Below, piece after piece: positions 1 to 64,000 of a stretch of DNA of 64,000 nucleotides (position 1 is its first letter; each line of letters begins with the position of its first letter). The notes beneath the pieces are model-generated. The model saw only the letters and a program-made list of their open reading frames with translations, had not been told where the DNA came from and did no database searches. The position numbers and the translations under genes are program-made. This stretch comes from Cupriavidus agavae (lineage in GTDB: Bacteria > Pseudomonadota > Gammaproteobacteria > Burkholderiales > Burkholderiaceae): assembly GCF_004217045.1 (NCBI RefSeq), contig NZ_SGXM01000003.1:248001-312000 (forward strand), in the 5' to 3' direction.

Positions 1-470
1 GGAGCAAGACCCCGGCCAAGCCGGTGGGCCCGGCCGAGCAGCCGGCGGCGCCGGCCCAGCCGCCGGTGGCGACCACGCGTCCGGCGGACGTGCCGGGCGC
101 CACGAACGGCGCCAGCAATGGCGCGGCCACCACGAAGCCGGCCGACAAGCTGGCCGAGAAGCCCGCCGCGCGTCCGGCCGAGAAGCCCGTGGCCGACCCG
201 ATCGCAGAAATTGCCCAGGCCGATGCCAACAAGGTCGGATACTTGCTGCAGGTTGGCGCGTTCCGCTCGCAGGACGACGCGGACCGCCAGAAGGCCAACC
301 TGGCCATGCAGGGCTTCGAGGCCCGCGTGACGGACCGCGATGTCAACGGCATCAAGATGTACCGCGTTCGGGTGGGGCCGTTCAACCGCATCGAGGACAT
401 GAACCGCGTGCGCGACCGCCTGCAATCGTCCGGTTTCGACGCCTCGGTGATCCGCTTCACCAAGCAGTAG
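1..470 (+). CDS. SPOR-domain protein, C-terminal part (gene starts before the window)
   Basis: The frame is open from the first bases, so the start lies upstream. The visible part is an Ala/Pro/Lys-rich linker of about 70 residues followed by a C-terminal SPOR domain (from VGYLLQVGAF to the end, with the paired pattern QVGAF and YRVRVGPF). SPOR domains bind denuded peptidoglycan at the division septum; FtsN-like proteins have a short cytoplasmic tail, one membrane helix, a linker and this domain. It lies 111 bp before dsbA on the same strand. The FtsN-like role is inferred, since the N-terminus is not visible. Confidence 0.85.
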   Translation, partial: SKTPAKPVGPAEQPAAPAQPPVATTRPADVPGATNGASNGAATTKPADKLAEKPAARPAEKPVADPIAEIAQADANKVGYLLQVGAFRSQDDADRQKANLAMQGFEARVTDRDVNGIKMYRVRVGPFNRIEDMNRVRDRLQSSGFDASVIRFTKQ

Positions 471-581
471 TCCAGCGGCCACGGTGCCGGCGTGAACCAA
501 GCGCCGCCGCCGTGGTCTGAGTCGCATTCGCCTGACCGTTTTGCCTGTCCAGCCCGTTCAACCCCGTAAGGCCCTTCGAAC

Positions 582-1220
582 ATGAAGAAATTCGCCGCAT
601 TGATCGCTACCGCCGCCGCCGTGGGCGGCTTGCTGATGTCCGCGCCCGCCGCCATGGCCGCGCCGACCGAAGGCAAGGACTACACGGTCCTGAAAGCCCC
701 GCAGGCCGTGCCTGCCGGCAAGATCGAGGTGACCGAGTTCTTCTGGTACGGTTGCCCGCACTGCTACGACTTCGAGCCCGAGCTGGAAGCCTGGGTCAAG
801 AAGCAGGGCAAGGACGTGGTGTTCAAGCGCGTGCCGGTGGCCTTCCGCGACGACCTGCTGCCGCACACCAAGATCTACTACGCGCTGGAATCGCTGGGCA
901 AGCTCGACGCCCTGCACGGCAAGGTGTTCGACGCCATCCACAAGCAGCGCAAGCGCATGCTGACCTCGGACGAGATCGCCGATTTCATGGCGGCCAACGG
1001 CATCGACAAGAAGCAGTGGCTCGATACCTATAACTCGTTCTCGGTGACCACCAGCGCCCAGCGCGCCAACAAGATCGCCGACGCGTACAAGATCGACGGC
1101 GTGCCGACCGTGGTGGTGCAGGGCAAGTACGAAACTTCGCCCTCGATCGCCGGCACGATCCCCGGCGCCATCAAGGCGATGGAATTCCTCGTGGATGGCG
1201 TGCGCGGCAAGAAGCTCTGA
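582..1220 (+). CDS. dsbA: Thiol:disulfide interchange protein DsbA
   Basis: Periplasmic oxidase that introduces disulfide bonds into exported proteins. The 212-residue product begins with a signal peptide (MKKFAALIATAAAV, cleavage likely after AMA-A near residue 26). The thioredoxin fold carries the redox motif CPHC in the context FFWYGCPHCYDFEPE near residues 55-65, and the cis-proline loop GVPTVVV near residue 172. Length matches the family. A strong intrinsic terminator follows, so dsbA probably ends its transcript. Confidence 0.96.
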   Translation: MKKFAALIATAAAVGGLLMSAPAAMAAPTEGKDYTVLKAPQAVPAGKIEVTEFFWYGCPHCYDFEPELEAWVKKQGKDVVFKRVPVAFRDDLLPHTKIYYALESLGKLDALHGKVFDAIHKQRKRMLTSDEIADFMAANGIDKKQWLDTYNSFSVTTSAQRANKIADAYKIDGVPTVVVQGKYETSPSIAGTIPGAIKAMEFLVDGVRGKKL

Positions 1221-1242
1221 GCTGCGCTGCGTGGATGAAAAG

Positions 1243-1268
1243 CCCGGCGTCTTGCGCCGGGTTTTTTT
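1243..1268 (+). terminator. Intrinsic terminator after dsbA
   Basis: A perfect 7-bp stem (CCCGGCG at 1243-1249, CGCCGGG at 1255-1261) with a five-base loop is followed directly by seven T (1262-1268). It lies 23 bp after the dsbA stop. Confidence 0.9.
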
Positions 1269-1294
1269 ATGGCTTTTCGCTTGCCGACGGTTTG

Positions 1295-1317
1295 CTCCCC
1301 TCTCCCGCTTGCGGGGA
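1295..1317. repeat. Copy of a dispersed CCCTCTCCC-type repeat (degenerate)
   Basis: CTCCCCTCTCCCGC is followed by TTGCGGGGAAG. Only the central CCCGC/GCGGG pairs. The sequence resembles the hairpins at 23728-23752, 27511-27532 and 37755-37784, which suggests a short dispersed intergenic element. It lies between the dsbA terminator and the next start codon. Confidence 0.45.
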
Positions 1318-1346
1318 AGCGACCACGACTCGGCTATATTCCCCCC

Positions 1347-2144
1347 ATGCGACACCAAAAAATCTTTCTCACCGGCGCGTCCAGCGGTATCGGGCAGGCG
1401 CTGGCGCGCGCCTACGCGGAGCAGGGCGCCGTGCTCGGGCTCGTGGGGCGGCGCGAGGACGCGTTGCGGGCCTTTGCCGATACGCTGCCGAATCCCGGCG
1501 CGGTCCGCCTGTACGCCGTCGATGTGCGCGATGCCGATGCGATGCTTGCGGCGGCATCCGATTTTCTGGCCAACGTGGGATGTCCAGACGTCGTGATCGC
1601 CAACGCCGGCATCTCGGTGGGTACCGTGGCCAGCGAGCGCGAGGATCTGGAACTGTTCCGCACCGTGATGGACACCAACTGGTTCGGGCTGCTGACCACG
1701 TTCCAGCCGTTCCTGGCGCCGATGCGCGCGCAGCCGCCGGGCGCCGGCGGGTGGCGCGGCACGCTGGTGGGTATCGCCAGCGTGGCCGGGGTGCGGGGCC
1801 TGCCGGGCGGCGGGGCGTATAGCGCGTCGAAATCGGCGGTCATCAAGCTGCTGGAAAGCCTGCGGCTGGAGCAGTCGCGCGAGCGGATTCGCGTGGTGAC
1901 GATCGCGCCGGGCTATATCCGCACGCCGATGACCGAGCACAACCCGTACCGGATGCCGTTCCTGATGGATGCCGACGCCTTTGCGCGCAAGGCGCTGCGC
2001 AAGATTGCCGGCGGCGCGCGGTTCACGGTGATCCCGTGGCAGATGGGCGTGGTGGCGTCGGTGCTCCACGTGATGCCGTTCTGGCTCTACGACGCGCTGT
2101 TCCGCCGCGCGCCGCGCAAGCCCCGGCAATCCAGGGGCGCATGA
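1347..2144 (+). CDS. SDR-family oxidoreductase
   Basis: Short-chain dehydrogenase/reductase of 265 residues. The N-terminal nucleotide-binding motif TGASSGIGQA, the NAG motif (IANAGIS) and the catalytic Ser with the YSASKSA box (Tyr and Lys) are all present. The ATG at 1347 puts the Rossmann fold at the N-terminus; an upstream in-frame start at 1269 would add residues coded within the repeat and terminator. Its stop overlaps the start of the next gene (ATGA), so the two are probably co-translated. Substrate unknown. Confidence 0.88.
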   Translation: MRHQKIFLTGASSGIGQALARAYAEQGAVLGLVGRREDALRAFADTLPNPGAVRLYAVDVRDADAMLAAASDFLANVGCPDVVIANAGISVGTVASEREDLELFRTVMDTNWFGLLTTFQPFLAPMRAQPPGAGGWRGTLVGIASVAGVRGLPGGGAYSASKSAVIKLLESLRLEQSRERIRVVTIAPGYIRTPMTEHNPYRMPFLMDADAFARKALRKIAGGARFTVIPWQMGVVASVLHVMPFWLYDALFRRAPRKPRQSRGA

Positions 2145-2974
2145 TGTGGGCCGACGCGCTCGGCCAGCAGCACGGCGCGGCCTCGGGCGAGGTCCGGATC
2201 GCGTCGCTCGTGCCGTCGATCACCGAGTTGTTGTTCGACCTCGGCCTGGGCAGCCGGACGGTGGCGCGCACGGGCTTCTGCATCCATCCGGAGCCGGCCG
2301 TGCGCGCGGTGGAGAAGGTGGGCGGCACCAAGGACGTGAAGCTCGACCGGCTGCGCGCACTGGCGCCGACGCACGTGGTGGTCAATATCGACGAGAACCG
2401 CCGCGAGACCGTGGACGAGATCCGAGGCTTTGTGCCGCACGTGATCGTCACCCATCCCTGCGCGCCGACGGACAACTTCGCGCTGTACGACCTGCTGGGC
2501 GGCATCTTCGGCCGGCAGGACGAGGCCGCGCGGCTCTCGGCCGAACTCTGCGCGGCCCTCGATGTGCTGCAGGCGCGCCGCTGGCCCGCCCGGCGGGTGC
2601 TGTACGCGATCTGGCAGGACCCGTGGATGACGGTGTCGCGCGCCACATACATCAGCCGGATGCTGGCGCTCGTGAACTGGTCGACCTGGCCTGACGACGC
2701 GCTCGTGGCCTGCGTGGACGGCGACTGCAGCCGGCCGAACGCCGGGGGCGAGCGGTATCCGACCTTCCGCTGGAGCGATGCGCTGGTGCGCGAACTCGAC
2801 GCCGTGCTGCTGTCGACCGAACCATACCGCTTTACCGACGACCATGCCGACGCGCTGGAGCGCCAGATCGGCAAGCCGGTGCTGCTCGTCGACGGCGAGA
2901 TGCTGTCGTGGTACGGCAGCCGGGCGGTGGCCGGCGTGCGCTATCTGGAGCGTCTGGCGGCGGCCGGAATCTGA
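2141..2974 (+). CDS. Cobalamin-binding-like (BtuF/helical-backbone) protein without signal peptide
   Basis: The 277-residue product resembles periplasmic binding proteins of the BtuF/FepB fold: RIASLVPSITELLFDLGLG at the start, a VGGTKDVKLDRL segment, then the second lobe with SWYGSRAVAGVRYL at the end. Unlike true ABC receptors it has no signal peptide or lipobox, so it is predicted cytoplasmic. The start ATG at 2141 overlaps the upstream SDR stop by 4 bp. Ligand and role are unknown; no transporter genes are adjacent. Confidence 0.75.
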   Translation: MMWADALGQQHGAASGEVRIASLVPSITELLFDLGLGSRTVARTGFCIHPEPAVRAVEKVGGTKDVKLDRLRALAPTHVVVNIDENRRETVDEIRGFVPHVIVTHPCAPTDNFALYDLLGGIFGRQDEAARLSAELCAALDVLQARRWPARRVLYAIWQDPWMTVSRATYISRMLALVNWSTWPDDALVACVDGDCSRPNAGGERYPTFRWSDALVRELDAVLLSTEPYRFTDDHADALERQIGKPVLLVDGEMLSWYGSRAVAGVRYLERLAAAGI

Positions 2975-2989
2975 CCGCCCCCTGGACGG

Positions 2990-4066
2990 TCAGGCCGTGG
3001 TGAAGCGCACCACGCCGTCCTCGCCCACGTGCCGCACCAGTTCGCCACGGTGCCAGAGCGCGTGCAGGTGCGCCAGCGCCTCGCCCATGGCGAACGTGAG
3101 CTGGTGGATGTCGAACTGCCGGCGGAAGATGACGCCGACGATATCGAACGCATTGCACGGTTTTTCGGCGCAGGCGGCCAGCGTCTCGGCCAGGCGGTCC
3201 ACGTGGTGCTCATGGAGCTGGCGGATACGGGTGTGGATGTTGCGGAACGGGCGGCCGTGAGAGGGCAGCACCAGCACGTCGGCCGGCAGGTCGTCATACT
3301 TGCCCAGCGAGTCGAGGTAGAGCTGCAGCGGATTGGCCTCGGGCTCCATGTCGAACACGCTGACGTTGGTGGAAATGCGCGGCAGCACCATGTCACCGGA
3401 CACCAGCACGTTGGTGGCGGCGTTGTAGAGCGCCACGTGCTCCGGGGCGTGGCCGAAACCGGTGATCACGCGCCAGGCGGAGGTGCTCGGGTCGGTGCCG
3501 ATATGGACCGTGTCGCCGTCCATCAGGCGGCGATACTGCGTGGGCAGGTCAGGCACCAGCGACGGGTAGTAGGCCTTGCGGGCGCGCAGCTTTTCGAGGT
3601 TGTCGGGGTCGGCCAGGCCGTGGCGGGCAAAGTGGCTCGCCGCGAAATCGCCGCCGGCATTCGAGCCCACGCCGGAGCCGCCGGCCATCACGCGGGCGGT
3701 CATGTAGTCGCCCAGGCTCATCCAGAGCCGCGCGTCCCAGCGGCCGCAGATCCAGTGCGCCAGGCCCACGTGGTCCGGGTGGCAGTGGGTCACCAGCACG
3801 CGGAGCACCGGCAGCCCGTCGAGTTCGTTGGCGAAGATGGTCTCCCAGTGGGCCTGGATGGTGTCGTTGGTGATGCCGCAGTCGATCACGGTCCAGCCGT
3901 CGCGGCCTTCGAGGCGGTCGCGCACCAGCCACAGGTTGATGTGATCCAGCGCAAAGGGCAGCGGCATGCGCAGCCAGTAGACGCCGGGGGCCACTTCCTG
4001 GCGCGTGCCCGGCGCGGGCATGGTTTCGCCAAACGGGTACTGGAGCTGGTGTTCGAGTGCGTTCAT
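2990..4066 (-). CDS. Metallo-beta-lactamase-fold hydrolase under a LiuR-type operator
   Basis: A 358-residue MBL-fold enzyme with the metal motif THCHPDHVGLAHW, a later GFGHAPEHVALY histidine, VSGDMVL aspartate and LPSHGRPFR histidine, then a C-terminal winged-helix-like tail of the type seen in LACTB2-like hydrolases. I chose the ATG at 4066 because the longer frame (from 4186) would run through the palindrome at 4144-4165. It diverges from liuR with that palindrome between them, so it is probably a member of the leucine/isovalerate regulon, possibly a thioesterase-like hydrolase. Exact substrate unknown. Confidence 0.85.
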   Translation of the reverse strand: MNALEHQLQYPFGETMPAPGTRQEVAPGVYWLRMPLPFALDHINLWLVRDRLEGRDGWTVIDCGITNDTIQAHWETIFANELDGLPVLRVLVTHCHPDHVGLAHWICGRWDARLWMSLGDYMTARVMAGGSGVGSNAGGDFAASHFARHGLADPDNLEKLRARKAYYPSLVPDLPTQYRRLMDGDTVHIGTDPSTSAWRVITGFGHAPEHVALYNAATNVLVSGDMVLPRISTNVSVFDMEPEANPLQLYLDSLGKYDDLPADVLVLPSHGRPFRNIHTRIRQLHEHHVDRLAETLAACAEKPCNAFDIVGVIFRRQFDIHQLTFAMGEALAHLHALWHRGELVRHVGEDGVVRFTTA

Positions 4067-4143
4067 GGGATGTCTCACGGAAAAACCGGCGCGCTCGGCC
4101 AGGTGCCGGCGCACTCTCGAATGTCGATTGTCAGGCGGCGCAG

Positions 4144-4165
4144 TTGACGCTAACGTTAACGTCAA
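4144..4165. promoter_or_regulatory. LiuR-type operator 1 (between the MBL hydrolase gene and liuR)
   Basis: A 22-bp dyad: TTGACGCTAAC then GTTAACGTCAA, one mismatch between the arms. It has the same arms and centre as the perfect copy at 4706-4729. The form TTGACG...CGTCAA fits the known MerR-family LiuR operator of proteobacterial leucine degradation. It lies between divergent genes and could control both. Confidence 0.82.
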
Positions 4166-4251
4166 TTCGCGACCTCCGTTCGTCATCTTAGACGAAAAAC
4201 TTGATCGCGCAACGAATGGACGAACGACCGTTCACTTTTGCAGGACGCCCT

Positions 4252-4674
4252 ATGTCGGCACAGCCATCATCCGCCACCTACACCATCACCGAGCTTGCGC
4301 GCGAGTTCGAAGTCACGCCGCGCGCCATCCGGTTCTATGAGGACCAGGGCCTGCTTTCGCCCGACCGCGAGGGGCCGAGCGGCCGCAAGCGCGTCTACAA
4401 CGCCCGCGAGCGTACTCGCCTCAAGTTGACGCTGCGCGGAAAAAGGTTAGGGCTCACTCTCAACGAGATCCGCGAGATTCTGGATCTGTACGAGTCGCCA
4501 CGCGACACGGCGCCACAACTCGAACGTTTCCTGCACCTGCTGTCACAACATCGCGGCACGCTGGAACGGCAAATGGAAGACCTGCAGGCCCAACTTGCCG
4601 AGATCGACCAGCACGAGCGCCAGTGCAAGGACCTGCTGGCCGTGCACCACGCCACCGGCCACAAGGCCGCGTGA
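4252..4674 (+). CDS. liuR: MerR-family regulator of leucine/isovalerate degradation (LiuR)
   Basis: A 140-residue MerR protein: helix-turn-helix TITELAREFEVTPRAIRFYEDQGLL at residues 10-35, wing, then a coiled-coil dimerisation helix and a His-rich C-terminus. It lacks the Cys pattern of metal-sensing MerR proteins. The start at 4252 has AGGA at the right distance; the longer frame from 4201 adds no recognisable sequence. Matching palindromes lie on both sides (4144-4165 and 4706-4729) and liuA follows, as in known LiuR loci, so it likely controls itself, liuA and the divergent hydrolase. Confidence 0.9.
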   Translation: MSAQPSSATYTITELAREFEVTPRAIRFYEDQGLLSPDREGPSGRKRVYNARERTRLKLTLRGKRLGLTLNEIREILDLYESPRDTAPQLERFLHLLSQHRGTLERQMEDLQAQLAEIDQHERQCKDLLAVHHATGHKAA

Positions 4675-4705
4675 GCCGTAGCCGCCATACCGCGTAGCCC
4701 ACCTA

Positions 4706-4729
4706 ATTGACGTTTACGTAAACGTCAAT
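4706..4729. promoter_or_regulatory. LiuR-type operator 2, upstream of liuA
   Basis: A perfect 24-bp palindrome: ATTGACGTTTAC then GTAAACGTCAAT. It lies 37 bp before the liuA start codon and 31 bp after the liuR stop, where a repressor or MerR-type activator would act on a liuA promoter. Confidence 0.88.
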
Positions 4730-4766
4730 AAAATAGCGGAAACCCTGCCCAGACTAGGAGACAACC

Positions 4767-5948
4767 ATGACCGAACTTCCCGGCCTCAGATTCGACCTTG
4801 GCGAAGACATCGAGATGCTGCGCGAATCGGTGCGCAACTGGGCCCAGGCCGAACTGGCGCCGCGCGCCGGCGAGATCGACCGCACCGACCAGTTTCCGAT
4901 GGACGCCTGGAAGAAGATGGGCGACCTTGGCGTGCTGGGCATCACAGTGGCTGAAGAATACGGCGGCGCCAACATGGGCTACCTCGCGCACATGATCGCG
5001 ATGGAGGAGATCAGCCGCGCATCGGCATCGGTCGGACTGTCTTATGGCGCACATTCGAACCTGTGCGTGAACCAGATCCACCGCAACGGCACCGACGCCC
5101 AGAAAGCGAAGTACCTGCCGAAGCTGGTGTCGGGCGAGTGGATCGGCGCGCTGGCCATGAGCGAGCCGAACGCCGGGTCGGACGTAGTCAGCATGAAGCT
5201 GCGCGCGGACTTCAAGGGCGACCGCTACGTGCTGAACGGCACCAAGATGTGGATCACCAACGGCCCGGACTGCGACGTGCTGGTGGTCTACGCCAAGACC
5301 GAGCCTGACCTGGGCGCACGCGGCATGACCGCGTTCATCGTCGAGAAGGGCATGAAGGGGTTTTCGGTGGCGCAGAAGCTCGACAAGCTCGGCATGCGCG
5401 GCTCGCACACCGGTGAACTGGTGTTCCAGGACGTGGAAGTGCCCGTGGAAAACATCCTCGGCGCGGAAAACAGCGGCGCCAAGGTGCTGATGAGCGGGCT
5501 GGACTACGAGCGCGCGGTGCTGTCGGGCGGCCCGGTCGGCATCATGCAGGCCTGCATGGACGTGGTCACGCCATACATCCACGACCGCAAGCAGTTTGGC
5601 CAGAGCATCGGCGAATTCCAGCTCATTCAGGGCAAGGTGGCCGATATGTACACGACGCTGCAGGCGGCCCGCAGCTATCTGTATACGGTGGGCAAGAACC
5701 TGGACGCGCTGGGCAGCGGCCACGTGCGCCAGGTGCGCAAGGACTGCGCGGCAGTGATCCTGTACACAGCCGAGAAGGCCACGTGGATGGCCGGCGAATC
5801 GGTGCAGATCCTGGGCGGCAACGGTTATATCAACGAGTATCCGGTGGGGCGGCTGTGGCGCGATGCCAAGCTGTACGAGATCGGCGCAGGCACGTCTGAG
5901 ATCCGCCGCATGCTCATTGGCCGCGAATTGTTCGCCGAAACGATGTAA
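4767..5948 (+). CDS. liuA: Isovaleryl-CoA dehydrogenase
   Basis: FAD-dependent oxidation of isovaleryl-CoA to 3-methylcrotonyl-CoA, third step of leucine catabolism. The 393-residue protein has the full acyl-CoA dehydrogenase fold. The catalytic glutamate is in the isovaleryl-CoA-type position ([12 protein letters not shown], Glu248) rather than near the C-terminus. [13 protein letters not shown] and the C-terminal [19 protein letters not shown] are conserved. A strong AGGAG site precedes the start, and the LiuR operator at 4706 lies just upstream. Confidence 0.95.
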
Positions 5949-5957
5949 TCGCCCCGT

Positions 5958-6003
5958 GCGTTCGGCGCTGCCTGACGGTTACCGAATGGTAAGTGCCGAA
6001 CGC
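5958..6003. other. Nested inverted repeat between liuA and aceK
   Basis: Outer arms GCGTTCGGC (5958-5966) and GCCGAACGC (5995-6003) pair perfectly. Inside, TTACC (5979-5983) and GGTAA (5988-5992) form a second stem around GAAT. There is no T-run, so it is not a classic terminator. A TACAAT hexamer at 6007-6012 could be a -10 box for aceK, though no good -35 is visible. It may be an operator or a readthrough-limiting hairpin. Confidence 0.5.
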
Positions 6004-6059
6004 CCGTACAATCTCACCTGCAACGCGTACGCCTGTTCCTGCTCCGAAAAAGCCGATCC

Positions 6060-7871
6060 ATGTCCCACTTCCCCAAGCTGCTCTCCTCGCAGATTGCCTA
6101 CGATGTGGCGCGGACCATGCTGGACGGGTTCGACAAGCATCACCGGCTGTTCCGCGAGGTCAGCGTGGCGGCGAAGGCGCGGTTCGAGGCGGGCGACTGG
6201 CATGGCCTGCAGCAGCTGCAGCGGGACCGGATCGCGTTCTACAACGAGCGCGTCCAGGAATCGGTGGCATTGCTGCAGGAGCAATACGACGCCGGGCACA
6301 TCGACGACGCGATCTGGCAGCAGATCAAGCTGCACTACATCGGCCTGCTGACCAACCACCACCAGCCCGAACTGGCCGAGACGTTCTTCAACTCGGTCTG
6401 CACGCGGATACTGCACCGTTCGTACTTCAACAACGATTTCATCTTCGTGCGCCCGGCCATTTCGACCGAGTACATCGAGAACGAGGAGTCGCCGGTACGG
6501 CCCACCTACCGGGCCTACTATCCCGGCAGCCGCGAGGGCATGGCGGCGTGCTTCGAGCGGATCGTGCGGAATTTCGAGCTGGACCTGCCGTTCGAGGACC
6601 TGCCCCGCGACGTGGGCTACCTGCTGAAGGCGATTGCCGAGCATGCCGGAGACTTCCGCATTGCACCCAACTTCCAGGTGCATACGCTGTCTTCGCTGTT
6701 CTTCCGCAACAAGTCGGCGTTCATCATCGGGCGCATCCTGAACGGCGACCAGACCTGGCCGATGGTGATCCCGGTGATCCACGGCGCCTCGGGCAGGCTC
6801 GTGCTCGACACCGTGCTGCTGCGAGCCGAGCAACTGCTGCTGCTGTTCTCGTTCGCCCATGCCTATTTCATGGTCGACATGGAAATTCCGTCGGCCTACG
6901 TCACGTTCCTGCGCGACCTGCTGCCGCGCAAGTCGCGCGCCGAGATCTACACGAGCCTGGGTTTGCAGAAGCAGGGCAAAAACCTGTTCTACCGCGACTT
7001 CCTGCACCACCTGCAGCATTCGTCGGACCGCTTCATCAGCGCGCCCGGCATCAAGGGGCTGGTGATGCTGGTGTTCACGCTGCCGTCTTTTCCGTACGTG
7101 TTCAAGGTGATCCGCGACGCCTTCCCGGCTCCCAAGGAAACCACGCGCGCGCTGGTGGAATCGAAATACCAGCTCGTGAAGCGCCACGACCGCGTGGGCC
7201 GCATGGCCGATACGCTGGAGTATTCGGACGTGGCGTTCCCGCTTGCGCGCTTCGACGAGGCACTGGTGCGCGAGCTGGAACAGCACGCGCCGTCGATGGT
7301 CGAATACCAGCGCGCCAAGGACGGCAGCGAGGAGATCGTGGTACGGCACCTCTACATCGAGCGCCGCATGACGCCGCTGAACATCTGGCTGCAGGAAGGC
7401 AGCGACGAACAGGTAGACCACGGCGTGCGCGAGTTCGGCGACGCGGTCAAGGAACTGATCGCCGCGAACATCTTTCCGGGCGACATGCTCTACAAGAACT
7501 TCGGCGTCACGCGCCATGGCCGCGTGGTGTTCTACGACTACGACGAGATCGAGTACCTGACCGACTGCAATATCCGCCGCGTGCCGGCACCGCGCAACGA
7601 GGAAGAAGAAATGTCGGGCGACGTGTGGTACACCGTCGGTCCGCACGACATCTTCCCCGAGACCTATCGCACGTTCCTGCTCGGCGATCCGCGCGTGCGC
7701 GCCGCGTTCCTGCGGCACCATCCCGATTTCTTTGACGCTGCCATGTGGCAGCACTACAAAGACCGGCTCCAGGCCGGCCATGTCCATGACTTTTTTTCCT
7801 ATGCACAGCATGACCGCTTCATCCACCGCTACGGCGGCGCCTCAACCGACGACGCAAGGAGGGCAGCATGA
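6060..7871 (+). CDS. aceK: Isocitrate dehydrogenase kinase/phosphatase
   Basis: Bifunctional enzyme that phosphorylates and dephosphorylates isocitrate dehydrogenase, setting flux between the TCA cycle and the glyoxylate shunt. The 603-residue length fits. Kinase-domain features: the ATP-binding lysine region [28 protein letters not shown], and the acidic [17 protein letters not shown] segment. It is not next to aceBA here but sits in the leucine degradation block, whose products are acetyl-CoA and acetoacetate. Its stop overlaps the start of the carbonic anhydrase gene. Confidence 0.96.
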
Positions 7872-8539
7872 GTGACGCCATCGCCCAGCTGTTCCGCAAC
7901 AACCGTGACTGGGTAGACCGCGTCAACGCGGAAGACCCGGAATTCTTCACGCGCCTGGCCAACCAGCAGGCGCCCGAGTACCTATGGATCGGCTGCTCCG
8001 ATTCGCGCGTGCCGGCCAACCAGATCCTGGGCCTGGCGCCGGGCGAGGTGTTCGTCCATCGCAATATCGCCAACGTGATCGCGCACAGCGACCTTAACGC
8101 GCTGTCGGTGATCCAGTTTGCGGTGGAAGTGCTCAAGGTGCGCCACATCACCGTGGTGGGCCACTACGGCTGCGGCGGCGTCAAGGTGGCGCTCAAGCGC
8201 GAGCGCGTGGGCCTGGCCGACAACTGGCTGCGCCATGTGCGCGACGTGGCCGACAAGCATTCCACCTACCTCGGCACGGTGCTGCGCGAGGACGACGCCC
8301 ATACCCGCCTGTGCGAGCTGAACGTGATCGAGCAGGTCAACAACGTCTGCCAGACCACCGTGCTGCAGGACGCCTGGGCCAGCGGCCAGGAGCTGACCGT
8401 GCATGGCTGGATCTACGGCGTCTCGGACGGCCTGCTGCGCGACCTGGGCATGGCCGCCAGCAACAACGAGGAACTGCACGCCCAGACCGCTGCCGCGCTG
8501 CAGCAGTACGGCGAGCCGCCCCACGCATCGATCCGCTGA
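7868..8539 (+). CDS. can: Beta-carbonic anhydrase
   Basis: Zinc enzyme interconverting CO2 and bicarbonate. The 223-residue protein has the canonical ligands Cys43-x-Asp45-x-Arg47 (GCSDSRVP) and His99-x-x-Cys102 ([12 protein letters not shown]). ATG overlaps the aceK stop by 4 bp, implying translational coupling. Placement near two biotin-dependent carboxylase subunit genes (liuB, liuD), which consume bicarbonate, is suggestive; that functional link is an inference. Confidence 0.93.
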
Positions 8540-8601
8540 CGGACTGACGATATCGGGCCGTGCCGCCCATGGCCGGCCCCCCGCTTCACGAGGAGACAGA
8601 C

Positions 8602-9783
8602 ATGCAAGACCACGTAGTCATCGTTTCTGCGGCACGCACCCCGATGGGCGCGTTTCAGAGTGAACTGAGCAGCCTCACGGCGCCGCAACTGGGCGCCGCC
8701 GCCATTCGCGCGGCCGTGGAGCGGGCCGGCCTCAAGCCGGAGCAGGTGCAGGAGGTCGTGTTCGGCTGCGTGCTGCCGGCCGGGCAGGGCCAGGCGCCGG
8801 CGCGCCAGGCGGCGCTCGGTGCGGGGCTGCCGCTGGACGTGGCATGCACCACGGTCAACAAGATGTGCGGGTCGGGCATGCGCGCGGCCATGAGCGTCCA
8901 TGACGGCCTGCTGGCCGGCTCGTTCGACATCGCCGTGGCCGGCGGCATGGAAAGCATGACCAACGCGCCCTACCTGATTCCGAAGGGCCGGGGCGGCTAC
9001 CGCATCGGCCACGGCATGATCTACGACCACATGATGCTCGACGGCCTGGAGGACGCCTACGAGAAGGGCCGTGCCATGGGCACCTTCGGCGAGGAGTGCG
9101 CGGCCAAGTACCAGTTCACGCGCGAACAGCAGGATGCGTTTGCGATGGAGTCGGTGCGCCGCGCGCAGCAGGCTACCGAGCAGGGCGATTTCCGCTGGGA
9201 GATCGTGCCGGTGACGGTGTCCGGCAAGGGCGGCGACACGGTGATCGACACCGATGAAGGCCCCCGCCGCATCAAGGTCGACAAGATTCCCTCGCTGAAG
9301 CCGGCGTTTGCGAAGGACGGCACGATCACTGCGGCATCCTCGTCGTCGATCAATGACGGCGCGGCCGCGCTGGTGATGATGCGCGAGTCCACGGCCCGCG
9401 CGCTGGGCCTGCAACCGCTGGCCCGCATGCTGGGCCACACCTCGCACGCGCAGGCGCCGGGCTGGTTCACCACCGCGCCGGTCGATGCGATCGCCAAGCT
9501 GTACCGCAAGCTCGACTGGACCAGCGACAGCGTGGACCTGTTCGAGATCAACGAGGCGTTTGCCGTGGTGCCGATGGCCGCCATGCACGACCTGAAGATT
9601 CCGCGCGACAAGGTCAACATCCACGGCGGTGCCTGCGCGCTGGGCCATCCGATCGGCGCCTCGGGTGCGCGCATCATGACCACGCTGATTGGCGCGCTGC
9701 GCAAGACCGGCGGCAAGCGCGGCGTGGCCAGCCTGTGTATCGGCGGCGGCGAAGCCACGGCGGTCGGTATCGAGATCGTCTGA
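8602..9783 (+). CDS. Acetyl-CoA C-acetyltransferase (thiolase)
   Basis: Thiolase of 393 residues catalysing condensation of two acetyl-CoA or thiolytic cleavage of acetoacetyl-CoA. The acyl-accepting cysteine is Cys89 in VNKMCGSGMRA; GGACALGHPIGASGAR carries the catalytic His and SLCIGGGEA the second Cys. The start at 8602 follows an AGGAG site; an in-frame ATG at 8560 would add a non-conserved stretch. It plausibly completes leucine degradation by splitting acetoacetyl-CoA. Confidence 0.93.
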   Translation: MQDHVVIVSAARTPMGAFQSELSSLTAPQLGAAAIRAAVERAGLKPEQVQEVVFGCVLPAGQGQAPARQAALGAGLPLDVACTTVNKMCGSGMRAAMSVHDGLLAGSFDIAVAGGMESMTNAPYLIPKGRGGYRIGHGMIYDHMMLDGLEDAYEKGRAMGTFGEECAAKYQFTREQQDAFAMESVRRAQQATEQGDFRWEIVPVTVSGKGGDTVIDTDEGPRRIKVDKIPSLKPAFAKDGTITAASSSSINDGAAALVMMRESTARALGLQPLARMLGHTSHAQAPGWFTTAPVDAIAKLYRKLDWTSDSVDLFEINEAFAVVPMAAMHDLKIPRDKVNIHGGACALGHPIGASGARIMTTLIGALRKTGGKRGVASLCIGGGEATAVGIEIV

Positions 9784-9820
9784 GCGCCGCCCGTCTCCAA
9801 CAATAACAAGGAGCTTCTCC

Positions 9821-10501
9821 ATGCCAACCGCTCTCGTTCTCGGTGCCTCGCGCGGACTGGGCCTTGAATTTGTCCGCCAGTATCGTGCCGATGGCTGGCG
9901 CGTGATAGCGGCGGCGCGCAGCGACGAAGGGGTCGAGGCGATCAAGGCGCTCGGCGCCGAGGCGCACAAGGTTGACCTGACCGATGCGGGCGCGGTGGCC
10001 GGGCTGGGCTGGAAACTCGATGGCGAGACCATCGACGTCGCGATCTACAACGCCGGCGTGATCGGCCCGCGCACCGAGGCCGCGCAGCCGGTGCCCCGGC
10101 AGGATTTCGACGCGGTGATGCACACCAACGTGCTGGGCCCGATGATGGCGCTGCCGTTGCTGCTGCCGTTCGTCGAGACCGGCAACCACGGACGCGGCGG
10201 CGTGCTGGCGGTTCTGTCTTCAAAGATGGGCAGCATCGGCGGCATGGAGAGCAACCGCGCCTGGATGTATCGCGTCAGCAAGGCCGCGGCCAATGCGGTG
10301 CTCAAGGCCGTGTCGCTCGATGCGCGCCACGCGATCTGCGTGGCGCTGCACCCGGGCTGGGTGCAGACCGACATGGGCGGGCCGCAGGCCGACCTCACGC
10401 CGCAGCAGAGCGTCAGCGGCATGCGCCGCACGCTGGCTGGCCTGACGCACAACGACAACGGCAGTTTCCACAACTACGACGGCACGCCGATTCCCTGGTA
10501 A
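9821..10501 (+). CDS. SDR-family oxidoreductase
   Basis: 226-residue short-chain dehydrogenase. LVLGASRGLGLEFV is the nucleotide-binding motif, IYNAGVI the NAG-like motif, and MYRVSKAAANAV holds Tyr and Lys of the active site. It resembles the C-factor/CsgA-like SDR subgroup. An AAGGAG site precedes the ATG. Same strand as the thiolase and acyl-CoA dehydrogenase genes, with gaps of 37 bp on each side, so probably in one transcript. Substrate unknown. Confidence 0.85.
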   Translation: MPTALVLGASRGLGLEFVRQYRADGWRVIAAARSDEGVEAIKALGAEAHKVDLTDAGAVAGLGWKLDGETIDVAIYNAGVIGPRTEAAQPVPRQDFDAVMHTNVLGPMMALPLLLPFVETGNHGRGGVLAVLSSKMGSIGGMESNRAWMYRVSKAAANAVLKAVSLDARHAICVALHPGWVQTDMGGPQADLTPQQSVSGMRRTLAGLTHNDNGSFHNYDGTPIPW

Positions 10502-10538
10502 AGGGCGCGCGCGTGCCGCGCAACGCGAGACAACGTTC

Positions 10539-11669
10539 ATGCTGCTGACCCCCGAACAGGAAATGATCCGCGACGCCGTGCGCCAGTTCGCGCAAGAGGT
10601 CATCGCGCCGCAGGCCGCGCAGTGGGACCGCGACAAGACTTTCCCGAAGGACGTGCATCGGGAGCTGGCGCGGCTCGGCGCCTACGGCGTCGCCGTGCCC
10701 GAGGACCTGGGCGGGGCCGGGCTCGATTACCTGTCGCTCGCGCTGATCCTGGAAGAGATCGCGGCCGGCGACGGCGGCACGTCCACGGTCATCAGCGTCA
10801 ACAACTGCCCGGTGTGCAGCATGCTGATGGCGTTCGCCAACGACGCGCAGAAACAGCAATGGCTGGTGCCGCTGGCGCGCGGCGAGATGCTCGGCGCGTT
10901 CTGCCTGACCGAGCCGCACGTGGGTTCCGATGCCTCGGCGTTGCGCACCACGGCCACGCGCGATGGCGACCACTATGTGCTGAACGGCGTGAAGCAGTTC
11001 ATCACCAGCGGCAAGCACGCCGACGTGGCCATTGTGATGGCCGTGACCGACAAGGCGGCCGGCAAGCGTGGCATCAGCGCCTTCCTGGTGCCGACGTCGA
11101 CGCCCGGCTACATCGTCGCGCGGCTGGAGGAGAAGCTGGGCCAGCATTCGTCGGACACCGCGCAGATCGTGTTCGAGAACTGCCGCATTCCGGCGGACTG
11201 CCTGCTCGGCGAGGAAGGGGCCGGGTACAAGATGGCGCTGTCGGGGCTGGAAGGCGGCCGCATCGGCATCGCCTCGCAAAGCATCGGCATGGCGCGCGCC
11301 GCGTTCGACGCCGCGCTGGCCTATGCGAAGGAGCGCGAGAGCTTCGGCCAGCCGCTGTTCCAGCACCAGGCCGTGCAGTTCCGGCTCGCGGACATGGCTA
11401 CGCAGATGGAGGTTGCCCGCCAGATGGTGTGGCACGCCGCGTCGCTCAAGGATGCCGGCCGGCCCTGCCTGAAAGAGGCCGCGATGGCCAAGCTGTTCGC
11501 CAGCGAGATGGCCGAGCGGGTGTGCTCGGACGCCATCCAGGTGTTCGGCGGATACGGATATGTGAACGATTTCCCGGTCGAGCGAATCTATCGGGATGTG
11601 CGCGTGTGCCAGATCTACGAGGGCACCAGCGACATCCAGAAGATCCTGATCGCCCGTGCGCTTGGCTGA
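10539..11669 (+). CDS. Acyl-CoA dehydrogenase (short-chain type)
   Basis: 376-residue FAD enzyme oxidising an acyl-CoA to a 2-enoyl-CoA. GAFCLTEPHVGSDASAL and FGGYGYVNDFPVERIYRD are family signatures. The catalytic base is the Glu of YEGTSDIQKILIAR near residue 363, the position used by short- and medium-chain and methyl-branched enzymes, unlike LiuA. A role on 2-methylbutyryl- or isobutyryl-CoA is possible given the context but not proven. Confidence 0.9.
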   Translation: MLLTPEQEMIRDAVRQFAQEVIAPQAAQWDRDKTFPKDVHRELARLGAYGVAVPEDLGGAGLDYLSLALILEEIAAGDGGTSTVISVNNCPVCSMLMAFANDAQKQQWLVPLARGEMLGAFCLTEPHVGSDASALRTTATRDGDHYVLNGVKQFITSGKHADVAIVMAVTDKAAGKRGISAFLVPTSTPGYIVARLEEKLGQHSSDTAQIVFENCRIPADCLLGEEGAGYKMALSGLEGGRIGIASQSIGMARAAFDAALAYAKERESFGQPLFQHQAVQFRLADMATQMEVARQMVWHAASLKDAGRPCLKEAAMAKLFASEMAERVCSDAIQVFGGYGYVNDFPVERIYRDVRVCQIYEGTSDIQKILIARALG

Positions 11670-11709
11670 CGCAATACCCCTGAAACCCGAAACCGGAGCC
11701 TCACCCGCG

Positions 11710-12369
11710 ATGACCGCCCCCATCGATTTCTATTTCGATTTCTCCTCGCCCTACGGCTATTTCGCCAGCACGCGCATCGACGAGATAGCGCGCAAGTACG
11801 GGCGCGGCGTGCAGTGGCATCCGATCCTGCTGGGCGTGGTGTTCAAGACCACGGGCTCGGCGCCGCTGCCATCGATTCCGCTCAAGGGCGAGTACTGCTG
11901 GCGCGATTTCGAGCGCACCGCGGCGTTCCACGGCATCGAGTACAAGCGCCCCACGCACTTCCCGCTGCCGACCCAGCACGCGGCCCGCGCAACGCTGTGG
12001 CTGCAGAACCATCGCGGCGGCGACCTGGCCACCGCGTTCGCCAAGGCCGTCTACCGCGCGCTGTTCGTCGACGACATCAACATTGCCGAGCCCGCCGAGC
12101 TGGCGAAGCTGGCCGAAGGGCTTGGCATCGATCCCGTTGCGCTGAACGAAGGCGCCACGAGCTACCAGATCAAGGACCAGCTCAAGGCCGAGGTCGATGT
12201 GGCGCTGGCCAAGGGCGTGTTTGGCTCGCCCTTCGTCATCATCGACGGTGAACCGTTCTGGGGCTTCGACCGGTTCGACCAGGTGGAAGCCTATCTGAAA
12301 AGCCTGCGGCAGCCGGAACTGCGCGCCGTTGGCGGTAACGACATCCTGAAGGAAAAGAAACCCGCATGA
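11710..12369 (+). CDS. 2-hydroxychromene-2-carboxylate isomerase-like (DsbA/GST-kappa fold) protein
   Basis: 219-residue thioredoxin-fold protein of the DsbA/GST-kappa superfamily. FYFDFSSPYGYFAST replaces the CxxC of true DsbA with the Ser of the isomerase family, and FGSPFVIIDGEPFWGFDR is the characteristic C-terminal region. Known members isomerise 2-hydroxychromene-2-carboxylate in naphthalene degradation, but many act on unknown glutathione-linked substrates. Stop overlaps the next start (ATGA). Confidence 0.85.
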   Translation: MTAPIDFYFDFSSPYGYFASTRIDEIARKYGRGVQWHPILLGVVFKTTGSAPLPSIPLKGEYCWRDFERTAAFHGIEYKRPTHFPLPTQHAARATLWLQNHRGGDLATAFAKAVYRALFVDDINIAEPAELAKLAEGLGIDPVALNEGATSYQIKDQLKAEVDVALAKGVFGSPFVIIDGEPFWGFDRFDQVEAYLKSLRQPELRAVGGNDILKEKKPA

Positions 12370-13046
12370 CCGCAGCAACCCCGTCCGCCCGCTTTGATTG
12401 CGTGATCTTCGACTGTGACGGCGTGCTCGTCGACAGCGAGCCGATCGTCCACCGCCTGCTGAACCGCGTGCTCAACGAACTGGGCATCGTGATCACGCTG
12501 GAGGAATCCACGCGCTGGTTCCTGGGCCGCGCGGTCAAGGACGAACTCGGCAACATCGAGGCCCGCCTGGGCCGCCCGCTGCCCGAGAACTTCCTGTCGG
12601 ACTGGTTCGTGCGCCGCAACGCCACGCTGCAGGCCGAACTGGAAGCCGTGCCGTACATCCGCCAGGCCATCGAGGCGATCAAGGCGCGCGGGCTGCCCGT
12701 CTGCGTGGCGTCGGGCGCGGACCGCATCAAGGTCAAGCTGCAGCTCAACCATACGGGGCTGATCGACCTGTTTGTCGACGATGACCGCGAGCACATCTTC
12801 TCGTCGACCGAAGTCGAGCGCACCAAGCCCGCGCCGGACGTCTACCTGCTGGCCGCGCGCACCATGGGCGTGGACCCGGCACGCTGCGCCGTGGTCGAGG
12901 ATAGCCCGACTGGCACCACGGCGGGCGTGGCGGCGGGGATGACCGTATTCGGCTACGCCGCGCTCAATTCGCCCGATGAACTGCGCGCAGCCGGGGCCAA
13001 CACCATCTTCGCGGACATGCGCGACCTGCCGGAGCTGATCGGATGA
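12366..13046 (+). CDS. HAD-family phosphatase
   Basis: 226-residue HAD hydrolase with motif I FDCDGVLVDSEP (nucleophile and acid/base Asp), a helical cap, motif II VASGAD, and motifs III/IV KPAPDVYLLA and VVEDSPTGTTAG. It resembles beta-phosphoglucomutase-like sugar phosphatases. It overlaps both neighbours by 4 bp, so it belongs to a coupled trio with the isomerase-like and YchJ genes. Substrate not assigned. Confidence 0.88.
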   Translation: MTAATPSARFDCVIFDCDGVLVDSEPIVHRLLNRVLNELGIVITLEESTRWFLGRAVKDELGNIEARLGRPLPENFLSDWFVRRNATLQAELEAVPYIRQAIEAIKARGLPVCVASGADRIKVKLQLNHTGLIDLFVDDDREHIFSSTEVERTKPAPDVYLLAARTMGVDPARCAVVEDSPTGTTAGVAAGMTVFGYAALNSPDELRAAGANTIFADMRDLPELIG

Positions 13047-13468
13047 CGAAAAAGCGCGCCGCCAACGCCGCCGCCGATGCCTGCCCGTGCGGCAACGGTC
13101 CCTATGCGAGCTGCTGCGGCCGCTTCCATCGCGGCGAAGCGACACCGGCCACGGCCGAGGCGCTGATGCGCTCGCGCTACAGCGCCTACGTGCTCGGTGA
13201 CGCCGGGTGGCTGCGCCAGACCTGGTACGCCTCGAATTGCCCGGAAGACCTGTCGTTCGACAGCGGCACGCGCTGGCTCGGGCTGGCCGTCAAGTCGCAC
13301 GCGCAGCAGGACGACACCCACGCCACGGTGCAGTTCGTGGCGCGCTACAAGGTGGGCGGCCGCGCGCATCGCCTGGAAGAACTGAGCCGCTTCGTCTTCG
13401 AACCGCGCGAGCCCGGCACCCCGGCGCGCTGGCTCTACGTCGATGGCGAGGTGAAGGACCAGGACTGA
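13043..13468 (+). CDS. YchJ/UPF0225-family protein with SEC-C-like zinc motif
   Basis: 141-residue protein. The N-terminal CPCGNGPYASCCGRFH is a SEC-C-type zinc-binding motif, followed by the YchJ core (EALMRSRYSAYVLGD, SHAQQDDTHATVQFVARYKVGGR). Function of the family is not established. ATG overlaps the HAD gene stop by 4 bp. Confidence 0.88.
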   Translation: MTKKRAANAAADACPCGNGPYASCCGRFHRGEATPATAEALMRSRYSAYVLGDAGWLRQTWYASNCPEDLSFDSGTRWLGLAVKSHAQQDDTHATVQFVARYKVGGRAHRLEELSRFVFEPREPGTPARWLYVDGEVKDQD

Positions 13469-13538
13469 ACAACGCAGCACCGCAGTACCGCAGCACCGGC
13501 AGAAGCAGGCAACGTAGAAAGCATTCACAGGAAGAGAC

Positions 13539-15146
13539 ATGCCCACGCTGGAAACCAAACTGAACGCGCGCTCCGAATCGTTCAAGGCCAACGCCGAGTC
13601 AATGCAGGCACTCGTGGCCGACCTGCGCCAGAAGATCTCGAAGCTGGCCGAGGGCGGCGGCGAGGACGCACGCAACAAGCACCTGGGGCGCGGCAAGCTG
13701 CTGCCCCGCGACCGCGTACAGCAGTTGCTCGATCCGGGCACGCCGTTCCTCGAACTGTCGCAACTGGCCGCGTACGAGATGTATGACGATGCCGCGCCCG
13801 GCGCGGGCATCATCACCGGCATCGGCCGCGTGGCCGGGCAGGAGTGCGTGATCGTCTGCAACGACGCCACGGTCAAGGGCGGCACCTACTACCCGATGAC
13901 GGTCAAGAAGCACCTGCGCGCGCAGGAGATTGCCGAGCAGAACAACCTGCCGTGCATCTACCTCGTGGATTCCGGCGGCGCCAACCTGCCGAACCAGGAT
14001 GACGTGTTCCCGGACCGCGACCACTTCGGCCGTATCTTCTACAACCAGGCCAACCTGTCGGCCAAGGGCATCCCGCAGATCGCCGTGGTGATGGGGTCAT
14101 GTACCGCCGGTGGCGCCTATGTGCCGGCGATGAGCGACGAGTCGATCATCGTCAAGAACCAGGGCACGATTTTCCTGGGCGGCCCGCCGCTGGTGAAGGC
14201 CGCCACGGGCGAGGAAGTCAGCGCCGAAGACCTCGGCGGCGCCGATGTGCACACGCGCCTGTCGGGCGTGGCCGACTACTTTGCGCAGAACGACCATCAC
14301 GCGCTGAGCCTGGCGCGCAACATCGTCCAGCACCTGAACCGCCGCAAGCCGGACCAGATCCGCCTGCATGCGCCGCAGGAGCCGCTGTATCCGGTGGAAG
14401 AGCTGTACGGCGTGATCCCCACCGATACGCGCAAGCCCTACGACGTGCGCGAGGTGATCGCCCGCGTGGTCGACGGCTCCGAGTTCGACGAGTTCAAGGC
14501 GCGCTACGGCACCACGCTGGTGTGCGGCTTTGCGCGGATCTGGGGTTACCCGGTCGGCATCATCGCCAACAACGGCATCCTGTTCTCGGAGTCGGCGCTC
14601 AAGGGCGCGCACTTCATCGAGCTGTGCTGCCAGCGCAAGATCCCGCTGGTGTTCCTGCAGAACATCACGGGCTTCATGGTGGGCCGCAAGTACGAGAATG
14701 AAGGCATCGCCCGCAACGGCGCCAAGATGGTGACGGCGGTGGCCACGGCGCAGGTGCCGAAGTTCACGGTCATCATCGGCGGCTCGTTCGGTGCCGGCAA
14801 CTACGGCATGTGCGGCCGCGCGTACTCGCCGCGCTTCCTGTGGATGTGGCCGAACGCGCGGATTTCGGTGATGGGCGGCGAGCAGGCGGCCAGTGTGCTG
14901 GCCACGGTGCGCCGCGACGGCCTCGAGGCGAAAGGCGGGCAGTGGGGCGCGGACGAGGAAGAAGCGTTCAAGTCGCCGATCCGCGACCAGTACGAGCGCC
15001 AGGGCCATCCGTACTACGCCAGCGCGCGGCTCTGGGACGATGGCGTCATCGACCCGGCGCAGACGCGCACGGTACTGGGCCTGGGCCTGTCCGCCAGCCT
15101 CAATGCGCCGATCGGCGACATGAAGTTCGGCGTGTTCCGCATGTAG
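13539..15146 (+). CDS. liuB: 3-methylcrotonyl-CoA carboxylase, carboxyltransferase (beta) subunit
   Basis: 535-residue carboxyltransferase subunit that moves CO2 from biotin to 3-methylcrotonyl-CoA. Crotonase-like two-domain architecture with [29 protein letters not shown] and [12 protein letters not shown], all typical of MccB. Its partner, the biotin-carrying alpha subunit LiuD, lies 6.5 kb downstream at 21660; the two are usually closer. An AGGAAGAG site precedes the start. Confidence 0.94.
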
Positions 15147-15179
15147 TCATTTTTCGAGCGAAGAAGGTTGGTTGCCGTG

Positions 15180-16100
15180 ATGTCCCGTGTCGTTTCCACT
15201 GCCCTCGGTTTCACGCTGGCTGCGCTTGGCGGCATCGCGTGGTGCGGCCATGCGCTTGCGCAGGCGGTGCTGCCGCAGCATGCCGTGGAGCAGGTGGTGA
15301 TGCTGCCCAAGACGGGGCCGGACCGGACCATCAACCTTGAAACGACGATCTTCCGGCCGGCGGGCGCGGGGCCGTTCCCGCTGGTGGTGATCAACCACGG
15401 CAAGTCGCCGGGCAAGCCGGCCTACCAGGGCCGCGCCCGGTTCGAGGCACAGACGGCCGAGTTCCTGCGGCGCGGCTACGCGGTGGCGCTGCCGATGCGC
15501 CAGGGCTTCTCGAAATCGGGCGGCATCTATGCGGGTGGCGGGTGCGACTTCCATGCCAACGGGATGAAGCAGGCCGAGGACGTGGTGGCGGCGCTCGACT
15601 ACCTGGTGCAGCGACCGTATGTGGACCCGACCCGCATCGTGGTGCTGGGGCAGTCGTATGGCGGGTTGTCGACCATGGCACTGGCGACCATCGGCTATCC
15701 GGGCGTGCTCGGCGTGGTGAACTTCGCCGGCGGCCTGCGCAACGAGAAGTGCGCCGGATGGGAGAACAGCCTGATCGATGCGTTCGGCGAGTACGGGCGC
15801 AGCGCGCAGTACCCGTCGCTGTGGATCTACGGCGACAACGACAGCTTCTGGCCATGGCCACTGCCCGAGCGCATGTTCAACCACTACAAGGCGCAGGCGA
15901 AGGGCGTGGCGGCCGATGCGCGCTTCGTCGACATGGGCGAGTTCGACGGCGACTCGCACAAGCTGTTCAGCAGCCGCAAGGGCCTGGCGCTGTGGCTACC
16001 CGAAGTGGGCGCGTTTTTCCGCCATCTGGGCTTGCCGTTCGACGAAGTGCCCGAGCGGGGCAACCCCGCCGCGACGCGCGCCGCCGAACAGGCTTCCTGA
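15180..16100 (+). CDS. Secreted alpha/beta hydrolase (dienelactone-hydrolase-like)
   Basis: 306-residue protein with a signal peptide (MSRVVSTALGFTLAALGGIAWCGHALA). The alpha/beta fold shows VVINHGKSP, the nucleophile elbow GQSYGGLSTMA (Ser) and late Asp/His candidates YGDNDSFW and DGDSHKL. The ATG at 15180 has AAGAAGG upstream and gives a proper signal peptide; a TTG at 15168 is the alternative. Position between liuB and liuC suggests co-transcription, but no step of leucine catabolism needs a periplasmic hydrolase. Confidence 0.83.
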   Translation: MSRVVSTALGFTLAALGGIAWCGHALAQAVLPQHAVEQVVMLPKTGPDRTINLETTIFRPAGAGPFPLVVINHGKSPGKPAYQGRARFEAQTAEFLRRGYAVALPMRQGFSKSGGIYAGGGCDFHANGMKQAEDVVAALDYLVQRPYVDPTRIVVLGQSYGGLSTMALATIGYPGVLGVVNFAGGLRNEKCAGWENSLIDAFGEYGRSAQYPSLWIYGDNDSFWPWPLPERMFNHYKAQAKGVAADARFVDMGEFDGDSHKLFSSRKGLALWLPEVGAFFRHLGLPFDEVPERGNPAATRAAEQAS

Positions 16101-16124
16101 CAATCATTCGATCCTGGAGCAGAC

Positions 16125-16910
16125 ATGCAATTCACCACGCTGACGGTCACGGCCGAACGCCACCTCGCCACGATCACCCTGAACCGGCCCGAGGTGCGCA
16201 ACGCATTCAACGAGACAGTCATTGCCGAGCTGACCGGCGCCTTCCGCGCGCTGGGCGATACGCCCGAGGTGCGCGCCATCGTGCTGACGGGCAACGGCCC
16301 GGCGTTCTGCGCGGGCGCCGACCTGAACTGGATGAAGAAGATGGCCGGCTACTCGGACGACGAGAACCGTGCCGATGCGCTCACGCTGGCGCAGATGCTC
16401 CACACGGTCTGGTCGTGCCCCAAGCCCGTGATCGCGCGCGTGCAGGGCGACACCTACGCCGGCGGCATGGGGCTGGTGGCCGCCTGCGATATCGCCGTGG
16501 CGGTGGAGTCGGCGCACTTCTGCCTGTCGGAGGCCAGGCTGGGGCTGCTGCCCGCGACCATCAGCCCCTACGTGATCCGGGCGATGGGCGAACAGGCGTC
16601 GCGCCGCTATTTCATCACGGCCGAGCGCTTCGACGCGGCCGAGGCGCTGCGGCTCGGCTTCGTCCACGCCGTGACCACGCCTCAGGCACTGGACGAGAAG
16701 GTGGCCGAGATCGCCGCCACGCTGATCGGCAACAGCCCCAACGCCGTGCGCGAGAGCAAGCGGCTGGTTCAGGAAGTGTCGGGACGCGAGATCGATGGCG
16801 ACCTGCTGGCGGATACGGCAAACCGGATTGCGGCGATCCGGGCGTCGGAAGAGGGCAAGGAAGGCGTGCGGTCGTTCCTGGAAAAGCGGGCGGCGGCTTG
16901 GAAGGTTTGA
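16125..16910 (+). CDS. liuC: Methylglutaconyl-CoA hydratase (enoyl-CoA hydratase family)
   Basis: 261-residue crotonase-fold protein. Oxyanion-hole segments ILTGNGPAFCAGADLNWMK and GDTYAGGMGLVAACDIAV are present, and the SEARLGLLPATISPYV segment is typical of methylglutaconyl-CoA hydratases. It hydrates 3-methylglutaconyl-CoA to HMG-CoA, substrate of LiuE. The set liuB-C-D-E is therefore complete in the window. Confidence 0.9.
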   Translation: MQFTTLTVTAERHLATITLNRPEVRNAFNETVIAELTGAFRALGDTPEVRAIVLTGNGPAFCAGADLNWMKKMAGYSDDENRADALTLAQMLHTVWSCPKPVIARVQGDTYAGGMGLVAACDIAVAVESAHFCLSEARLGLLPATISPYVIRAMGEQASRRYFITAERFDAAEALRLGFVHAVTTPQALDEKVAEIAATLIGNSPNAVRESKRLVQEVSGREIDGDLLADTANRIAAIRASEEGKEGVRSFLEKRAAAWKV

Positions 16911-17070
16911 GAGTGCTTTGATTCCACCCCTGGTGGGGAAAAAATATGCCCGGAGTTAGCCGCCAAACGCCCCATCCAAGTGACACACAAACCACGAACG
17001 CCCACAACTTCGCGCTTCCTCTTGTAACCCGTCGATAAACCTCGGCCCCCTCCCAATTTGCCAATCAACG

Positions 17071-17166
17071 ATGGACCTTCCTACCATGAGCTTCCCCAAA
17101 GCCAACACCGCCCGGCACGCATCGCCGGCGGGGCGGCTCATGGCAATTCCAAGGAGGGTCCATTGA
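17071..17166 (+). other. Possible leader ORF overlapping the bioA start
   Basis: A 31-codon frame opens at ATG 17071 (in-frame ATGs also at 17086 and 17140) and stops at TGA 17164-17166, overlapping the proposed bioA TTG start (17163-17165) in a TTGA arrangement. No strong ribosome binding site precedes any of the ATGs. If translated, ribosomes would cross and open the hairpin that masks the bioA site and would end at its start codon. Confidence 0.35.
17072..17162 (+). promoter_or_regulatory. Long hairpin masking the bioA ribosome binding site
   Basis: In RNA, 17072-17081 (TGGACCTTCC) pairs over ten positions with 17153-17162 (GGAGGGTCCA; nine Watson-Crick pairs and one G-U), burying most of the AAGGAGGG site and the bases just before the TTG start. 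A second perfect 8-bp stem lies inside: CCATGAGC 17084-17091 with GCTCATGG 17136-17143. The apical part contains a CCGGC/GCCGG stem. Translational control of bioA is inferred. Confidence 0.6.
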
Positions 17167-18575
17167 CACATCCTGTCCCCCAGACACCGCCAGGCGATAC
17201 CACGCTTGCGGCACGCAGCCAGCGCGCCGTGTGGCATCCCTGCACGCGCCTGCGGCCCGACGCGGCCGCCAACGAGCCGCCGCTGGCCATCGCCAGTGGT
17301 GAAGGACCGTGGCTGGTCGATACCGAAGGCCGCCGCTATTTCGATGCCATCAGTTCGTGGTGGGTCAACCTGTTCGGCCACGCCAATCCGCGCATCAATG
17401 CGGCGCTGATGGCGCAACTGCAGACACTGGAACACGTGATGCTGGCCGGCTGCACGCACGCGCCGGCCGTGGAGTTGGCCGAGCGGCTGTCCGCGCTGAC
17501 CGGCCACGCGCTCGGCAACGCCTTCTACGCCTCGGACGGCGCTTCGGCGGTCGAGATCGCGCTGAAGATGAGCTTTCACTACTGGCGGAACACCGGGCTC
17601 GCCGCCAAGCGCGAGTTCGTGTGCCTGCGCCATGGCTACCACGGCGAAACGGTTGGCGCGCTGGCCGTGACCGATGTCGAGATCTTCCGCGACGCCTACG
17701 ACCCGCTCACGCGGCGCGCCCATGTGGTGATGTCGCCCGACGCGCGTCAGGCCGCGGGCGGCGAGACGGCGGCCGATGTCGCCACGCGCGCCCTGGCCGA
17801 ACTCGAAGCCCTGCTGCGTGACCGCGCGGGCCAGATCGCCGCGCTGATCGTCGAGCCGCTGGTACAGGGCGCCGCCGGCATGGCGATGTACGATCCTTCG
17901 TACCTGGACGGCGCGCGGGCGCTGTGCGACCGCTACCGTGTCCACCTGATCGCCGACGAGATCGCGGTGGGCTGCGGCCGTACCGGCACGTTCTTCGCCT
18001 GGGAGCAGACGCGCGATGGCGAGGCGGTGCCCGCGCACGCGTGGCCTGACTTCCTGTGCCTGTCGAAGGGCATCACCGGCGGCTACCTGCCGCTGTCGCT
18101 CGTGCTGTCGCGCCCCGAGATCCAGCGTGCGTTCGTGGCCGACGATATCGCGCGCAGCTTCCTGCATTCGCACTCGTACACAGGCAATCCGCTGGCCTGC
18201 CGCGCCGCGCTCGCCACGCTCGACCTGTTCGGGCAGGACGACGTGCTGGCCCGCAACCACGACCGCGCACAATGGCTGGCCGGGGCCATGGCCGCCATTG
18301 CCGCCGATCCGCGCGTGGGCAACGTCCGCCAGCGCGGCCTGATCTGGGCGGCCGATGTCGATGCCGACGCAGCCGGGCCCGACTTCGCGGCCCGCTTCCA
18401 TCTTGCCGCGCGCGAACACGGCGTGCTGGCGCGGCCCATCGGCAACACGCTGTACGTGATGCCCCCGTACGTCTTTGACGCCGCGTTGGCCAACTGGCTG
18501 GGCGGGCAGTTGCTGTCGACGCTGCACGCGGTCATCGGCCCGGTAACTGGAGAGGAGGTCCGCCATGCTGCTTGA
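17163..18575 (+). CDS. bioA: Adenosylmethionine-8-amino-7-oxononanoate aminotransferase
   Basis: PLP enzyme making 7,8-diaminopelargonate from KAPA with S-adenosylmethionine as amino donor. 470 residues from the proposed TTG start: [10 protein letters not shown] near the N-terminus, [13 protein letters not shown], the PLP-phosphate region [32 protein letters not shown], and [15 protein letters not shown] with the Schiff-base lysine. TTG at 17163 is chosen because AAGGAGGG lies five bases before it and earlier starts are not supported. First gene of bioAFDB; it overlaps bioF by 11 bp. Confidence 0.92.
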
Positions 18576-19791
18576 TCTCCTGCAACAGGCCGCCGCCGAG
18601 CGCGAGGCGCAGGCGCTGACGCGCCGCCGCCGCATCGCGCACACCGCGTGCGCGCCGCATCAGTCAGTGGGTGCGGCAGACGCCGAACCCACGCCGCTGC
18701 TGACGTTCTGCAGCAACGACTACCTCGGGCTGGCCAACCACCCCTCCATCGCCCACGCGCTGGCCGAGGGCGCGCATCGCTATGGCGCCGGCAGTGGCGC
18801 CTCGCATCTGGTCAGCGGCCACTCGCTGGCCCATGCGCAGCTCGAACAGGCACTCGCAAGCTGGCTGGCGCCGCATATCCCCGAGGCGCAGGCGCTGTAC
18901 TTCTGCACGGGCTACATGGCGAACCTCGCGGTGCTGACGTCGCTCGGCACGGCGGGCGCGACGCTGTTCTGCGAGACCCTCAACCACGCGTCGCTGATCG
19001 ACGGCGCCAGGCTGGCAAAGGCCGACGTGCAGCGCTACCCGCACGGCGATGCCGCAGCGCTCGACACGCTGCTGCGCGACAGTGCCAGCCAACTGAAGCT
19101 GATCGTCACCGACAGCGTGTTCAGCATGGATGGCGATATCGCGCCGCTGGCCGCGCTGCTGGCGCTGGCAGAACGGCATGACGCGTGGATCGTCGTCGAC
19201 GATGCCCACGGCTTCGGCGTGCTGGGCGCGCAGGGCCGGGGCGTGCTTGAACACCTGGGCCTGCGCTCGGAGCGGCTGATCTACATCGGTACGCTCGGCA
19301 AGGCTGCTGGCGTGGCCGGCGCGTTCGTGGCCGCGCACGCGACGATCATCGAGCATCTGGTCAACACGGCGCGTCCCTATATCTATACGACCGCCGCACC
19401 GCCGGCCGTGGCGCACGCGCTGCTGACCAGCCTCGACATCATCGCCGGCGAGGAAGGCCACTGCCGCCGCGCGCACCTTGCCGACCTGATCGCGCAACTG
19501 CGCGCCGGGCTTGGCGTGCTGGCGGCGCAGGCCGGCTGGACGCTGGGCGCGAGCGATACGGCAATCCAGCCGCTGGTCGTCGGCGACAACGCCGCGGCGC
19601 TGGCGCTGTCGGCGACGCTGGAAGCCGAAGGCATACGCGTTGGCGCGATTCGCCCGCCCACGGTGCCGGCGGGGACGGCGCGGCTGCGCATCACGCTGTC
19701 GGCCTCGCACACGGAGCAGGACGTGGCGCGCCTGCTCGCCGCCATCGCGCGGGCCGTGCCGGTTGCGCACCAGCACAGGGAAGCCGCATGA
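18565..19791 (+). CDS. bioF: 8-amino-7-oxononanoate synthase
   Basis: PLP-dependent condensation of pimeloyl-thioester with alanine to KAPA. 408 residues: [13 protein letters not shown] near residue 46, [30 protein letters not shown] (cofactor Asp and His) and [15 protein letters not shown] with the Schiff-base lysine. Overlaps bioA by 11 bp and bioD by 4 bp, so translation of the three is probably coupled. Confidence 0.95.
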
Positions 19792-20522
19792 GCCGCGTGA
19801 TCGAAAACCGGCCCGGGCGCTTTGCCTGCTTCGTCACGGGTACCGACACCGGCGTGGGCAAGACGCACGCCACGGCCACGCTGCTGCACGCGCTGCACGA
19901 GGCCGGCTACAGCACCGTGGGGATGAAACCCGTGGCGGCCGGCGGGGAATGGCTCGACGACAGCTGGCAGAACGACGATGTGGACCAGTTGCGCGCGGCG
20001 GGTTCGGTGATCGTGCCGCAGGACGAGATGTGCCCGTTCTTCTTCCGCACGCCAGCGTCCCCGCATCTGGCCGCCGCGCTGGAGGGCGAGCGCATCACGC
20101 GCGAGCCGATCCGCGCCGCGTTCGACGGCCTGCGGCAGAGGGCCGAGGCCGTGGTGGTGGAGGGCGTGGGCGGCTTCATCGTGCCGCTCGATGTGGGCGC
20201 GGCCCGCTGGAACACGGCGGATCTGGCCGTGATGCTCGACCTGCCCGTGATCATGGTGGTGGGTGTGCGCCTGGGCTGCCTGAGCCACGCGATGCTGACC
20301 GCCGAGGCGGTGCGCGCGCGCGGGCTGAAGCTGGCCGGCTGGATCGCCAACCGCATCGACCCCGACATGCTGCTGCCCACGGAGAACATCGTCACGCTGC
20401 AGGACGCGCTCGATGCGCCACTGCTCGGCGAACTCCCCTGGCAGGTGGCCCCCGCCGCCGCCGCCCAACACCTGGACCTTGCGCCGCTGCTGGCTGGTCC
20501 CCCCGCGCCGCGTCACGCTTGA
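19788..20522 (+). CDS. bioD: Dethiobiotin synthetase
   Basis: ATP-dependent carboxylation of diaminopelargonate, closing the ureido ring. 244 residues; P-loop [15 protein letters not shown] near residues 15-29, the substrate-side MKPVAAGG, and [13 protein letters not shown]. The ATGA overlap with bioF supports the start at 19788. 33 bp separate it from bioB. Confidence 0.95.
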
Positions 20523-20555
20523 CGCGCCCCACGAACAGAATACGAAATACCGAAC

Positions 20556-21596
20556 ATGAACCAAATCGCTGAAACCCAGACCGTCGCCTCGATCTCCGCC
20601 GATGCCCTGCGCCAGTCGGCCCGCAACCTCGCCGCCGCCGCGCCGAAGGACACCGATGCCTGGCGCGTCGACGATGTGGCCGCGCTGTTCGCGCTGCCGT
20701 TCAATGACCTGCTGTTCCGCGCGCAGCAGGTGCACCGCGAGCATTTCGACGCCAATACCGTGCAGTTGTCGACGCTGCTGTCGATCAAGACCGGTGGTTG
20801 CGAGGAAGACTGCGGCTACTGCCCGCAGAGCGCGCACCACGACACCGACGTCAAGGCCGAGAAGCTGATGGATCTGGAAGCCGTGCTCGACGCCGCCAAG
20901 GCCGCCAAGGCCAACGGCGCCACGCGCTTCTGCATGGGCGCCGCCTGGCGCAGCCCCAAGGAGCGCCACCTGGAGCCCGTGATCGACATGGTGCGCGAGG
21001 TCAAGGCCATGGGACTGGAGACATGCGTGACGCTGGGCATGCTCAAGGCCGAACAGGCGCAGCGCCTGAAGGACGCGGGCCTGGACTACTACAACCACAA
21101 CCTCGATACCTCGCCCGAGTTCTACGGCAAGATCATCACCACGCGCACGTACCAGGACCGGCTCGACACCATCGGCCACGTCCGCGAGGCCGGCATCAAC
21201 GTGTGCTGCGGCGGCATCGTGGGCATGGGGGAATCGCGTGCGGCGCGGGCCGGGCTGATCGCACAGCTGGCCAACATGGACCCGTACCCGGAGTCGGTGC
21301 CCATCAACAACCTGGTGCAGGTCGAGGGCACGCCGCTGGCCGGCACCGAGGCGCTGGACCCGTTCGAGTTCGTTCGCACGATTGCCGTGGCACGCATCAC
21401 GATGCCGCGCGCGATGGTGCGCCTGTCCGCAGGCCGCGAGGCCATGGACGAAGCATTGCAGGCGCTGTGCTTCATGGCCGGCGCCAATTCCATTTTCTAC
21501 GGCGAAAGGCTGCTGACGACCGGCAACCCGCAGGCGGAGCGCGACCGCGCGCTGCTGGCACGCCTGGATATCCGCGCGGAAGGCTTCGCGGGGTAA
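20556..21596 (+). CDS. bioB: Biotin synthase
   Basis: Radical SAM enzyme inserting sulfur into dethiobiotin. 346 residues; the CxxxCxxC cluster-binding motif is in [18 protein letters not shown], with further family signatures [23 protein letters not shown] and [15 protein letters not shown]. It is the last of the bio genes and lies 63 bp before liuD, which encodes the protein that becomes biotinylated. Confidence 0.97.
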
Positions 21597-21659
21597 CAGG
21601 ACGGGGTTTGCCGATCTGAGGACGCTGGCTCGCCGACCGGAGACAACAAGGGAGGAGCC

Positions 21660-23702
21660 ATGTTCAACAAGATCCTGATCGCCAACCGTGGCGAGATTGC
21701 CTGCCGCGTGGCGGCCACGTGCCGCCGGCTGGGCATCCGCACGGTGGCCGTCTACTCGGACGCCGACGCCGACGCGCGGCACGTCGCGTTCTGCGACGAG
21801 GCCGTGCATATCGGCGGCCCGGCCGCGCGTGACAGCTACCTGCGCGCGGACCACATCATCGAGATGGCGAAGGAGACCGGCGCCCAGGCCATTCATCCGG
21901 GCTACGGCTTTCTTTCGGAGAACGAAGACTTCGCCCGTGCCTGCGCCGAGGCAGGTCTCGTCTTCATCGGCCCGCCGGCCGAGGCCATTCACGCGATGGG
22001 CAGCAAGAGCGCGGCCAAGCAGTTGATGGAGAAGGCCGCGGTGCCGCTGGTGCCCGGCTATCACGGCGAGGATCAGGACGCCGCGCTGCTGCGGCGCGAG
22101 GCCGATGGCATCGGCTACCCGGTGCTGCTCAAGGCCAGCGCCGGCGGTGGTGGCAAGGGCATGCGCGTGGTGGATGCCGGCGAGGGCTTCGAGGCCGCGC
22201 TGGCATCGGTCAAGCGCGAGGCGTCGGCCAGTTTCGGCGACGACAAGGTCCTGGTCGAGAAGTACCTGACGCGTCCCCGGCACATTGAAATCCAGGTGTT
22301 TGCCGACACGCACGGCAACTGCGTCTACCTGTTCGAGCGCGACTGCTCGGTGCAGCGCCGCCATCAGAAGGTGTTGGAAGAAGCGCCGGCCCCGGGCATG
22401 ACCGAGGAGCGTCGCCGCGCCATGGGTGAAGCCGCCGTGGCCGCCGCGCGGGCCGTGGGCTATGTGGGCGCCGGCACGGTCGAGTTCATCGCCAACCAGG
22501 ACGGCTCGTTCTATTTCATGGAGATGAACACGCGGCTGCAGGTGGAGCATCCGGTCACCGAGATGATCACAGGCCAGGATCTCGTGGAGTGGCAGTTGCG
22601 CGTCGCCTCGGGCGAGCCGCTGCCGCTGACGCAGGATCAGCTGCGCATCGACGGCCACGCGCTGGAAGCGCGGATCTACGCCGAAAACCCGGAGAAGGGC
22701 TTCCTGCCCTCTACGGGCACGCTGCGCTTCCTGCGCACGCCCCCGGCGGTGCAGTTCATGCGCGGCGGTGACGCGCACGGCCCGGCAGGCATCCGTATCG
22801 ACGCCGGCGTGCGCGAGGGCGACACCATCAGCCCGTTCTATGACCCGATGATCGCCAAGCTGATCGTCTGGGGCCGGGACCGCGACGAGGCGCTGTCGCG
22901 CATGAGCCAGGCGCTGGCGCAGTACCACGTGGTGGGGCTGTCGACCAACGTGGCATTCCTGCAGCGGCTGATCAGGTCCGACGCCTTCCGCACGGCCGAC
23001 CTCGACACCGGCCTGATCGAACGCAACCAGGCCACGCTGTTCCCGCCGCAGAAGTCGGTCGGCATCGAATCGATCGCATTGGCCGTGGCGGCGCTGCTGG
23101 AACGCGAGGCGAAAGAGCGCCGCGTGGACGAGGCAGACCGCCACTCGCCCTGGACGCAGGCCGGCAACTGGCGCCTGAACGGCCGCGACACGCGCACGCT
23201 GTACTTCGAAGGCGCCGGGCACAAGCTGGAAGTCGTGCTCAAGGGCGACGCCCGCGACACCCGCAAGAACACGCTGATCTACGCCGATCAGGCCGCGCCA
23301 TTCGCGTACACGTTCAAGGCCGACGATATCCGCGTCGATCTCGGCACGCGCCGCACGCACGGGCAGGTGCACCGCGAGGGCGACACGTTCCACGTCTTCC
23401 ACGCCGGCCGCCACACCGTTCTCGGGTGGCTCGATCCGCTGTCGCACGCCGGCGAAGCCGAGGGCGAGGGCGGCAAGCTGACCGCGCCCATGCCTGGCAA
23501 GGTCATCGCCGTGATGGTGGAGCCGGGCAGCCAGGTCACGCGCGGCACGCCGCTGCTGGTGATGGAGGCGATGAAGATGGAACACACCATCACGGCGCCT
23601 ACCGACGGCGTGGTGAGCGAAGTGTTGTATGGCGTGGGAGAACAGGTTGCCGAGGGCGCGCAGTTGCTGGCGTTTGCGGTAGAGGAAGTGGCTGGCGCCT
23701 AG
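21660..23702 (+). CDS. liuD: 3-methylcrotonyl-CoA carboxylase, biotin-containing (alpha) subunit
   Basis: 680-residue protein with biotin carboxylase domain (MFNKILIANRGEIACRV, HPGYGFLSENEDFA, glycine-rich ASAGGGGKGMR, EMNTRLQVEHPVTE), a BT-like linker, and a C-terminal biotinyl domain with the acceptor lysine in VMEAMKMEH (about Lys639). Forms 3-methylcrotonyl-CoA carboxylase with LiuB. AGGAG lies just upstream of the ATG. The cluster favours MCC over an acetyl- or propionyl-CoA carboxylase. Confidence 0.92.
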   Translation: MFNKILIANRGEIACRVAATCRRLGIRTVAVYSDADADARHVAFCDEAVHIGGPAARDSYLRADHIIEMAKETGAQAIHPGYGFLSENEDFARACAEAGLVFIGPPAEAIHAMGSKSAAKQLMEKAAVPLVPGYHGEDQDAALLRREADGIGYPVLLKASAGGGGKGMRVVDAGEGFEAALASVKREASASFGDDKVLVEKYLTRPRHIEIQVFADTHGNCVYLFERDCSVQRRHQKVLEEAPAPGMTEERRRAMGEAAVAAARAVGYVGAGTVEFIANQDGSFYFMEMNTRLQVEHPVTEMITGQDLVEWQLRVASGEPLPLTQDQLRIDGHALEARIYAENPEKGFLPSTGTLRFLRTPPAVQFMRGGDAHGPAGIRIDAGVREGDTISPFYDPMIAKLIVWGRDRDEALSRMSQALAQYHVVGLSTNVAFLQRLIRSDAFRTADLDTGLIERNQATLFPPQKSVGIESIALAVAALLEREAKERRVDEADRHSPWTQAGNWRLNGRDTRTLYFEGAGHKLEVVLKGDARDTRKNTLIYADQAAPFAYTFKADDIRVDLGTRRTHGQVHREGDTFHVFHAGRHTVLGWLDPLSHAGEAEGEGGKLTAPMPGKVIAVMVEPGSQVTRGTPLLVMEAMKMEHTITAPTDGVVSEVLYGVGEQVAEGAQLLAFAVEEVAGA

Positions 23703-23727
23703 CCGTTGTTCCTGCTCTCGGTTTGGT

Positions 23728-23752
23728 CCCTCTCCCACTGCATGGGAGAGGG
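23728..23752. repeat. GC-rich intergenic hairpin, CCCTCTCCC-type repeat
   Basis: CCCTCTCCCA (23728-23737), five-base loop, TGGGAGAGGG (23743-23752): a perfect 10-bp stem 26 bp after the liuD stop. No T-run follows. Same family as 27511-27532, 37755-37784 and the degenerate 1295-1317. It may end or stabilise the transcript. Confidence 0.7.
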
Positions 23753-23872
23753 GAACGCATGGCAACGGCTGGTGACCTGCGCACACGCCGTGCGCTAACC
23801 GCCCACCGCTGTCCCACAACCAGAAGACGAGCGCATAATCGCCGGATAGCCCCACACAACAATGGAGTCGAG

Positions 23873-24814
<942 letters not shown>

Positions 24815-24838
24815 CGCCGCGCCAGACGAGGAGACAGC

Positions 24839-25777
24839 ATGACCATTCCCCAGTATGTGAAGATCGTCGAAGTGGGCCCGCGAGACGGCCTGCAGAACGA
24901 GAAAGCGATGGTGCCGGCCGACGTCAAGGTGGCGCTGGTCAATCAGCTGACCGACGCCGGCTTCGTCAATATCGAGTCCGCGTCGTTCGTGTCGCCCAAG
25001 TGGGTGCCGCAGATGGCCGATGGTGCCGAGGTCATGGCGCGCATCACGCGCCGGCCCGGCACGCTGTACTCGGTGCTGACGCCGAACATGAAGGGCTTCG
25101 AGGCTGCCGTGGCCGCCGGCGCGGACGAGGTGGTGATCTTCGGCGCGGCCAGCGAGGCGTTTTCGCAGAAGAACATCAACTGTTCGATCGCCGAATCGAT
25201 CGCGCGCTTCGAGCCGGTGGCGGCGGCGGCGAAGGAAGCGGGCGTGCGGCTGCGCGGCAGCATTTCGTGCTCGCTGGGCTGCCCCTACCAGGGCGAGGTG
25301 CCGGTCAGCGCCGTGGTGGACGTGGTGCGCCGCATGCGCGAACTGGGCTGCGATGAGATCGACATTGCCGACACCATCGGCGTGGGCACGCCCACCAGGG
25401 TGCAGGAGGTCATGCGCGCCGTCTCGGCCGAGTTCGCCATCGACCGGCTCTCGGGCCATTTCCATGACACCTACGGCCAGGCGCTGTCGAACATCCTCGC
25501 GAGCCTGGAAGTGGGCATTGCCATCTTCCACGCGTCGGTGGCGGGCCTCGGCGGTTGCCCTTATGCGAAGGGCGCCACGGGCAACGTGGCGACCGAGGAC
25601 GTGCTGTACATGCTGCACGGCATGGGGCTGCACACCGGCATCGATCTCGAAGCCGTGGTGCGCACTGGCGATTTCATCTCGCAGGCCATCGGCCGCCCCA
25701 ACAGCTCGCGCGTGGGCAAGGCGCTGCTGACCAAGTGGGCCACGGCCGCCGAGGCCGGCGCCGCCACCTGCGTGTGA
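24839..25777 (+). CDS. liuE: Hydroxymethylglutaryl-CoA lyase
   Basis: Last enzyme of leucine degradation, splitting HMG-CoA to acetyl-CoA and acetoacetate. 312 residues, TIM-barrel with KIVEVGPRDGLQNEK at the N-terminus, metal-binding HFHDTYGQ, and the lyase signature GLGGCPYAKGATGNVATEDV with the active-site Cys. AGGAG precedes the ATG. Confidence 0.95.
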   Translation: MTIPQYVKIVEVGPRDGLQNEKAMVPADVKVALVNQLTDAGFVNIESASFVSPKWVPQMADGAEVMARITRRPGTLYSVLTPNMKGFEAAVAAGADEVVIFGAASEAFSQKNINCSIAESIARFEPVAAAAKEAGVRLRGSISCSLGCPYQGEVPVSAVVDVVRRMRELGCDEIDIADTIGVGTPTRVQEVMRAVSAEFAIDRLSGHFHDTYGQALSNILASLEVGIAIFHASVAGLGGCPYAKGATGNVATEDVLYMLHGMGLHTGIDLEAVVRTGDFISQAIGRPNSSRVGKALLTKWATAAEAGAATCV

Positions 25778-25804
25778 TCGCTCCAACCGACAACAACAAC
25801 GACC

Positions 25805-26311
25805 ATGAGCCAGCCCCCCGAATCCCTTGCCGCCCTCCCCGAATCCGCGCAGCGCGTGGCCGACCTGCTGGCCGGCATCGGGCATGACCGTCCGGTCGTG
25901 ATGCTGCCCGCCACCGGCAAGACCTCCGCCGAGGCGGCGGCGGGCCTGGGCTGCAGCGTGGCCGAGATTGCCAAGTCGATCATCTTCCGCCGGGTGAAGG
26001 ACGACGCGCCGGTGCTGGTGATCGCCAGCGGCAGCAATCGCGTGGACGAGGCCAAGGTAGCCGCGCGCGTGGGCCCGCTTGGCAAGGCCGATGCGAAGTT
26101 CGTGCGCGAGAAGACAGGCTATGCGATCGGTGGCGTCTGCCCGATCGGCCATGCGGTGGCGCCCGTGATGCTGCTCGATGCGGATCTGTTCCGCTACGAG
26201 AGCGTCTGGGCCGCCGCCGGGCATCCGCACGCGGTGTTCAACTTCACGCCGCAGCAGTTGCAGGCCATGACCGGCGCGCCGGTGGTGGACGTGGCGCAGG
26301 CCGCGCAATGA
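25805..26311 (+). CDS. YbaK/EbsC-family aminoacyl-tRNA deacylase-like protein
   Basis: 168-residue protein with the YbaK fold: TSAEAAAGLGCSVAEIAKSIIFRR, the catalytic Lys region, GYAIGGVCPIGH and the C-terminal FNFTPQQL. Family members hydrolyse mischarged tRNAs; the specificity of this one cannot be read from sequence. Stop overlaps the next start by 4 bp. Confidence 0.87.
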   Translation: MSQPPESLAALPESAQRVADLLAGIGHDRPVVMLPATGKTSAEAAAGLGCSVAEIAKSIIFRRVKDDAPVLVIASGSNRVDEAKVAARVGPLGKADAKFVREKTGYAIGGVCPIGHAVAPVMLLDADLFRYESVWAAAGHPHAVFNFTPQQLQAMTGAPVVDVAQAAQ

Positions 26312-26562
26312 CCCCCGCGCGGCGCCGCCTGCTGGCGGACCTCGTGCGCGGCGCGGCGGCGGCGCAGATTGTCTCGCCCGTGCCGTCGCCTTGCCGCAGC
26401 ATCTGCAAGATGGAGCGCGCGAGCGGCTTTTGCGAGGGCTGCCTGCGTACCATCGAGGAAATCGCGGCCTGGTCGAACGCCGACGACGCCGAACGCCGCC
26501 GCGTCTGGGCGCTGCTTCCGGCACGCGTCTCGCAGCTCTGCGAGGAAGGCAGCCAGGCATGA
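26308..26562 (+). CDS. DUF1289 small cysteine-rich protein
   Basis: 84 residues; the four-cysteine pattern SPCRSICKMERASGFCEGC followed by RTIEEIAAWSNADDAERRRVW is the DUF1289 signature, probably a small metal site. Function unknown. It overlaps its upstream neighbour (ATGA) and its downstream neighbour (26559), so the three genes form a coupled tail of the block. Confidence 0.85.
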   Translation: MTPARRRLLADLVRGAAAAQIVSPVPSPCRSICKMERASGFCEGCLRTIEEIAAWSNADDAERRRVWALLPARVSQLCEEGSQA

Positions 26563-27479
26563 GCGCGCTGCCCGACACGATCCGCGTGTTCGAACGTGGC
26601 TGGCTGTCGGCCAACAACGTGCTGTTCATCGACGATGCCACGCAGGACACGACCATCGTCGATACGGGCTACGTCACGCACGCGGCGCAGACCGTGGCGC
26701 TGGTGGACGCCGCGCTGGCCGGGCGTCCGCTACGCCGTATCCTCAACACCCACCTCCATTCCGACCATTGCGGCGGCAACGCGGCGCTGCAGGCGCGCTG
26801 GCAGCCGGTGACGGCGATCCCGGCCGCCGAAGCGGCCGCGGTAGCCGCGTGGGACGACGACGCGTTGAGCTTCGCGGCAACGGGCCAGCAATGCGCGCGC
26901 TTTGCGTTCGATGCAGTCCTGCAGGATGGCGACGCGTTGCATCTCGGCGGCATCGACTGGCAGGTGATCGCCGCGCCGGGGCATGACCCGCACGCCGTGA
27001 TGCTGTTCGCGCCGCAGCCGCGCATCCTGATTTCCGGCGATGCACTATGGGAAAACGGCTTCGGTGTGATCTTCCCCGAGTTGGATGGCGAGAGCGGCTT
27101 CGCCGAACAGGCCGCGATTCTTTCGCGTATCGAGACGCTGGACGCCCGGCTCGTGATCCCGGGCCATGGCCGCGTGTTCGACGATGTGGCAGGTGCCGTG
27201 AGCCGCGCCCGGGGTCGGCTGGAATATCTGCGCGCCGATCCCTTGCGCAATGCCACGCATGCGATCAGGGTGCTGGTGAAGTTCAAGCTGCTGGAAGCGC
27301 AGACGATCTCACGGGCGGACTTGTTTGCATGGTTTGCCAGTACACCGCTGATGCAGCGCATGCAGGCCCGCTACCTGCCATCGCAGTCGATGGAGGCCAC
27401 CTTCGATCAGGCGATGAAGGGGCTGGAGAAGGTGGGGGCGTTGGTGCGGGATGGGGAGAGGGTGAGCAATCTGGATTGA
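26559..27479 (+). CDS. Metallo-beta-lactamase-fold hydrolase
   Basis: 306 residues with the metal motif NTHLHSDHCGGN, a later APGHDPHAVML histidine, ISGDALW aspartate and IPGHGRVF histidine, then a helical C-terminal region. Distinct from the LiuR-linked hydrolase at 2990. Start at 26559 overlaps the DUF1289 stop. Substrate unknown; hydroxyacylglutathione hydrolase-like or thioesterase activity is possible. Confidence 0.87.
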   Translation: MSALPDTIRVFERGWLSANNVLFIDDATQDTTIVDTGYVTHAAQTVALVDAALAGRPLRRILNTHLHSDHCGGNAALQARWQPVTAIPAAEAAAVAAWDDDALSFAATGQQCARFAFDAVLQDGDALHLGGIDWQVIAAPGHDPHAVMLFAPQPRILISGDALWENGFGVIFPELDGESGFAEQAAILSRIETLDARLVIPGHGRVFDDVAGAVSRARGRLEYLRADPLRNATHAIRVLVKFKLLEAQTISRADLFAWFASTPLMQRMQARYLPSQSMEATFDQAMKGLEKVGALVRDGERVSNLD

Positions 27480-27510
27480 TTGCTGCATCGCGCACCCCAT
27501 GGTTTTCTCG

Positions 27511-27532
27511 CCTCTCCCGCAAGCGGGAGAGG
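27511..27532. repeat. GC-rich hairpin between convergent genes, CCCTCTCCC-type repeat
   Basis: CCTCTCCCG (27511-27519), loop CAAG, CGGGAGAGG (27524-27532): a perfect 9-bp stem in the 76-bp gap between two convergent genes. It could work as a bidirectional terminator, although no T-run is present. Same family as 23728-23752 and 37755-37784. Confidence 0.7.
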
Positions 27533-27555
27533 AAGCAAACCAGCGAATACGCCAA

Positions 27556-29691
27556 TCAAAACCGCGTCCGCATCCCCACCCGCACACTACGTCCCGGCAG
27601 CGGCGCGATGTCCCGCAGGATCGACGTTGCGCTACGGGCCTCGGTGTTGGTCAGGTTGTCCCCGCGCACATAGAACAGCGTCTGCGTGCCCGCCAGCTTC
27701 ATCTTGTACGTGAGCGCCACGCCCAGCATCGTGTAGGCGTCGGTCGGCGTATCGCCGGCCGGCACGCGGCTCTGGCGGGCGTTCCAGTCCACGTTGATGC
27801 GCGCGCCCCACGGGCCGGCGCCGTACACCAGCGATCCACCCAGGCGCAGCGGCGACAGGCGCGGCAGCGGTTCGCCGTTGCTGCGGTTCTCGCCGTGCAC
27901 GTAGTCCGCGCGGGCCTCGAAGTCGAGCGTGTCGCTGGTGGTCAGCATCTTCTGCAGCAGGCGGGTCTTGCCTTCCGCCTCGAAGCCATACAGCGTGGCC
28001 GGCACGCCCAGGTACTGGTAGGCGGGCAGGGCGCCGTCGGCGCCGCCTGCCACGGCATTGCCTTCCTCGTCGCGGAAGCCGCCGGTGTTGATCAGCGCGA
28101 GGTAGTTCTGGAAGCGGCTGTAGTAGCCGGACACGCTGCCGCTGTGGTCGCCTTGCTTGAAGCGTACGCCGAGGTCGATCGACGTCGCGCGTTCCTTGCT
28201 CGCGTTCGGGTCGCCGGTCTCGTACGAGCCGGTGGCCAGGTGGGGACCGTTGGCATACAGCTCGTAGAAGGTGGGCGCACGCTCGGTGTACGACAGGTTC
28301 GACGTGACCGTCCAGACCGGGTTCAGCTTGTAGAGCAGGCCCGCCGAGGCGCTGCCGGCGTTGAAGCTGCGTTCCGCGTCGCTGAAGCGGTCGTTGCCGT
28401 TGGCGCTGGCCTTCACGCGGCTGTGGTCGAGCCGCCCGCCGAAGTTCAGCTTCAGGTCGCCCGACGAGATCAGCGGCAGTTCCTCGAACACGAAGAAGGC
28501 GGCGTTGTCGGTGGTGGTGGTCGGCACGAAGGCTTCCTCGCCCAGCGCCGAGAAGTCGGTGTGGCCGAACTGCGTGCCAAACACGCCGGTCATGTTGCCG
28601 ATCTTGCCGTGCCTGGCCTCCAGGCGCGCGTCCCAGCCGCGGTTCTTGAACGTGGTGCCGGTCTCGCCGTCCTCGATCTCGCGGTGCTCGTAATCGGTGT
28701 AGCTGAAGTCGCCCTTGACCGACTCGATGATGCCGCCAGTGCTGCCTGACAGGTTGCGGGCCTCGCCGGCCACCGCGAAGCGGTCCTGGCGCAGCTTGAT
28801 GCGCGCGTCTTCCTCGGCCGGCGTGCCGTAGTCATTGCGGTAGGTGGACCAGTTCGCGCCCACGAAGCCGTCCACCCACGTGTACGAGCCGCCCAGCGAG
28901 CCGCCCTCCTGGTGTGCGTTGGTGTTCGGAATCTTGCCGTACGCCTCGCTCTCGCCCTCGGGCAGCGGCTGCGTGGCGCGCAGGTTGCCGCTACGCGCGA
29001 AGCCGGGAATCTTCAGGTCGCTGGTCTGGCGCACGAAGGCATCGGCGTGCACGGCGAACTGGCCGTTGCCGGCTTCGAGCAGCCCGCTGGCGTTGCGGCC
29101 CTTGTCACCGCCGGCGGTGCCGCTGACGTCGGCGGCGCCGGATACACCGGTGATCGGGTCGCGCGGGATGCGGTTGTCGATCACGTTGACCACGCCGCCC
29201 ACGGCGTTGCCGCCGTACAGCAGCGCCGCCGGGCCGCGCACCACCTCGATCTTCTCGGCCACCAGCGGATCGATGGGCACCGCATGGTCATAGGAGAGTG
29301 TCGAGGCGTCGAGCGTGGAGCCGCCGTTCTGCAGCACCTTGATGCGGTCGCCGTCCAGGCCGCGGATGACCGGGCGGCTGGCGTTGGGGCCGAAATATGA
29401 CGAGGTCACGCCGGGCAGGCTGTTCAGGGTCTCGCCAAGCGTGCTGGCTTCGCGCACGGTCAGCGCATCGCCGCCCAGCGACGAGACCGGCGCCACCATG
29501 TCGTTGAGGTCGCTGCCGAGCGGATTGGCGGTCACCACCACCTCTTTCAGCGTCTGGGGCGCGGCGGGAGCGGCCGGGGCGGCGGCGTCCTGCGCCAGTG
29601 CGTGGGACGACAGACCTGCTGCGATCAGGGCGGCCAGTGCCGCCAGCGGGGTGCGGCGCACCGCCGGAATAAAGTTGGAGTTCGAGTACAT
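27556..29691 (-). CDS. TonB-dependent receptor, ZnuD-like (putative zinc uptake)
   Basis: 711-residue outer-membrane receptor. Signal peptide ending ...SHALAQ, TonB-box-like LKEVVVTANP near residue 45, plug domain with VTSSYFGPNASRPVIRGLD and KIEVVRGPAALLYGGNAVGG, then a barrel ending in Phe (VRVGMRTRF). The plug sequence matches the ZnuD-type receptors that accompany COG0523 genes. It is the last gene of a reverse-strand run behind a COG0523 GTPase, with a Zur-like regulator further upstream, so zinc uptake under Zur control is likely but inferred. Confidence 0.88.
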   Translation of the reverse strand: MYSNSNFIPAVRRTPLAALAALIAAGLSSHALAQDAAAPAAPAAPQTLKEVVVTANPLGSDLNDMVAPVSSLGGDALTVREASTLGETLNSLPGVTSSYFGPNASRPVIRGLDGDRIKVLQNGGSTLDASTLSYDHAVPIDPLVAEKIEVVRGPAALLYGGNAVGGVVNVIDNRIPRDPITGVSGAADVSGTAGGDKGRNASGLLEAGNGQFAVHADAFVRQTSDLKIPGFARSGNLRATQPLPEGESEAYGKIPNTNAHQEGGSLGGSYTWVDGFVGANWSTYRNDYGTPAEEDARIKLRQDRFAVAGEARNLSGSTGGIIESVKGDFSYTDYEHREIEDGETGTTFKNRGWDARLEARHGKIGNMTGVFGTQFGHTDFSALGEEAFVPTTTTDNAAFFVFEELPLISSGDLKLNFGGRLDHSRVKASANGNDRFSDAERSFNAGSASAGLLYKLNPVWTVTSNLSYTERAPTFYELYANGPHLATGSYETGDPNASKERATSIDLGVRFKQGDHSGSVSGYYSRFQNYLALINTGGFRDEEGNAVAGGADGALPAYQYLGVPATLYGFEAEGKTRLLQKMLTTSDTLDFEARADYVHGENRSNGEPLPRLSPLRLGGSLVYGAGPWGARINVDWNARQSRVPAGDTPTDAYTMLGVALTYKMKLAGTQTLFYVRGDNLTNTEARSATSILRDIAPLPGRSVRVGMRTRF

Positions 29692-29716
29692 GGCTCGCGA
29701 TTCGAATTCGAGTGGG

Positions 29717-29751
29717 CGCGCGTGCGGCGCGGCTCAAGGCCCGCACGCGCG
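29717..29751 (-). other. Strong hairpin between the small membrane protein gene and the TonB receptor gene
   Basis: CGCGCGTGCGG (29717-29727) pairs perfectly with CCGCACGCGCG (29741-29751), 11 bp around a 13-base loop. No T-run. In an operon read on the minus strand it could lower downstream expression or mark an RNA processing site. Confidence 0.55.
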
Positions 29752-29796
29752 GTCAGGCAGACGCGAGGGCGTGGCGAACCGCCACGCGCCCGGTTG

Positions 29797-30204
29797 TCAG
29801 GCGAAGTCGAATGCGAAAGGCGGGGCGCGCGAGTGGAAAGGGCGGGCGGCTGGCAGGTCGGGCCAGCGCCAGGCCAGGTTTGCCGGCTTGACCGGCTTGC
29901 CGAAGGCGAGTTGCGGTAGCGCGAAGCTGCCAGAATGTGTGTCGGCCAGCGTGGCGCCGTCGAACAGCACGCACGAGTGAAGGCCGAGCTTCAGGAACGA
30001 CACGCCGCCGTGGGCATGGGCCGCATGCGTGGGCGACGCCAGCGCGGCGGCGGCCTGTGGCACGGCGGGCAGCCCGCCATGCACCACGCGGTGCACCAGC
30101 CCCGCATGCTGTGCCAGCAACAGGCACGCCACGAGCCACAGCGCCGGCCAGACGCCGACGCCGCGTGCCCGCCAGCGCGAGAGCAGCGGAAAGTCAGTGC
30201 GCAT
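29797..30204 (-). CDS. Small membrane protein, DUF2946-like
   Basis: 135 residues. One hydrophobic segment near residues 16-30 (WPALWLVACLLLAQ), a short His-containing stretch (HAGLVHRVVHG, THAAHAHGG), and a Cys in GLHSCVLFDGATLADT. The pattern fits DUF2946-type proteins often found beside metal genes. The ATG at 30204 overlaps the end of the upstream COG0523 gene by 11 bp; the longer frame would only translate that gene's His-rich tail out of frame. Family assignment moderate, function unknown. Confidence 0.72.
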   Translation of the reverse strand: MRTDFPLLSRWRARGVGVWPALWLVACLLLAQHAGLVHRVVHGGLPAVPQAAAALASPTHAAHAHGGVSFLKLGLHSCVLFDGATLADTHSGSFALPQLAFGKPVKPANLAWRWPDLPAARPFHSRAPPFAFDFA

Positions 30205-31408
30205 GCCCGCAGCCGCACGGGCCGTCGCTGTCGTCATGGTCGTGGTCGTGCGCACGCTCGTGCCCGCCGCCATGGTCGTGATCGTGGTCGTGCACGTCGT
30301 CGAAGGCATCGCCCCAGTCCGGGAACGGATCGGGGTAGGTGGCCCAGGCGTCCGGGCCGGCCGCCATCTCGTCGTCGGTCAGCAGGCAGGTGTCGAGCCG
30401 TTCGAGCAGCGCGCCGGCGTCGAGGTCCAGGCCCACCAGCACCAGTTCCTGGCGACGGTCGCCATATTCGGCCGGCAGGCCGTCTTCGAGCAGGTCGGCC
30501 TCGATGGCGGCACGGGCCAGTCCTTCGGACGGCCATTCCCCGGCGTCGATGGCAGCCCACCAGGCGCCGGCCGCGCCGGGACGGCACACGCCGCCGGCCT
30601 GCGCCCAGTCGCCGGCAATATCCATGCGGCTCGCCAGCCAGAACAGGCCCCGCGAGCGCAGCACGTCGCCATGCTCGCGCATCCAGTCGGTATGGATCAG
30701 GTCCGCGAAACGTTGCGGATGGAACGGGCGGCGGCGGCGGTAGACCAGCGTCGAGACTCCGGCGGCGTCCGGCACGGCGTCGCCCTGCAACGCGGCCTGC
30801 CAGCCGGCGGCGTTCGGCGTGGCGTCGATGTCGAAGCGGCCGGTACCCAGCACGCGCCCGGCGGGCACGTTGCCGTGGCTGGCATCGACGAGTTCGGCGC
30901 GCGGATTGAGCGCGCGCAGCACCACGTGCAGGCGCCCCAGCTGGCCGGCGTCGACCAGATCGATCTTGTTGATGACGATGACATCGCAGACTTCGACCTG
31001 GTCAATCAGCACGTCAACGACCGTACGGTCATCGTCGGCCTCGGCCAGCCCGCGCGCCGAGAGAAAGTCAGCGTCGTGGAAATCCCGCAGGAAGCGGCTG
31101 GCGTCGACCACCGTGACCAGCGTGTCGAGATGCGCCACGCCCGGCGCTTGTCCGCCGGGTTCGCCATGCTGGTCTTCGAACGCGAAGCCCTCGGCAATGC
31201 CGATCGGTTCGTCGGTGGCGGCAGCCTCGATCAGCACGAAGTCATGCTGGCCGGCTTGCGCCAGCCGTTCCACCTCAGCCAGCAGGTCGCTCCGGCTGTC
31301 GAGCACGGCCACGCGCGCGCCAGACTGCGCGGCGAGGTGGTGCAGCACGGTGGTCTTGCCGGCGCCGGTGAATCCGGACAGGACGGTGACGGGCAGGCGA
31401 GCGGCCAT
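30194..31408 (-). CDS. COG0523-family (CobW/ZigA-like) GTPase lacking the CXCC motif
   Basis: 404-residue G3E GTPase: Walker A GFTGAGKTTV at residues 12-21, NKID motif (VINKIDLVD), CobW C-terminal domain, and a His/Asp-rich tail (HDHDHDHGGGHERAHDHD) ending GCGHAH. The segment between Walker A and the Walker B-like DFVLIEAAATDEP is about 40 residues shorter than usual, and the conserved GCxCC metal site is absent. Its paralogue at 32649 keeps it. It heads a likely operon with the small membrane protein and TonB receptor genes. Such proteins are proposed zinc chaperones; this one may differ in metal handling. Confidence 0.87.
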   Translation of the reverse strand: MAARLPVTVLSGFTGAGKTTVLHHLAAQSGARVAVLDSRSDLLAEVERLAQAGQHDFVLIEAAATDEPIGIAEGFAFEDQHGEPGGQAPGVAHLDTLVTVVDASRFLRDFHDADFLSARGLAEADDDRTVVDVLIDQVEVCDVIVINKIDLVDAGQLGRLHVVLRALNPRAELVDASHGNVPAGRVLGTGRFDIDATPNAAGWQAALQGDAVPDAAGVSTLVYRRRRPFHPQRFADLIHTDWMREHGDVLRSRGLFWLASRMDIAGDWAQAGGVCRPGAAGAWWAAIDAGEWPSEGLARAAIEADLLEDGLPAEYGDRRQELVLVGLDLDAGALLERLDTCLLTDDEMAAGPDAWATYPDPFPDWGDAFDDVHDHDHDHGGGHERAHDHDHDDSDGPCGCGHAH

Positions 31409-31423
31409 GACGGTGGGTCGTTA

Positions 31424-31440
31424 TTGCAACAAGGTTGCGA
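31424..31440. promoter_or_regulatory. Candidate operator (possible Zur box) before the COG0523 operon
   Basis: TTGCAAC (31424-31430), AAG, GTTGCGA (31434-31440): a dyad with one mismatch, 16 bp before the reverse-strand start at 31408 and flanked by GTTA and TAAC. A zinc-uptake-type operon would be expected to carry a Zur site here. No experimentally known motif was matched with certainty. Confidence 0.35.
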
Positions 31441-31553
31441 CTGTAACAGAAACCTGACACGGGCGACAGGTTGCCCGTTCAGCTATGGTAGTGCGTCCCG
31501 ATGACGGGGCGGAGTCCGTCATGGTGTGGGGCGCAGCATGCCGTGCCGCACCC

Positions 31554-31583
31554 AACGAAAACGGCCCGGCCAGGCCGGGCCGT
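31554..31583 (-). terminator. Intrinsic terminator after dksA
   Basis: Arms ACGGCCCGGCC (31561-31571) and GGCCGGGCCGT (31573-31583) are complementary over 11 bp (the tip will open to form a loop). On the minus strand the stem is followed by TTTCGTT. It lies 33 bp beyond the dksA stop and separates dksA from the COG0523 operon. Confidence 0.8.
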
Positions 31584-31615
31584 CTGGCCAGCTGAAGGAT
31601 GCGCCGGGCGGCGGA

Positions 31616-32275
31616 TCAGTCGCCGAACAGCTTCTGGCGCAGTTCGCGGCGTTGCTGGGCTTCCAGCGACAGCGTGGCGGTCGGGCGGGCCAGCAGGCGC
31701 GGCACGCCGATCGGCTCGCCGGTTTCCTCGCACCAGCCGTAGTCGCCGGAGTCGATCCGCTGCAGCGACTGCTCCACCTTCTTCAGCAGCTTGCGCTCGC
31801 GGTCACGGGTGCGCAGTTCGAGGGCGTGTTCTTCCTCGATCGTGGCGCGATCTGCCGGGTCCGGCACGATCACCGTCTCGCGCAGGTGTTCCGTGGTCTG
31901 GTCCGCATTCTTGAGGATCTCGTCGCGAAGCTGCTGAAGGCGATTCTTGAAAAAGGCCAGTTGCGCCTCGTTCATGTAGTCCTTGTCGCTCATCTTCAGG
32001 ATTTCAGCTTCAGTCAGAAGTTTGTTGCTGCTCATGGTACCTGCTGATTCTCTTGTTGATGCGACCGGCGGTGTCGTCGTCCGCTCGGGTGCAGTCGCCG
32101 TCCGCTTGCGCGGTGCGGCTGTTTCACTCTGGCTGGCTGCAGTCTTGCTGCTTCGCGTGCCTCCCTTGGCCTCGCCCGCTTCGGCGTGCGCCGTACTGCC
32201 GCGGGGAGCTGGCGTCTCCGTCGCAGCGGTAACTGTCTTGCTGCGGCTTTCCTTGCTTTTTGTTGCGGCTGTCAT
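31616..32275 (-). CDS. dksA: DksA-family RNA polymerase-binding regulator, cysteine-poor form
   Basis: The C-terminal 140 residues match DksA: MSDKDYMNEAQLAFFKNRL, the coiled-coil with the conserved DPADRAT tip, ELRTRDRERKLLKKVEQSL, and the globular end SGDYGWCEETGEPIGVPRLLARP. Of the four zinc-finger cysteines only the first is present. An Ala/Thr/Lys/Ser-rich extension of about 80 residues precedes the core. The ATG at 32275 has AGAGAGG upstream; ATG 32035 would give a 139-residue core protein and is the main alternative. DksA works with ppGpp at promoters. Confidence 0.88.
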   Translation of the reverse strand: MTAATKSKESRSKTVTAATETPAPRGSTAHAEAGEAKGGTRSSKTAASQSETAAPRKRTATAPERTTTPPVASTRESAGTMSSNKLLTEAEILKMSDKDYMNEAQLAFFKNRLQQLRDEILKNADQTTEHLRETVIVPDPADRATIEEEHALELRTRDRERKLLKKVEQSLQRIDSGDYGWCEETGEPIGVPRLLARPTATLSLEAQQRRELRQKLFGD

Positions 32276-32648
32276 GGGGCACCTCTCTCTACGCGTCGAA
32301 GAGTGACGGCGCATTCGAGGAACCCCAGGGCGGAGGGCGGTCTCCGCACAAAAGCCCTGCGACCGCGCCTGCTGGCGGCCCCGCCTCGTGCTGACGACGA
32401 CTGCCGCCCTGCGGATACCGGCCGCGCCCAGAGGTGCGCCGCCAGTATCAAATCCGGCCTATTGTACTTGAACAAATTTTTAGGAGATATGGGAGAAAGA
32501 CCGACAAGAGACAGGAGTTTTCCCGGTATTCCCACCCATCCGGAGGGTTTCGGGCACAGAAAACGCGCCGGGCGCCCCGCCGGCCAGGGTGGCGGCAGAG
32601 GCACACGGGGTCATGTGACGGGCCGGCCGGCCCGTCAGGCGGGGGGAA
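32276..32648 (-). other. Intergenic region with palindrome, upstream of dksA
   Basis: A 373-bp gap between dksA (start 32275) and the upstream COG0523 gene (stop 32649), both on the minus strand. A perfect 22-bp palindrome at 32616-32637 (arm TGACGGGCCGG) lies 12 bp after the COG0523 stop and may end that transcript, though no T-run follows. An AT-rich patch near 32455-32490 (TACAAT on the minus strand at 32466-32461) may hold the dksA promoter. No gene seen. Confidence 0.4.
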
Positions 32649-33740
<1,092 letters not shown>

Positions 33741-33801
33741 GGATGATGCTCCAGGGAAGATCTAGGGGCCGGCGGCGCCGGCGTCTGGAATGGGTTGGCG
33801 G

Positions 33802-34314
33802 TCAGTGCTCGCCGGAAGCGCGCGCCCGGCCGCAGTCGGCACACAGTCCGTTCACGGTCAGTTCGACATGCTCCACGGCGAAGCCGCTCGGCACGCGTGG
33901 CGCCACGGACTTGCCTGCCGATTCCAGGCAGAAGGTCCGGTCGCAGCGCGTGCAGTGGAAGTGGCTGTGCTGGCGGTGCACCTGGGCGCGGGCCGCCTCG
34001 TGCTCCAGCAGCGTGAAGCGGAACACGCGGTCCTTGCCGGCGCGTTTCTGGGCCACGCCCTGGTCTACCAGCCAGTCGAGCACGCGGTACACGGTCACGC
34101 GGTCCACGTCGCCGTCGGGCGGCAGGCGGTCGATCACGGCCTGATGCGTCAGCGGCTCGTCGGCTTCGATCAGGCAGGCCAGGATGGCCACGCGCGGCTG
34201 CGTCACGCGCGCGCCCAGATGGCGCAGCCGCGCCTGGGCGGCCTGGGCGGGCTCCGCCTCGGCGGGCAACGCCGGGGCGTGCGCGTGGGCGGGTTCGGAT
34301 GTGGGGCGGGTCAT
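33802..34314 (-). CDS. zur: Fur-family regulator, Zur-like
   Basis: 170 residues: N-terminal winged helix (VTQPRVAILACLIEADEPLTHQAVIDRL, DRVTVYRVLDWLVDQGVA), metal residues in HSHFHCTRCDRTFC and a second structural-zinc pair in GLCADCGRA. Only context and Cys/His pattern separate Zur from Fur; the two COG0523 genes and ZnuD-like receptor argue for zinc. An Ala-rich N-terminal stretch of about 30 residues may mean a later start. Confidence 0.85.
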   Translation of the reverse strand: MTRPTSEPAHAHAPALPAEAEPAQAAQARLRHLGARVTQPRVAILACLIEADEPLTHQAVIDRLPPDGDVDRVTVYRVLDWLVDQGVAQKRAGKDRVFRFTLLEHEAARAQVHRQHSHFHCTRCDRTFCLESAGKSVAPRVPSGFAVEHVELTVNGLCADCGRARASGEH

Positions 34315-34671
34315 GCCGAAGATTTAACCATAGCGCCCGCCGAGTTGCAATTCAGTTGCACAAGCAAGGTTATTCCGGAAGGCGCCCGGCACCCGTTCGG
34401 GGGAGGGCTGGAGGAAGTCTTCGGTTTCGTCGGCAACGTCTGTTTCTCGCGGGTTAGCCCCTATACCTGGCGCTTGTTCGCGGTTGCTAACATCCACCTC
34501 CGGCTCCGCCTGTCGGCGGGGTTTGCGGCCGCTTACCACCCATACATCGTGCCGATGGTCACCCCGTGTTTTCCGATATGGATCGACGGGGCCGGGGCTC
34601 GCGAAACGCGAGATTGCCCTGGCGGCGCGAGCGGCGCTGGAACGGGTTACAGAGGGAACAGGAGAGACGTA
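34315..34671. other. Divergent intergenic region between zur and the Bug receptor gene
   Basis: 357 bp with no convincing gene. The zur-proximal part (34344-34372) is rich in TTGCA motifs: TTGCAA and TTGCAC in tandem, TTGC-ACAA-GCAA, and GGTTATT. These resemble the dyad at 31424-31440 and could include a Zur autoregulatory site. The rest presumably holds the promoter of the Bug receptor; AGGAGAG lies just before its ATG. Confidence 0.4.
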
Positions 34672-35658
34672 ATGAAACGAGTTGCAATGAACTTTGCAGC
34701 CGCGCTGGTTGTGGCCGGCGTGGGTGCCTTCGCGGGAGCCCAGGCTCAGGAATATCCGGGCAGCAAGCCCGTGCAGGCCGTGGTGCCGTTCGCGGCCGGC
34801 GGCCCCACCGACAAGGTGGCGCGCGAGCTGACGATGATCATGTCCAAGCATCTGGGCACCACGATCGTGATCGAGAACCTCGGCGGCGCCGGCGGCACGA
34901 TCGGCGCCAAGAAGGTGGCGCAGGCCAAGAACGACGGCTACACGATCCTGATCCACCATATCGGCATGTCCACGGCCCCGGCGCTCTACCGCAACCTGGG
35001 CTTCGATCCGCTCAAGGATTTCGAGATGGTGGGCGAAGTGGCCGACGTGCCGATGATCATGGTCGGCAACAAGCAACTGCCGCCGGCCAACTTCAAGGAC
35101 CTGCTGCCGTACATCAAGGCCAACGCCAGCAAGCTGTCGCTGGCCAACGCCGGCATCGGCTCGGCCTCGCACCTGTGCGGCCTGCTGTTCCAGAGCGCGA
35201 TCCAGACCGAACTGACGACCGTGCCGTACAAGGGCACCGCCCCGGCGCTGACCGACATCCTGGGCGGCCAGGTCAACCTGATGTGCGACCAGACCACCAA
35301 CATCGCCGGCCAGCTCAAGGCGGGCGCGCTCAAGCCGTACGCGGCCATGCAGTCGCGCCGCGTCGAGGCGTTCAAGGACATCCCGACGGCCGCCGAACAG
35401 GGCATGCCGGGCGTGGAAGTCAAGATCTGGCATGCCATGTACGCGCCGAAGGGCACGCCGAAGCCGGTCATCGACAAGCTGTCGGCCGCGCTGCAGAAGT
35501 CGGTCACCGACCCGACCTTCCGCGCCAAGATGGCCGAGCTGGGCGCCGAGGCCGTGCCGGCCCAGCGCGCCACGCCGGATTCGCTGCGCACGTTCCTGGG
35601 CTCGGAAATCGCCAAGTGGACGCCGGTGATCAAGAAGGCCGGGGTCTACGCCGACTGA
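34672..35658 (+). CDS. Bug-family (TctC) tripartite tricarboxylate solute-binding protein
   Basis: 328 residues with a signal peptide (MKRVAMNFAAALVVAGVGAFAGAQA). The Bug fold shows VVPFAAGGPTDKVAREL, VVIENLGGAGGTIG-like ligand loop, GLLFQSAIQTELTTVPYKGTAPALTDILGGQVNLMCDQ, all typical. Such periplasmic receptors bind small carboxylates and are hugely expanded in Bordetella and Cupriavidus. No TctA/TctB membrane genes are adjacent, so it is an orphan receptor. Ligand unknown. Confidence 0.92.
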   Translation: MKRVAMNFAAALVVAGVGAFAGAQAQEYPGSKPVQAVVPFAAGGPTDKVARELTMIMSKHLGTTIVIENLGGAGGTIGAKKVAQAKNDGYTILIHHIGMSTAPALYRNLGFDPLKDFEMVGEVADVPMIMVGNKQLPPANFKDLLPYIKANASKLSLANAGIGSASHLCGLLFQSAIQTELTTVPYKGTAPALTDILGGQVNLMCDQTTNIAGQLKAGALKPYAAMQSRRVEAFKDIPTAAEQGMPGVEVKIWHAMYAPKGTPKPVIDKLSAALQKSVTDPTFRAKMAELGAEAVPAQRATPDSLRTFLGSEIAKWTPVIKKAGVYAD

Positions 35659-35690
35659 AACGGCTGACCGAAACTGCCTCAAAATGCATC

Positions 35691-35719
35691 AAAGGCCACG
35701 CCAGCGCGTGGCCTTTTTT
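35691..35719 (+). terminator. Intrinsic terminator after the Bug receptor gene
   Basis: Perfect 11-bp stem AAAGGCCACGC (35691-35701) and GCGTGGCCTTT (35706-35716), loop CAGC, with six T in a row including the end of the stem. Confidence 0.93.
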
Positions 35720-35799
35720 CTTTGTGGCGGCCGGGGCCTGCCGCGGGGTTGCCTATAGTGGGAAAGCTGCCGTCGGGGACGGCACCGGAAAAATCCGCA

Positions 35800-35829
35800 C
35801 TTGAAAGCGGGCCGGGTGGCGCCACCTAG
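35800..35829 (+). promoter_or_regulatory. Candidate sigma-32 (heat-shock) promoter of hslVU
   Basis: CTTGAAA (35800-35806) matches the sigma-32 -35 element. CCACCTAG at 35822-35829, 16 bases after CTTGAA, is a partial match to the CCCCATnT -10. It lies about 30 bp before the hslV ATG. hslVU is a classic heat-shock operon. Confidence 0.5.
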
Positions 35830-35858
35830 GCCGCTGACACCTCTCACGCAAAGGCACC

Positions 35859-36395
35859 ATGGAACAGTATCACGGCACCACCATCGTCAGCGTCAGGCGC
35901 GGCAACCAGGTCGCGCTGGGCGGTGACGGCCAGGTCACGCTTGGCAATATCGTGATGAAGGGAACGGCCCGCAAGGTCCGGCGCATCTACAACGGCAAGG
36001 TGCTGGTCGGGTTTGCCGGCAGCACGGCCGACGCTTTCTCGCTGCTCGACCGCTTCGAGGCCAAGCTGGAGAAGTACCAGGGCAACCTGACCCGCGCCGC
36101 CGTGGACCTGGCCAAGGACTGGCGCTCGGACCGCGCGCTGCGCCGGCTGGAGGCCATGCTGATCACCGCCGACAAGGACACCACGCTGGTCATCACCGGC
36201 AACGGCGACGTGCTCGACCCCGAAGGCGGCATTGCGGCCATCGGCTCGGGCGGCGCCTACGCGCAGTCCGCCGCCAAGGCGCTGGCGGAGAACACCGACA
36301 TGGCGCCGCGCGACGTAGTGGAGAAGGCCCTGACCATCGCCGGCGAACTCTGCATCTACACGAACACCAACTTCGTCATCGAGACCATCGACTGA
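35859..36395 (+). CDS. hslV: ATP-dependent protease subunit HslV
   Basis: 178-residue peptidase subunit of the HslVU (ClpYQ) protease. The mature N-terminus after propeptide removal is the catalytic Thr of [11 protein letters not shown] (residue 7). [19 protein letters not shown] and [15 protein letters not shown] are proteasome-beta-like signatures. It is 20 bp before hslU and shares its transcript. Confidence 0.97.
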
Positions 36396-36415
36396 CCGAC
36401 GCTGAACGGAACCCC

Positions 36416-37747
36416 ATGTCGCAAACCATGACCCCGTCGGAAATCGTTTCCGAACTCGACAAGCACATCATCGGCCAGAACAAGGCCAAGAAAGCCGTGG
36501 CCGTGGCGCTGCGCAACCGCTGGCGCCGCCAGCAGGTGGCCGACCCCCTGCGCCAGGAAATCACGCCCAAGAACATCCTCATGATCGGGCCCACGGGCGT
36601 GGGCAAGACCGAGATCGCGCGCCGCCTGGCCAAGCTGGCCGACGCGCCGTTCATCAAGATCGAGGCCACCAAGTTCACCGAGGTGGGCTACGTGGGCCGC
36701 GATGTGGATACCATCGTGCGCGACCTGGCCGAGATGGCCGTCAAGCAGACGCGCGAGTCCGAGATGAAGAAGGTGCGCGCCAAGGCCGAGGACGCCGCCG
36801 AGGACCGCCTGCTCGACGTACTGCTGCCGCCGCCGCGCGATATCGGCTTCCAGCAGCAGGAAGACAAGGATTCGAACACGCGCCAGGTGTTCCGCAAGAA
36901 GCTGCGCCAGGGCGAACTCGACGACAAGGACATCGAGCTGGAAGTGGCGGCCGCCATGCCGGGCATGGACATCATGGGCCCGCCGGGCATGGAGGACATG
37001 ACCGAGCAGATCCGCACGATGTTCCAGGGGCTGGGCCAGGGCAAGAAGGCGCGCCGCAAGATGAAGGTGCGCGAGGCGTTCAAGCTGCTGATCGACGAGG
37101 AAGCCGGCAAGCTGCTCAACGAGGAGGAGCTCAAGCACAAGGCCATCGCCAATGTCGAGCAGAACGGCATCGTGTTCCTGGACGAGATCGACAAGATCGC
37201 CAGCCGCAGCGACGTGGGCGGCGCCGAGGTGTCGCGCCAGGGCGTGCAGCGCGACCTGCTGCCGCTGGTGGAAGGCACCACGGTCAACACGAAGTACGGG
37301 ATGATCAAGACCGACCACATCCTGTTCATCGCGTCGGGCGCGTTCCACCTGTCCAAGCCGAGCGACCTGATCCCGGAACTGCAGGGCCGCTTCCCGATCC
37401 GCGTGGAACTCGATTCGCTGTCCGTGCAGGATTTCGAGGCCATCCTGACGCAGACCGACGCCAGCCTGACCAAGCAGTACCAGGCGCTGCTGAAGACCGA
37501 GGAAGTGGACCTCCAGTTCGCCGAAGACGGCATCCGCCGCCTGGCCGAGATCGCGTTCTCGGTCAACGAGAAGGTCGAGAACATCGGCGCGCGCCGCCTG
37601 TACACGGTGATGGAGCGCCTGCTCGAAGACCTGTCGTTCCACGCCACGAAGTCGTCGGGTGCCACGGTGACCGTGGATGCCGCCTACGTCGACGAACGGC
37701 TCGGGGATCTGGCCGGGAACGAGGATCTGTCGCGATACGTGCTGTAA
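36416..37747 (+). CDS. hslU: ATP-dependent protease ATPase subunit HslU
   Basis: 443-residue AAA+ unfoldase that feeds HslV. Walker [15 protein letters not shown] near residue 58, Walker [13 protein letters not shown], sensor region [12 protein letters not shown], and the C-terminal tail EDLSRYVL that inserts into HslV. The intermediate I-domain is present. An intergenic hairpin follows 8 bp after the stop. Confidence 0.97.
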
Positions 37748-37754
37748 GTCGCCT

Positions 37755-37784
37755 GGCTCCCCTCTCCTGCGGGCGAGGGGAGCC
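37755..37784. terminator. GC-rich hairpin after hslU, CCCTCTCC-type repeat
   Basis: GGCTCCCCTC (37755-37764) and GAGGGGAGCC (37775-37784) form a perfect 10-bp stem around a ten-base loop. No T-run. Position directly after hslU suggests transcript end or 3' stabilisation; the core sequence is shared with the other dispersed hairpins in the window. Confidence 0.65.
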
Positions 37785-37901
37785 ACACCCCTGTTTCACC
37801 TTCCCTTACACCCGTAAGCATTGGTAAGCCCGCTGGCGCATGGCTGGTCCGGAATGAGACCCTTCCGCACCTTCCAATAACAGACACACGGGAGCGAGCC
37901 A

Positions 37902-38210
37902 ATGTCACGTACCCCTTTTTTCAAGAGCAACCGCGTGCGCAAGCGACGGGTGGCGGTGGCCACGGGCAGCGTCGTCGCCGCGATCACGGCGGCCACGGTG
38001 TTCCTGTGCATCCGTCCTGAAGTGGTCGCCCAGGTGCAGATCAAGCCGGTGCCGGCCAGCCAGTCGGGCCGTCAGGCGGCGCTGGCGGCCGAGGCCATGG
38101 CCTCGGGCGCACTGGTCACGCTGGCCGACCGCCACGCACGCGATGCCGAGCGCATGGCCGATGCCGCCGAGGACGACCTCGGCTGGGACTATGTCCAACT
38201 GCGCCTGTAA
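37902..38210 (+). CDS. Small hypothetical membrane-anchored protein
   Basis: 102 residues: a basic N-terminus (FFKSNRVRKRR), one hydrophobic segment at about 18-36 (VAVATGSVVAAITAATVFL), then a polar Ala/Met/Asp-rich tail. Likely inner-membrane with the tail in the periplasm. GGGAG precedes the ATG at a suitable distance. No family recognised. It converges with the response-regulator gene 15 bp away. Confidence 0.6.
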   Translation: MSRTPFFKSNRVRKRRVAVATGSVVAAITAATVFLCIRPEVVAQVQIKPVPASQSGRQAALAAEAMASGALVTLADRHARDAERMADAAEDDLGWDYVQLRL

Positions 38211-38225
38211 GCCTTCCGGAACGAT

Positions 38226-38819
38226 CTAGCGCGAGACCGGCCGCTTGCCGAGCTTGCGCTGCAGCGTGCGCCGGTGCATGTTCAGTGCGCGCGCCGTGGC
38301 CGAGATATTCCCGCCGTGCTCGGTGAGCACGCGCTGGATATGCTCCCACTCCAGCCGGGCCACCGAGAGCGGCACCGGTTCCTCCAGCGCGGCTTCCGCG
38401 GCGTCCTCCGAGATGCCCGCCATCAGCGCGGTCAGGATCGAATCGACGTTGGCCGGCTTGGCCAGATACTCGTCAGCCCCCTGTTTTACCGCTGCCACAG
38501 CCGTGGCAATGCTCGCGTAGCCCGTCAGCACCAGGATGCGCGCCTCGGGCAGCGTGTGACGTAGCGGCCCCACCAGATGCAGTCCCGACTCGGCCGGGGC
38601 CGTGCCGCCCGCGTCGGGCGGCGGACCCAGGTGCAGGTCGAGCGTGACATAGGCGAACGGCGTGCGCGCGGCCAGCGCCAGCGCGCTGCGGCCATCGTGC
38701 GCCACCTGCACCGCGTAGCCGCGCCGCGTCAGGGCCCGCGCCAGCGTGCCGGAGAACACCTCGTCGTCATCAACCACAAGGAAGGGAATCGCGTCGGAAG
38801 GCGCCTGGGCGTCGGTCAT
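38226..38819 (-). CDS. regA: Response regulator, RegA/PrrA (ActR) type
   Basis: 197 residues. Receiver domain with acidic DDDE pocket, phospho-acceptor Asp in VTLDLHLG, LVLTGYASIATAVAAVKQGADEYLAKP; then a Fis-type helix-turn-helix NISATARALNMHRRTLQRKL, the hallmark of RegA-type regulators. The start at 38819 overlaps the kinase gene stop (TGATG on the minus strand). The family governs redox-responsive genes such as respiratory and carbon-fixation operons; targets here unknown. Confidence 0.88.
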   Translation of the reverse strand: MTDAQAPSDAIPFLVVDDDEVFSGTLARALTRRGYAVQVAHDGRSALALAARTPFAYVTLDLHLGPPPDAGGTAPAESGLHLVGPLRHTLPEARILVLTGYASIATAVAAVKQGADEYLAKPANVDSILTALMAGISEDAAEAALEEPVPLSVARLEWEHIQRVLTEHGGNISATARALNMHRRTLQRKLGKRPVSR

Positions 38820-40210
38820 CACGGCTGGAATGCGTTGCGGTTGAAGGTGGAGTGGCCCGCCGCGCCGCCAGTCGGCAGCCGCAGTTCGGTGACGGTGCCC
38901 CCGGCGGGATTGTCGAGCCACGCCAGGCGCCCGCCAAGCTGGCGCGCGGCGCTCTGGGCCAGGTACAGGCCGATGCCGTGCCCGCCCAGCGTGCTGGCCA
39001 CGGGGCGCTCGCCCAACTGGCCGCGCAGTGCCGGCGCGATGCCGCTGCCGTGGTCGGTCACGCGCAGCAGCAACGCGTCGCCGTCACGGGCGATGTCGAG
39101 CCGCAGCGGCGGGGCGCGGAAGGTGTCATCGGCGGTGTCCTGCTGGCTGCGCGCGGCGTTGTCGAGCACGATGGTGAGGATTTGCGCTACCCGGGCGGTG
39201 TCCACGGCCTGCGGGCCGGCGTCGGGCGCCACCTCGGCCCGCAGGCTGGCCTGCGGATGGCGCAACTGCCAGCGCTCGACGAACGGGCCCACCCAGGCAT
39301 CGACGCGCTGCGGCGCCAGCGTCTGGTGGTCCTCGCGCAGCCGCGCCAGGATCGAGCGGCACAGGTCGAGTTGCTGCTCCATCGTGCGCAGGTCGGGCAG
39401 ATAGTCGGCGATCACGGTGCGGCCACGCGCGGCGTCGGCGGCGTCGCCGCGCAGCTCCCCGGCGATCACGGCCAGCGTGGCCAGCGGCGTGCCGATCTCG
39501 TGCGCCACGGCGGCGGCCTGGTCATTGAGCGCCTCCACGCGGGCCTCGCGCAGCAGCAGTTCGCGGGCGTCGTTGAGCTGGGCGTCGCGCTGGCGCAGCA
39601 CGTTCGACAGGCGCGCCACGAAGATGGCGATCATCACCGCGCTGGCCACGAAGTTGAGCCACATCCCCGCCAGGTGGTAGTTCACGGCGTTGTCGGGGTT
39701 GTGCAGGTGCAGCGGCACGTAGTCGAGCAGCAGCAGCGAGTAGCAGGTCAGCGCGTAGCCGGCCAGCAGCGCCACCAGCCGCCACGGCAGGATGGCCGCG
39801 GCAATCGCCAGCCCCGGCAGGTAGAACGACACGAACGGGTTGGTGGCGCCGCCGGTATAGAACAGGATGGCCGACAGCGCGCTCAGGTCGACCAGCATCT
39901 GCACCATCAGCTCGGCATCGCCCGGCATGGTGTTGCGGCGGGCGTGCCAGCGCAGGCGCGCCACCGTATAGATATTGAACGCGGCCTGGACGACGAACAG
40001 GAACAGCAGCGGCTGGTACGGCAGGTGGATGCCGGCGACCGACTCGCACAGCGCCAGCAGCAGCCCCTGGCCGGACAGCAGCGCCCAGCGCAGCCAGCAC
40101 AGCCGGCGCAGGCTTACCAGGCTGTGGCGCGGCGCGGGCAGGCCGGACACGGCGGCCAGCGGCGGCGAAGGGTGCGAGGGGTCCGGAGAGGGGGCGATCG
40201 AGGCTTGCAT
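38819..40210 (-). CDS. regB: Redox-sensing histidine kinase, RegB/PrrB type
   Basis: 463 residues: five or six membrane segments (residues about 35-215), including the GGATNPFVSFYLPGL segment that matches the quinone-binding GGxxNPF motif of RegB; H-box AAAVAHEIGTPLATLAV; a Cys in LDLCRSILARL at the position of the redox-active cysteine of RegB; N and G boxes LDNAARS and GGHGIGLYLAQS. These features point to a quinone/thiol redox sensor. Followed by its response regulator with a 1-bp overlap. Confidence 0.9.
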   Translation of the reverse strand: MQASIAPSPDPSHPSPPLAAVSGLPAPRHSLVSLRRLCWLRWALLSGQGLLLALCESVAGIHLPYQPLLFLFVVQAAFNIYTVARLRWHARRNTMPGDAELMVQMLVDLSALSAILFYTGGATNPFVSFYLPGLAIAAAILPWRLVALLAGYALTCYSLLLLDYVPLHLHNPDNAVNYHLAGMWLNFVASAVMIAIFVARLSNVLRQRDAQLNDARELLLREARVEALNDQAAAVAHEIGTPLATLAVIAGELRGDAADAARGRTVIADYLPDLRTMEQQLDLCRSILARLREDHQTLAPQRVDAWVGPFVERWQLRHPQASLRAEVAPDAGPQAVDTARVAQILTIVLDNAARSQQDTADDTFRAPPLRLDIARDGDALLLRVTDHGSGIAPALRGQLGERPVASTLGGHGIGLYLAQSAARQLGGRLAWLDNPAGGTVTELRLPTGGAAGHSTFNRNAFQP

Positions 40211-40341
40211 GGCGCGAGTGTAGCAATGCCGGGCCGGGCTGCCCGGCGTGCGACACCGTGCCGCATTCGGCTGCCGCTCACGCGCGGCGGCGCGTCGTGG
40301 TCTAATGTCCGCCGACCAGCCAATTCGTGGAGATGTTTCGT

Positions 40342-40833
40342 ATGCAAGCCAGATTCCGCGCCCTGCGCGCCGCCTCGATCGCCACCGCCGCCCTGACGGG
40401 CCTGCTGGCCAGCGCGCAGGCGTTTGCCCAGGTCGATGTCAGCGACGCCTGGGTGCGCGGCACCGTGCCGGCGCAGTCCGCCTCGGGCGCGTTCATGACG
40501 ATCCATGCGCACCAGGCCGCGAAGCTCGTCGGCGTATCGTCGCCGGTGGCGAGCGCCGAACTGCACGAGATGAAGATGGACAACAACGTGATGCGGATGC
40601 GCCAGATTCCGGCGCTGGACCTGCCGCCGATGCAGAACGTCCAGCTCAAGCCGGGTGGCTACCACGTGATGCTGATGGGCCTCAAGCAGCAGCTCAAGGC
40701 CGGCGATACCGTGCCCATCACGCTGAAGTTCGAGCAGAACGGCAAGACGATCGAGCAGACCGTCAAGGCCCAGGTGCGCGACGTGACCGCCCCGGCCGCC
40801 GGCGCGATGAGCCACGGCGACCACAAGCACTGA
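40342..40833 (+). CDS. Periplasmic copper chaperone PCu(A)C
   Basis: 163 residues with signal peptide (ending AQAFAQ). The copper site motif is visible: HEMKMDNNVMRM followed by GGYHVMLMGL, i.e. H-x-Met/His pattern of PCu(A)C. A His tail ends the protein (HGDHKH). Delivers Cu(I) for cytochrome oxidase assembly. Start at 40342 has GGAG nine bases upstream; in-frame GTG 40327 and ATG 40333 are alternatives. Its stop abuts the stop of the convergent LysR gene. Confidence 0.92.
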   Translation: MQARFRALRAASIATAALTGLLASAQAFAQVDVSDAWVRGTVPAQSASGAFMTIHAHQAAKLVGVSSPVASAELHEMKMDNNVMRMRQIPALDLPPMQNVQLKPGGYHVMLMGLKQQLKAGDTVPITLKFEQNGKTIEQTVKAQVRDVTAPAAGAMSHGDHKH

Positions 40834-43168
<2,335 letters not shown>

Positions 43169-43255
43169 GTGCGCCACCGGGAAGCCCCGCCTGACGCGGC
43201 TTCCCGGTCCGTTCTCCCAGACTCCCCCCGCTCCTTGCATTCCCGCAATCCCGGC

Positions 43256-44266
43256 GTGTTCATCCATCAGCCCTCGCGGCATCGTGGCGAGGTGCCCGCG
43301 CGCGCCCGCACGCCTGGTGCCGGACATCGTGCGCGCCGGCACCTGCGGCGCGACGTGGCGGGCGATACCTCGGGCGGCACGGTCTGGCTGTTCGACCTCG
43401 ACAACACGCTGCACGACGCCTCGCACGCGATCTTCCCGGCCATCAACGCGCTGATGACGGCCTACGTGGCGCGCGTGCTCGGCTGCGACGCGGCCGAGGC
43501 CAGCCGCGTGCGGGTGGACTACTGGCGGCGCTACGGCGCCACGCTGCTCGGCATGGTCCGCCACCACGGCGTGGATGCCGGCGATTTCCTGCGCGCCGCG
43601 CACGAGTTTCCGGAACTGGCCCGGATGGTGCGCGTGCGCCGGGGGCTGGCGGCGGCGCTGCGGCGGCTGCCGGGGCGCAAGATCCTGGTGACCAATGCGC
43701 CGCGCGACTACGCCCACGCGGTAATGGCGCTGGCCGGCATCGAACACTGTTTCGAGCGCGTGGTGGCCATCGACGACATGTGGGTGCACGGCCATCTGCG
43801 GCCCAAGCCCGACCGCCGCATGCTGCAGCGGCTGCTGACGCAGGCCGGCGTGGCCGCGCACCGGGCGGTGCTGGTGGAAGACACGCTCTCGCACCTGAAG
43901 CATTATCGGGGCATGGGTGTCCGCACGGCCTGGGTGACGGGCTTCCTGCGCACGGTGGCGCCGTCGCGGCCGCATCCCGTGGCGCCCGCCGTGGACGGCG
44001 CCACGCGCGACGCCGCCACGCGCCAGACCCTGGCGGCGGAAGACCGCCAGCACGCGGGGCACGCCGCGCAGGAGCGTTCGGTGACGTTGGTCGCCGCAGA
44101 GAGCCAGGACCCGGCGACGGGCCGGACTGCGGCAACGGCGCCACAGACCGAGGCCGGCGTGGCCCCGGCAGGCGGGGTGCGGTGGGTCAATCGCCCGCGC
44201 TATGTGGACATAAAAGTACAATCAATGCATCAACTCCTAAAACAAAAGCGGAGAATCGGGTCATGA
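43256..44266 (+). CDS. HAD-family pyrimidine 5'-nucleotidase-like protein with long linker
   Basis: HAD hydrolase core with motif I VWLFDLDNTLHDASHAIFPAIN, ILVTNAPRDYA, and LVEDTLSHLKHYRGMGVRTAWVTG, typical of the Ralstonia/Burkholderia pyrimidine 5'-nucleotidase group. After the core comes an 80-residue Ala/Thr/Arg-rich stretch and then RWVNRPRYVDIKVQSMHQLL, which looks like the family's C-terminus, so the linker is probably an insertion. Start uncertain: GTG at 43256 chosen, GTG 43169, 43292 and 43355 possible. Overlaps slmA by 4 bp. Confidence 0.75.
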   Translation: MFIHQPSRHRGEVPARARTPGAGHRARRHLRRDVAGDTSGGTVWLFDLDNTLHDASHAIFPAINALMTAYVARVLGCDAAEASRVRVDYWRRYGATLLGMVRHHGVDAGDFLRAAHEFPELARMVRVRRGLAAALRRLPGRKILVTNAPRDYAHAVMALAGIEHCFERVVAIDDMWVHGHLRPKPDRRMLQRLLTQAGVAAHRAVLVEDTLSHLKHYRGMGVRTAWVTGFLRTVAPSRPHPVAPAVDGATRDAATRQTLAAEDRQHAGHAAQERSVTLVAAESQDPATGRTAATAPQTEAGVAPAGGVRWVNRPRYVDIKVQSMHQLLKQKRRIGS

Positions 44267-44919
44267 CGCAAACCATCGCTCGCCAGGCCGAGGCGCCTAT
44301 GCCTCCCGTCACCACGGTTGCCGATCCCGAGGCGCCGGCGCGCAAGCGTCCGCGCCCCGGCGAACGCCGCATCCAGATCCTGCAGACGCTGGCGGGCATG
44401 CTCGAACATCCGCGCGGGGAAAAGATCACCACGGCGGCGCTGGCCGCGAAGCTGTCGGTCTCCGAGGCCGCGCTGTACCGCCATTTCGCCAGCAAGGCGC
44501 AGATGTTCGAAGGGCTGATCGGCTTCATCGAGCAGACCGTGTTCGGGCTGATCAACCAGATCACCACGCAGGAAGAGCATGGCGTGCGCCAGTTGCAGGC
44601 CATCGTGCGCATGCTGCTGACGTTCGCCGAGAAGAACCCCGGCATGACGCGCGTGCTGACCGGCGAGGCGCTGGTGGGCGAGCACGAGCGGTTGCAGGAG
44701 CGCATCAACCAGATGGTGGACCGCATCGAGGCATCGCTGCGCCAGTGCCTGAAGGTGGCCGTCACCCAGGCCGCGTTTCCGGCCGACGCCGATGTGCCGG
44801 TGCGCGTGGCGCTGATCATGGCCGCGGTGCAGGGCCACTGGCACCGTTACGCCAAGGGCGGCTTCCGCAAGCTGCCTTCGGAAAACATCGACGCCCAGTT
44901 GCGCGTGCTGCTGGGCTGA
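44263..44919 (+). CDS. slmA: Nucleoid occlusion factor SlmA (TetR family)
   Basis: 218 residues. TetR helix-turn-helix ILQTLAGMLEHPRGEKITTAALAAKLSVSEAALYRHFASKAQMFEGLI, preceded by RKRPRPGERR, as in SlmA of Burkholderiales. SlmA binds specific DNA sites and blocks FtsZ ring assembly over the nucleoid. Located just after argB and a nucleotidase gene, the usual neighbourhood. ATG at 44263 has GGAG upstream (44250-44253). Confidence 0.9.
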   Translation: MTQTIARQAEAPMPPVTTVADPEAPARKRPRPGERRIQILQTLAGMLEHPRGEKITTAALAAKLSVSEAALYRHFASKAQMFEGLIGFIEQTVFGLINQITTQEEHGVRQLQAIVRMLLTFAEKNPGMTRVLTGEALVGEHERLQERINQMVDRIEASLRQCLKVAVTQAAFPADADVPVRVALIMAAVQGHWHRYAKGGFRKLPSENIDAQLRVLLG

Positions 44920-44931
44920 TTCCCGTACCGG

Positions 44932-44961
44932 GCGCAGGGACGTGAGCACGTCCCGCGCTTT
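44932..44961 (+). terminator. Likely terminator after slmA
   Basis: GCGC-A-GGGACGTG (44932-44944) and CACGTCCCGCGC (44947-44958) form a long stem with one bulged A and a very short loop, followed by TTT. The U-tract is short, so termination may be partial. It ends directly upstream of the metX -10 box. Confidence 0.5.
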
Positions 44962-44965
44962 GCAC

Positions 44966-44971
44966 TATAAT
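44966..44971 (+). promoter_or_regulatory. -10 box of the metX promoter
   Basis: Perfect TATAAT, eight bases before the start of the SAM-II-type aptamer. No clear -35 hexamer is seen; the expected position falls in the slmA hairpin (GTGAGC, 44942-44947). Confidence 0.6.
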
Positions 44972-44978
44972 GTGCGGG

Positions 44979-45064
44979 TCGCGCCGATTTGATGACTGGC
45001 TTGCGGGCGCGCGGCAGCCTGGGGAGTGTCCCCGGGATGCCAATATAAATGCGGCTAAAGAGGT
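44979..45064 (+). ncRNA. SAM-II-type riboswitch upstream of metX
   Basis: The sequence keeps the SAM-II landmarks in order: TCGCGCCGATTT (44979-44990), CTTGCGGGCGCG that pairs with the first segment, and ATAAATGCGGCTAAAGAGG near the 3' end for the pseudoknot. The loop is lengthened by an extra hairpin (GGCA...TGCC with TGGGGA/TCCCC). SAM-II aptamers bind S-adenosylmethionine and repress methionine genes; metX is a classic target. Assignment rests on memory of the consensus, not on a covariance search. Confidence 0.82.
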
Positions 45065-45126
45065 TGGGTCGGTGCCTCGCGGATGGATTCATCCACGCTA
45101 CGGCGCCGGCACGCGGGACACCGCGG

Positions 45127-45175
45127 AAAGCCCGACTTGGCTGCGCTCCAACGCATATGCCGGTCGGGTTTTTTT
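45127..45175 (+). terminator. Intrinsic terminator between the riboswitch and metX (probable attenuator)
   Basis: CCCGAC (45131-45136) pairs with GTCGGG (45163-45168), extended by AAAG with TTTT, and is followed by seven T (45169-45175). The loop contains a TTGG/CCAA mini-hairpin. Its location before the metX start means it can only act as an attenuator of metXW. GGGTCGG just after the aptamer (45065-45072) could pair with CCGAC as an anti-terminator. Confidence 0.78.
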
Positions 45176-45204
45176 ATGCCTGCCGTTTCGCGCGGGCCCG
45201 CTCA

Positions 45205-46377
45205 ATGACCGATGTCGCTCCTCCCGCTGGCGTCCTCGACGTGCCGACCGATTCGGTCGGAGTCGTCACGCCCCAGCGCCTGCATTTCGCCGAGCCGCTG
45301 CAACTGCGCAATGGCAGCCAACTGGCCGGCTACGACCTGATGGTCGAGACCTACGGCACGCTCAACGCCGCCCGCAGCAACGCCGTGCTGGTGTGCCACG
45401 CGCTCAATGCCTCGCACCACGTGGCCGGCATCGCCGCCGACAATCCGCGCGATATCGGCTGGTGGGACAACATGGTCGGCCCCGGCAAGCCGCTCGACAC
45501 CAACCGCTTCTTCGTGATCGGGGTCAACAACCTCGGCTCGTGTTTCGGCTCGACCGGCCCGATGAGCACCAACCCCGCCACGGGCCAGCCCTACGGCGCG
45601 CTGTTCCCGGTGGTGACGGTGGAAGACTGGGTCAACGCCCAGGCGCGCGTGGCCGATCACTTCGGCATCGGGCAGTTCGCCGCGGTGATGGGCGGCAGCC
45701 TCGGCGGCATGCAGGCGCTGGCCTGGAGCCTGATGTATCCGGACCGGCTGCGCCACTGCATCGTGGTGGCGTCCACGCCGAAGCTGTCGGCCCAGAACAT
45801 CGCGTTCAACGAGGTGGCGCGCAGCGCGATCCTGTCTGACCCCGACTTCCACGGCGGCAACTACTACGCCCACAACGCCAAGCCCAAGCGCGGCCTGCGC
45901 GTGGCGCGCATGATCGGTCACATTACGTACCTGTCCGACGAGGACATGGCCGAGAAATTCGGCCGGACGCTGAAGGCCGAAGACATCCAGTTCTCGTTCG
46001 ATGTCGAGTTCCAGGTGGAGAGCTACCTGCGCTACCAGGGCGACAAGTTCGCCGAGTACTTCGACGCCAACACCTACCTGCTGATCACGCGCGCGCTGGA
46101 CTACTTCGACCCCGCGCTGCGCTTCAACGGCGACCTGACGCAGGCCATGGCGCAGACCCATTCCAACTTCCTGGTGGTGAGCTTCAGCACGGACTGGCGC
46201 TTTGCGCCGAACCGCAGCCGCGAGATCGTCAAGGCGCTGCTCGACAACAAGCGGCGCGTGTCGTACGCCGAGATCGACGCCCCGCACGGCCACGACGCCT
46301 TCCTGCTCGACGATCCGCGCTATCACAACCTGATGCGCGCCTACTACGAACGCATTGCCGAGGAGATCGGTGCATGA
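45205..46377 (+). CDS. metX: Homoserine O-acyltransferase MetX
   Basis: Activates homoserine with acetyl- or succinyl-CoA, first committed step of methionine synthesis. 390 residues of the alpha/beta-hydrolase fold: [11 protein letters not shown], nucleophile [14 protein letters not shown], and the late Asp/His in [13 protein letters not shown]. Acetyl versus succinyl preference cannot be settled by eye; many beta-proteobacterial MetX are succinyltransferases. The ATG at 45205 lies after the attenuator; the frame is open from 45049 but that part is riboswitch and terminator sequence. Confidence 0.93.
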
Positions 46378-46985
46378 ACGCCGCCACCAATCCCAATATC
46401 CTGGCGCTGCGGCCGGACTTCCGCGCCATCGCGCGCTGGATCGAACCGAATTCGAGCGTGCTGGACGCCGGCTGCGGCGACGGCAGCCTGCTGCGCGTGC
46501 TGCAGGACGAGCTGGACGTGCATGCCTATGGCATCGAGATCCGCGACGAGGGCGTGCTGGCCTGCGCCCAGAAGGGCGTGCACGTGATCCAGCAGAACCT
46601 GGAAGGCGGGCTGGCGCTGTTCGAGGACAAGAGCTTCGACACGGTGATCCTGTCCCAGACGCTGCAGACCATCCACAACACCGCCCAGGTGCTGCGCGAC
46701 ACGCTGCGGGTGGGGCGCGAGTGCATTGTCTCGTTCCCGAATTTCGGCTACTGGCCGCACCGGCTGTCGGTGTTCCGGGGCCGCATGCCGGTGTCGGAAT
46801 CGCTGCCGTACCAGTGGTACAACACGCCGAACGTGCGCGTGCTGACCATCGGCGACTTCGAGGAACTGGCGCCCAAGGTGGGGCTGCGCGTGCTGGACCG
46901 CGTGGTCATGCACGAGGGCGTGACCGTGAACTGGGGCGTGAACTGGCGCGGCAGCCTGGCGGTGTACCGGGTGACGGCCGTCTGA
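46374..46985 (+). CDS. metW: Methionine biosynthesis protein MetW
   Basis: 203-residue methyltransferase-fold protein: [18 protein letters not shown] (SAM-site-like), [48 protein letters not shown]. MetW partners MetX in many proteobacteria and is needed for its activity in several. ATGA overlap with metX confirms the start and co-translation. Confidence 0.94.
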
Positions 46986-47064
46986 CACGGGCGGGCCCGT
47001 CTTGACGGCGGGCCGGGGTGGGCATACCGTACGGCAATCATCGAACGACCGTACTTTTTTTGCC

Positions 47065-47883
47065 ATGACGCAAGCGCCCCTGCATCCGCTCGATCAAGCC
47101 GTGCAACTCGAACCGGCCGGCGAACACCGCTACCGCGGCCATACCAGCCAAGCCTACTGGAACATGATCGGCCCGTTCGGCGGTGCCACGGCCGCCGTGA
47201 TGCTGCAGGCGGCGCTCGATCATCCGGAGCGGCTCGGCGACCCGAGCGCGCTGACCGTCAACTTTGCCGGGCCGATTGCCGAGGGCGCCTTCGAAGTGGT
47301 GGCGCGGCCGGCGCGCACCAACCGTTCGACCCAGCACTGGCACCTCGAACTGCTACAGAATGGCGAAATTACGACGACCGGAAGTGCGGTCTTCGCGGTC
47401 CGGCGCGACACGTGGAACTGCGGCGAGGCTGTGATGCCCGCAGTGCCGGCGGCCGACTCACTGCCGCGCATGGCTGGCTTCGCCCCGGTCAAGTGGCTCG
47501 GCAGCTACGACATGCGGGCCGTGCGTGGTGCCAAGCCCGACGCGGCGGCCGGTACCGAGAACCCGGACAGCCTGACCCAGTTCTGGCTCCGCGACGCACC
47601 GGCGCGCACGCCTGACTACACGTCGATCGCCGCCTGGTGCGACGCGTTCTACCCGCGCATTTTCCTCAAGCGCGCCGGTTTCGTGCCGGCTGGCACGGTC
47701 TCGCTGACCACCTATTTCCATGCCGATGCGGCCACGCTGGCCGCGCTCGGCGACCGCCATGTGCTCGGCAGCGCCCAGGCGCGCGTGTTCCGGCAGGGCT
47801 TCTTCGACCAGACGGCCGAGATCTGGAGCCCGGACGGCGAGTTGCTCGCCACGTCCCACCAGATCGTCTACTACAAGGAATAG
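47065..47883 (+). CDS. Acyl-CoA thioesterase family protein (double hotdog)
   Basis: 272 residues with two hotdog-like halves: YWNMIGPFGGATAAVMLQAALDHPERLGDPSALTVNF-type N-terminal repeat and RIFLKRAGFVPAGTVSLTTYFHAD with GQTAEIWSPDG-like end (FFDQTAEIWSPDGELLATSHQIVYYK). This matches TesB-like thioesterase family proteins. ATG at 47065 chosen; 21 upstream in-frame codons are not conserved. Physiological acyl-CoA unknown. Confidence 0.85.
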   Translation: MTQAPLHPLDQAVQLEPAGEHRYRGHTSQAYWNMIGPFGGATAAVMLQAALDHPERLGDPSALTVNFAGPIAEGAFEVVARPARTNRSTQHWHLELLQNGEITTTGSAVFAVRRDTWNCGEAVMPAVPAADSLPRMAGFAPVKWLGSYDMRAVRGAKPDAAAGTENPDSLTQFWLRDAPARTPDYTSIAAWCDAFYPRIFLKRAGFVPAGTVSLTTYFHADAATLAALGDRHVLGSAQARVFRQGFFDQTAEIWSPDGELLATSHQIVYYKE

Positions 47884-47922
47884 CGGCAGGACCCGGGCGC
47901 CCCGGGCCGCGCCCTGGCCAGG

Positions 47923-49203
47923 TCAGGCCGGGCGGGCGTTGGCCACCGGTTCCGGCTCGCGCGCCTGCGCCTCGTAGCGGTGGACCGTGCGGCGCATCGC
48001 CCACAGCAGCGCCACGCCCGGCAACGCCGCCACGACCGTGCCAAGGTAGAACGGCGCCCAGCCCCAGGCCTCGACCATGTAGCCCGAGGTGGGCCCCACG
48101 TAGACCCGGCCGATCGACGCCAGCGCGGACAGCAGCGCGTACTGGGTGGCCGAGAACGAGCGGTTGCACAGCGTCATCAGCAGCGCCACGAAGGCCGCGG
48201 TGCCCATGCCGCCGCAGAGGTTTTCCACCGCGATGGTCGCGCCCATCGTCCACAGGTGCGGCGGCGTGACCGCCAGCACCCAGTAGCCAAGGTTCGACAC
48301 CGCCTGCAGGATGCCGAACACCATCAGCGAGCGGTACAGCCCGAGCCGCACCATCAGCGAGCCGCCGAACAGCGCCCCGATGATCGTCGCGGCCAGCCCC
48401 AGCGTCTTGTTGACGATGCCGACCTGGCCCGGATCGAACCCCAGGCCACGGATCAGGAAGGTGGTGGACAGGCTGCCGGCGAAGGCGTCGCCGAGCTTGT
48501 ACAGCACGATCAGCAGCAGCAGCCACCACGCGCCTTGGCGGCCGAAGAAGTCGCGCAGCGGGCCGAGCACCGCTTCTTCCAGCGTGCGCGGCGCACGCGC
48601 CGGCGCGTCCGGCTCGGGCGCCCAGAGCAGGGTCAGCAGGCCCACGCCCATCAGGCCGGCCATCAGCAGGTACATGTTCGACCAGCCCAGCACGCGGTCC
48701 GCCAGATAGAGTGCCAGCCCCCCGGAGACCAGCATCGCCAGCCGGTAGCCAAGCACCTTGACGGCTGCCCCGGCGCCGCGCTCGCTGGAGCGCAGCACGT
48801 CGGTACTGTAGGCATCGAACACGATGTCCTGCGAGGCGGACAGGAAGGCCACCAGCGTGGCCAGCGCGGCCAGCGTCCAGAGCGCCTGCTGCGGCGGGCA
48901 GAACGCCATGGCGGCGATGCTGGCCACCAGGCCGAGCTGGGTCACCAGCAGCCAGCCGCGCCGCCGGCCGAGCAGCGGCGGCGTGTAGCGGTCCATCAGC
49001 GGCGCCCACAGGAACTTGAAGATGTAGGCCTGCCCGACCAGCGAGAAGAAGCCGATCGTCTTGATATCGAGCCCCTCCACGGTCATCCACGCCTGCAGGG
49101 TGCCCGAGGTCAGCGCCAGCGGCAGCCCCGAGGCAAAGCCGAGCGTCAGCATGGCGCCGATGCGGCGATTCCGAAAAATATCTAGATAAGTGTGGAAATT
49201 CAT
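47923..49203 (-). CDS. ampG: Muropeptide permease AmpG (MFS)
   Basis: 426 residues, about 12 membrane helices. Signature start FGFASGLPLALTSGTLQAWMTVEG-like segment (here GFASGLPLALTSGTLQAW), FLWAPLMDRYTPP, GRRRGWLL, SASQDIVFDAYSTDVL. AmpG imports anhydromuropeptides for cell-wall recycling and thereby feeds beta-lactamase induction in many species. Divergent from the M48 protease gene with a 78-bp gap. Confidence 0.92.
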   Translation of the reverse strand: MNFHTYLDIFRNRRIGAMLTLGFASGLPLALTSGTLQAWMTVEGLDIKTIGFFSLVGQAYIFKFLWAPLMDRYTPPLLGRRRGWLLVTQLGLVASIAAMAFCPPQQALWTLAALATLVAFLSASQDIVFDAYSTDVLRSSERGAGAAVKVLGYRLAMLVSGGLALYLADRVLGWSNMYLLMAGLMGVGLLTLLWAPEPDAPARAPRTLEEAVLGPLRDFFGRQGAWWLLLLIVLYKLGDAFAGSLSTTFLIRGLGFDPGQVGIVNKTLGLAATIIGALFGGSLMVRLGLYRSLMVFGILQAVSNLGYWVLAVTPPHLWTMGATIAVENLCGGMGTAAFVALLMTLCNRSFSATQYALLSALASIGRVYVGPTSGYMVEAWGWAPFYLGTVVAALPGVALLWAMRRTVHRYEAQAREPEPVANARPA

Positions 49204-49281
49204 GATGGGGAGGCGCGAAGGCTGGCGTGTATTATTGCATCACCCGTTCGCGCCGCCGCCACCTTTATCGTCCCCGAACCC

Positions 49282-50217
49282 ATGCGTCAGACCTGCCTGC
49301 GCGCCACCCTGGCCGTTGCGATTTCCACGTTGGCGCTGCCCGCGGCCGCGCAGGAGGTGGCCGTGGTGGCCGCGCCCGACGATGGCGTGCGCGTGGCGCG
49401 CAATGATTCGCGCGTGCGGATGATCGTGCCGATGGAGGTCATCGACCAGCAGGCCGCCCGCGAGTACGAACAGGTCAAGCAGGAGGCCATCGCCAAGAAA
49501 ACGCTGCTCGGCGACGACGATCCCCAGGTGCAGCGCCTGCGCGAGATCGGCATCCGGCTGTTGCCCCAGACCGTGCTCTGGAACCCGCGCGCCGGCCGCT
49601 GGCCGTGGGAGATCAACGTGATCCGCGCGAACCAGGTCAACGCGTTCTGCATGCCCGGCGGCAAGATGGCCGTCTACACGGGGCTGCTCGACGACCTCAA
49701 GCTGACCGATGACGAGGTAGCCATGGTGATGGGCCACGAGATCGCCCACGCGCTGGAGGAACACGCCCGCCAGCGCGCCGCGCAGGCCGAGATCTCGAAC
49801 CTGGGCGCCAACGTGGTGTCGCAACTGACCGGTTTCGGCAACCTCGGCAACATGGATATCGGCGCCAACGCCAAGATGCTGTCGCTGCGGTTCTCGCGCC
49901 GGGAAGAGACCGAGGCCGACCTGATCGGCATGGACATCGCGGCGCGCGCCGGCTATGACCCGCGCGCCGCCATCACGCTCTGGCGCAAGATGGGCACGGT
50001 GCTGGCAGCCGGCGACGAGTTCACGTCGACCCATCCGTCCGGCCGCAGCCGGATCGCCGTGCTCGAAGCCCACATGAAGGAAGTGCTGCCGCTCTACGCG
50101 GCCGCCATCAGCATGCCGATGGAGAAGCTGCCGGCGCATCGGCCGAACATGGCCAACCTCGGCGGCGCCCCGGTGGATGCGGGCGACGAGGACCAGCAGA
50201 GTCCGCTAAAAAAGTAA
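49282..50217 (+). CDS. Secreted M48-family metalloprotease
   Basis: 311 residues; signal peptide MRQTCLRATLAVAISTLALPAAA, zinc motif HEIAHALEEHARQ (HExxH), and the third ligand Glu in REETEADLIGMDIAARAGYDP. AFCMPGGKMAVYTGLL precedes the HExxH as in M48/LoiP/BepA-like enzymes that act in outer-membrane protein quality control. There is no TPR domain, so it is closer to LoiP/Oma1-like proteins. Start at 49282 gives the signal peptide. Confidence 0.9.
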   Translation: MRQTCLRATLAVAISTLALPAAAQEVAVVAAPDDGVRVARNDSRVRMIVPMEVIDQQAAREYEQVKQEAIAKKTLLGDDDPQVQRLREIGIRLLPQTVLWNPRAGRWPWEINVIRANQVNAFCMPGGKMAVYTGLLDDLKLTDDEVAMVMGHEIAHALEEHARQRAAQAEISNLGANVVSQLTGFGNLGNMDIGANAKMLSLRFSRREETEADLIGMDIAARAGYDPRAAITLWRKMGTVLAAGDEFTSTHPSGRSRIAVLEAHMKEVLPLYAAAISMPMEKLPAHRPNMANLGGAPVDAGDEDQQSPLKK

Positions 50218-50332
50218 GCACGAGTCACGATTTCGTTCATCGCGGGATCGGGTAGCATGGTCCGAAGTGGCGTCCGAGGCGCGGCAGCGCCGCCCCGGCG
50301 CTGCCGAACTGCCTCAACAAGGGAGAAGCCCA

Positions 50333-50806
50333 ATGAAGACCACCTTGCGCATTGCCCTGGCCGTGGCCGCCACGACGGCCATACTGGGCTCGGGAGCCGC
50401 CAGCGCGGCGGACAAGCTGCTCAACATGCCGATCGAGGACGCGCTGAAGTCGCCGGTGGCGGCGTCGCGGATCGATCCGAATATCCGGCTGTCGTGGGGC
50501 TTCAACCGGATCGACGGCGCCCAGGACCCGGTGTCGTTCAAGTCGATCAAGCGGGTGCGCCGCCCCACGAGCCAGGTTCAGGGCACACCGGTGCCGACCG
50601 AGGCCGAGCAGTGCCAGGCCATGTTCGTCGAGGCGCTCCAGGAGTTGCAGCAGAAGGCCAGCGCCACCGGCGCCAACGCCGTGATGGAGATCCGCAGCAA
50701 CTGGAAGGACGACGAGACATCGAGCGACAAGACCTACGTCTGCGCCCGGGGCGCCGCCTATATCGGCGTGGCGCTCAAGGGTACGCTGGCCAAGGTGGGC
50801 GGCTGA
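50333..50806 (+). CDS. Conserved secreted protein of unknown function
   Basis: 157 residues with a signal peptide (MKTTLRIALAVAATTAILGSGAASA). The C-terminal half (CQAMFVEALQELQQKASATGANAVMEIRSNW, YVCARGAAYIGVALKGT) matches small exported proteins often annotated as excinuclease-like, a label with no functional support; a YbjQ-like fold is possible. Two cysteines could form a disulfide. GGGAG precedes the ATG. Ends at a shared bidirectional terminator. Confidence 0.78.
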   Translation: MKTTLRIALAVAATTAILGSGAASAADKLLNMPIEDALKSPVAASRIDPNIRLSWGFNRIDGAQDPVSFKSIKRVRRPTSQVQGTPVPTEAEQCQAMFVEALQELQQKASATGANAVMEIRSNWKDDETSSDKTYVCARGAAYIGVALKGTLAKVGG

Positions 50807-50832
50807 CCGCTTCGCGCTCCGGATTGCCCATG

Positions 50833-50862
50833 AAAAAACCGGCTCCGCGGAGCCGGTTTTTT
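50833..50862. terminator. Bidirectional intrinsic terminator
   Basis: AAAAAA-CCGGCTCC (50833-50846), loop GC, GGAGCCGG-TTTTTT (50849-50862): a perfect stem with A-run before and T-run after, so it works on both strands. It separates the secreted-protein gene from the convergent argC. Confidence 0.95.
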
Positions 50863-50885
50863 CTTGTTGCGGTGAACCAGGGCCG

Positions 50886-51833
50886 TCAGGCTGCCAGGCC
50901 GGTGGCCTCGTCGGCGCCGATCCGCACGTTCATGCACTGCACCGCCGCGCCGGCCGCACCCTTGCCGAGGTTGTCCAGGCGGGCCACGAGGTTCAGGTTG
51001 TTCTCGTTGCCGAACACGAACAGATCCACGCGGTTGGTGTCATTGCTGGCCTGCACGTCGAAGAAGCCGCGGTCGAGATTCTCGTCGGCGTTGAACGGGT
51101 GCACGCGCACGAACTGCTCGCCCTCGTAGTGCTTGCGGTAGATGTCGAGGATGGCCTCGGCATCGGCCTTGCGCGACAGCAGCGACGGATAGACCGGCAC
51201 CGTGACCGACAGACCCTTGAGGAAGTTGCCCACCACCGGGTTGAAGATCGGCGCCTGCGCCAGGCCGGTCTGCACGCGCATTTCCGGCAGGTGCTTGTGG
51301 CCGAGGCCCAGCGCGTACGGACGCGGGCTCATCAGCTTCGGGTTACCGCCGGCTTCGAACTCCGCAATCATCGACTTGCCGCCGCCGCTGTAGCCGGTCA
51401 GCGAGAACGCCGTGGCCGGGTAGTCGGCCGGCATCAGGCCAGCTTCCACCAGCGGCCGCACGGCCAGCACGAAGGCGCTGGCGTGGCAGCCCGGCACCGC
51501 GATGCGGTTGCTGGCGCGGACCTTCTCGCGCTGGCCACGGGTCAGCTCCGGCAGGCCGTAGGCCCAGTTGTCGGCGGTACGGAACGCCGTGCTGGCGTCG
51601 ATCACGCAGGTATCGGGGTTCGTCACCAGCGACACGGCCTCGCGCGAGGCCACGTCAGGCAGGCACAGGAACGACACGTCCGAGGCGTTCAGGAATCGTG
51701 CTCGCTCCTGCGGGTCCTTGCGCTTGTCATCGGCAATGCGCAGCAGCTCGACGTCGCTGCGACCCGAGAGATAGTCAAGCAGCCGGAGACCGGTGGTGCC
51801 TTCCTGACCATCAACGAACACTTTGAAAACCAT
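50886..51833 (-). CDS. argC: N-acetyl-gamma-glutamyl-phosphate reductase, short (type 2) form
   Basis: Third step of arginine synthesis. 315 residues: [18 protein letters not shown] (NADP-binding), catalytic Cys in [10 protein letters not shown], and [10 protein letters not shown]. The [10 protein letters not shown] start and overall length mark the type 2 (short) ArgC, different from the about 340-residue type 1. ATG at 51833 chosen; the frame to 51899 adds no family sequence. Confidence 0.94.
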
Positions 51834-51971
51834 GGCGGACTCACTCCGAAAAATGCAAATGCGAAAGGTCTCAAATCCCTGGGGGGCGAGAACCTGCATT
51901 GTAGCGAGGTTGGAGGCGGGTCGCCGGGTTTACGCCAAATTGGGTGCCCCACCGATCAAGAGACTCCTCGA

Positions 51972-52748
51972 TCACAACGGGAAGTCGTAGTCGATCGACA
52001 GCGGCGCGTGGTCGCTGAACTTCTCGTCCTTGTAGATGGCGCAGCCGGCTGCCGTGGCGGCCATCTTCGCGGTGGCCAGGTGGTAATCGATGCGCCACCC
52101 GACGTTCTTGGCGTAGGCCTGGCCGCGGTTGCTCCACCAGGTGTACTGGTCGGGGCGCGGGTCGAGTTGGCGGAAGACGTCCACGTAGCCGTGGCTGTCG
52201 AACAGGGCGCCAATCCAGGCGCGCTCTTCGGGCAGGAAGCCCGAGTTCTTCAGGTTGCCCTTCCAGTTCTTGATGTCGATTTCCTTGTGGGCGATGTTGA
52301 CGTCGCCGCACAACACAATCTCGCGCCCGGTGGCCTTGAGCGCCAGCAAGTGGGGCAGGAAGGCTTCCATGAATCGGAATTTCGCCAGTTGGCGTTCCTC
52401 GCCGCTGGAACCGGACGGCACGTAGACCGAGATCACCGCAAGGTGCGGATACTGCACCTCGACATAGCGGCCCTCGGCATCGAATTCGGCGCAGCCAAAG
52501 CCGGTGACCACGCGCTCGGGCTTGTGGCGGGTGTAGAGCCCCACGCCGCTATAACCCTTCTTCTCGGCGTAGTGGAAGAAGCCGTGGTAGCCATGCGGCG
52601 CCAGGAACGCCTCGGTCATGTCGGCTTCCTGGGCCTTGAGTTCCTGCACGCAGACCATGTCCGCGTCCTGCTTGCCCATCCACTCGAAGAAGCCCTTCTT
52701 GGAGGCCGAGCGGATGCCGTTGAGGTTGGCGCTGATAATCCGTAACAT
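51972..52748 (-). CDS. xth: Exodeoxyribonuclease III
   Basis: 258-residue AP endonuclease/exonuclease of the Xth family: ISANLNGIRSASKKGFFEWM, VCVQELKAQE (metal Glu), GYSGVGLYTRHKPE, LCGDVNIAHKEID, and the C-terminal FSDHAPLSIDYD with catalytic Asp-His. Repairs abasic sites. Divergent from pyrE, with only 28 bp between the start codons. Confidence 0.95.
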   Translation of the reverse strand: MLRIISANLNGIRSASKKGFFEWMGKQDADMVCVQELKAQEADMTEAFLAPHGYHGFFHYAEKKGYSGVGLYTRHKPERVVTGFGCAEFDAEGRYVEVQYPHLAVISVYVPSGSSGEERQLAKFRFMEAFLPHLLALKATGREIVLCGDVNIAHKEIDIKNWKGNLKNSGFLPEERAWIGALFDSHGYVDVFRQLDPRPDQYTWWSNRGQAYAKNVGWRIDYHLATAKMAATAAGCAIYKDEKFSDHAPLSIDYDFPL

Positions 52749-52776
52749 CTCGGGAAATTTTTGAATTCAGAGGGAA

Positions 52777-53457
52777 ATGATGACGCAGCAGACCACGCCG
52801 GACGACCTCAGCCAGTCCTTTATCCGCTTTGCACTGGAGGCCGGTGTGCTGTCCTTCGGCGAGTTCGTGACCAAGGCCGGGCGCAAGTCGCCGTACTTCT
52901 TCAACGCCGGGCTGTTCAACCAGGGCGCGATGCTGGGCCAGGTGGCGCAATTCTACGCGAAGACCCTGCTGGGCTCGGGCGTGGCGTTCGACGTGCTGTT
53001 CGGGCCGGCCTACAAGGGCATCACGCTGGCGTCGGCCACCGCGGTGGCGCTGGCCGGCACCGGCCGTGACGTGGGGTTTGCCTACAACCGCAAGGAAGCC
53101 AAGGACCACGGCGAGGGCGGCACGCTGGTGGGCGCGAAACTGCAGGGCAAGGTGGTGATCGTCGACGATGTGATCTCGGCCGGCACCTCGGTGCGCGAAT
53201 CGGTGCAGATGATCCGCGCGGCCGGCGCCGAACCGGCAGCCGTGCTGATTGCGCTGGACCGCATGGAGAAGAGCGGCACCGCCGACAACATCGGCACCCA
53301 TTCGGCCGTGCAGGATGTGCAGCGCGAATTTGGCGTACCGGTGATTGCCATTGCCACGCTCAAGGACCTGCTGGCCTACCTGGATGCGTCGCAGGATCCC
53401 GCGCTGGGGAACTCCCGCGATGCGGTAGCTGCCTATCGTCAGAAGTACGGCGTCTGA
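52777..53457 (+). CDS. pyrE: Orotate phosphoribosyltransferase
   Basis: Pyrimidine biosynthesis: orotate plus PRPP to OMP. 226 residues, with [40 protein letters not shown], and the PRPP motif [18 protein letters not shown]. The start is ATGATG at 52777/52780; AGAGGG spacing favours the second ATG slightly. A terminator follows 14 bp after the stop. Confidence 0.96.
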
Positions 53458-53471
53458 CAGCACACATTACG

Positions 53472-53494
53472 ACGGCCCCGCTTGGGGCCGTTTT
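53472..53494 (+). terminator. Intrinsic terminator after pyrE
   Basis: ACGGCCCC (53472-53479), loop GCTT, GGGGCCGT (53484-53491) followed by TTT. Compact and GC-rich. Confidence 0.85.
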
Positions 53495-53514
53495 CATTTC
53501 CAGGGAGCACCGGC

Positions 53515-54846
53515 GTGGCAAAGAAACAGCGGCAGGACGTGGCAGCGGTCAAGCAGCAGGTTGGGAAACAGGTTGCCCCGCCGCAGGATTCGGCGCCGGA
53601 CGCCGCCACGCCGGCCAGGGCCAGGCGGCCGGCGGCGCAGCGCGATCCATTGCCCGCCACGAACTGCGCCGGCGACGCCCCGCCGCATGAGGGGCCGGCC
53701 CATGAGGCCTATGCGATCCGCGCGCTGGTGCTGCAGGGTGGCGGGGCGCTCGGCTCGTACCAGGCAGGCGTCTACCAGGGGCTGGCCGAGGGCGGAATCC
53801 ATCCGAACTGGGTGGCCGGCATCTCGATCGGCGCGCTCAACGCGGCGGTGATTGCCGGTAATCCGCCCGAGACCCGCGTGGCGCAACTGCGGGCGTTCTG
53901 GGAGCACATCTGCGCCCAGCCGTGGCTGCCGGGCCTGCCGCTCGACCTGTTGACCCAGGCTGCACCGATGTGGCCGGAGCCGATGCGCGTCTGGTTCGAC
54001 GGCCTGAACGCGGCGCGCGCGCTGGTGGAGGGGCAGCGCGGCTTCTTCTCGCCGCGCAACATCGCCGATCTCTGGTCGCGCTTCGACGATCCGGGCAGCG
54101 CCAGCTATTACGACACCGGGCCGCTCAAGGCCACGCTGGAGCGCTTTGTCGATTTCGACCGCGTGAACCGCTCGAAGGAGATGCGCGTCTCGGTGGGCGC
54201 GGTCAACGTCAAGACCGGCAACTTCGCCTACTTCGACAACACGCGCATGACGCTGCGCGCGGAGCATTTCATGGCATCGGGCGCGCTGCCGCCGGGTTTT
54301 CCGGCCGTGGAGATCGATGGCGAGTATTACTGGGATGGCGGGCTGGTTTCCAACACGCCGCTGCAGGAGGTGCTGGTGGCCCAGCCGCGCCGCGACGCGC
54401 TGATCTTCCAGGTAGACCTCTGGAGCGCGCGTGGCAAGCTGCCGCACAACCTGCTGGATGTGGCCGAGCGCCAGAAAGACATCCAGTATTCGAGCCGCAC
54501 CCGCACGATCACCGACTCCATGCGCGAACAGCAGAACTACCGGCGCATGCTCAGCGAGGTCATGGCCCTGGTACCGCCGTCCAGGCGCGACGACCCCTGG
54601 TTCCAGCGCGCCGCCGAGCACGCCTGCGACGCGCGCCGCAACGTGATCCAGCTGATCTATCGCGACAAGTCATTCGAAGGCAGCGCCAAGGACTATCAAT
54701 TTGGCGTTCTGACGATGCACGAGCACTGGTCGAGCGGACTCGACGACATCCGGAACACGCTCAAGCATCCGCACTGGCTGGCCATGCCAACCGCCGAGCG
54801 GCCGTTCGTCACGCACGACGTGCATCGCGGCAACGGCGGCAGCTAG
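53515..54846 (+). CDS. Patatin-like phospholipase family protein
   Basis: 443 residues from GTG 53515, which has AGGGAG seven bases upstream. The patatin core starts near residue 70: oxyanion GGGALGSYQAGVYQGL, nucleophile elbow GISIGALNAA (Ser), and the catalytic-dyad Asp in WDGGLVSNTPL. The N-terminal 65 residues are low-complexity, Ala/Pro/Gln-rich. The C-terminal domain (DUF3734-like, with FEGSAKDYQFGVLTMHEHW) is of the type seen with PHB-linked patatins. Cytoplasmic lipase or depolymerase role inferred. Confidence 0.88.
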   Translation: MAKKQRQDVAAVKQQVGKQVAPPQDSAPDAATPARARRPAAQRDPLPATNCAGDAPPHEGPAHEAYAIRALVLQGGGALGSYQAGVYQGLAEGGIHPNWVAGISIGALNAAVIAGNPPETRVAQLRAFWEHICAQPWLPGLPLDLLTQAAPMWPEPMRVWFDGLNAARALVEGQRGFFSPRNIADLWSRFDDPGSASYYDTGPLKATLERFVDFDRVNRSKEMRVSVGAVNVKTGNFAYFDNTRMTLRAEHFMASGALPPGFPAVEIDGEYYWDGGLVSNTPLQEVLVAQPRRDALIFQVDLWSARGKLPHNLLDVAERQKDIQYSSRTRTITDSMREQQNYRRMLSEVMALVPPSRRDDPWFQRAAEHACDARRNVIQLIYRDKSFEGSAKDYQFGVLTMHEHWSSGLDDIRNTLKHPHWLAMPTAERPFVTHDVHRGNGGS

Positions 54847-54865
54847 CCGCCGCGCCAGCGTCCAC

Positions 54866-55675
54866 TCATTCCACGACGAGCTTCGCCAGTTCGGGCTTGG
54901 GCGGCGGGTACTCGGGCTTGAGCCGGGCGAACACCGCGCGCAGGATCTCCGCCACCATCACATTGCGGTGCGTCTTGGAGTCGGCCGGCACGATGTACCA
55001 CGGGCACTCCGGCGTGGCCGTGGCGGCAATCGCGTCCTCGTAGGCTTGCTGGTACTCGTGCCAGAACTTGCGTTCGGCCAGGTCTTGCGCGTCGAACTTC
55101 CAATGCTTCTGCGGATCGCCGATACGTTGCTCCAGGCGCTCCTTCTGCTCGTCCTTCGAGATATGCAGGAAGCACTTCACGATGGTGGTGCCAGTCTCGG
55201 CGAGCATCTGCTCGAAGGCGCGGATCTGCCGGTAGCGCCGCGCGCATTCGGCATCGTCGATCCAGCCGTGCACGCGCGTGATCAGCACGTCCTCATAGTG
55301 GCTGCGGTTGAAGACGACGATCTCGCCCTTGCGCGGCACCTGGGCATGCACGCGCCACAGGTAGTCGCGCGCCAGTTCCTCGGGGGTGGGAGATTTGAAG
55401 CTGACCACGCGCAGGCCCAGCGGATCGAAGCTGCGGAACACCCCTCGCACGGTCCCGTCCTTGCCGCTGGTGTCCATGCCTTGCAGGATCACCAGCAGCT
55501 TGCGTGAATGTTCGGCGTAGAAGATGTCCTGCTGGGCATCGAGCCACTCGGAGATTTCGGCCACCCGCGCCTGATCGATGGCCTTGGCGCCGCCGGAAAG
55601 CGGCTTGCTCTTTGCGGAAAAGTCCGCCAGCTTGAAGGACTTGCCGGCGGTGATACGAAAATCGTCCAGATTCAT
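54866..55675 (-). CDS. ppk2: Polyphosphate kinase 2 family protein
   Basis: 269 residues. Walker A GMDTSGKDGTVRGVF near residue 67, FNRSHYEDVLITRVH (Walker B region), and the lid RIGDPQKHWKFDAQDL. The family moves phosphate between polyphosphate and nucleoside mono- or diphosphates; length and lid resemble the class III group able to act on AMP and ADP, but this is not certain. It marks the last housekeeping gene before the AT-rich boundary. Confidence 0.9.
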   Translation of the reverse strand: MNLDDFRITAGKSFKLADFSAKSKPLSGGAKAIDQARVAEISEWLDAQQDIFYAEHSRKLLVILQGMDTSGKDGTVRGVFRSFDPLGLRVVSFKSPTPEELARDYLWRVHAQVPRKGEIVVFNRSHYEDVLITRVHGWIDDAECARRYRQIRAFEQMLAETGTTIVKCFLHISKDEQKERLEQRIGDPQKHWKFDAQDLAERKFWHEYQQAYEDAIAATATPECPWYIVPADSKTHRNVMVAEILRAVFARLKPEYPPPKPELAKLVVE

Positions 55676-55839
55676 GGGGGCACTCTCCTGTGGCGTCGCG
55701 TCCAGGTGCCATGGTCTGCCATGCCGCGCACGCCGTCAATGCGTGGTCCTCGCGCCGGCCGCACAAGCCGCTCTGAAAGCCACCGATAAAAAATAAGAAA
55801 AAACTGAAAAAAACCCCGACATATCCCATTAATGCCGGA

Positions 55840-55857
55840 CTTTGATTGCACTCAAAG
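55840..55857. promoter_or_regulatory. Dyad in the AT-rich leader of the transposase-domain gene
   Basis: CTTTGA (55840-55845), TTGCAC, TCAAAG (55852-55857): perfect 6-bp arms. About 25 bp further is GATACATAACGTATGC (55871-55886), a second near-dyad with -10-like TACATA. Together they may form the operator and promoter of the cluster. No known motif matched. Confidence 0.35.
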
Positions 55858-55944
55858 ATCTTGGTTTTGGGATACATAACGTATGCAGCGGTGCTAGCCT
55901 CTGACAATTCGGTGAACCACGCCGGCACTAGAGCGAGCGATTGC

Positions 55945-56349
55945 ATGCGATACCTGGTTTGCGATGACGACTGGCGGATGGACGACGCGCTGTGGACCCG
56001 AGTCAAGTCGTTCCTGCCTGCAAGCCAGAGCACGCGCACCAGCGCGGCCAGGCATCGCCCGCGCATCGACGACCGCATCATCATGGACGCCATCCTCCTT
56101 GTCCTGCGGTCCCGCTCCCACTGGAAGGCGCTGGATCATTACGGCCGCCCCGGTTCAGGAAGCACGGTGCATCGCCGGTTCAGGGAGTGGGCGTGTGCCG
56201 GCGTCTTCCGCGAAATGCGTCGCGCCGGTGTCCTGGATCTCGACCCGCTTCGCAACCTGGACTGGGAACGCATCGAATGCCGGAAAGGTTATCGGAAACT
56301 CCGTGAATCGTATCCGGAGCCATTAACGGCATTAATCGATAGTAATTAA
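55945..56349 (+). CDS. Stand-alone IS5-type transposase N-terminal (DUF4096-like) domain protein
   Basis: 134 residues from ATG 55945. MDDALWTRVKSFLPA, RPRIDDRIIMDAILLVLRSRSHWKAL and GSGSTVHRRFREWACAGVFREM are the DUF4096 DNA-binding region of IS5-family transposases. The protein stops where the DDE domain should begin: NLDWERIECRKGY stands where transposases have a W-x-x-(I/V)-D-G catalytic start. No IS ends were seen. It may be a decayed transposase or a domesticated DNA-binding protein; the 61-bp gap to the next gene suits a regulator. In-frame TTG 55846 is an alternative start. Confidence 0.7.
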   Translation: MRYLVCDDDWRMDDALWTRVKSFLPASQSTRTSAARHRPRIDDRIIMDAILLVLRSRSHWKALDHYGRPGSGSTVHRRFREWACAGVFREMRRAGVLDLDPLRNLDWERIECRKGYRKLRESYPEPLTALIDSN

Positions 56350-56410
56350 TTTAATTCTTTTTTGGAAATAGCCAGCACATTCAGTTCATTTAAAAAAAGG
56401 AGTGGTTGAG

Positions 56411-57670
56411 ATGATAGATGTTCAGGTGAAACCTCTTGCGTCCATACCGGAGATCGGTCGAAAGCGTCGAAATTCGGTCTCCGCCCTCCATGATGCTGCC
56501 AGCGAACCGAGTAACAGCGCCGTGGCGCTTTGGTACGACACCCGCGCGCTGAGCCGGCACGAGGCGGACCGCCGCGCAGCGCTGATCGCGGCGTTCGCCG
56601 CGTCCGGCTTCAACGGCGTCCTCCTGCACCCGGACAACTGGCATGAATTCCTCCGGACCTTCGACGCCGATGTCCTGCGCATCCTCGATGTGGAGGCGCA
56701 GTCGGACTGGGACAGTGCCCAGGCCCTCTGTACGGAATTCGTCGCTGCGGGCGGTGGCGCCCCGTGTATCGCCAGCGCGGATGGCGCGGTCCTGGCGCTC
56801 GCCAGGGAGGCGGGATGGCGCACCTGCATGCGCAAGCACGTGGACGATGCCGCGACGCTGGGCGAATCGTACGAGGAGGGCGTGGACCACGACGTCGTCA
56901 TGGTGTCGTTCAAGGATCCAACGAACATCCCGCTCGAACTCGTCATTGCCGAGCTGCACGGCACCGACGTCCAACTGATCAAGGAGGTCGGCACAGACGT
57001 CGATGACGCGATCATCGCCCTTGGCGTGCTCGAACTCGGCAGCGATGGCGTGATCGCCGCGTTTGACGATCCCGCGCAGTTCGAGGCGTTCCGGATGCGG
57101 CTGCTGTCGGTCGGAACTCCCACGCTGCAGATCCAGGCCGGGACCGTGGTCGGTACGCGACACCTGGGGCTCGGGTACCGCGCCTGCATCGACACGACCC
57201 ACATGTTCGAGCCGGACGAGGGGCTGCTGGTGGGGTCTACGTCAACCGGCGGCGTCCTGTGCTGTCCGGAAGTCTTTCACCTGCCCTACATGGAGCTTCG
57301 CCCGTTCCGGATCAATGCGGCGGCAGTCCACAGCTACGTGTTCCATGCCAACGAGCGGACCAACTACATCAGTGAACTGAAGGCGGGTTCGCAGGTGACG
57401 GCGGTGAATGCCGCGGGCCGTTGCCGCCAGGTCTACGTCGGCCGCATCAAGACCGAAATCCGGCCGCTGCTACTGATCGAGGTCCGCTTCGATGGCGGCG
57501 AACTCGTCAACATCGTGATGCAGGACGACTGGCACGTGCGGATCTTCTCGGCGGAGGCGAAGCCGCGCCATATCACGGAGCTTTGCCCGGGAGACAGGGT
57601 CCTCGGATTCACGTCGCGGCCGGGCCGGCATGTCGGGGTGCAGGTCGACGAACACATCATCGAATGCTGA
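56411..57670 (+). CDS. Type II 3-dehydroquinate synthase-like enzyme (GriH-like)
   Basis: 419 residues. IPLELVIAELHGTDVQLIKEVGTDVDDAIIALGVLELGSDGVI-type core, then GLGYRACIDTTHMFEPDEGLLVGS, ELRPFRINAAAVHSYV, NYISELKAGSQVTAVNAAGR, VGRIKTEIRPLLLIEV and GRHVGVQVDEHIIE match archaeal DHQ synthase II (MJ1249) and the actinobacterial GriH. The known enzymes make 3-dehydroquinate from an aldolase-derived sugar or 3-amino-4-hydroxybenzoate from its aminated relative. AAAGGAG precedes ATG 56411. The partner aldolase (GriI-like) is not in the window. Confidence 0.85.
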   Translation: MIDVQVKPLASIPEIGRKRRNSVSALHDAASEPSNSAVALWYDTRALSRHEADRRAALIAAFAASGFNGVLLHPDNWHEFLRTFDADVLRILDVEAQSDWDSAQALCTEFVAAGGGAPCIASADGAVLALAREAGWRTCMRKHVDDAATLGESYEEGVDHDVVMVSFKDPTNIPLELVIAELHGTDVQLIKEVGTDVDDAIIALGVLELGSDGVIAAFDDPAQFEAFRMRLLSVGTPTLQIQAGTVVGTRHLGLGYRACIDTTHMFEPDEGLLVGSTSTGGVLCCPEVFHLPYMELRPFRINAAAVHSYVFHANERTNYISELKAGSQVTAVNAAGRCRQVYVGRIKTEIRPLLLIEVRFDGGELVNIVMQDDWHVRIFSAEAKPRHITELCPGDRVLGFTSRPGRHVGVQVDEHIIEC

Positions 57671-58743
57671 CCAAGAACCTACTCATCACCGGCGTGACCG
57701 GGTTCGTCGGCAGCGTCCTGGCGGCGACTTTCCTGTCACGTGGCATTTCTGTCGTGGCGTTGTCTCGTCGCGATCCCGACGGAGAAAGAACTCGCTCGGC
57801 CGTGGCTGCGGCGGCGGCGGGATGCGACATCGCGCTCGACGGCGCAATGGCCGGCCGGCTGCGAACGATCGATATCGGCGACGGCGGCCTCGGCCGTGCG
57901 CTGGAGGGCCTTGTCATCGATGACATCGATGCCGTCTGGCACTGTGCCGCCGACATGAGTCACTCCGGGCTCCGCCTGACGCAGGCGTTCGAAGCCAACG
58001 TCTGCGAGACGACGGCGCTCTACCGCTGGGCAGCCGCCCATGCGCCGCGCTGCCGTCGATTCCACTATGTTTCCACCGCCTACACGGCGGGCATGCAGGG
58101 CGGCAAGACCGAGGAGCGGCTCCATGCCGGCCAGCGCCTGTCGAACGCCTACCAGGTCACCAAGTGGTCCGCGGAGCAGTCGCTACGGACGCAGCTCGAA
58201 TCCTGCGGCCTCCCGGTCACGCTGTTCCGCCCCTCGATTGTGGTCGGCCACAGCCGCACCGGCTGGACGCGTCGCAACGGCTTTGGCTTCTATATGTTCG
58301 TGGAGGCGATGGAGGCGGTCCGTGCGGCAGGTCATCGAAGCTTCTCCTACGATCTGCCGGAGGGCGTCTGCATCGACCTCGTGGCCGTCGACCAGGTCGT
58401 GGGTGCTGCCGTCGACCTGACCCTGTCAGCATCCGCGCGCCAGGATTTCGAAGTATTCCATTGCATAGGCGGGCGCAGGATGTCCAGCCGGGCCATGCTG
58501 GAGGCCATTGCCGACGTCCTGGCCCTCCAGATCTGTTTCGCCGCACCACAGACGCCTGTCGATCGCCGGTTCGCGCGGGCCGTGGCCGCCAACCATCCCT
58601 TCGCACTGACGGACTGGGACTTCTGCTGCGCAAAGCTGGATGCGGTGCTCGGCCGCACTGCCCGCCACCCCCCTCTGAGTCCAGACCAGCTCCAGAAGCT
58701 GATTCGCTGGTACGTCAACGCGGAAACGGAGATGGCGGGGTGA
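57664..58743 (+). CDS. Thioester-reductase-like SDR (NAD-dependent epimerase superfamily)
   Basis: 359 residues. LLITGVTGFVGSVLAATFLSRG is the nucleotide-binding motif, WHCAADMSHSG and HYVSTAYTAGMQGGKTEE follow as in the Lys2-type C-terminal reductase and fatty-acyl reductase group, with the catalytic Tyr/Lys in NAYQVTKWSAEQ and then LFRPSIVVGHSRTGW. This group reduces carrier- or CoA-bound acyl thioesters to aldehydes or alcohols. Overlaps the DHQ synthase gene by 7 bp and the next by 1 bp. Confidence 0.83.
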   Translation: MLTKNLLITGVTGFVGSVLAATFLSRGISVVALSRRDPDGERTRSAVAAAAAGCDIALDGAMAGRLRTIDIGDGGLGRALEGLVIDDIDAVWHCAADMSHSGLRLTQAFEANVCETTALYRWAAAHAPRCRRFHYVSTAYTAGMQGGKTEERLHAGQRLSNAYQVTKWSAEQSLRTQLESCGLPVTLFRPSIVVGHSRTGWTRRNGFGFYMFVEAMEAVRAAGHRSFSYDLPEGVCIDLVAVDQVVGAAVDLTLSASARQDFEVFHCIGGRRMSSRAMLEAIADVLALQICFAAPQTPVDRRFARAVAANHPFALTDWDFCCAKLDAVLGRTARHPPLSPDQLQKLIRWYVNAETEMAG

Positions 58744-60155
58744 TGACCATGACGTCCACGCCAACGATGCCCCGCGCCGCGCCGACCGATGCGCTGACAA
58801 CGGCTTTCGCGAAGCTGGCCCGGATCGAGAACACGAACACGAATCAGATCGTGGTCGTCGACGGGCAACTGTGCGCGAGCCGGATGGCCGACGCGGTGCA
58901 AGCCGCCGCACGCGCATTCCCGTTGCTCGGGGTGCGCGGCGGCAATCCTGCCGGATCTGGCAGTGCGTCGCACGGCCTGTCTTTGCATCGCTGGAAGGGG
59001 CGCTGCAACTTCGGCGACGTGGGCTTCCGCCGGATGCTGATGGCATTGAGCCGGGACAACCGGCTGGACTGGCCGAACCGCCCCGCCTTCCAGATCTATC
59101 TGATCCTGGCTTCGGATGGGCTTTCGTCATGCGTCTACCTGACGAGTGCGCATGCGGTGGCCGATGCCCGTAGCGACTGCCTGCTGCTGGCGCGCCTCAT
59201 GCGGGAATATGCCCGGCTCTCCGCGCCCGAGGGCTGCGCGCCTGATTCGGACCGGAAGCAGGGCATGCCGGTCCACGAATTCGCATCGCTGCAGGACATC
59301 CTGCCGTCGTGGTACGGCGGTGTTGCGCGCATGCGCCGGCTGGCGTCAGCCGGGCGGAGCCTGGCGCAGGATCTCGTGCGCGGGGATCAGGGACTGCGCC
59401 GCCGGCGCCGCCCCGGTGTCCCGCCCGCGGAACTCGATTTCTTCCACAGTACGCTGGAACCCGAGTTCGCTGACACGATCGCCCGGAACGCGCGTCGTGC
59501 GGGCGTCACGATGAACACGCTGTTCCTGGCCGCGCTGGTGCGACTGATGGAGCGCAGCGGGAAGCGCGCCACGACGCGCCTGACGTGTGCCGTGAGCCTG
59601 CGATACAGCCTCGATCCCGCATACGGCGAGTCGTTCCGCAACTACCTGCTGCCGGTGGCCGTGCGGACGGCGCGTGGTCTCGGTGATGCCGACCTGCTCG
59701 GCCACCTCCAATCCGCGGTGCGCGCTGCGAGGCGCCCTGCGTCGCTGCAGCGGGAACTGGGGCGGCTGGAGTCGCTGGCCGCCTCCATTTCCATGCCATG
59801 GCTCGATCCCGTCTCGCGCTTCGTGATTGCCCGCTCGCAGGGTACCAACGCGTGCCTGTCGAACCCGGGCCGGATTGCCGAGGATCTTTCCGGGTTCGGT
59901 CCACAGCATCCGACGCGGCAGTACACCGGTTTCGGCTGCCTGCTCGAACCCTACGACTTCATCTTCTATCCGCCGACCGTCAACGGGCGGCTGCAGTGGG
60001 ATGTCGTTTTTCGCCGGGCGGCATTCACTGACATCGAGCGCGAGTTCGTGGCGCCCTATCGCGACGCGTTGCTGGCGCTGATCCGTGGCATCGCCGGCAA
60101 TGTGGCGCCGACGTCGGCCGGCGGGGGCGCCACTGGCGCAGGAGGCCAGTCATGA
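58743..60155 (+). CDS. Condensation/acyltransferase-like protein (CAT superfamily)
   Basis: 470 residues, no recognised close family. The motif SAHAVADARS gives His137-x-x-x-Asp141, the HxxxD of NRPS condensation domains, PapA and wax-ester synthase enzymes. VTMNTLFLAALVRLMER and CAVSLRYSLDP and a late SNPGRI fit the second half of that fold (DFGWG-like motif not evident). It may join an acyl or aryl thioester to an amine or alcohol. Start overlaps the previous stop (TGATG); an ATG at 58749 is also possible. Confidence 0.72.
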   Translation: MTMTSTPTMPRAAPTDALTTAFAKLARIENTNTNQIVVVDGQLCASRMADAVQAAARAFPLLGVRGGNPAGSGSASHGLSLHRWKGRCNFGDVGFRRMLMALSRDNRLDWPNRPAFQIYLILASDGLSSCVYLTSAHAVADARSDCLLLARLMREYARLSAPEGCAPDSDRKQGMPVHEFASLQDILPSWYGGVARMRRLASAGRSLAQDLVRGDQGLRRRRRPGVPPAELDFFHSTLEPEFADTIARNARRAGVTMNTLFLAALVRLMERSGKRATTRLTCAVSLRYSLDPAYGESFRNYLLPVAVRTARGLGDADLLGHLQSAVRAARRPASLQRELGRLESLAASISMPWLDPVSRFVIARSQGTNACLSNPGRIAEDLSGFGPQHPTRQYTGFGCLLEPYDFIFYPPTVNGRLQWDVVFRRAAFTDIEREFVAPYRDALLALIRGIAGNVAPTSAGGGATGAGGQS

Positions 60156-62116
60156 TGACGACAATAACCATTCTTTCTGGCGCGGTCGCGCTGTGTGCGC
60201 TCCTGCTCTATCTCGTGCATGTTGCGCGCGAGATTGGCATAGTGAGTCGTCTGGCGTGCCTGCGACATGTGTCGCCACCCCACGTGGCAATCCTCAGTCG
60301 CGCGGCGCGCAGGACGCCGGACCGCATCCTCGTGGAACTTGACGCGCCACTCGGGTGGCATGCGCCGGCAGTGGGGCAGACGCATGCGCCGTGCGAATGG
60401 TCGGCGCGCGCCATTTACGACACGGTTCGCCTGCTCGCTGGCGTATTGAAGGCCCGAGGCGTCGCGCCCAACGACCGCGTGGCGATCTACAAGGCCAATG
60501 CCTTCGACATCTTCCTGTTCTCGGCGGCCAGCAACTGGCTCGGTGCCGTGGCGGCGCCGATCAATGCGAACCTCGCTCCCGCCATTGCAGGTCCGTACAT
60601 CGGCCGGCTCGGCGCCACGGTTCTGGTGACCGACCGGGAGGGGCTGGAGCGCCTGAAGGCGGCCGGGCTGGAGCTGTGCAACGTGCCGGAGCTCATCGTC
60701 GTCGATGCGCCGGAGCGCGACGTACACGCTGTGCCGGACGGCCCGCGCATGGCGCCGCTCTCCGCGTTGCTCGGCGATGCGGTGGCCGTGGGCCAGCAGG
60801 CGCCCTGCGGCGCGGACGATCTGGCGTTCATTTTCCACACCTCTGGCACGACCGGCGTGCCAAAGGGCGTGATGGTGGCAGCCGGCGGGCTGATCGACGC
60901 GCTCCGCTCGGTGCTCAAGTTCAATCTGGTTTCGCCGCGTGACTACGTGTACTTTGCGCTGCCGCTGAACCACCAGGTCTCGCACCTCTACCTGTACGCC
61001 ATCATGCTGCTCGGTGTGCGGACCTGCCTCGGAAGCAGGCTGGACGCCCGGCACGCGCTCGACACCATCGAGAGCCGGCGGGTGACGACGTTCTTCGGCT
61101 TCCCCATCACCTACACGAAGCTGCTGGCCGCCGGTGCGGAGGCCCGCGACCTGTCATCGATCCGGATATGGGGAACGACGGCCGATGCCAGCCACGAGGT
61201 ACATCAACGCGCGTTCGTGCGGCATGGCAGCTTCTTCCGGCGGCTCGGGATACCGAAAGATGGCGCCGTGTTCCTGGACGGGCTGGGGTCGACGGAGGTG
61301 GGCATTGCCGCGTTGTTGCGCATTGTCACACCCTGGACGCGGCAATTCGGCCGGCGGGTCGGCCGCCCCACGCCCGGAGGTCCACGCGTCAAGGTTGTCG
61401 ACGAGGCCGGCAGCCCGGCGCCGACAGGGCAGCCCGGCCGGCTGATGATCAAGGGTCCCGCGATGTTCCGGGGGTACTGGAACGCCCACGATCTGCTGAT
61501 GAAGGCGACACACGACGGGTGGTGGGCGACCGGAGACATGGTCATGCGTGTCGCGGGCGGCGAGTACGTCCACCTCGACCGCGAAGTCGACGTCATCCGC
61601 GGCGCCACGGGTCACGCCTACACGCTGCTGATCGAGGAGTTCCTGCTCAAGCACCCGGACGTGATGGACGTCAGCGTGTTCGGCGTGACCGGGCCGGACG
61701 GCGTGGCGATGCCGGCGGCCGTGGTCGCGCTGCATCCCGGTGTCAGCGGCACGACTGGCGAGCAGCTTCGGACGGCATGGAATGCGGTGCTTGGTCCGAC
61801 GGACAAGCTCGCATACGTATGGATCGAAGCATGGTCGTCGTTCCCGATCGGTGCGACCGGGAAGACACTCGACGCGTGCTGCGGGAGCGCTTCTCCGCGC
61901 CGCCGGAAAGCCACGTGCCGCCGCATCGCGTGGCGACGGAGGAGGCGTGATGGCATCGCGGGCCGCCGCCTACATGGGATATCTCAGCCGAAGCCGATGG
62001 CTTCTGGCCCTCCTGGCAGGGGTGGCCGTGCAACCGGCTGCGCACGCGTTAGAGACGGCAATCCCCGGCTTCGACATCCGCGCAGAAACCACGCTGCAGG
62101 GATTGGTTGCGGATGA
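60152..62116 (+). CDS. Membrane-anchored AMP-dependent acyl/aryl ligase, probably frameshifted near its end
   Basis: Adenylating enzyme: N-terminal membrane helix at residues 6-26 (ILSGAVALCALLLYLVHV), P-loop IFHTSGTTGVPKGVMV near 228-242, GSTEVGIAALL, WWATGDMVMR, DREVDVIRG, and the catalytic lysine in IGATGKTLD (Lys571). After LDA the frame turns into Arg/Cys-rich nonsense that runs 167 bp into the next gene. The next frame instead gives RVLRERFSAPPESHVPPH and stops at 61948-61950 in a TGATG overlap, as between other genes here. One missing base near 61873 would explain it, so the native end is probably 61950. Confidence 0.82.
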   Translation: MMTTITILSGAVALCALLLYLVHVAREIGIVSRLACLRHVSPPHVAILSRAARRTPDRILVELDAPLGWHAPAVGQTHAPCEWSARAIYDTVRLLAGVLKARGVAPNDRVAIYKANAFDIFLFSAASNWLGAVAAPINANLAPAIAGPYIGRLGATVLVTDREGLERLKAAGLELCNVPELIVVDAPERDVHAVPDGPRMAPLSALLGDAVAVGQQAPCGADDLAFIFHTSGTTGVPKGVMVAAGGLIDALRSVLKFNLVSPRDYVYFALPLNHQVSHLYLYAIMLLGVRTCLGSRLDARHALDTIESRRVTTFFGFPITYTKLLAAGAEARDLSSIRIWGTTADASHEVHQRAFVRHGSFFRRLGIPKDGAVFLDGLGSTEVGIAALLRIVTPWTRQFGRRVGRPTPGGPRVKVVDEAGSPAPTGQPGRLMIKGPAMFRGYWNAHDLLMKATHDGWWATGDMVMRVAGGEYVHLDREVDVIRGATGHAYTLLIEEFLLKHPDVMDVSVFGVTGPDGVAMPAAVVALHPGVSGTTGEQLRTAWNAVLGPTDKLAYVWIEAWSSFPIGATGKTLDACCGSASPRRRKATCRRIAWRRRRRDGIAGRRLHGISQPKPMASGPPGRGGRATGCARVRDGNPRLRHPRRNHAAGIGCG

Positions 62117-63203
62117 CCACTACGGAGCGGCGGCCGGACATGACCGATATTGGAACGCGGAGGTGCGTCTTGATGTGGCCGCCCGGTGCGTCGCCGACTG
62201 GTGCGGCGGTGCGCGCGTGATGCTGAAGCCGAGAGTGCGCTACTTCAATTCGGACAGCGAACTTCCCGGCATCCCCGAGCCGAAGGCGTTCTCGTGGACC
62301 GAGGCGTACGCGACGGGGCACGTCGCGGACGCGTTCACATGGCTGGCCGGCAAGCGCTACCTGGCCTGGGGGCCTGGCCTGCTTTACTCGCCGACAAACC
62401 GGTTGTTTCCCGACAATGGCACGGCAACGCCGAGACGCGAGATCGCGGGAAAGTGGATGGGTATGGCGTCCTACTCGCCGACGCCATCGGCAACCGTCTC
62501 CGGCCTGTTCGCGGACCCCTACATACAGGCGGCGCCCGGCGTAACGGGATCGGGCGGCTTCGGACTGCTGCATGCCGAGTACCAGTCCTCGGGCGTCCGG
62601 CCCACGAGCGCCGGCGTGGTGGCCGGGGGCGGCGGTGCCTACCGTCCCTATGTGGGCGGCTACATCCAACACCTGCTGGACGACGCCTGGACGATTGGCG
62701 CCGAATTCTCGGCATCGAACGGGTATGCACGGTCGTCGGGGAGCGGTCCGGTGCTGCGCGAGAACGACCGGCGCTGGATGGCCGACGCGCTGGTCAACCT
62801 GCGATACGGCATGCGGTCCGGCGGCGAGCTTGGTGCGGAATACATCTACAACGGCTACCGGCTCGGGCAGCAAGCGATGCAACAGCCCTTGCTGGCTGCG
62901 CAGCCTGCGGGAGGCGCCTGGCAGACCCGCAATCTTCCGCTTCATCCGCTGCCCGAGGGGCACTACCTCAATCTGCAGGCGCTGCTGCCCAACCTGTTCG
63001 GCGACCGCCGGTTCGGCGTTGTCTTCCGTACGCTGACCGGACTCGCGTCGGGCGGCAACCTGACCTTCCTCGAACTGTCGTTCAGTCCGCGCGACGACAT
63101 CACGGCCTTCCTGGGAATGACCCGCACGTTCGGCCCCGCCGACTCGCCACTGGTCAGGTCGCTCAGCCACGGCATCTATGCGGCTATCGAAATCTATCTC
63201 TAA
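61950..63203 (+). CDS. Secreted, probably outer-membrane beta-barrel protein of unknown function
   Basis: 417 residues. Signal-type N-terminus (SRWLLALLAGVAVQPAAHA-L), then many alternating strands with Gly, Tyr and Trp (AEVRLDVAARC, RYFNSDSELPG, YLAWGPGLLYSPTNRL, GAEYIYNGYRL) and a C-terminal strand SHGIYAAIEIYL typical of barrels. The GPGLLYSPTNRL segment resembles those in capsule/alginate-type barrel proteins. ATG at 61950 overlaps the likely true stop of the ligase gene. Possibly the outer-membrane part of the export route. Family not identified. Confidence 0.75.
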   Translation: MASRAAAYMGYLSRSRWLLALLAGVAVQPAAHALETAIPGFDIRAETTLQGLVADDHYGAAAGHDRYWNAEVRLDVAARCVADWCGGARVMLKPRVRYFNSDSELPGIPEPKAFSWTEAYATGHVADAFTWLAGKRYLAWGPGLLYSPTNRLFPDNGTATPRREIAGKWMGMASYSPTPSATVSGLFADPYIQAAPGVTGSGGFGLLHAEYQSSGVRPTSAGVVAGGGGAYRPYVGGYIQHLLDDAWTIGAEFSASNGYARSSGSGPVLRENDRRWMADALVNLRYGMRSGGELGAEYIYNGYRLGQQAMQQPLLAAQPAGGAWQTRNLPLHPLPEGHYLNLQALLPNLFGDRRFGVVFRTLTGLASGGNLTFLELSFSPRDDITAFLGMTRTFGPADSPLVRSLSHGIYAAIEIYL

Positions 63204-63219
63204 CTGGGGAAATCTGGAA

Positions 63220-63921
63220 ATGGCGATCGTACAAGTGAGGGCGGTGACAAAGGTCTACCCCCTTGGGGACACCACGGTCAATGCGCTCGACGGCGTCGAT
63301 CTGACGGTCAGGGCAGGGGATTTCCTGGCGCTGACGGGACCGAGCGGAAGCGGCAAGTCGACGCTGCTGAACCTGATCTGCTGCCTCGACCTGCCGACGT
63401 CGGGCGACGTGTGCATTGACGGAGTCCGCACGACGGACCTTGGCGAGGCGGCACTGGACCAACTGCGAAGCCGGACGATCGGCATGATCTTCCAGTCGTT
63501 CAATCTCATCCCCGTGCTCAATGTGCAGGAAAACGTTGCCCTGCCGCTGCATTTGCACGGGATGGCAGCGAGCGAGCGCCGCGAGCGGGTGGCCGAGGCG
63601 ATTGCGGCGGTGGGGCTCACGCCCTTCGCATCGAGCCTGCCGGAGCGCCTGTCGGGCGGCCAGCGGCAACGCGTCGCCATTGCCCGGGCGCTGGTCACGG
63701 CGCCAAGGCTGATCCTGGCGGATGAACCCACCGCAAGCCTCGACAGCGCCAATGCCTTTGCGCTGATCGAACTGATGCAGTCGCTGAACCGGGACCACGG
63801 TGTGACTTTCCTCTTCTCGACCCACGACGACCGGCTGCTGCGCAATGTCCGCGATATCGTGAGGCTGCGGGATGGCCGCATCGAAACGGCCAGGCGGATG
63901 CCGGAGACGGAGCTGGCCTGA
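63220..63921 (+). CDS. ABC transporter ATP-binding protein, LolD/MacB type
   Basis: 233 residues: Walker A TGPSGSGKSTLLNLI near residue 40, Q-loop IFQSFNLIPVLNVQENV, signature LSGGQRQRVAIARAL, Walker B LILADEPTASLD and H-loop STHD. Sequence pattern is of the LolD/MacB/FtsE group that powers mechanotransmission-type transporters for lipoproteins, antibiotics or lipids. ATG 63220 has GGGGA upstream. The stop overlaps the next start (TGATG). Confidence 0.92.
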   Translation: MAIVQVRAVTKVYPLGDTTVNALDGVDLTVRAGDFLALTGPSGSGKSTLLNLICCLDLPTSGDVCIDGVRTTDLGEAALDQLRSRTIGMIFQSFNLIPVLNVQENVALPLHLHGMAASERRERVAEAIAAVGLTPFASSLPERLSGGQRQRVAIARALVTAPRLILADEPTASLDSANAFALIELMQSLNRDHGVTFLFSTHDDRLLRNVRDIVRLRDGRIETARRMPETELA

Positions 63922-64000
63922 TGCTCAAACTAGCGCTGAACAACCTGCGCCGGGATCGTCGGCGCACCGTGGCCACGATGGTGGCCCTCACCAGCGGACT
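63921..64000 (+). CDS. ABC transporter permease, N-terminal fragment cut by the window end
   Basis: 26 codons are visible from ATG 63921: MLKLALNNLRRDRRRT then VATMVALTSGL, the usual amphipathic start and first membrane helix of FtsX/LolC/MacB-type permeases. Its ATG overlaps the stop of the ATPase gene, so it is very probably the membrane partner. Confidence 0.8.
   Translation, partial: MLKLALNNLRRDRRRTVATMVALTSG

What the first reader, a model, noticed from the sequence alone, without database searches (positions are those of the whole stretch)
55945..64000. Uncharacterised biosynthesis-and-export operon joining a type II DHQ synthase with a ligase, reductase, condensation-like enzyme and ABC transporter
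Seen: at least seven tightly packed genes with TGATG, ATGA or 7-bp overlaps, in the order DHQ synthase II, thioester-reductase-like SDR, HxxxD acyltransferase-like protein, membrane-anchored adenylating ligase, barrel-like protein, ABC ATPase, permease. Known: GriH-type DHQ synthase II makes 3-amino-4-hydroxybenzoate in actinomycetes. Inference: an aromatic acid is made, activated by the ligase, joined or reduced by the other enzymes, and exported. I know of no described pathway with this gene order.
Basis: partly seen in the sequence, partly recalled or inferred. Interest (0 to 1): 0.85.

Follow-up and report, generated by a model that had tools for sequence, protein, structure and literature searches.

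The report
Operon making and exporting aromatic compound
A ten-gene unit, kept in the same order in several groups of Gram-negative bacteria, appears to build an unusual aminophenol compound, quite possibly with nitrogen-nitrogen chemistry, and to pump it across both membranes; we found no description of its product.

Summary
Past base 64000 the operon continues with two FtsX-type permeases (the first with a LolA-like domain), a GriI-type aldolase and a benzoate-CoA-ligase-like enzyme. The ten genes griH-SDR-HxxxD-Lig1-OMP-ABC-Perm1-Perm2-griI-Lig2 keep one order and strand in 14 of 17 loci found with griH, from six named genera and a MAG. GriH plus GriI point to 3-amino-4-hydroxybenzoate (3,4-AHBA).

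The main change concerns the 'membrane-anchored ligase'. It falls, with 100/100 support, in one clade with the N-N-bond-forming enzyme Tri17 and AvaA6-like proteins, apart from ordinary CoA ligases, although far below the AvaA6 cut-off. Downstream of 11 of the 14 other cassettes lies a haem-oxygenase-like diiron protein with all six iron ligands spaced nearly as in SznF; the window's genome lacks it.

Best reading: synthesis and export of a diazotised 3,4-AHBA derivative. Diazotisation is inferred, not shown. The window's own Lig1 has a frame break near its end.

The parts
55945..56349 (+). DUF4096 ORF (N-terminal part of an IS4/5-type transposase), 134 aa from the ATG at 55945; candidate transposase-derived regulator
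   Evidence: Pfam PF13340 E 1.8e-18 (on the longer ORF from 55846); kept in front of griH in Cupriavidus sp. BIS7 at 62% aa identity, dN 0.345, dS 1.381; only match in its own genome at E 0.001
56411..57670 (+). griH: DHQ synthase II family / 3,4-AHBA synthase-like
   Evidence: PF01959 E 3.3e-86; NCBIfam DHQS II family 292 bits, BagC/FevH 253.5 bits, both under their cut-offs
57667..58743 (+). SDR, thioester-reductase-like
   Evidence: PF07993 E 1.1e-33; profile to MxaA 4u7w E 2.2e-13
58743..60155 (+). HxxxD condensation-domain-like stand-alone acyltransferase
   Evidence: H137-x-x-x-D141 invariant in 15 of 15; profile to TomBC condensation domain E 6.6e-6; AF2 pLDDT 82.2, best folds AzeD 8s6l, then TomBC and PCP-C didomains; no Pfam match
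60152..61950 (+). Lig1: membrane-anchored ANL enzyme in the clade of Tri17 and AvaA6-like proteins; frame break near 61867
   Evidence: N-terminal hydrophobic stretch in 15 of 15 by hydropathy
61950..63203 (+). OMP: outer-membrane beta-barrel, porin-like
   Evidence: No Pfam/NCBIfam family; AF2 pLDDT 70.9, 19 strand elements; best fold matches are porins (OccD2, OmpF and others) at TM-scores near 0.5
63220..63921 (+). ABC exporter ATPase, LolD/MacB/FtsE type
   Evidence: PF00005 E 4.9e-35; FtsE 208, LolD 207 bits, both under the cut-offs
63921..64000 (+). Perm1: FtsX/MacB permease fused to a C-terminal LolA_like domain; runs to 65918. Then, outside the window: Perm2 65946-67265, griI 67295-68152, Lig2 68149-69690
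   Evidence: L003; PF02687, PF12704, PF17131 E 3.8e-21; Perm2 PF02687; GriI PF01791; Lig2 PF00501, benzoate-CoA ligase 2v7b E 1.1e-38

Best explanation
A patchily distributed but tightly conserved ten-gene unit that makes and exports a 3,4-AHBA-derived metabolite carrying (at least transiently) an N-N bond. GriI and GriH make 3,4-AHBA from aspartate semialdehyde and dihydroxyacetone phosphate. Lig2 activates its carboxylate as the CoA thioester or adenylate. The condensation-like HxxxD protein transfers that acyl group to an unknown amine or alcohol, possibly a second 3,4-AHBA, and the thioester-reductase-like SDR reduces a carboxyl end. Lig1, held at the inner membrane by its N-terminal helix, uses ATP and nitrite to diazotise the o-aminophenol, giving an o-quinone-diazide of the cremeomycin type. 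The ABC ATPase, two FtsX permeases, the fused LolA-like periplasmic domain and the barrel carry the product through both membranes. In most other hosts a diiron haem-oxygenase-like protein, sometimes with a cupin, supplies the oxidised nitrogen or tailors the amine; the four cassette hosts without it all carry NarG, so nitrate respiration could supply nitrite. Shown: gene order, families, clade, conservation. Inferred: every substrate, the order of steps, diazotisation and export.
For: Same ten genes in one order in 14 of 17 loci. GriH/GriI pair. Lig1: the AvaA6 diazotase model scores it 213.7 bits against 80.3 for the next ANL protein of the same genome; BIS7 194.9 against 61.2; Microbulbifer halophilus 189.1 against 60.8; Paraburkholderia dilworthii 148.8 against 65.7. 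With the Lig1 profile the four best PDB sequences are 9xb8, 8ztz and two of Tri17 (PMC11705231 names 9BQ0 and 8TF7 as Tri17), while for an ordinary CoA ligase of this genome none of these is in the best 60 of 185. Trees: Lig1, Tri17, 8ztz, 9xb8 and three AvaA6-like proteins on one side of a branch, 100/100, in sets of 47 and 25 rows. A D-A-x-H-E stretch is in 14 of 15 Lig1 and in 8ztz and 9xb8 (D-A-A-H-A in Tri17), and in none of 15 Lig2. HDO downstream in 11 of 14 cassettes and in all four other loci examined with an AvaA6-like gene (L010, L022, L023, L052). In 14 distinct HDO sequences E79 H90 E142 H172 D176 H179 are invariant, spaced nearly as SznF E215 H225 E281 H311 D315 H318. NarG over cut-off in 4 of 4 HDO-less cassette hosts.
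Against: Lig1 misses the AvaA6 equivalog cut-off by far (216 of 975 bits) and is a separate deep branch beside the characterised enzyme, so it may have another chemistry. 9xb8 (called FadD), the best profile hit, and 8ztz have no function known to me; only Tri17 in the tree is characterised. Lig1 also scores 194 bits with a long-chain fatty-acid CoA ligase model. The HLDRxxDxI stretch is no clean marker: DRxxDxI is in FACLs too, and the D-A-x-H-E stretch is absent from the L010 relative. Three of the four other AvaA6-like loci (L010, L022, L023) were found through griH, so their griH is no independent evidence. 0 of 18 genomes hold a nitrosuccinate lyase over cut-off. The window's genome has no HDO. 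NarG is also in 7 of 11 HDO-bearing hosts, so 4 of 4 is no clear contrast. The window's own Lig1 has a frame break. In C. haemolyticum the best AvaA6 match is another gene (274.1 bits), not the cassette Lig1 (182.4).
Confidence: 0.5

Rival explanations
1. 3,4-AHBA lipid or amide without N-N chemistry. Lig1 is a membrane-bound fatty-acid or aryl adenylating enzyme that only looks like the diazotases; Lig2 activates 3,4-AHBA, the HxxxD protein joins the two, the SDR reduces the end, and the Lol-like exporter delivers an aminophenol lipid to the outer membrane, as aryl polyene clusters do (recalled).
For: Lig1 also scores 194 bits with a long-chain fatty-acid CoA ligase model; the N-terminal helix and the LolA-like/LolCDE-like export genes suit a lipid; Lig1 is a deep sister branch, and its best profile hit 9xb8 is called FadD.
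Against: The trees group Lig1 with Tri17 and AvaA6-like proteins at 100/100, away from the FACLs and aryl-CoA ligases in the sets; the HDO downstream of 11 of 14 cassettes is unexplained.
Confidence: 0.3
2. Diazotisation-dependent deamination. As in the ava and cma pathways, Lig1 diazotises the amino group and the SDR replaces the diazo group by hydride, so the exported product is a 4-hydroxybenzoyl derivative and the nitrogen is lost.
For: ava/cma pair an ANL diazotase with an NAD(P)H enzyme likened to sugar epimerases, AvaA7 (PMC10777205, passages); the cassette also pairs Lig1 with an extended SDR.
Against: The SDR is closest to thioester reductases (PF07993; MxaA) and no AvaA7-like model was hit (whether NCBIfam holds one was not checked); simpler routes to 4-hydroxybenzoate exist (recalled).
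Confidence: 0.12
3. Closoxazole-like benzoxazole pathway: ligases join 3,4-AHBA units and an amidohydrolase closes the ring.
For: Same precursor genes and two adenylating enzymes (PMC12118335, passages).
Against: None of the ten cassette genes gave an amidohydrolase in Pfam; ClxA is of the NatL2/PaaK type (PMC12519233; PMC7204872), which the matches of Lig1 and Lig2 are not.
Confidence: 0.04
4. GriH/GriI serve an alternative route to dehydroquinate for general aromatic amino acids, and the other genes are unrelated neighbours.
For: Best GriH subfamily model is the general DHQS II one, and GriI's best is the heptulosonate synthase family.
Against: All ten genes stay together in 14 of 17 loci from several genera and only 2 of 60 genomes of the genus have the marker gene HxxxD. 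Whether the genome has its own aroB was not searched.
Confidence: 0.04

Closest known systems
ava and cma clusters (avenalumic and p-coumaric acid, actinomycetes)
   Same: GriH/GriI-type 3,4-AHBA synthesis, a separate acid-activating ligase, an ANL diazotase-type enzyme and an NAD(P)H oxidoreductase in one cluster (PMC10777205, passages)
   Different: No ketosynthase, chain length factor or carrier protein among the ten genes; no nitrosuccinate lyase over cut-off in the genomes; adds a condensation-like enzyme, thioester-reductase-like SDR and a Lol-type exporter with a barrel; Gram-negative hosts
Tri17 (triacsin), CreM (cremeomycin), AvaA6
   Same: Same ANL clade as Lig1 for Tri17; best NCBIfam match AvaA6. 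CreM and AvaA6 themselves were not in the tree
   Different: Lig1 is a separate branch, has an N-terminal hydrophobic helix, and does not reach the AvaA6 cut-off
Closoxazole cluster (clx, pfx)
   Same: 3,4-AHBA synthesis plus two adenylating enzymes
   Different: Has a condensing amidohydrolase and a NatL2/PaaK-type ligase (ClxA), which the cassette lacks
crx and ahb clusters (Streptomyces, crexazones and ahbamycins)
   Same: 3,4-AHBA plus, in crx, diazo-related genes and a LuxR-type regulator (PMC11429834, abstract and section 3.3; PMC10179220, search listing only)
   Different: Different hosts; their full gene lists were not compared here
LolCDE and MacB exporters
   Same: ATPase, FtsX-type permeases and a LolA-like domain
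   Different: LolA-like domain fused to the first permease; own barrel; no LolD, FtsE or LolCE cut-off reached

Membership tests
3,4-AHBA biosynthesis (GriH/GriI type) | DHQS II-family GriH homologue | tested here: met
   PF01959 E 3.3e-86
3,4-AHBA biosynthesis (GriH/GriI type) | GriI-type DhnA aldolase in the same operon | tested here: met
   PF01791; heptulosonate synthase family 201.6 bits (cut-off 241), BagB/FevI 113.5 bits; order conserved in 14 of 14 cassettes
3,4-AHBA biosynthesis (GriH/GriI type) | reaches the curated BagC/FevH or BagB/FevI cut-off | tested here: not met
   253.5 of 750 and 113.5 of 500 bits; both are 'exception' models for one pathway
3,4-AHBA biosynthesis (GriH/GriI type) | 3,4-AHBA formed by the enzymes | not testable with these tools
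   needs an assay
Nitrite-activating ANL diazotase (CreM/AvaA6/Tri17) | same clade as a characterised member, apart from CoA ligases | tested here: met
   100/100 support with Tri17; Lig1 is a separate branch within it
Nitrite-activating ANL diazotase (CreM/AvaA6/Tri17) | AvaA6 equivalog cut-off | tested here: not met
   216 of 975 bits for Lig1; also missed by the L022 protein at 526
Nitrite-activating ANL diazotase (CreM/AvaA6/Tri17) | ANS pathway (nitrosuccinate lyase) for nitrite | tested here: not met
   0 of 18 genomes over cut-off, and 0 of 14 controls, so no positive control; per PMC10777205, 72 of 134 ava-related clusters lack these genes in the cluster too
Nitrite-activating ANL diazotase (CreM/AvaA6/Tri17) | ATP- and nitrite-dependent diazotisation | not testable with these tools
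   needs an assay
SznF-type HDO (neighbouring gene in relatives) | six diiron ligands E-H-E-H-D-H | tested here: met
   invariant in 14 distinct HDO sequences of relatives, L010's not included, compared with SznF residues in PMC11705231
SznF-type HDO (neighbouring gene in relatives) | present in the window's own genome | tested here: not met
   0 matches
Closoxazole cluster | condensing amidohydrolase | tested here: not met
   none of the ten genes in Pfam
Closoxazole cluster | NatL2/PaaK-type ligase | tested here: not met
   Lig1 in the Tri17 clade, Lig2 benzoate-CoA-ligase-like; ClxA family
Lol/MacB-type exporter | ATPase, two FtsX-type permeases, LolA-like carrier domain | tested here: met
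   Pfam matches for the own genes; Perm1 lengths of 655-674 aa in 15 of 15 agree with the fusion
Lol/MacB-type exporter | LolD or LolCE equivalog cut-off (lipoprotein release) | tested here: not met
   207.2 of 307.75; 54.7 and 31.2 of 362.45 bits

The most novel reading that the evidence does not exclude
In Gram-negative bacteria a diiron haem-oxygenase-like protein, alone or with a cupin, works as the nitrogen-oxide source or N-oxidising partner of an ANL diazotase, replacing the actinomycete CreE/CreD route, and this module makes o-diazoquinones from 3,4-AHBA that are pumped across both membranes by a dedicated Lol-like exporter, under quorum-sensing control in Chromobacterium and Paludibacterium. 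Hosts such as the window's, which lack the diiron protein, would use respiratory nitrite instead.
Probability: 0.25. Interest if true: 0.87.

Novelty: new variant of a known kind. Interest (0 to 1): 0.72.

Why it matters
In the passages of the N-N review seen here the enzymes that diazotise with nitrite come from actinomycetes. A conserved, self-contained cassette in culturable Gram-negative genera, with its own exporter, would give a new source of reactive diazo metabolites, a stand-alone condensation-type enzyme without an obvious carrier protein, and a way to ask how a cell makes and exports such a reactive compound. The recurring pairing of HDO with AvaA6-like enzymes makes a concrete hypothesis about where the nitrogen oxide comes from when CreE/CreD are missing from a cluster, as in 72 of 134 ava-like clusters (PMC10777205).

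Tried and rejected
Closoxazole-type pathway: rejected for lack of amidohydrolase and for ligase type. ANS-type nitrite supply: 0 of 18 genomes over the cut-off of the nitrosuccinate lyase model, but none of the 14 control genomes reached it either, so the search had no positive control; 4 of the 11 lyase matches of the own genome were scanned singly and are PcaB- and ArgH-like. NarG as a clear substitute for HDO: 4 of 4 HDO-less cassette hosts have it, but so do 7 of 11 HDO-bearing ones, so no more than a hint. Lux-box search upstream of griH: best LuxR-bearing locus L017, equalled by 9 of 100 shuffles; the one dyad that no shuffle reached lies in L008, which has no LuxR there. Plasmid copies of the HxxxD gene: no match in 72,556 records at E 1e-5. 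Defence-gene models for DUF4096, HxxxD and OMP: none. tRNA genes in the window: none. OMP in 398 genomes of the phylum: only the own genome and one weak partial match.

Rows dropped or limits: the griH scan works by short peptide patterns, so divergent cassettes would be missed. BIS7 counts as HDO-less, but has one weak HDO match elsewhere in its genome (38.1 bits); the HDO-less L017 host is a MAG and may be incomplete. The first ANL tree held two wrong-frame rows, own_L055 and own_L059; it was redone, where 5 of 13 own-genome loci gave no ORF under my motif filter and were left out (L058, L059, L061, L063, L066) and the split L023 protein was not used. One search left out four long rows and kept 6 of 15 Lig1 and 6 of 15 Lig2. 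The HDO alignment did not hold L010's. My notebook gave LuxR and HDO as 10 of 14 and the class II aldolase as 8; one search gives 11, 11 and 9, and the report uses these.

Full report
What is there. The window is G000:C3:248001-312000 of a 5.8 Mb genome. It shares its genus group with G005, whose 92,538-base contig matches the record of Cupriavidus sp. BIS7 in length and match position, so the host is most likely a Cupriavidus (inference). Taking the contig beyond the window shows that the operon ends at about 69690 in window coordinates: Perm1 63921-65918, Perm2 65946-67265, griI 67295-68152 and Lig2 68149-69690. The flanks look like ordinary chromosome, pyrE-patatin-ppk2 before and dapF-lpxL-lpxL-metK after (gene names by eye, no family search), and the same flanks enclose the cassette in BIS7. 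G+C content is 0.673, against 0.656 and 0.677 on the two sides.

Conservation. A scan of genome contigs with GriH gave 17 loci. In 14 of them the order griH-SDR-HxxxD-Lig1-OMP-ABC-Perm1-Perm2-griI is the same, and Lig2 follows griI in all 14. Hosts: Cupriavidus BIS7, two Paraburkholderia, four Chromobacterium, Paludibacterium, four Microbulbifer, one Pseudomonas and one gammaproteobacterial MAG. The other three (L010 Pseudoduganella, L022 and L023 from MAGs named Bdellovibrionaceae and Pseudobacteriovorax) have griH and griI in other company. The cassette is rare: counting the own genome, its HxxxD gene is in 2 of 60 genomes of the window's genus, griH in 2 of 60 mixed relatives, and the barrel in 2 of 398 genomes of the phylum, one of them a weak partial match.

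Neighbours in relatives. Downstream of Lig2 lie a LuxR-type regulator on the other strand in 11 of 14, a haem-oxygenase-like diiron protein (HDO) in 11 of 14, a class II aldolase in 9 and a small membrane protein in 7; a LuxI-type synthase lies upstream in 5. In both Paraburkholderia cassettes the HDO is followed by a cupin. The window and BIS7 have none of these next to the cassette; instead both have a DUF4096 transposase-N-terminal ORF before griH, with dN/dS about 0.25, at the upper end of the range of the cassette genes.

The enzymes. GriH is a DHQ synthase II family member (PF01959 E 3.3e-86) and GriI a DhnA-type aldolase; neither reaches the cut-off of the bagremycin/ferroverdin models, so 3,4-AHBA is an inference from the pair. 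Lig2 is nearest to benzoate-CoA ligases (2v7b E 1.1e-38). The SDR is nearest to thioester reductases. The HxxxD protein has no Pfam match; its motif H-x-x-x-D is invariant in 15 of 15, and sequence profile and AlphaFold model (pLDDT 82.2) point to NRPS condensation-type folds, AzeD first, then TomBC. The barrel has no known family and a porin-like model of moderate confidence (pLDDT 70.9, TM-scores near 0.5). Perm1 carries a LolA_like domain at its C-terminus (E 3.8e-21), and its length agrees with the fusion in 15 of 15.

Lig1. The decisive point is the ligase. Its best NCBIfam match is AvaA6, the 3-aminoavenalumate diazotase (216 bits, cut-off 975). Used across five genomes, that model picks Lig1 far above other ANL proteins: 213.7 against 80.3 bits in the own genome, 194.9 against 61.2 in BIS7, 189.1 against 60.8 in Microbulbifer halophilus, 148.8 against 65.7 in Paraburkholderia dilworthii; in C. 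haemolyticum Lig1 has 182.4 but a second gene has 274.1. With a profile of 15 Lig1 sequences the best PDB sequences are 9xb8, 8ztz and two of Tri17; PMC11705231 (passages read) states that 9BQ0 and 8TF7 are Tri17, an enzyme that joins nitrite to an N-nucleophile with ATP. As a control, an ordinary acyl-CoA ligase of the own genome has none of these in its best 60 of 185. Two maximum-likelihood trees put the 15 (or 6) Lig1, Tri17, 8ztz, 9xb8 and three AvaA6-like proteins on one side of a branch at 100/100, the other ligases and Lig2 on the other. A stretch D-A-x-H-E is in 14 of 15 Lig1, in 8ztz and 9xb8, as D-A-A-H-A in Tri17, in none of 15 Lig2 and not in L010; the stretch around HLDRxxDxI is partly shared with FACLs and proves less. 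Lig1 is a separate branch inside that clade, and only Tri17 in the tree has a function I could confirm.

The HDO link. AvaA6-like genes were examined in four loci outside the cassette: L010, L022 (526 bits), L023 (split over two ORFs) and L052, a second cluster of C. haemolyticum. The first three had been found through griH, L052 through the AvaA6 model. All four have an HDO within the same locus, followed by a cupin in L022 and L023 and fused to one in L052. In 14 distinct HDO sequences (11 cassettes, L022, L023, L052) E79, H90, E142, H172, D176 and H179 are invariant; these have the order and nearly the spacing of the six SznF iron ligands listed in PMC11705231. SznF, an HDO-cupin enzyme, makes an N-N bond (same source). 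The association by position is clear, but what the HDO does here is unknown.

Nitrite. 0 of 18 genomes hold a nitrosuccinate lyase over the model's cut-off; no control genome reached it either. NarG over cut-off is in 4 of 4 cassette hosts without HDO (own, BIS7, Pseudomonas sp1636, the MAG) and in 7 of 11 with it. This fits the idea that respiratory nitrite can serve, but does not test it.

Known or not. Searches of the paper library brought up 3,4-AHBA pathways in actinomycetes (bagremycin/ferroverdin, ava/cma, crx, ahb) and closoxazoles, but in the listings shown no paper on this cassette or on a 3,4-AHBA diazo pathway in Gram-negative bacteria. The library lacks most subscription papers, so this is no proof of absence. 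Papers: passages of PMC12118335, PMC10777205, PMC11705231, PMC13061610, PMC7204872 and PMC12519233 (part 1 of 3 of the text and passages); outline with abstract and section 3.3 of PMC11429834; others only in search listings.

Verdict. A real, conserved and, so far as found, undescribed biosynthesis-and-export unit. That it makes and exports a 3,4-AHBA derivative I hold at about 0.85; that Lig1 forms an N-N bond, at about 0.5. Novelty: new variant of a known kind (3,4-AHBA pathways with an ANL diazotase), with a new combination of assembly and export parts.

Noticed in passing
window 55945-56349: DUF4096 ORF, the N-terminal part of an IS4/5 transposase, kept before griH in two Cupriavidus genomes and apparently under purifying selection (dN/dS about 0.25); may be a transposase-derived regulator in place of LuxR.
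   Followed up: partly
window 61867-61950: Frame break in Lig1 just after its conserved GKT motif; 14 relatives have one open frame.
   Followed up: partly
L052 1824-15500 (C. haemolyticum, second cluster): AvaA6-like gene with a PaaA (the further Paa-like genes read by eye), an HDO-cupin fusion, a DAHP-synthase/aryl-CoA-ligase fusion and, by eye, anthranilate-synthase-like genes: another candidate N-N cluster.
   Followed up: partly
L022 2-6356 and L023 9905-16670: MAGs named Bdellovibrionaceae and Pseudobacteriovorax with griH, griI, a small Amidohydro_2 protein, an AMP-binding ligase (BagE/FevW-like at 340 bits in L022), an AvaA6-like enzyme, HDO and cupin; in L023 the AvaA6-like enzyme is split over two ORFs.
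   Followed up: partly
L003 11922-13919 (window 63921-65918): LolA-like periplasmic domain fused to the C-terminus of an FtsX-type permease, lengths agreeing in 15 of 15 cassettes; an architecture I do not recall from described Lol systems.
   Followed up: no
L011 2248-2934, L013 9086-9769, L015 9128-9814, L020 9200-9835, L021 9111-9782: LuxI-type synthase right upstream of griH in four Chromobacterium and one Paludibacterium, with LuxR after Lig2, so the cassette lies between a quorum-sensing pair; no lux box found.
   Followed up: partly
L053 (G077:C15): A distant relative of the barrel protein (38 bits, partial, 401-aa open frame) in another member of the phylum; surroundings not read.
   Followed up: no
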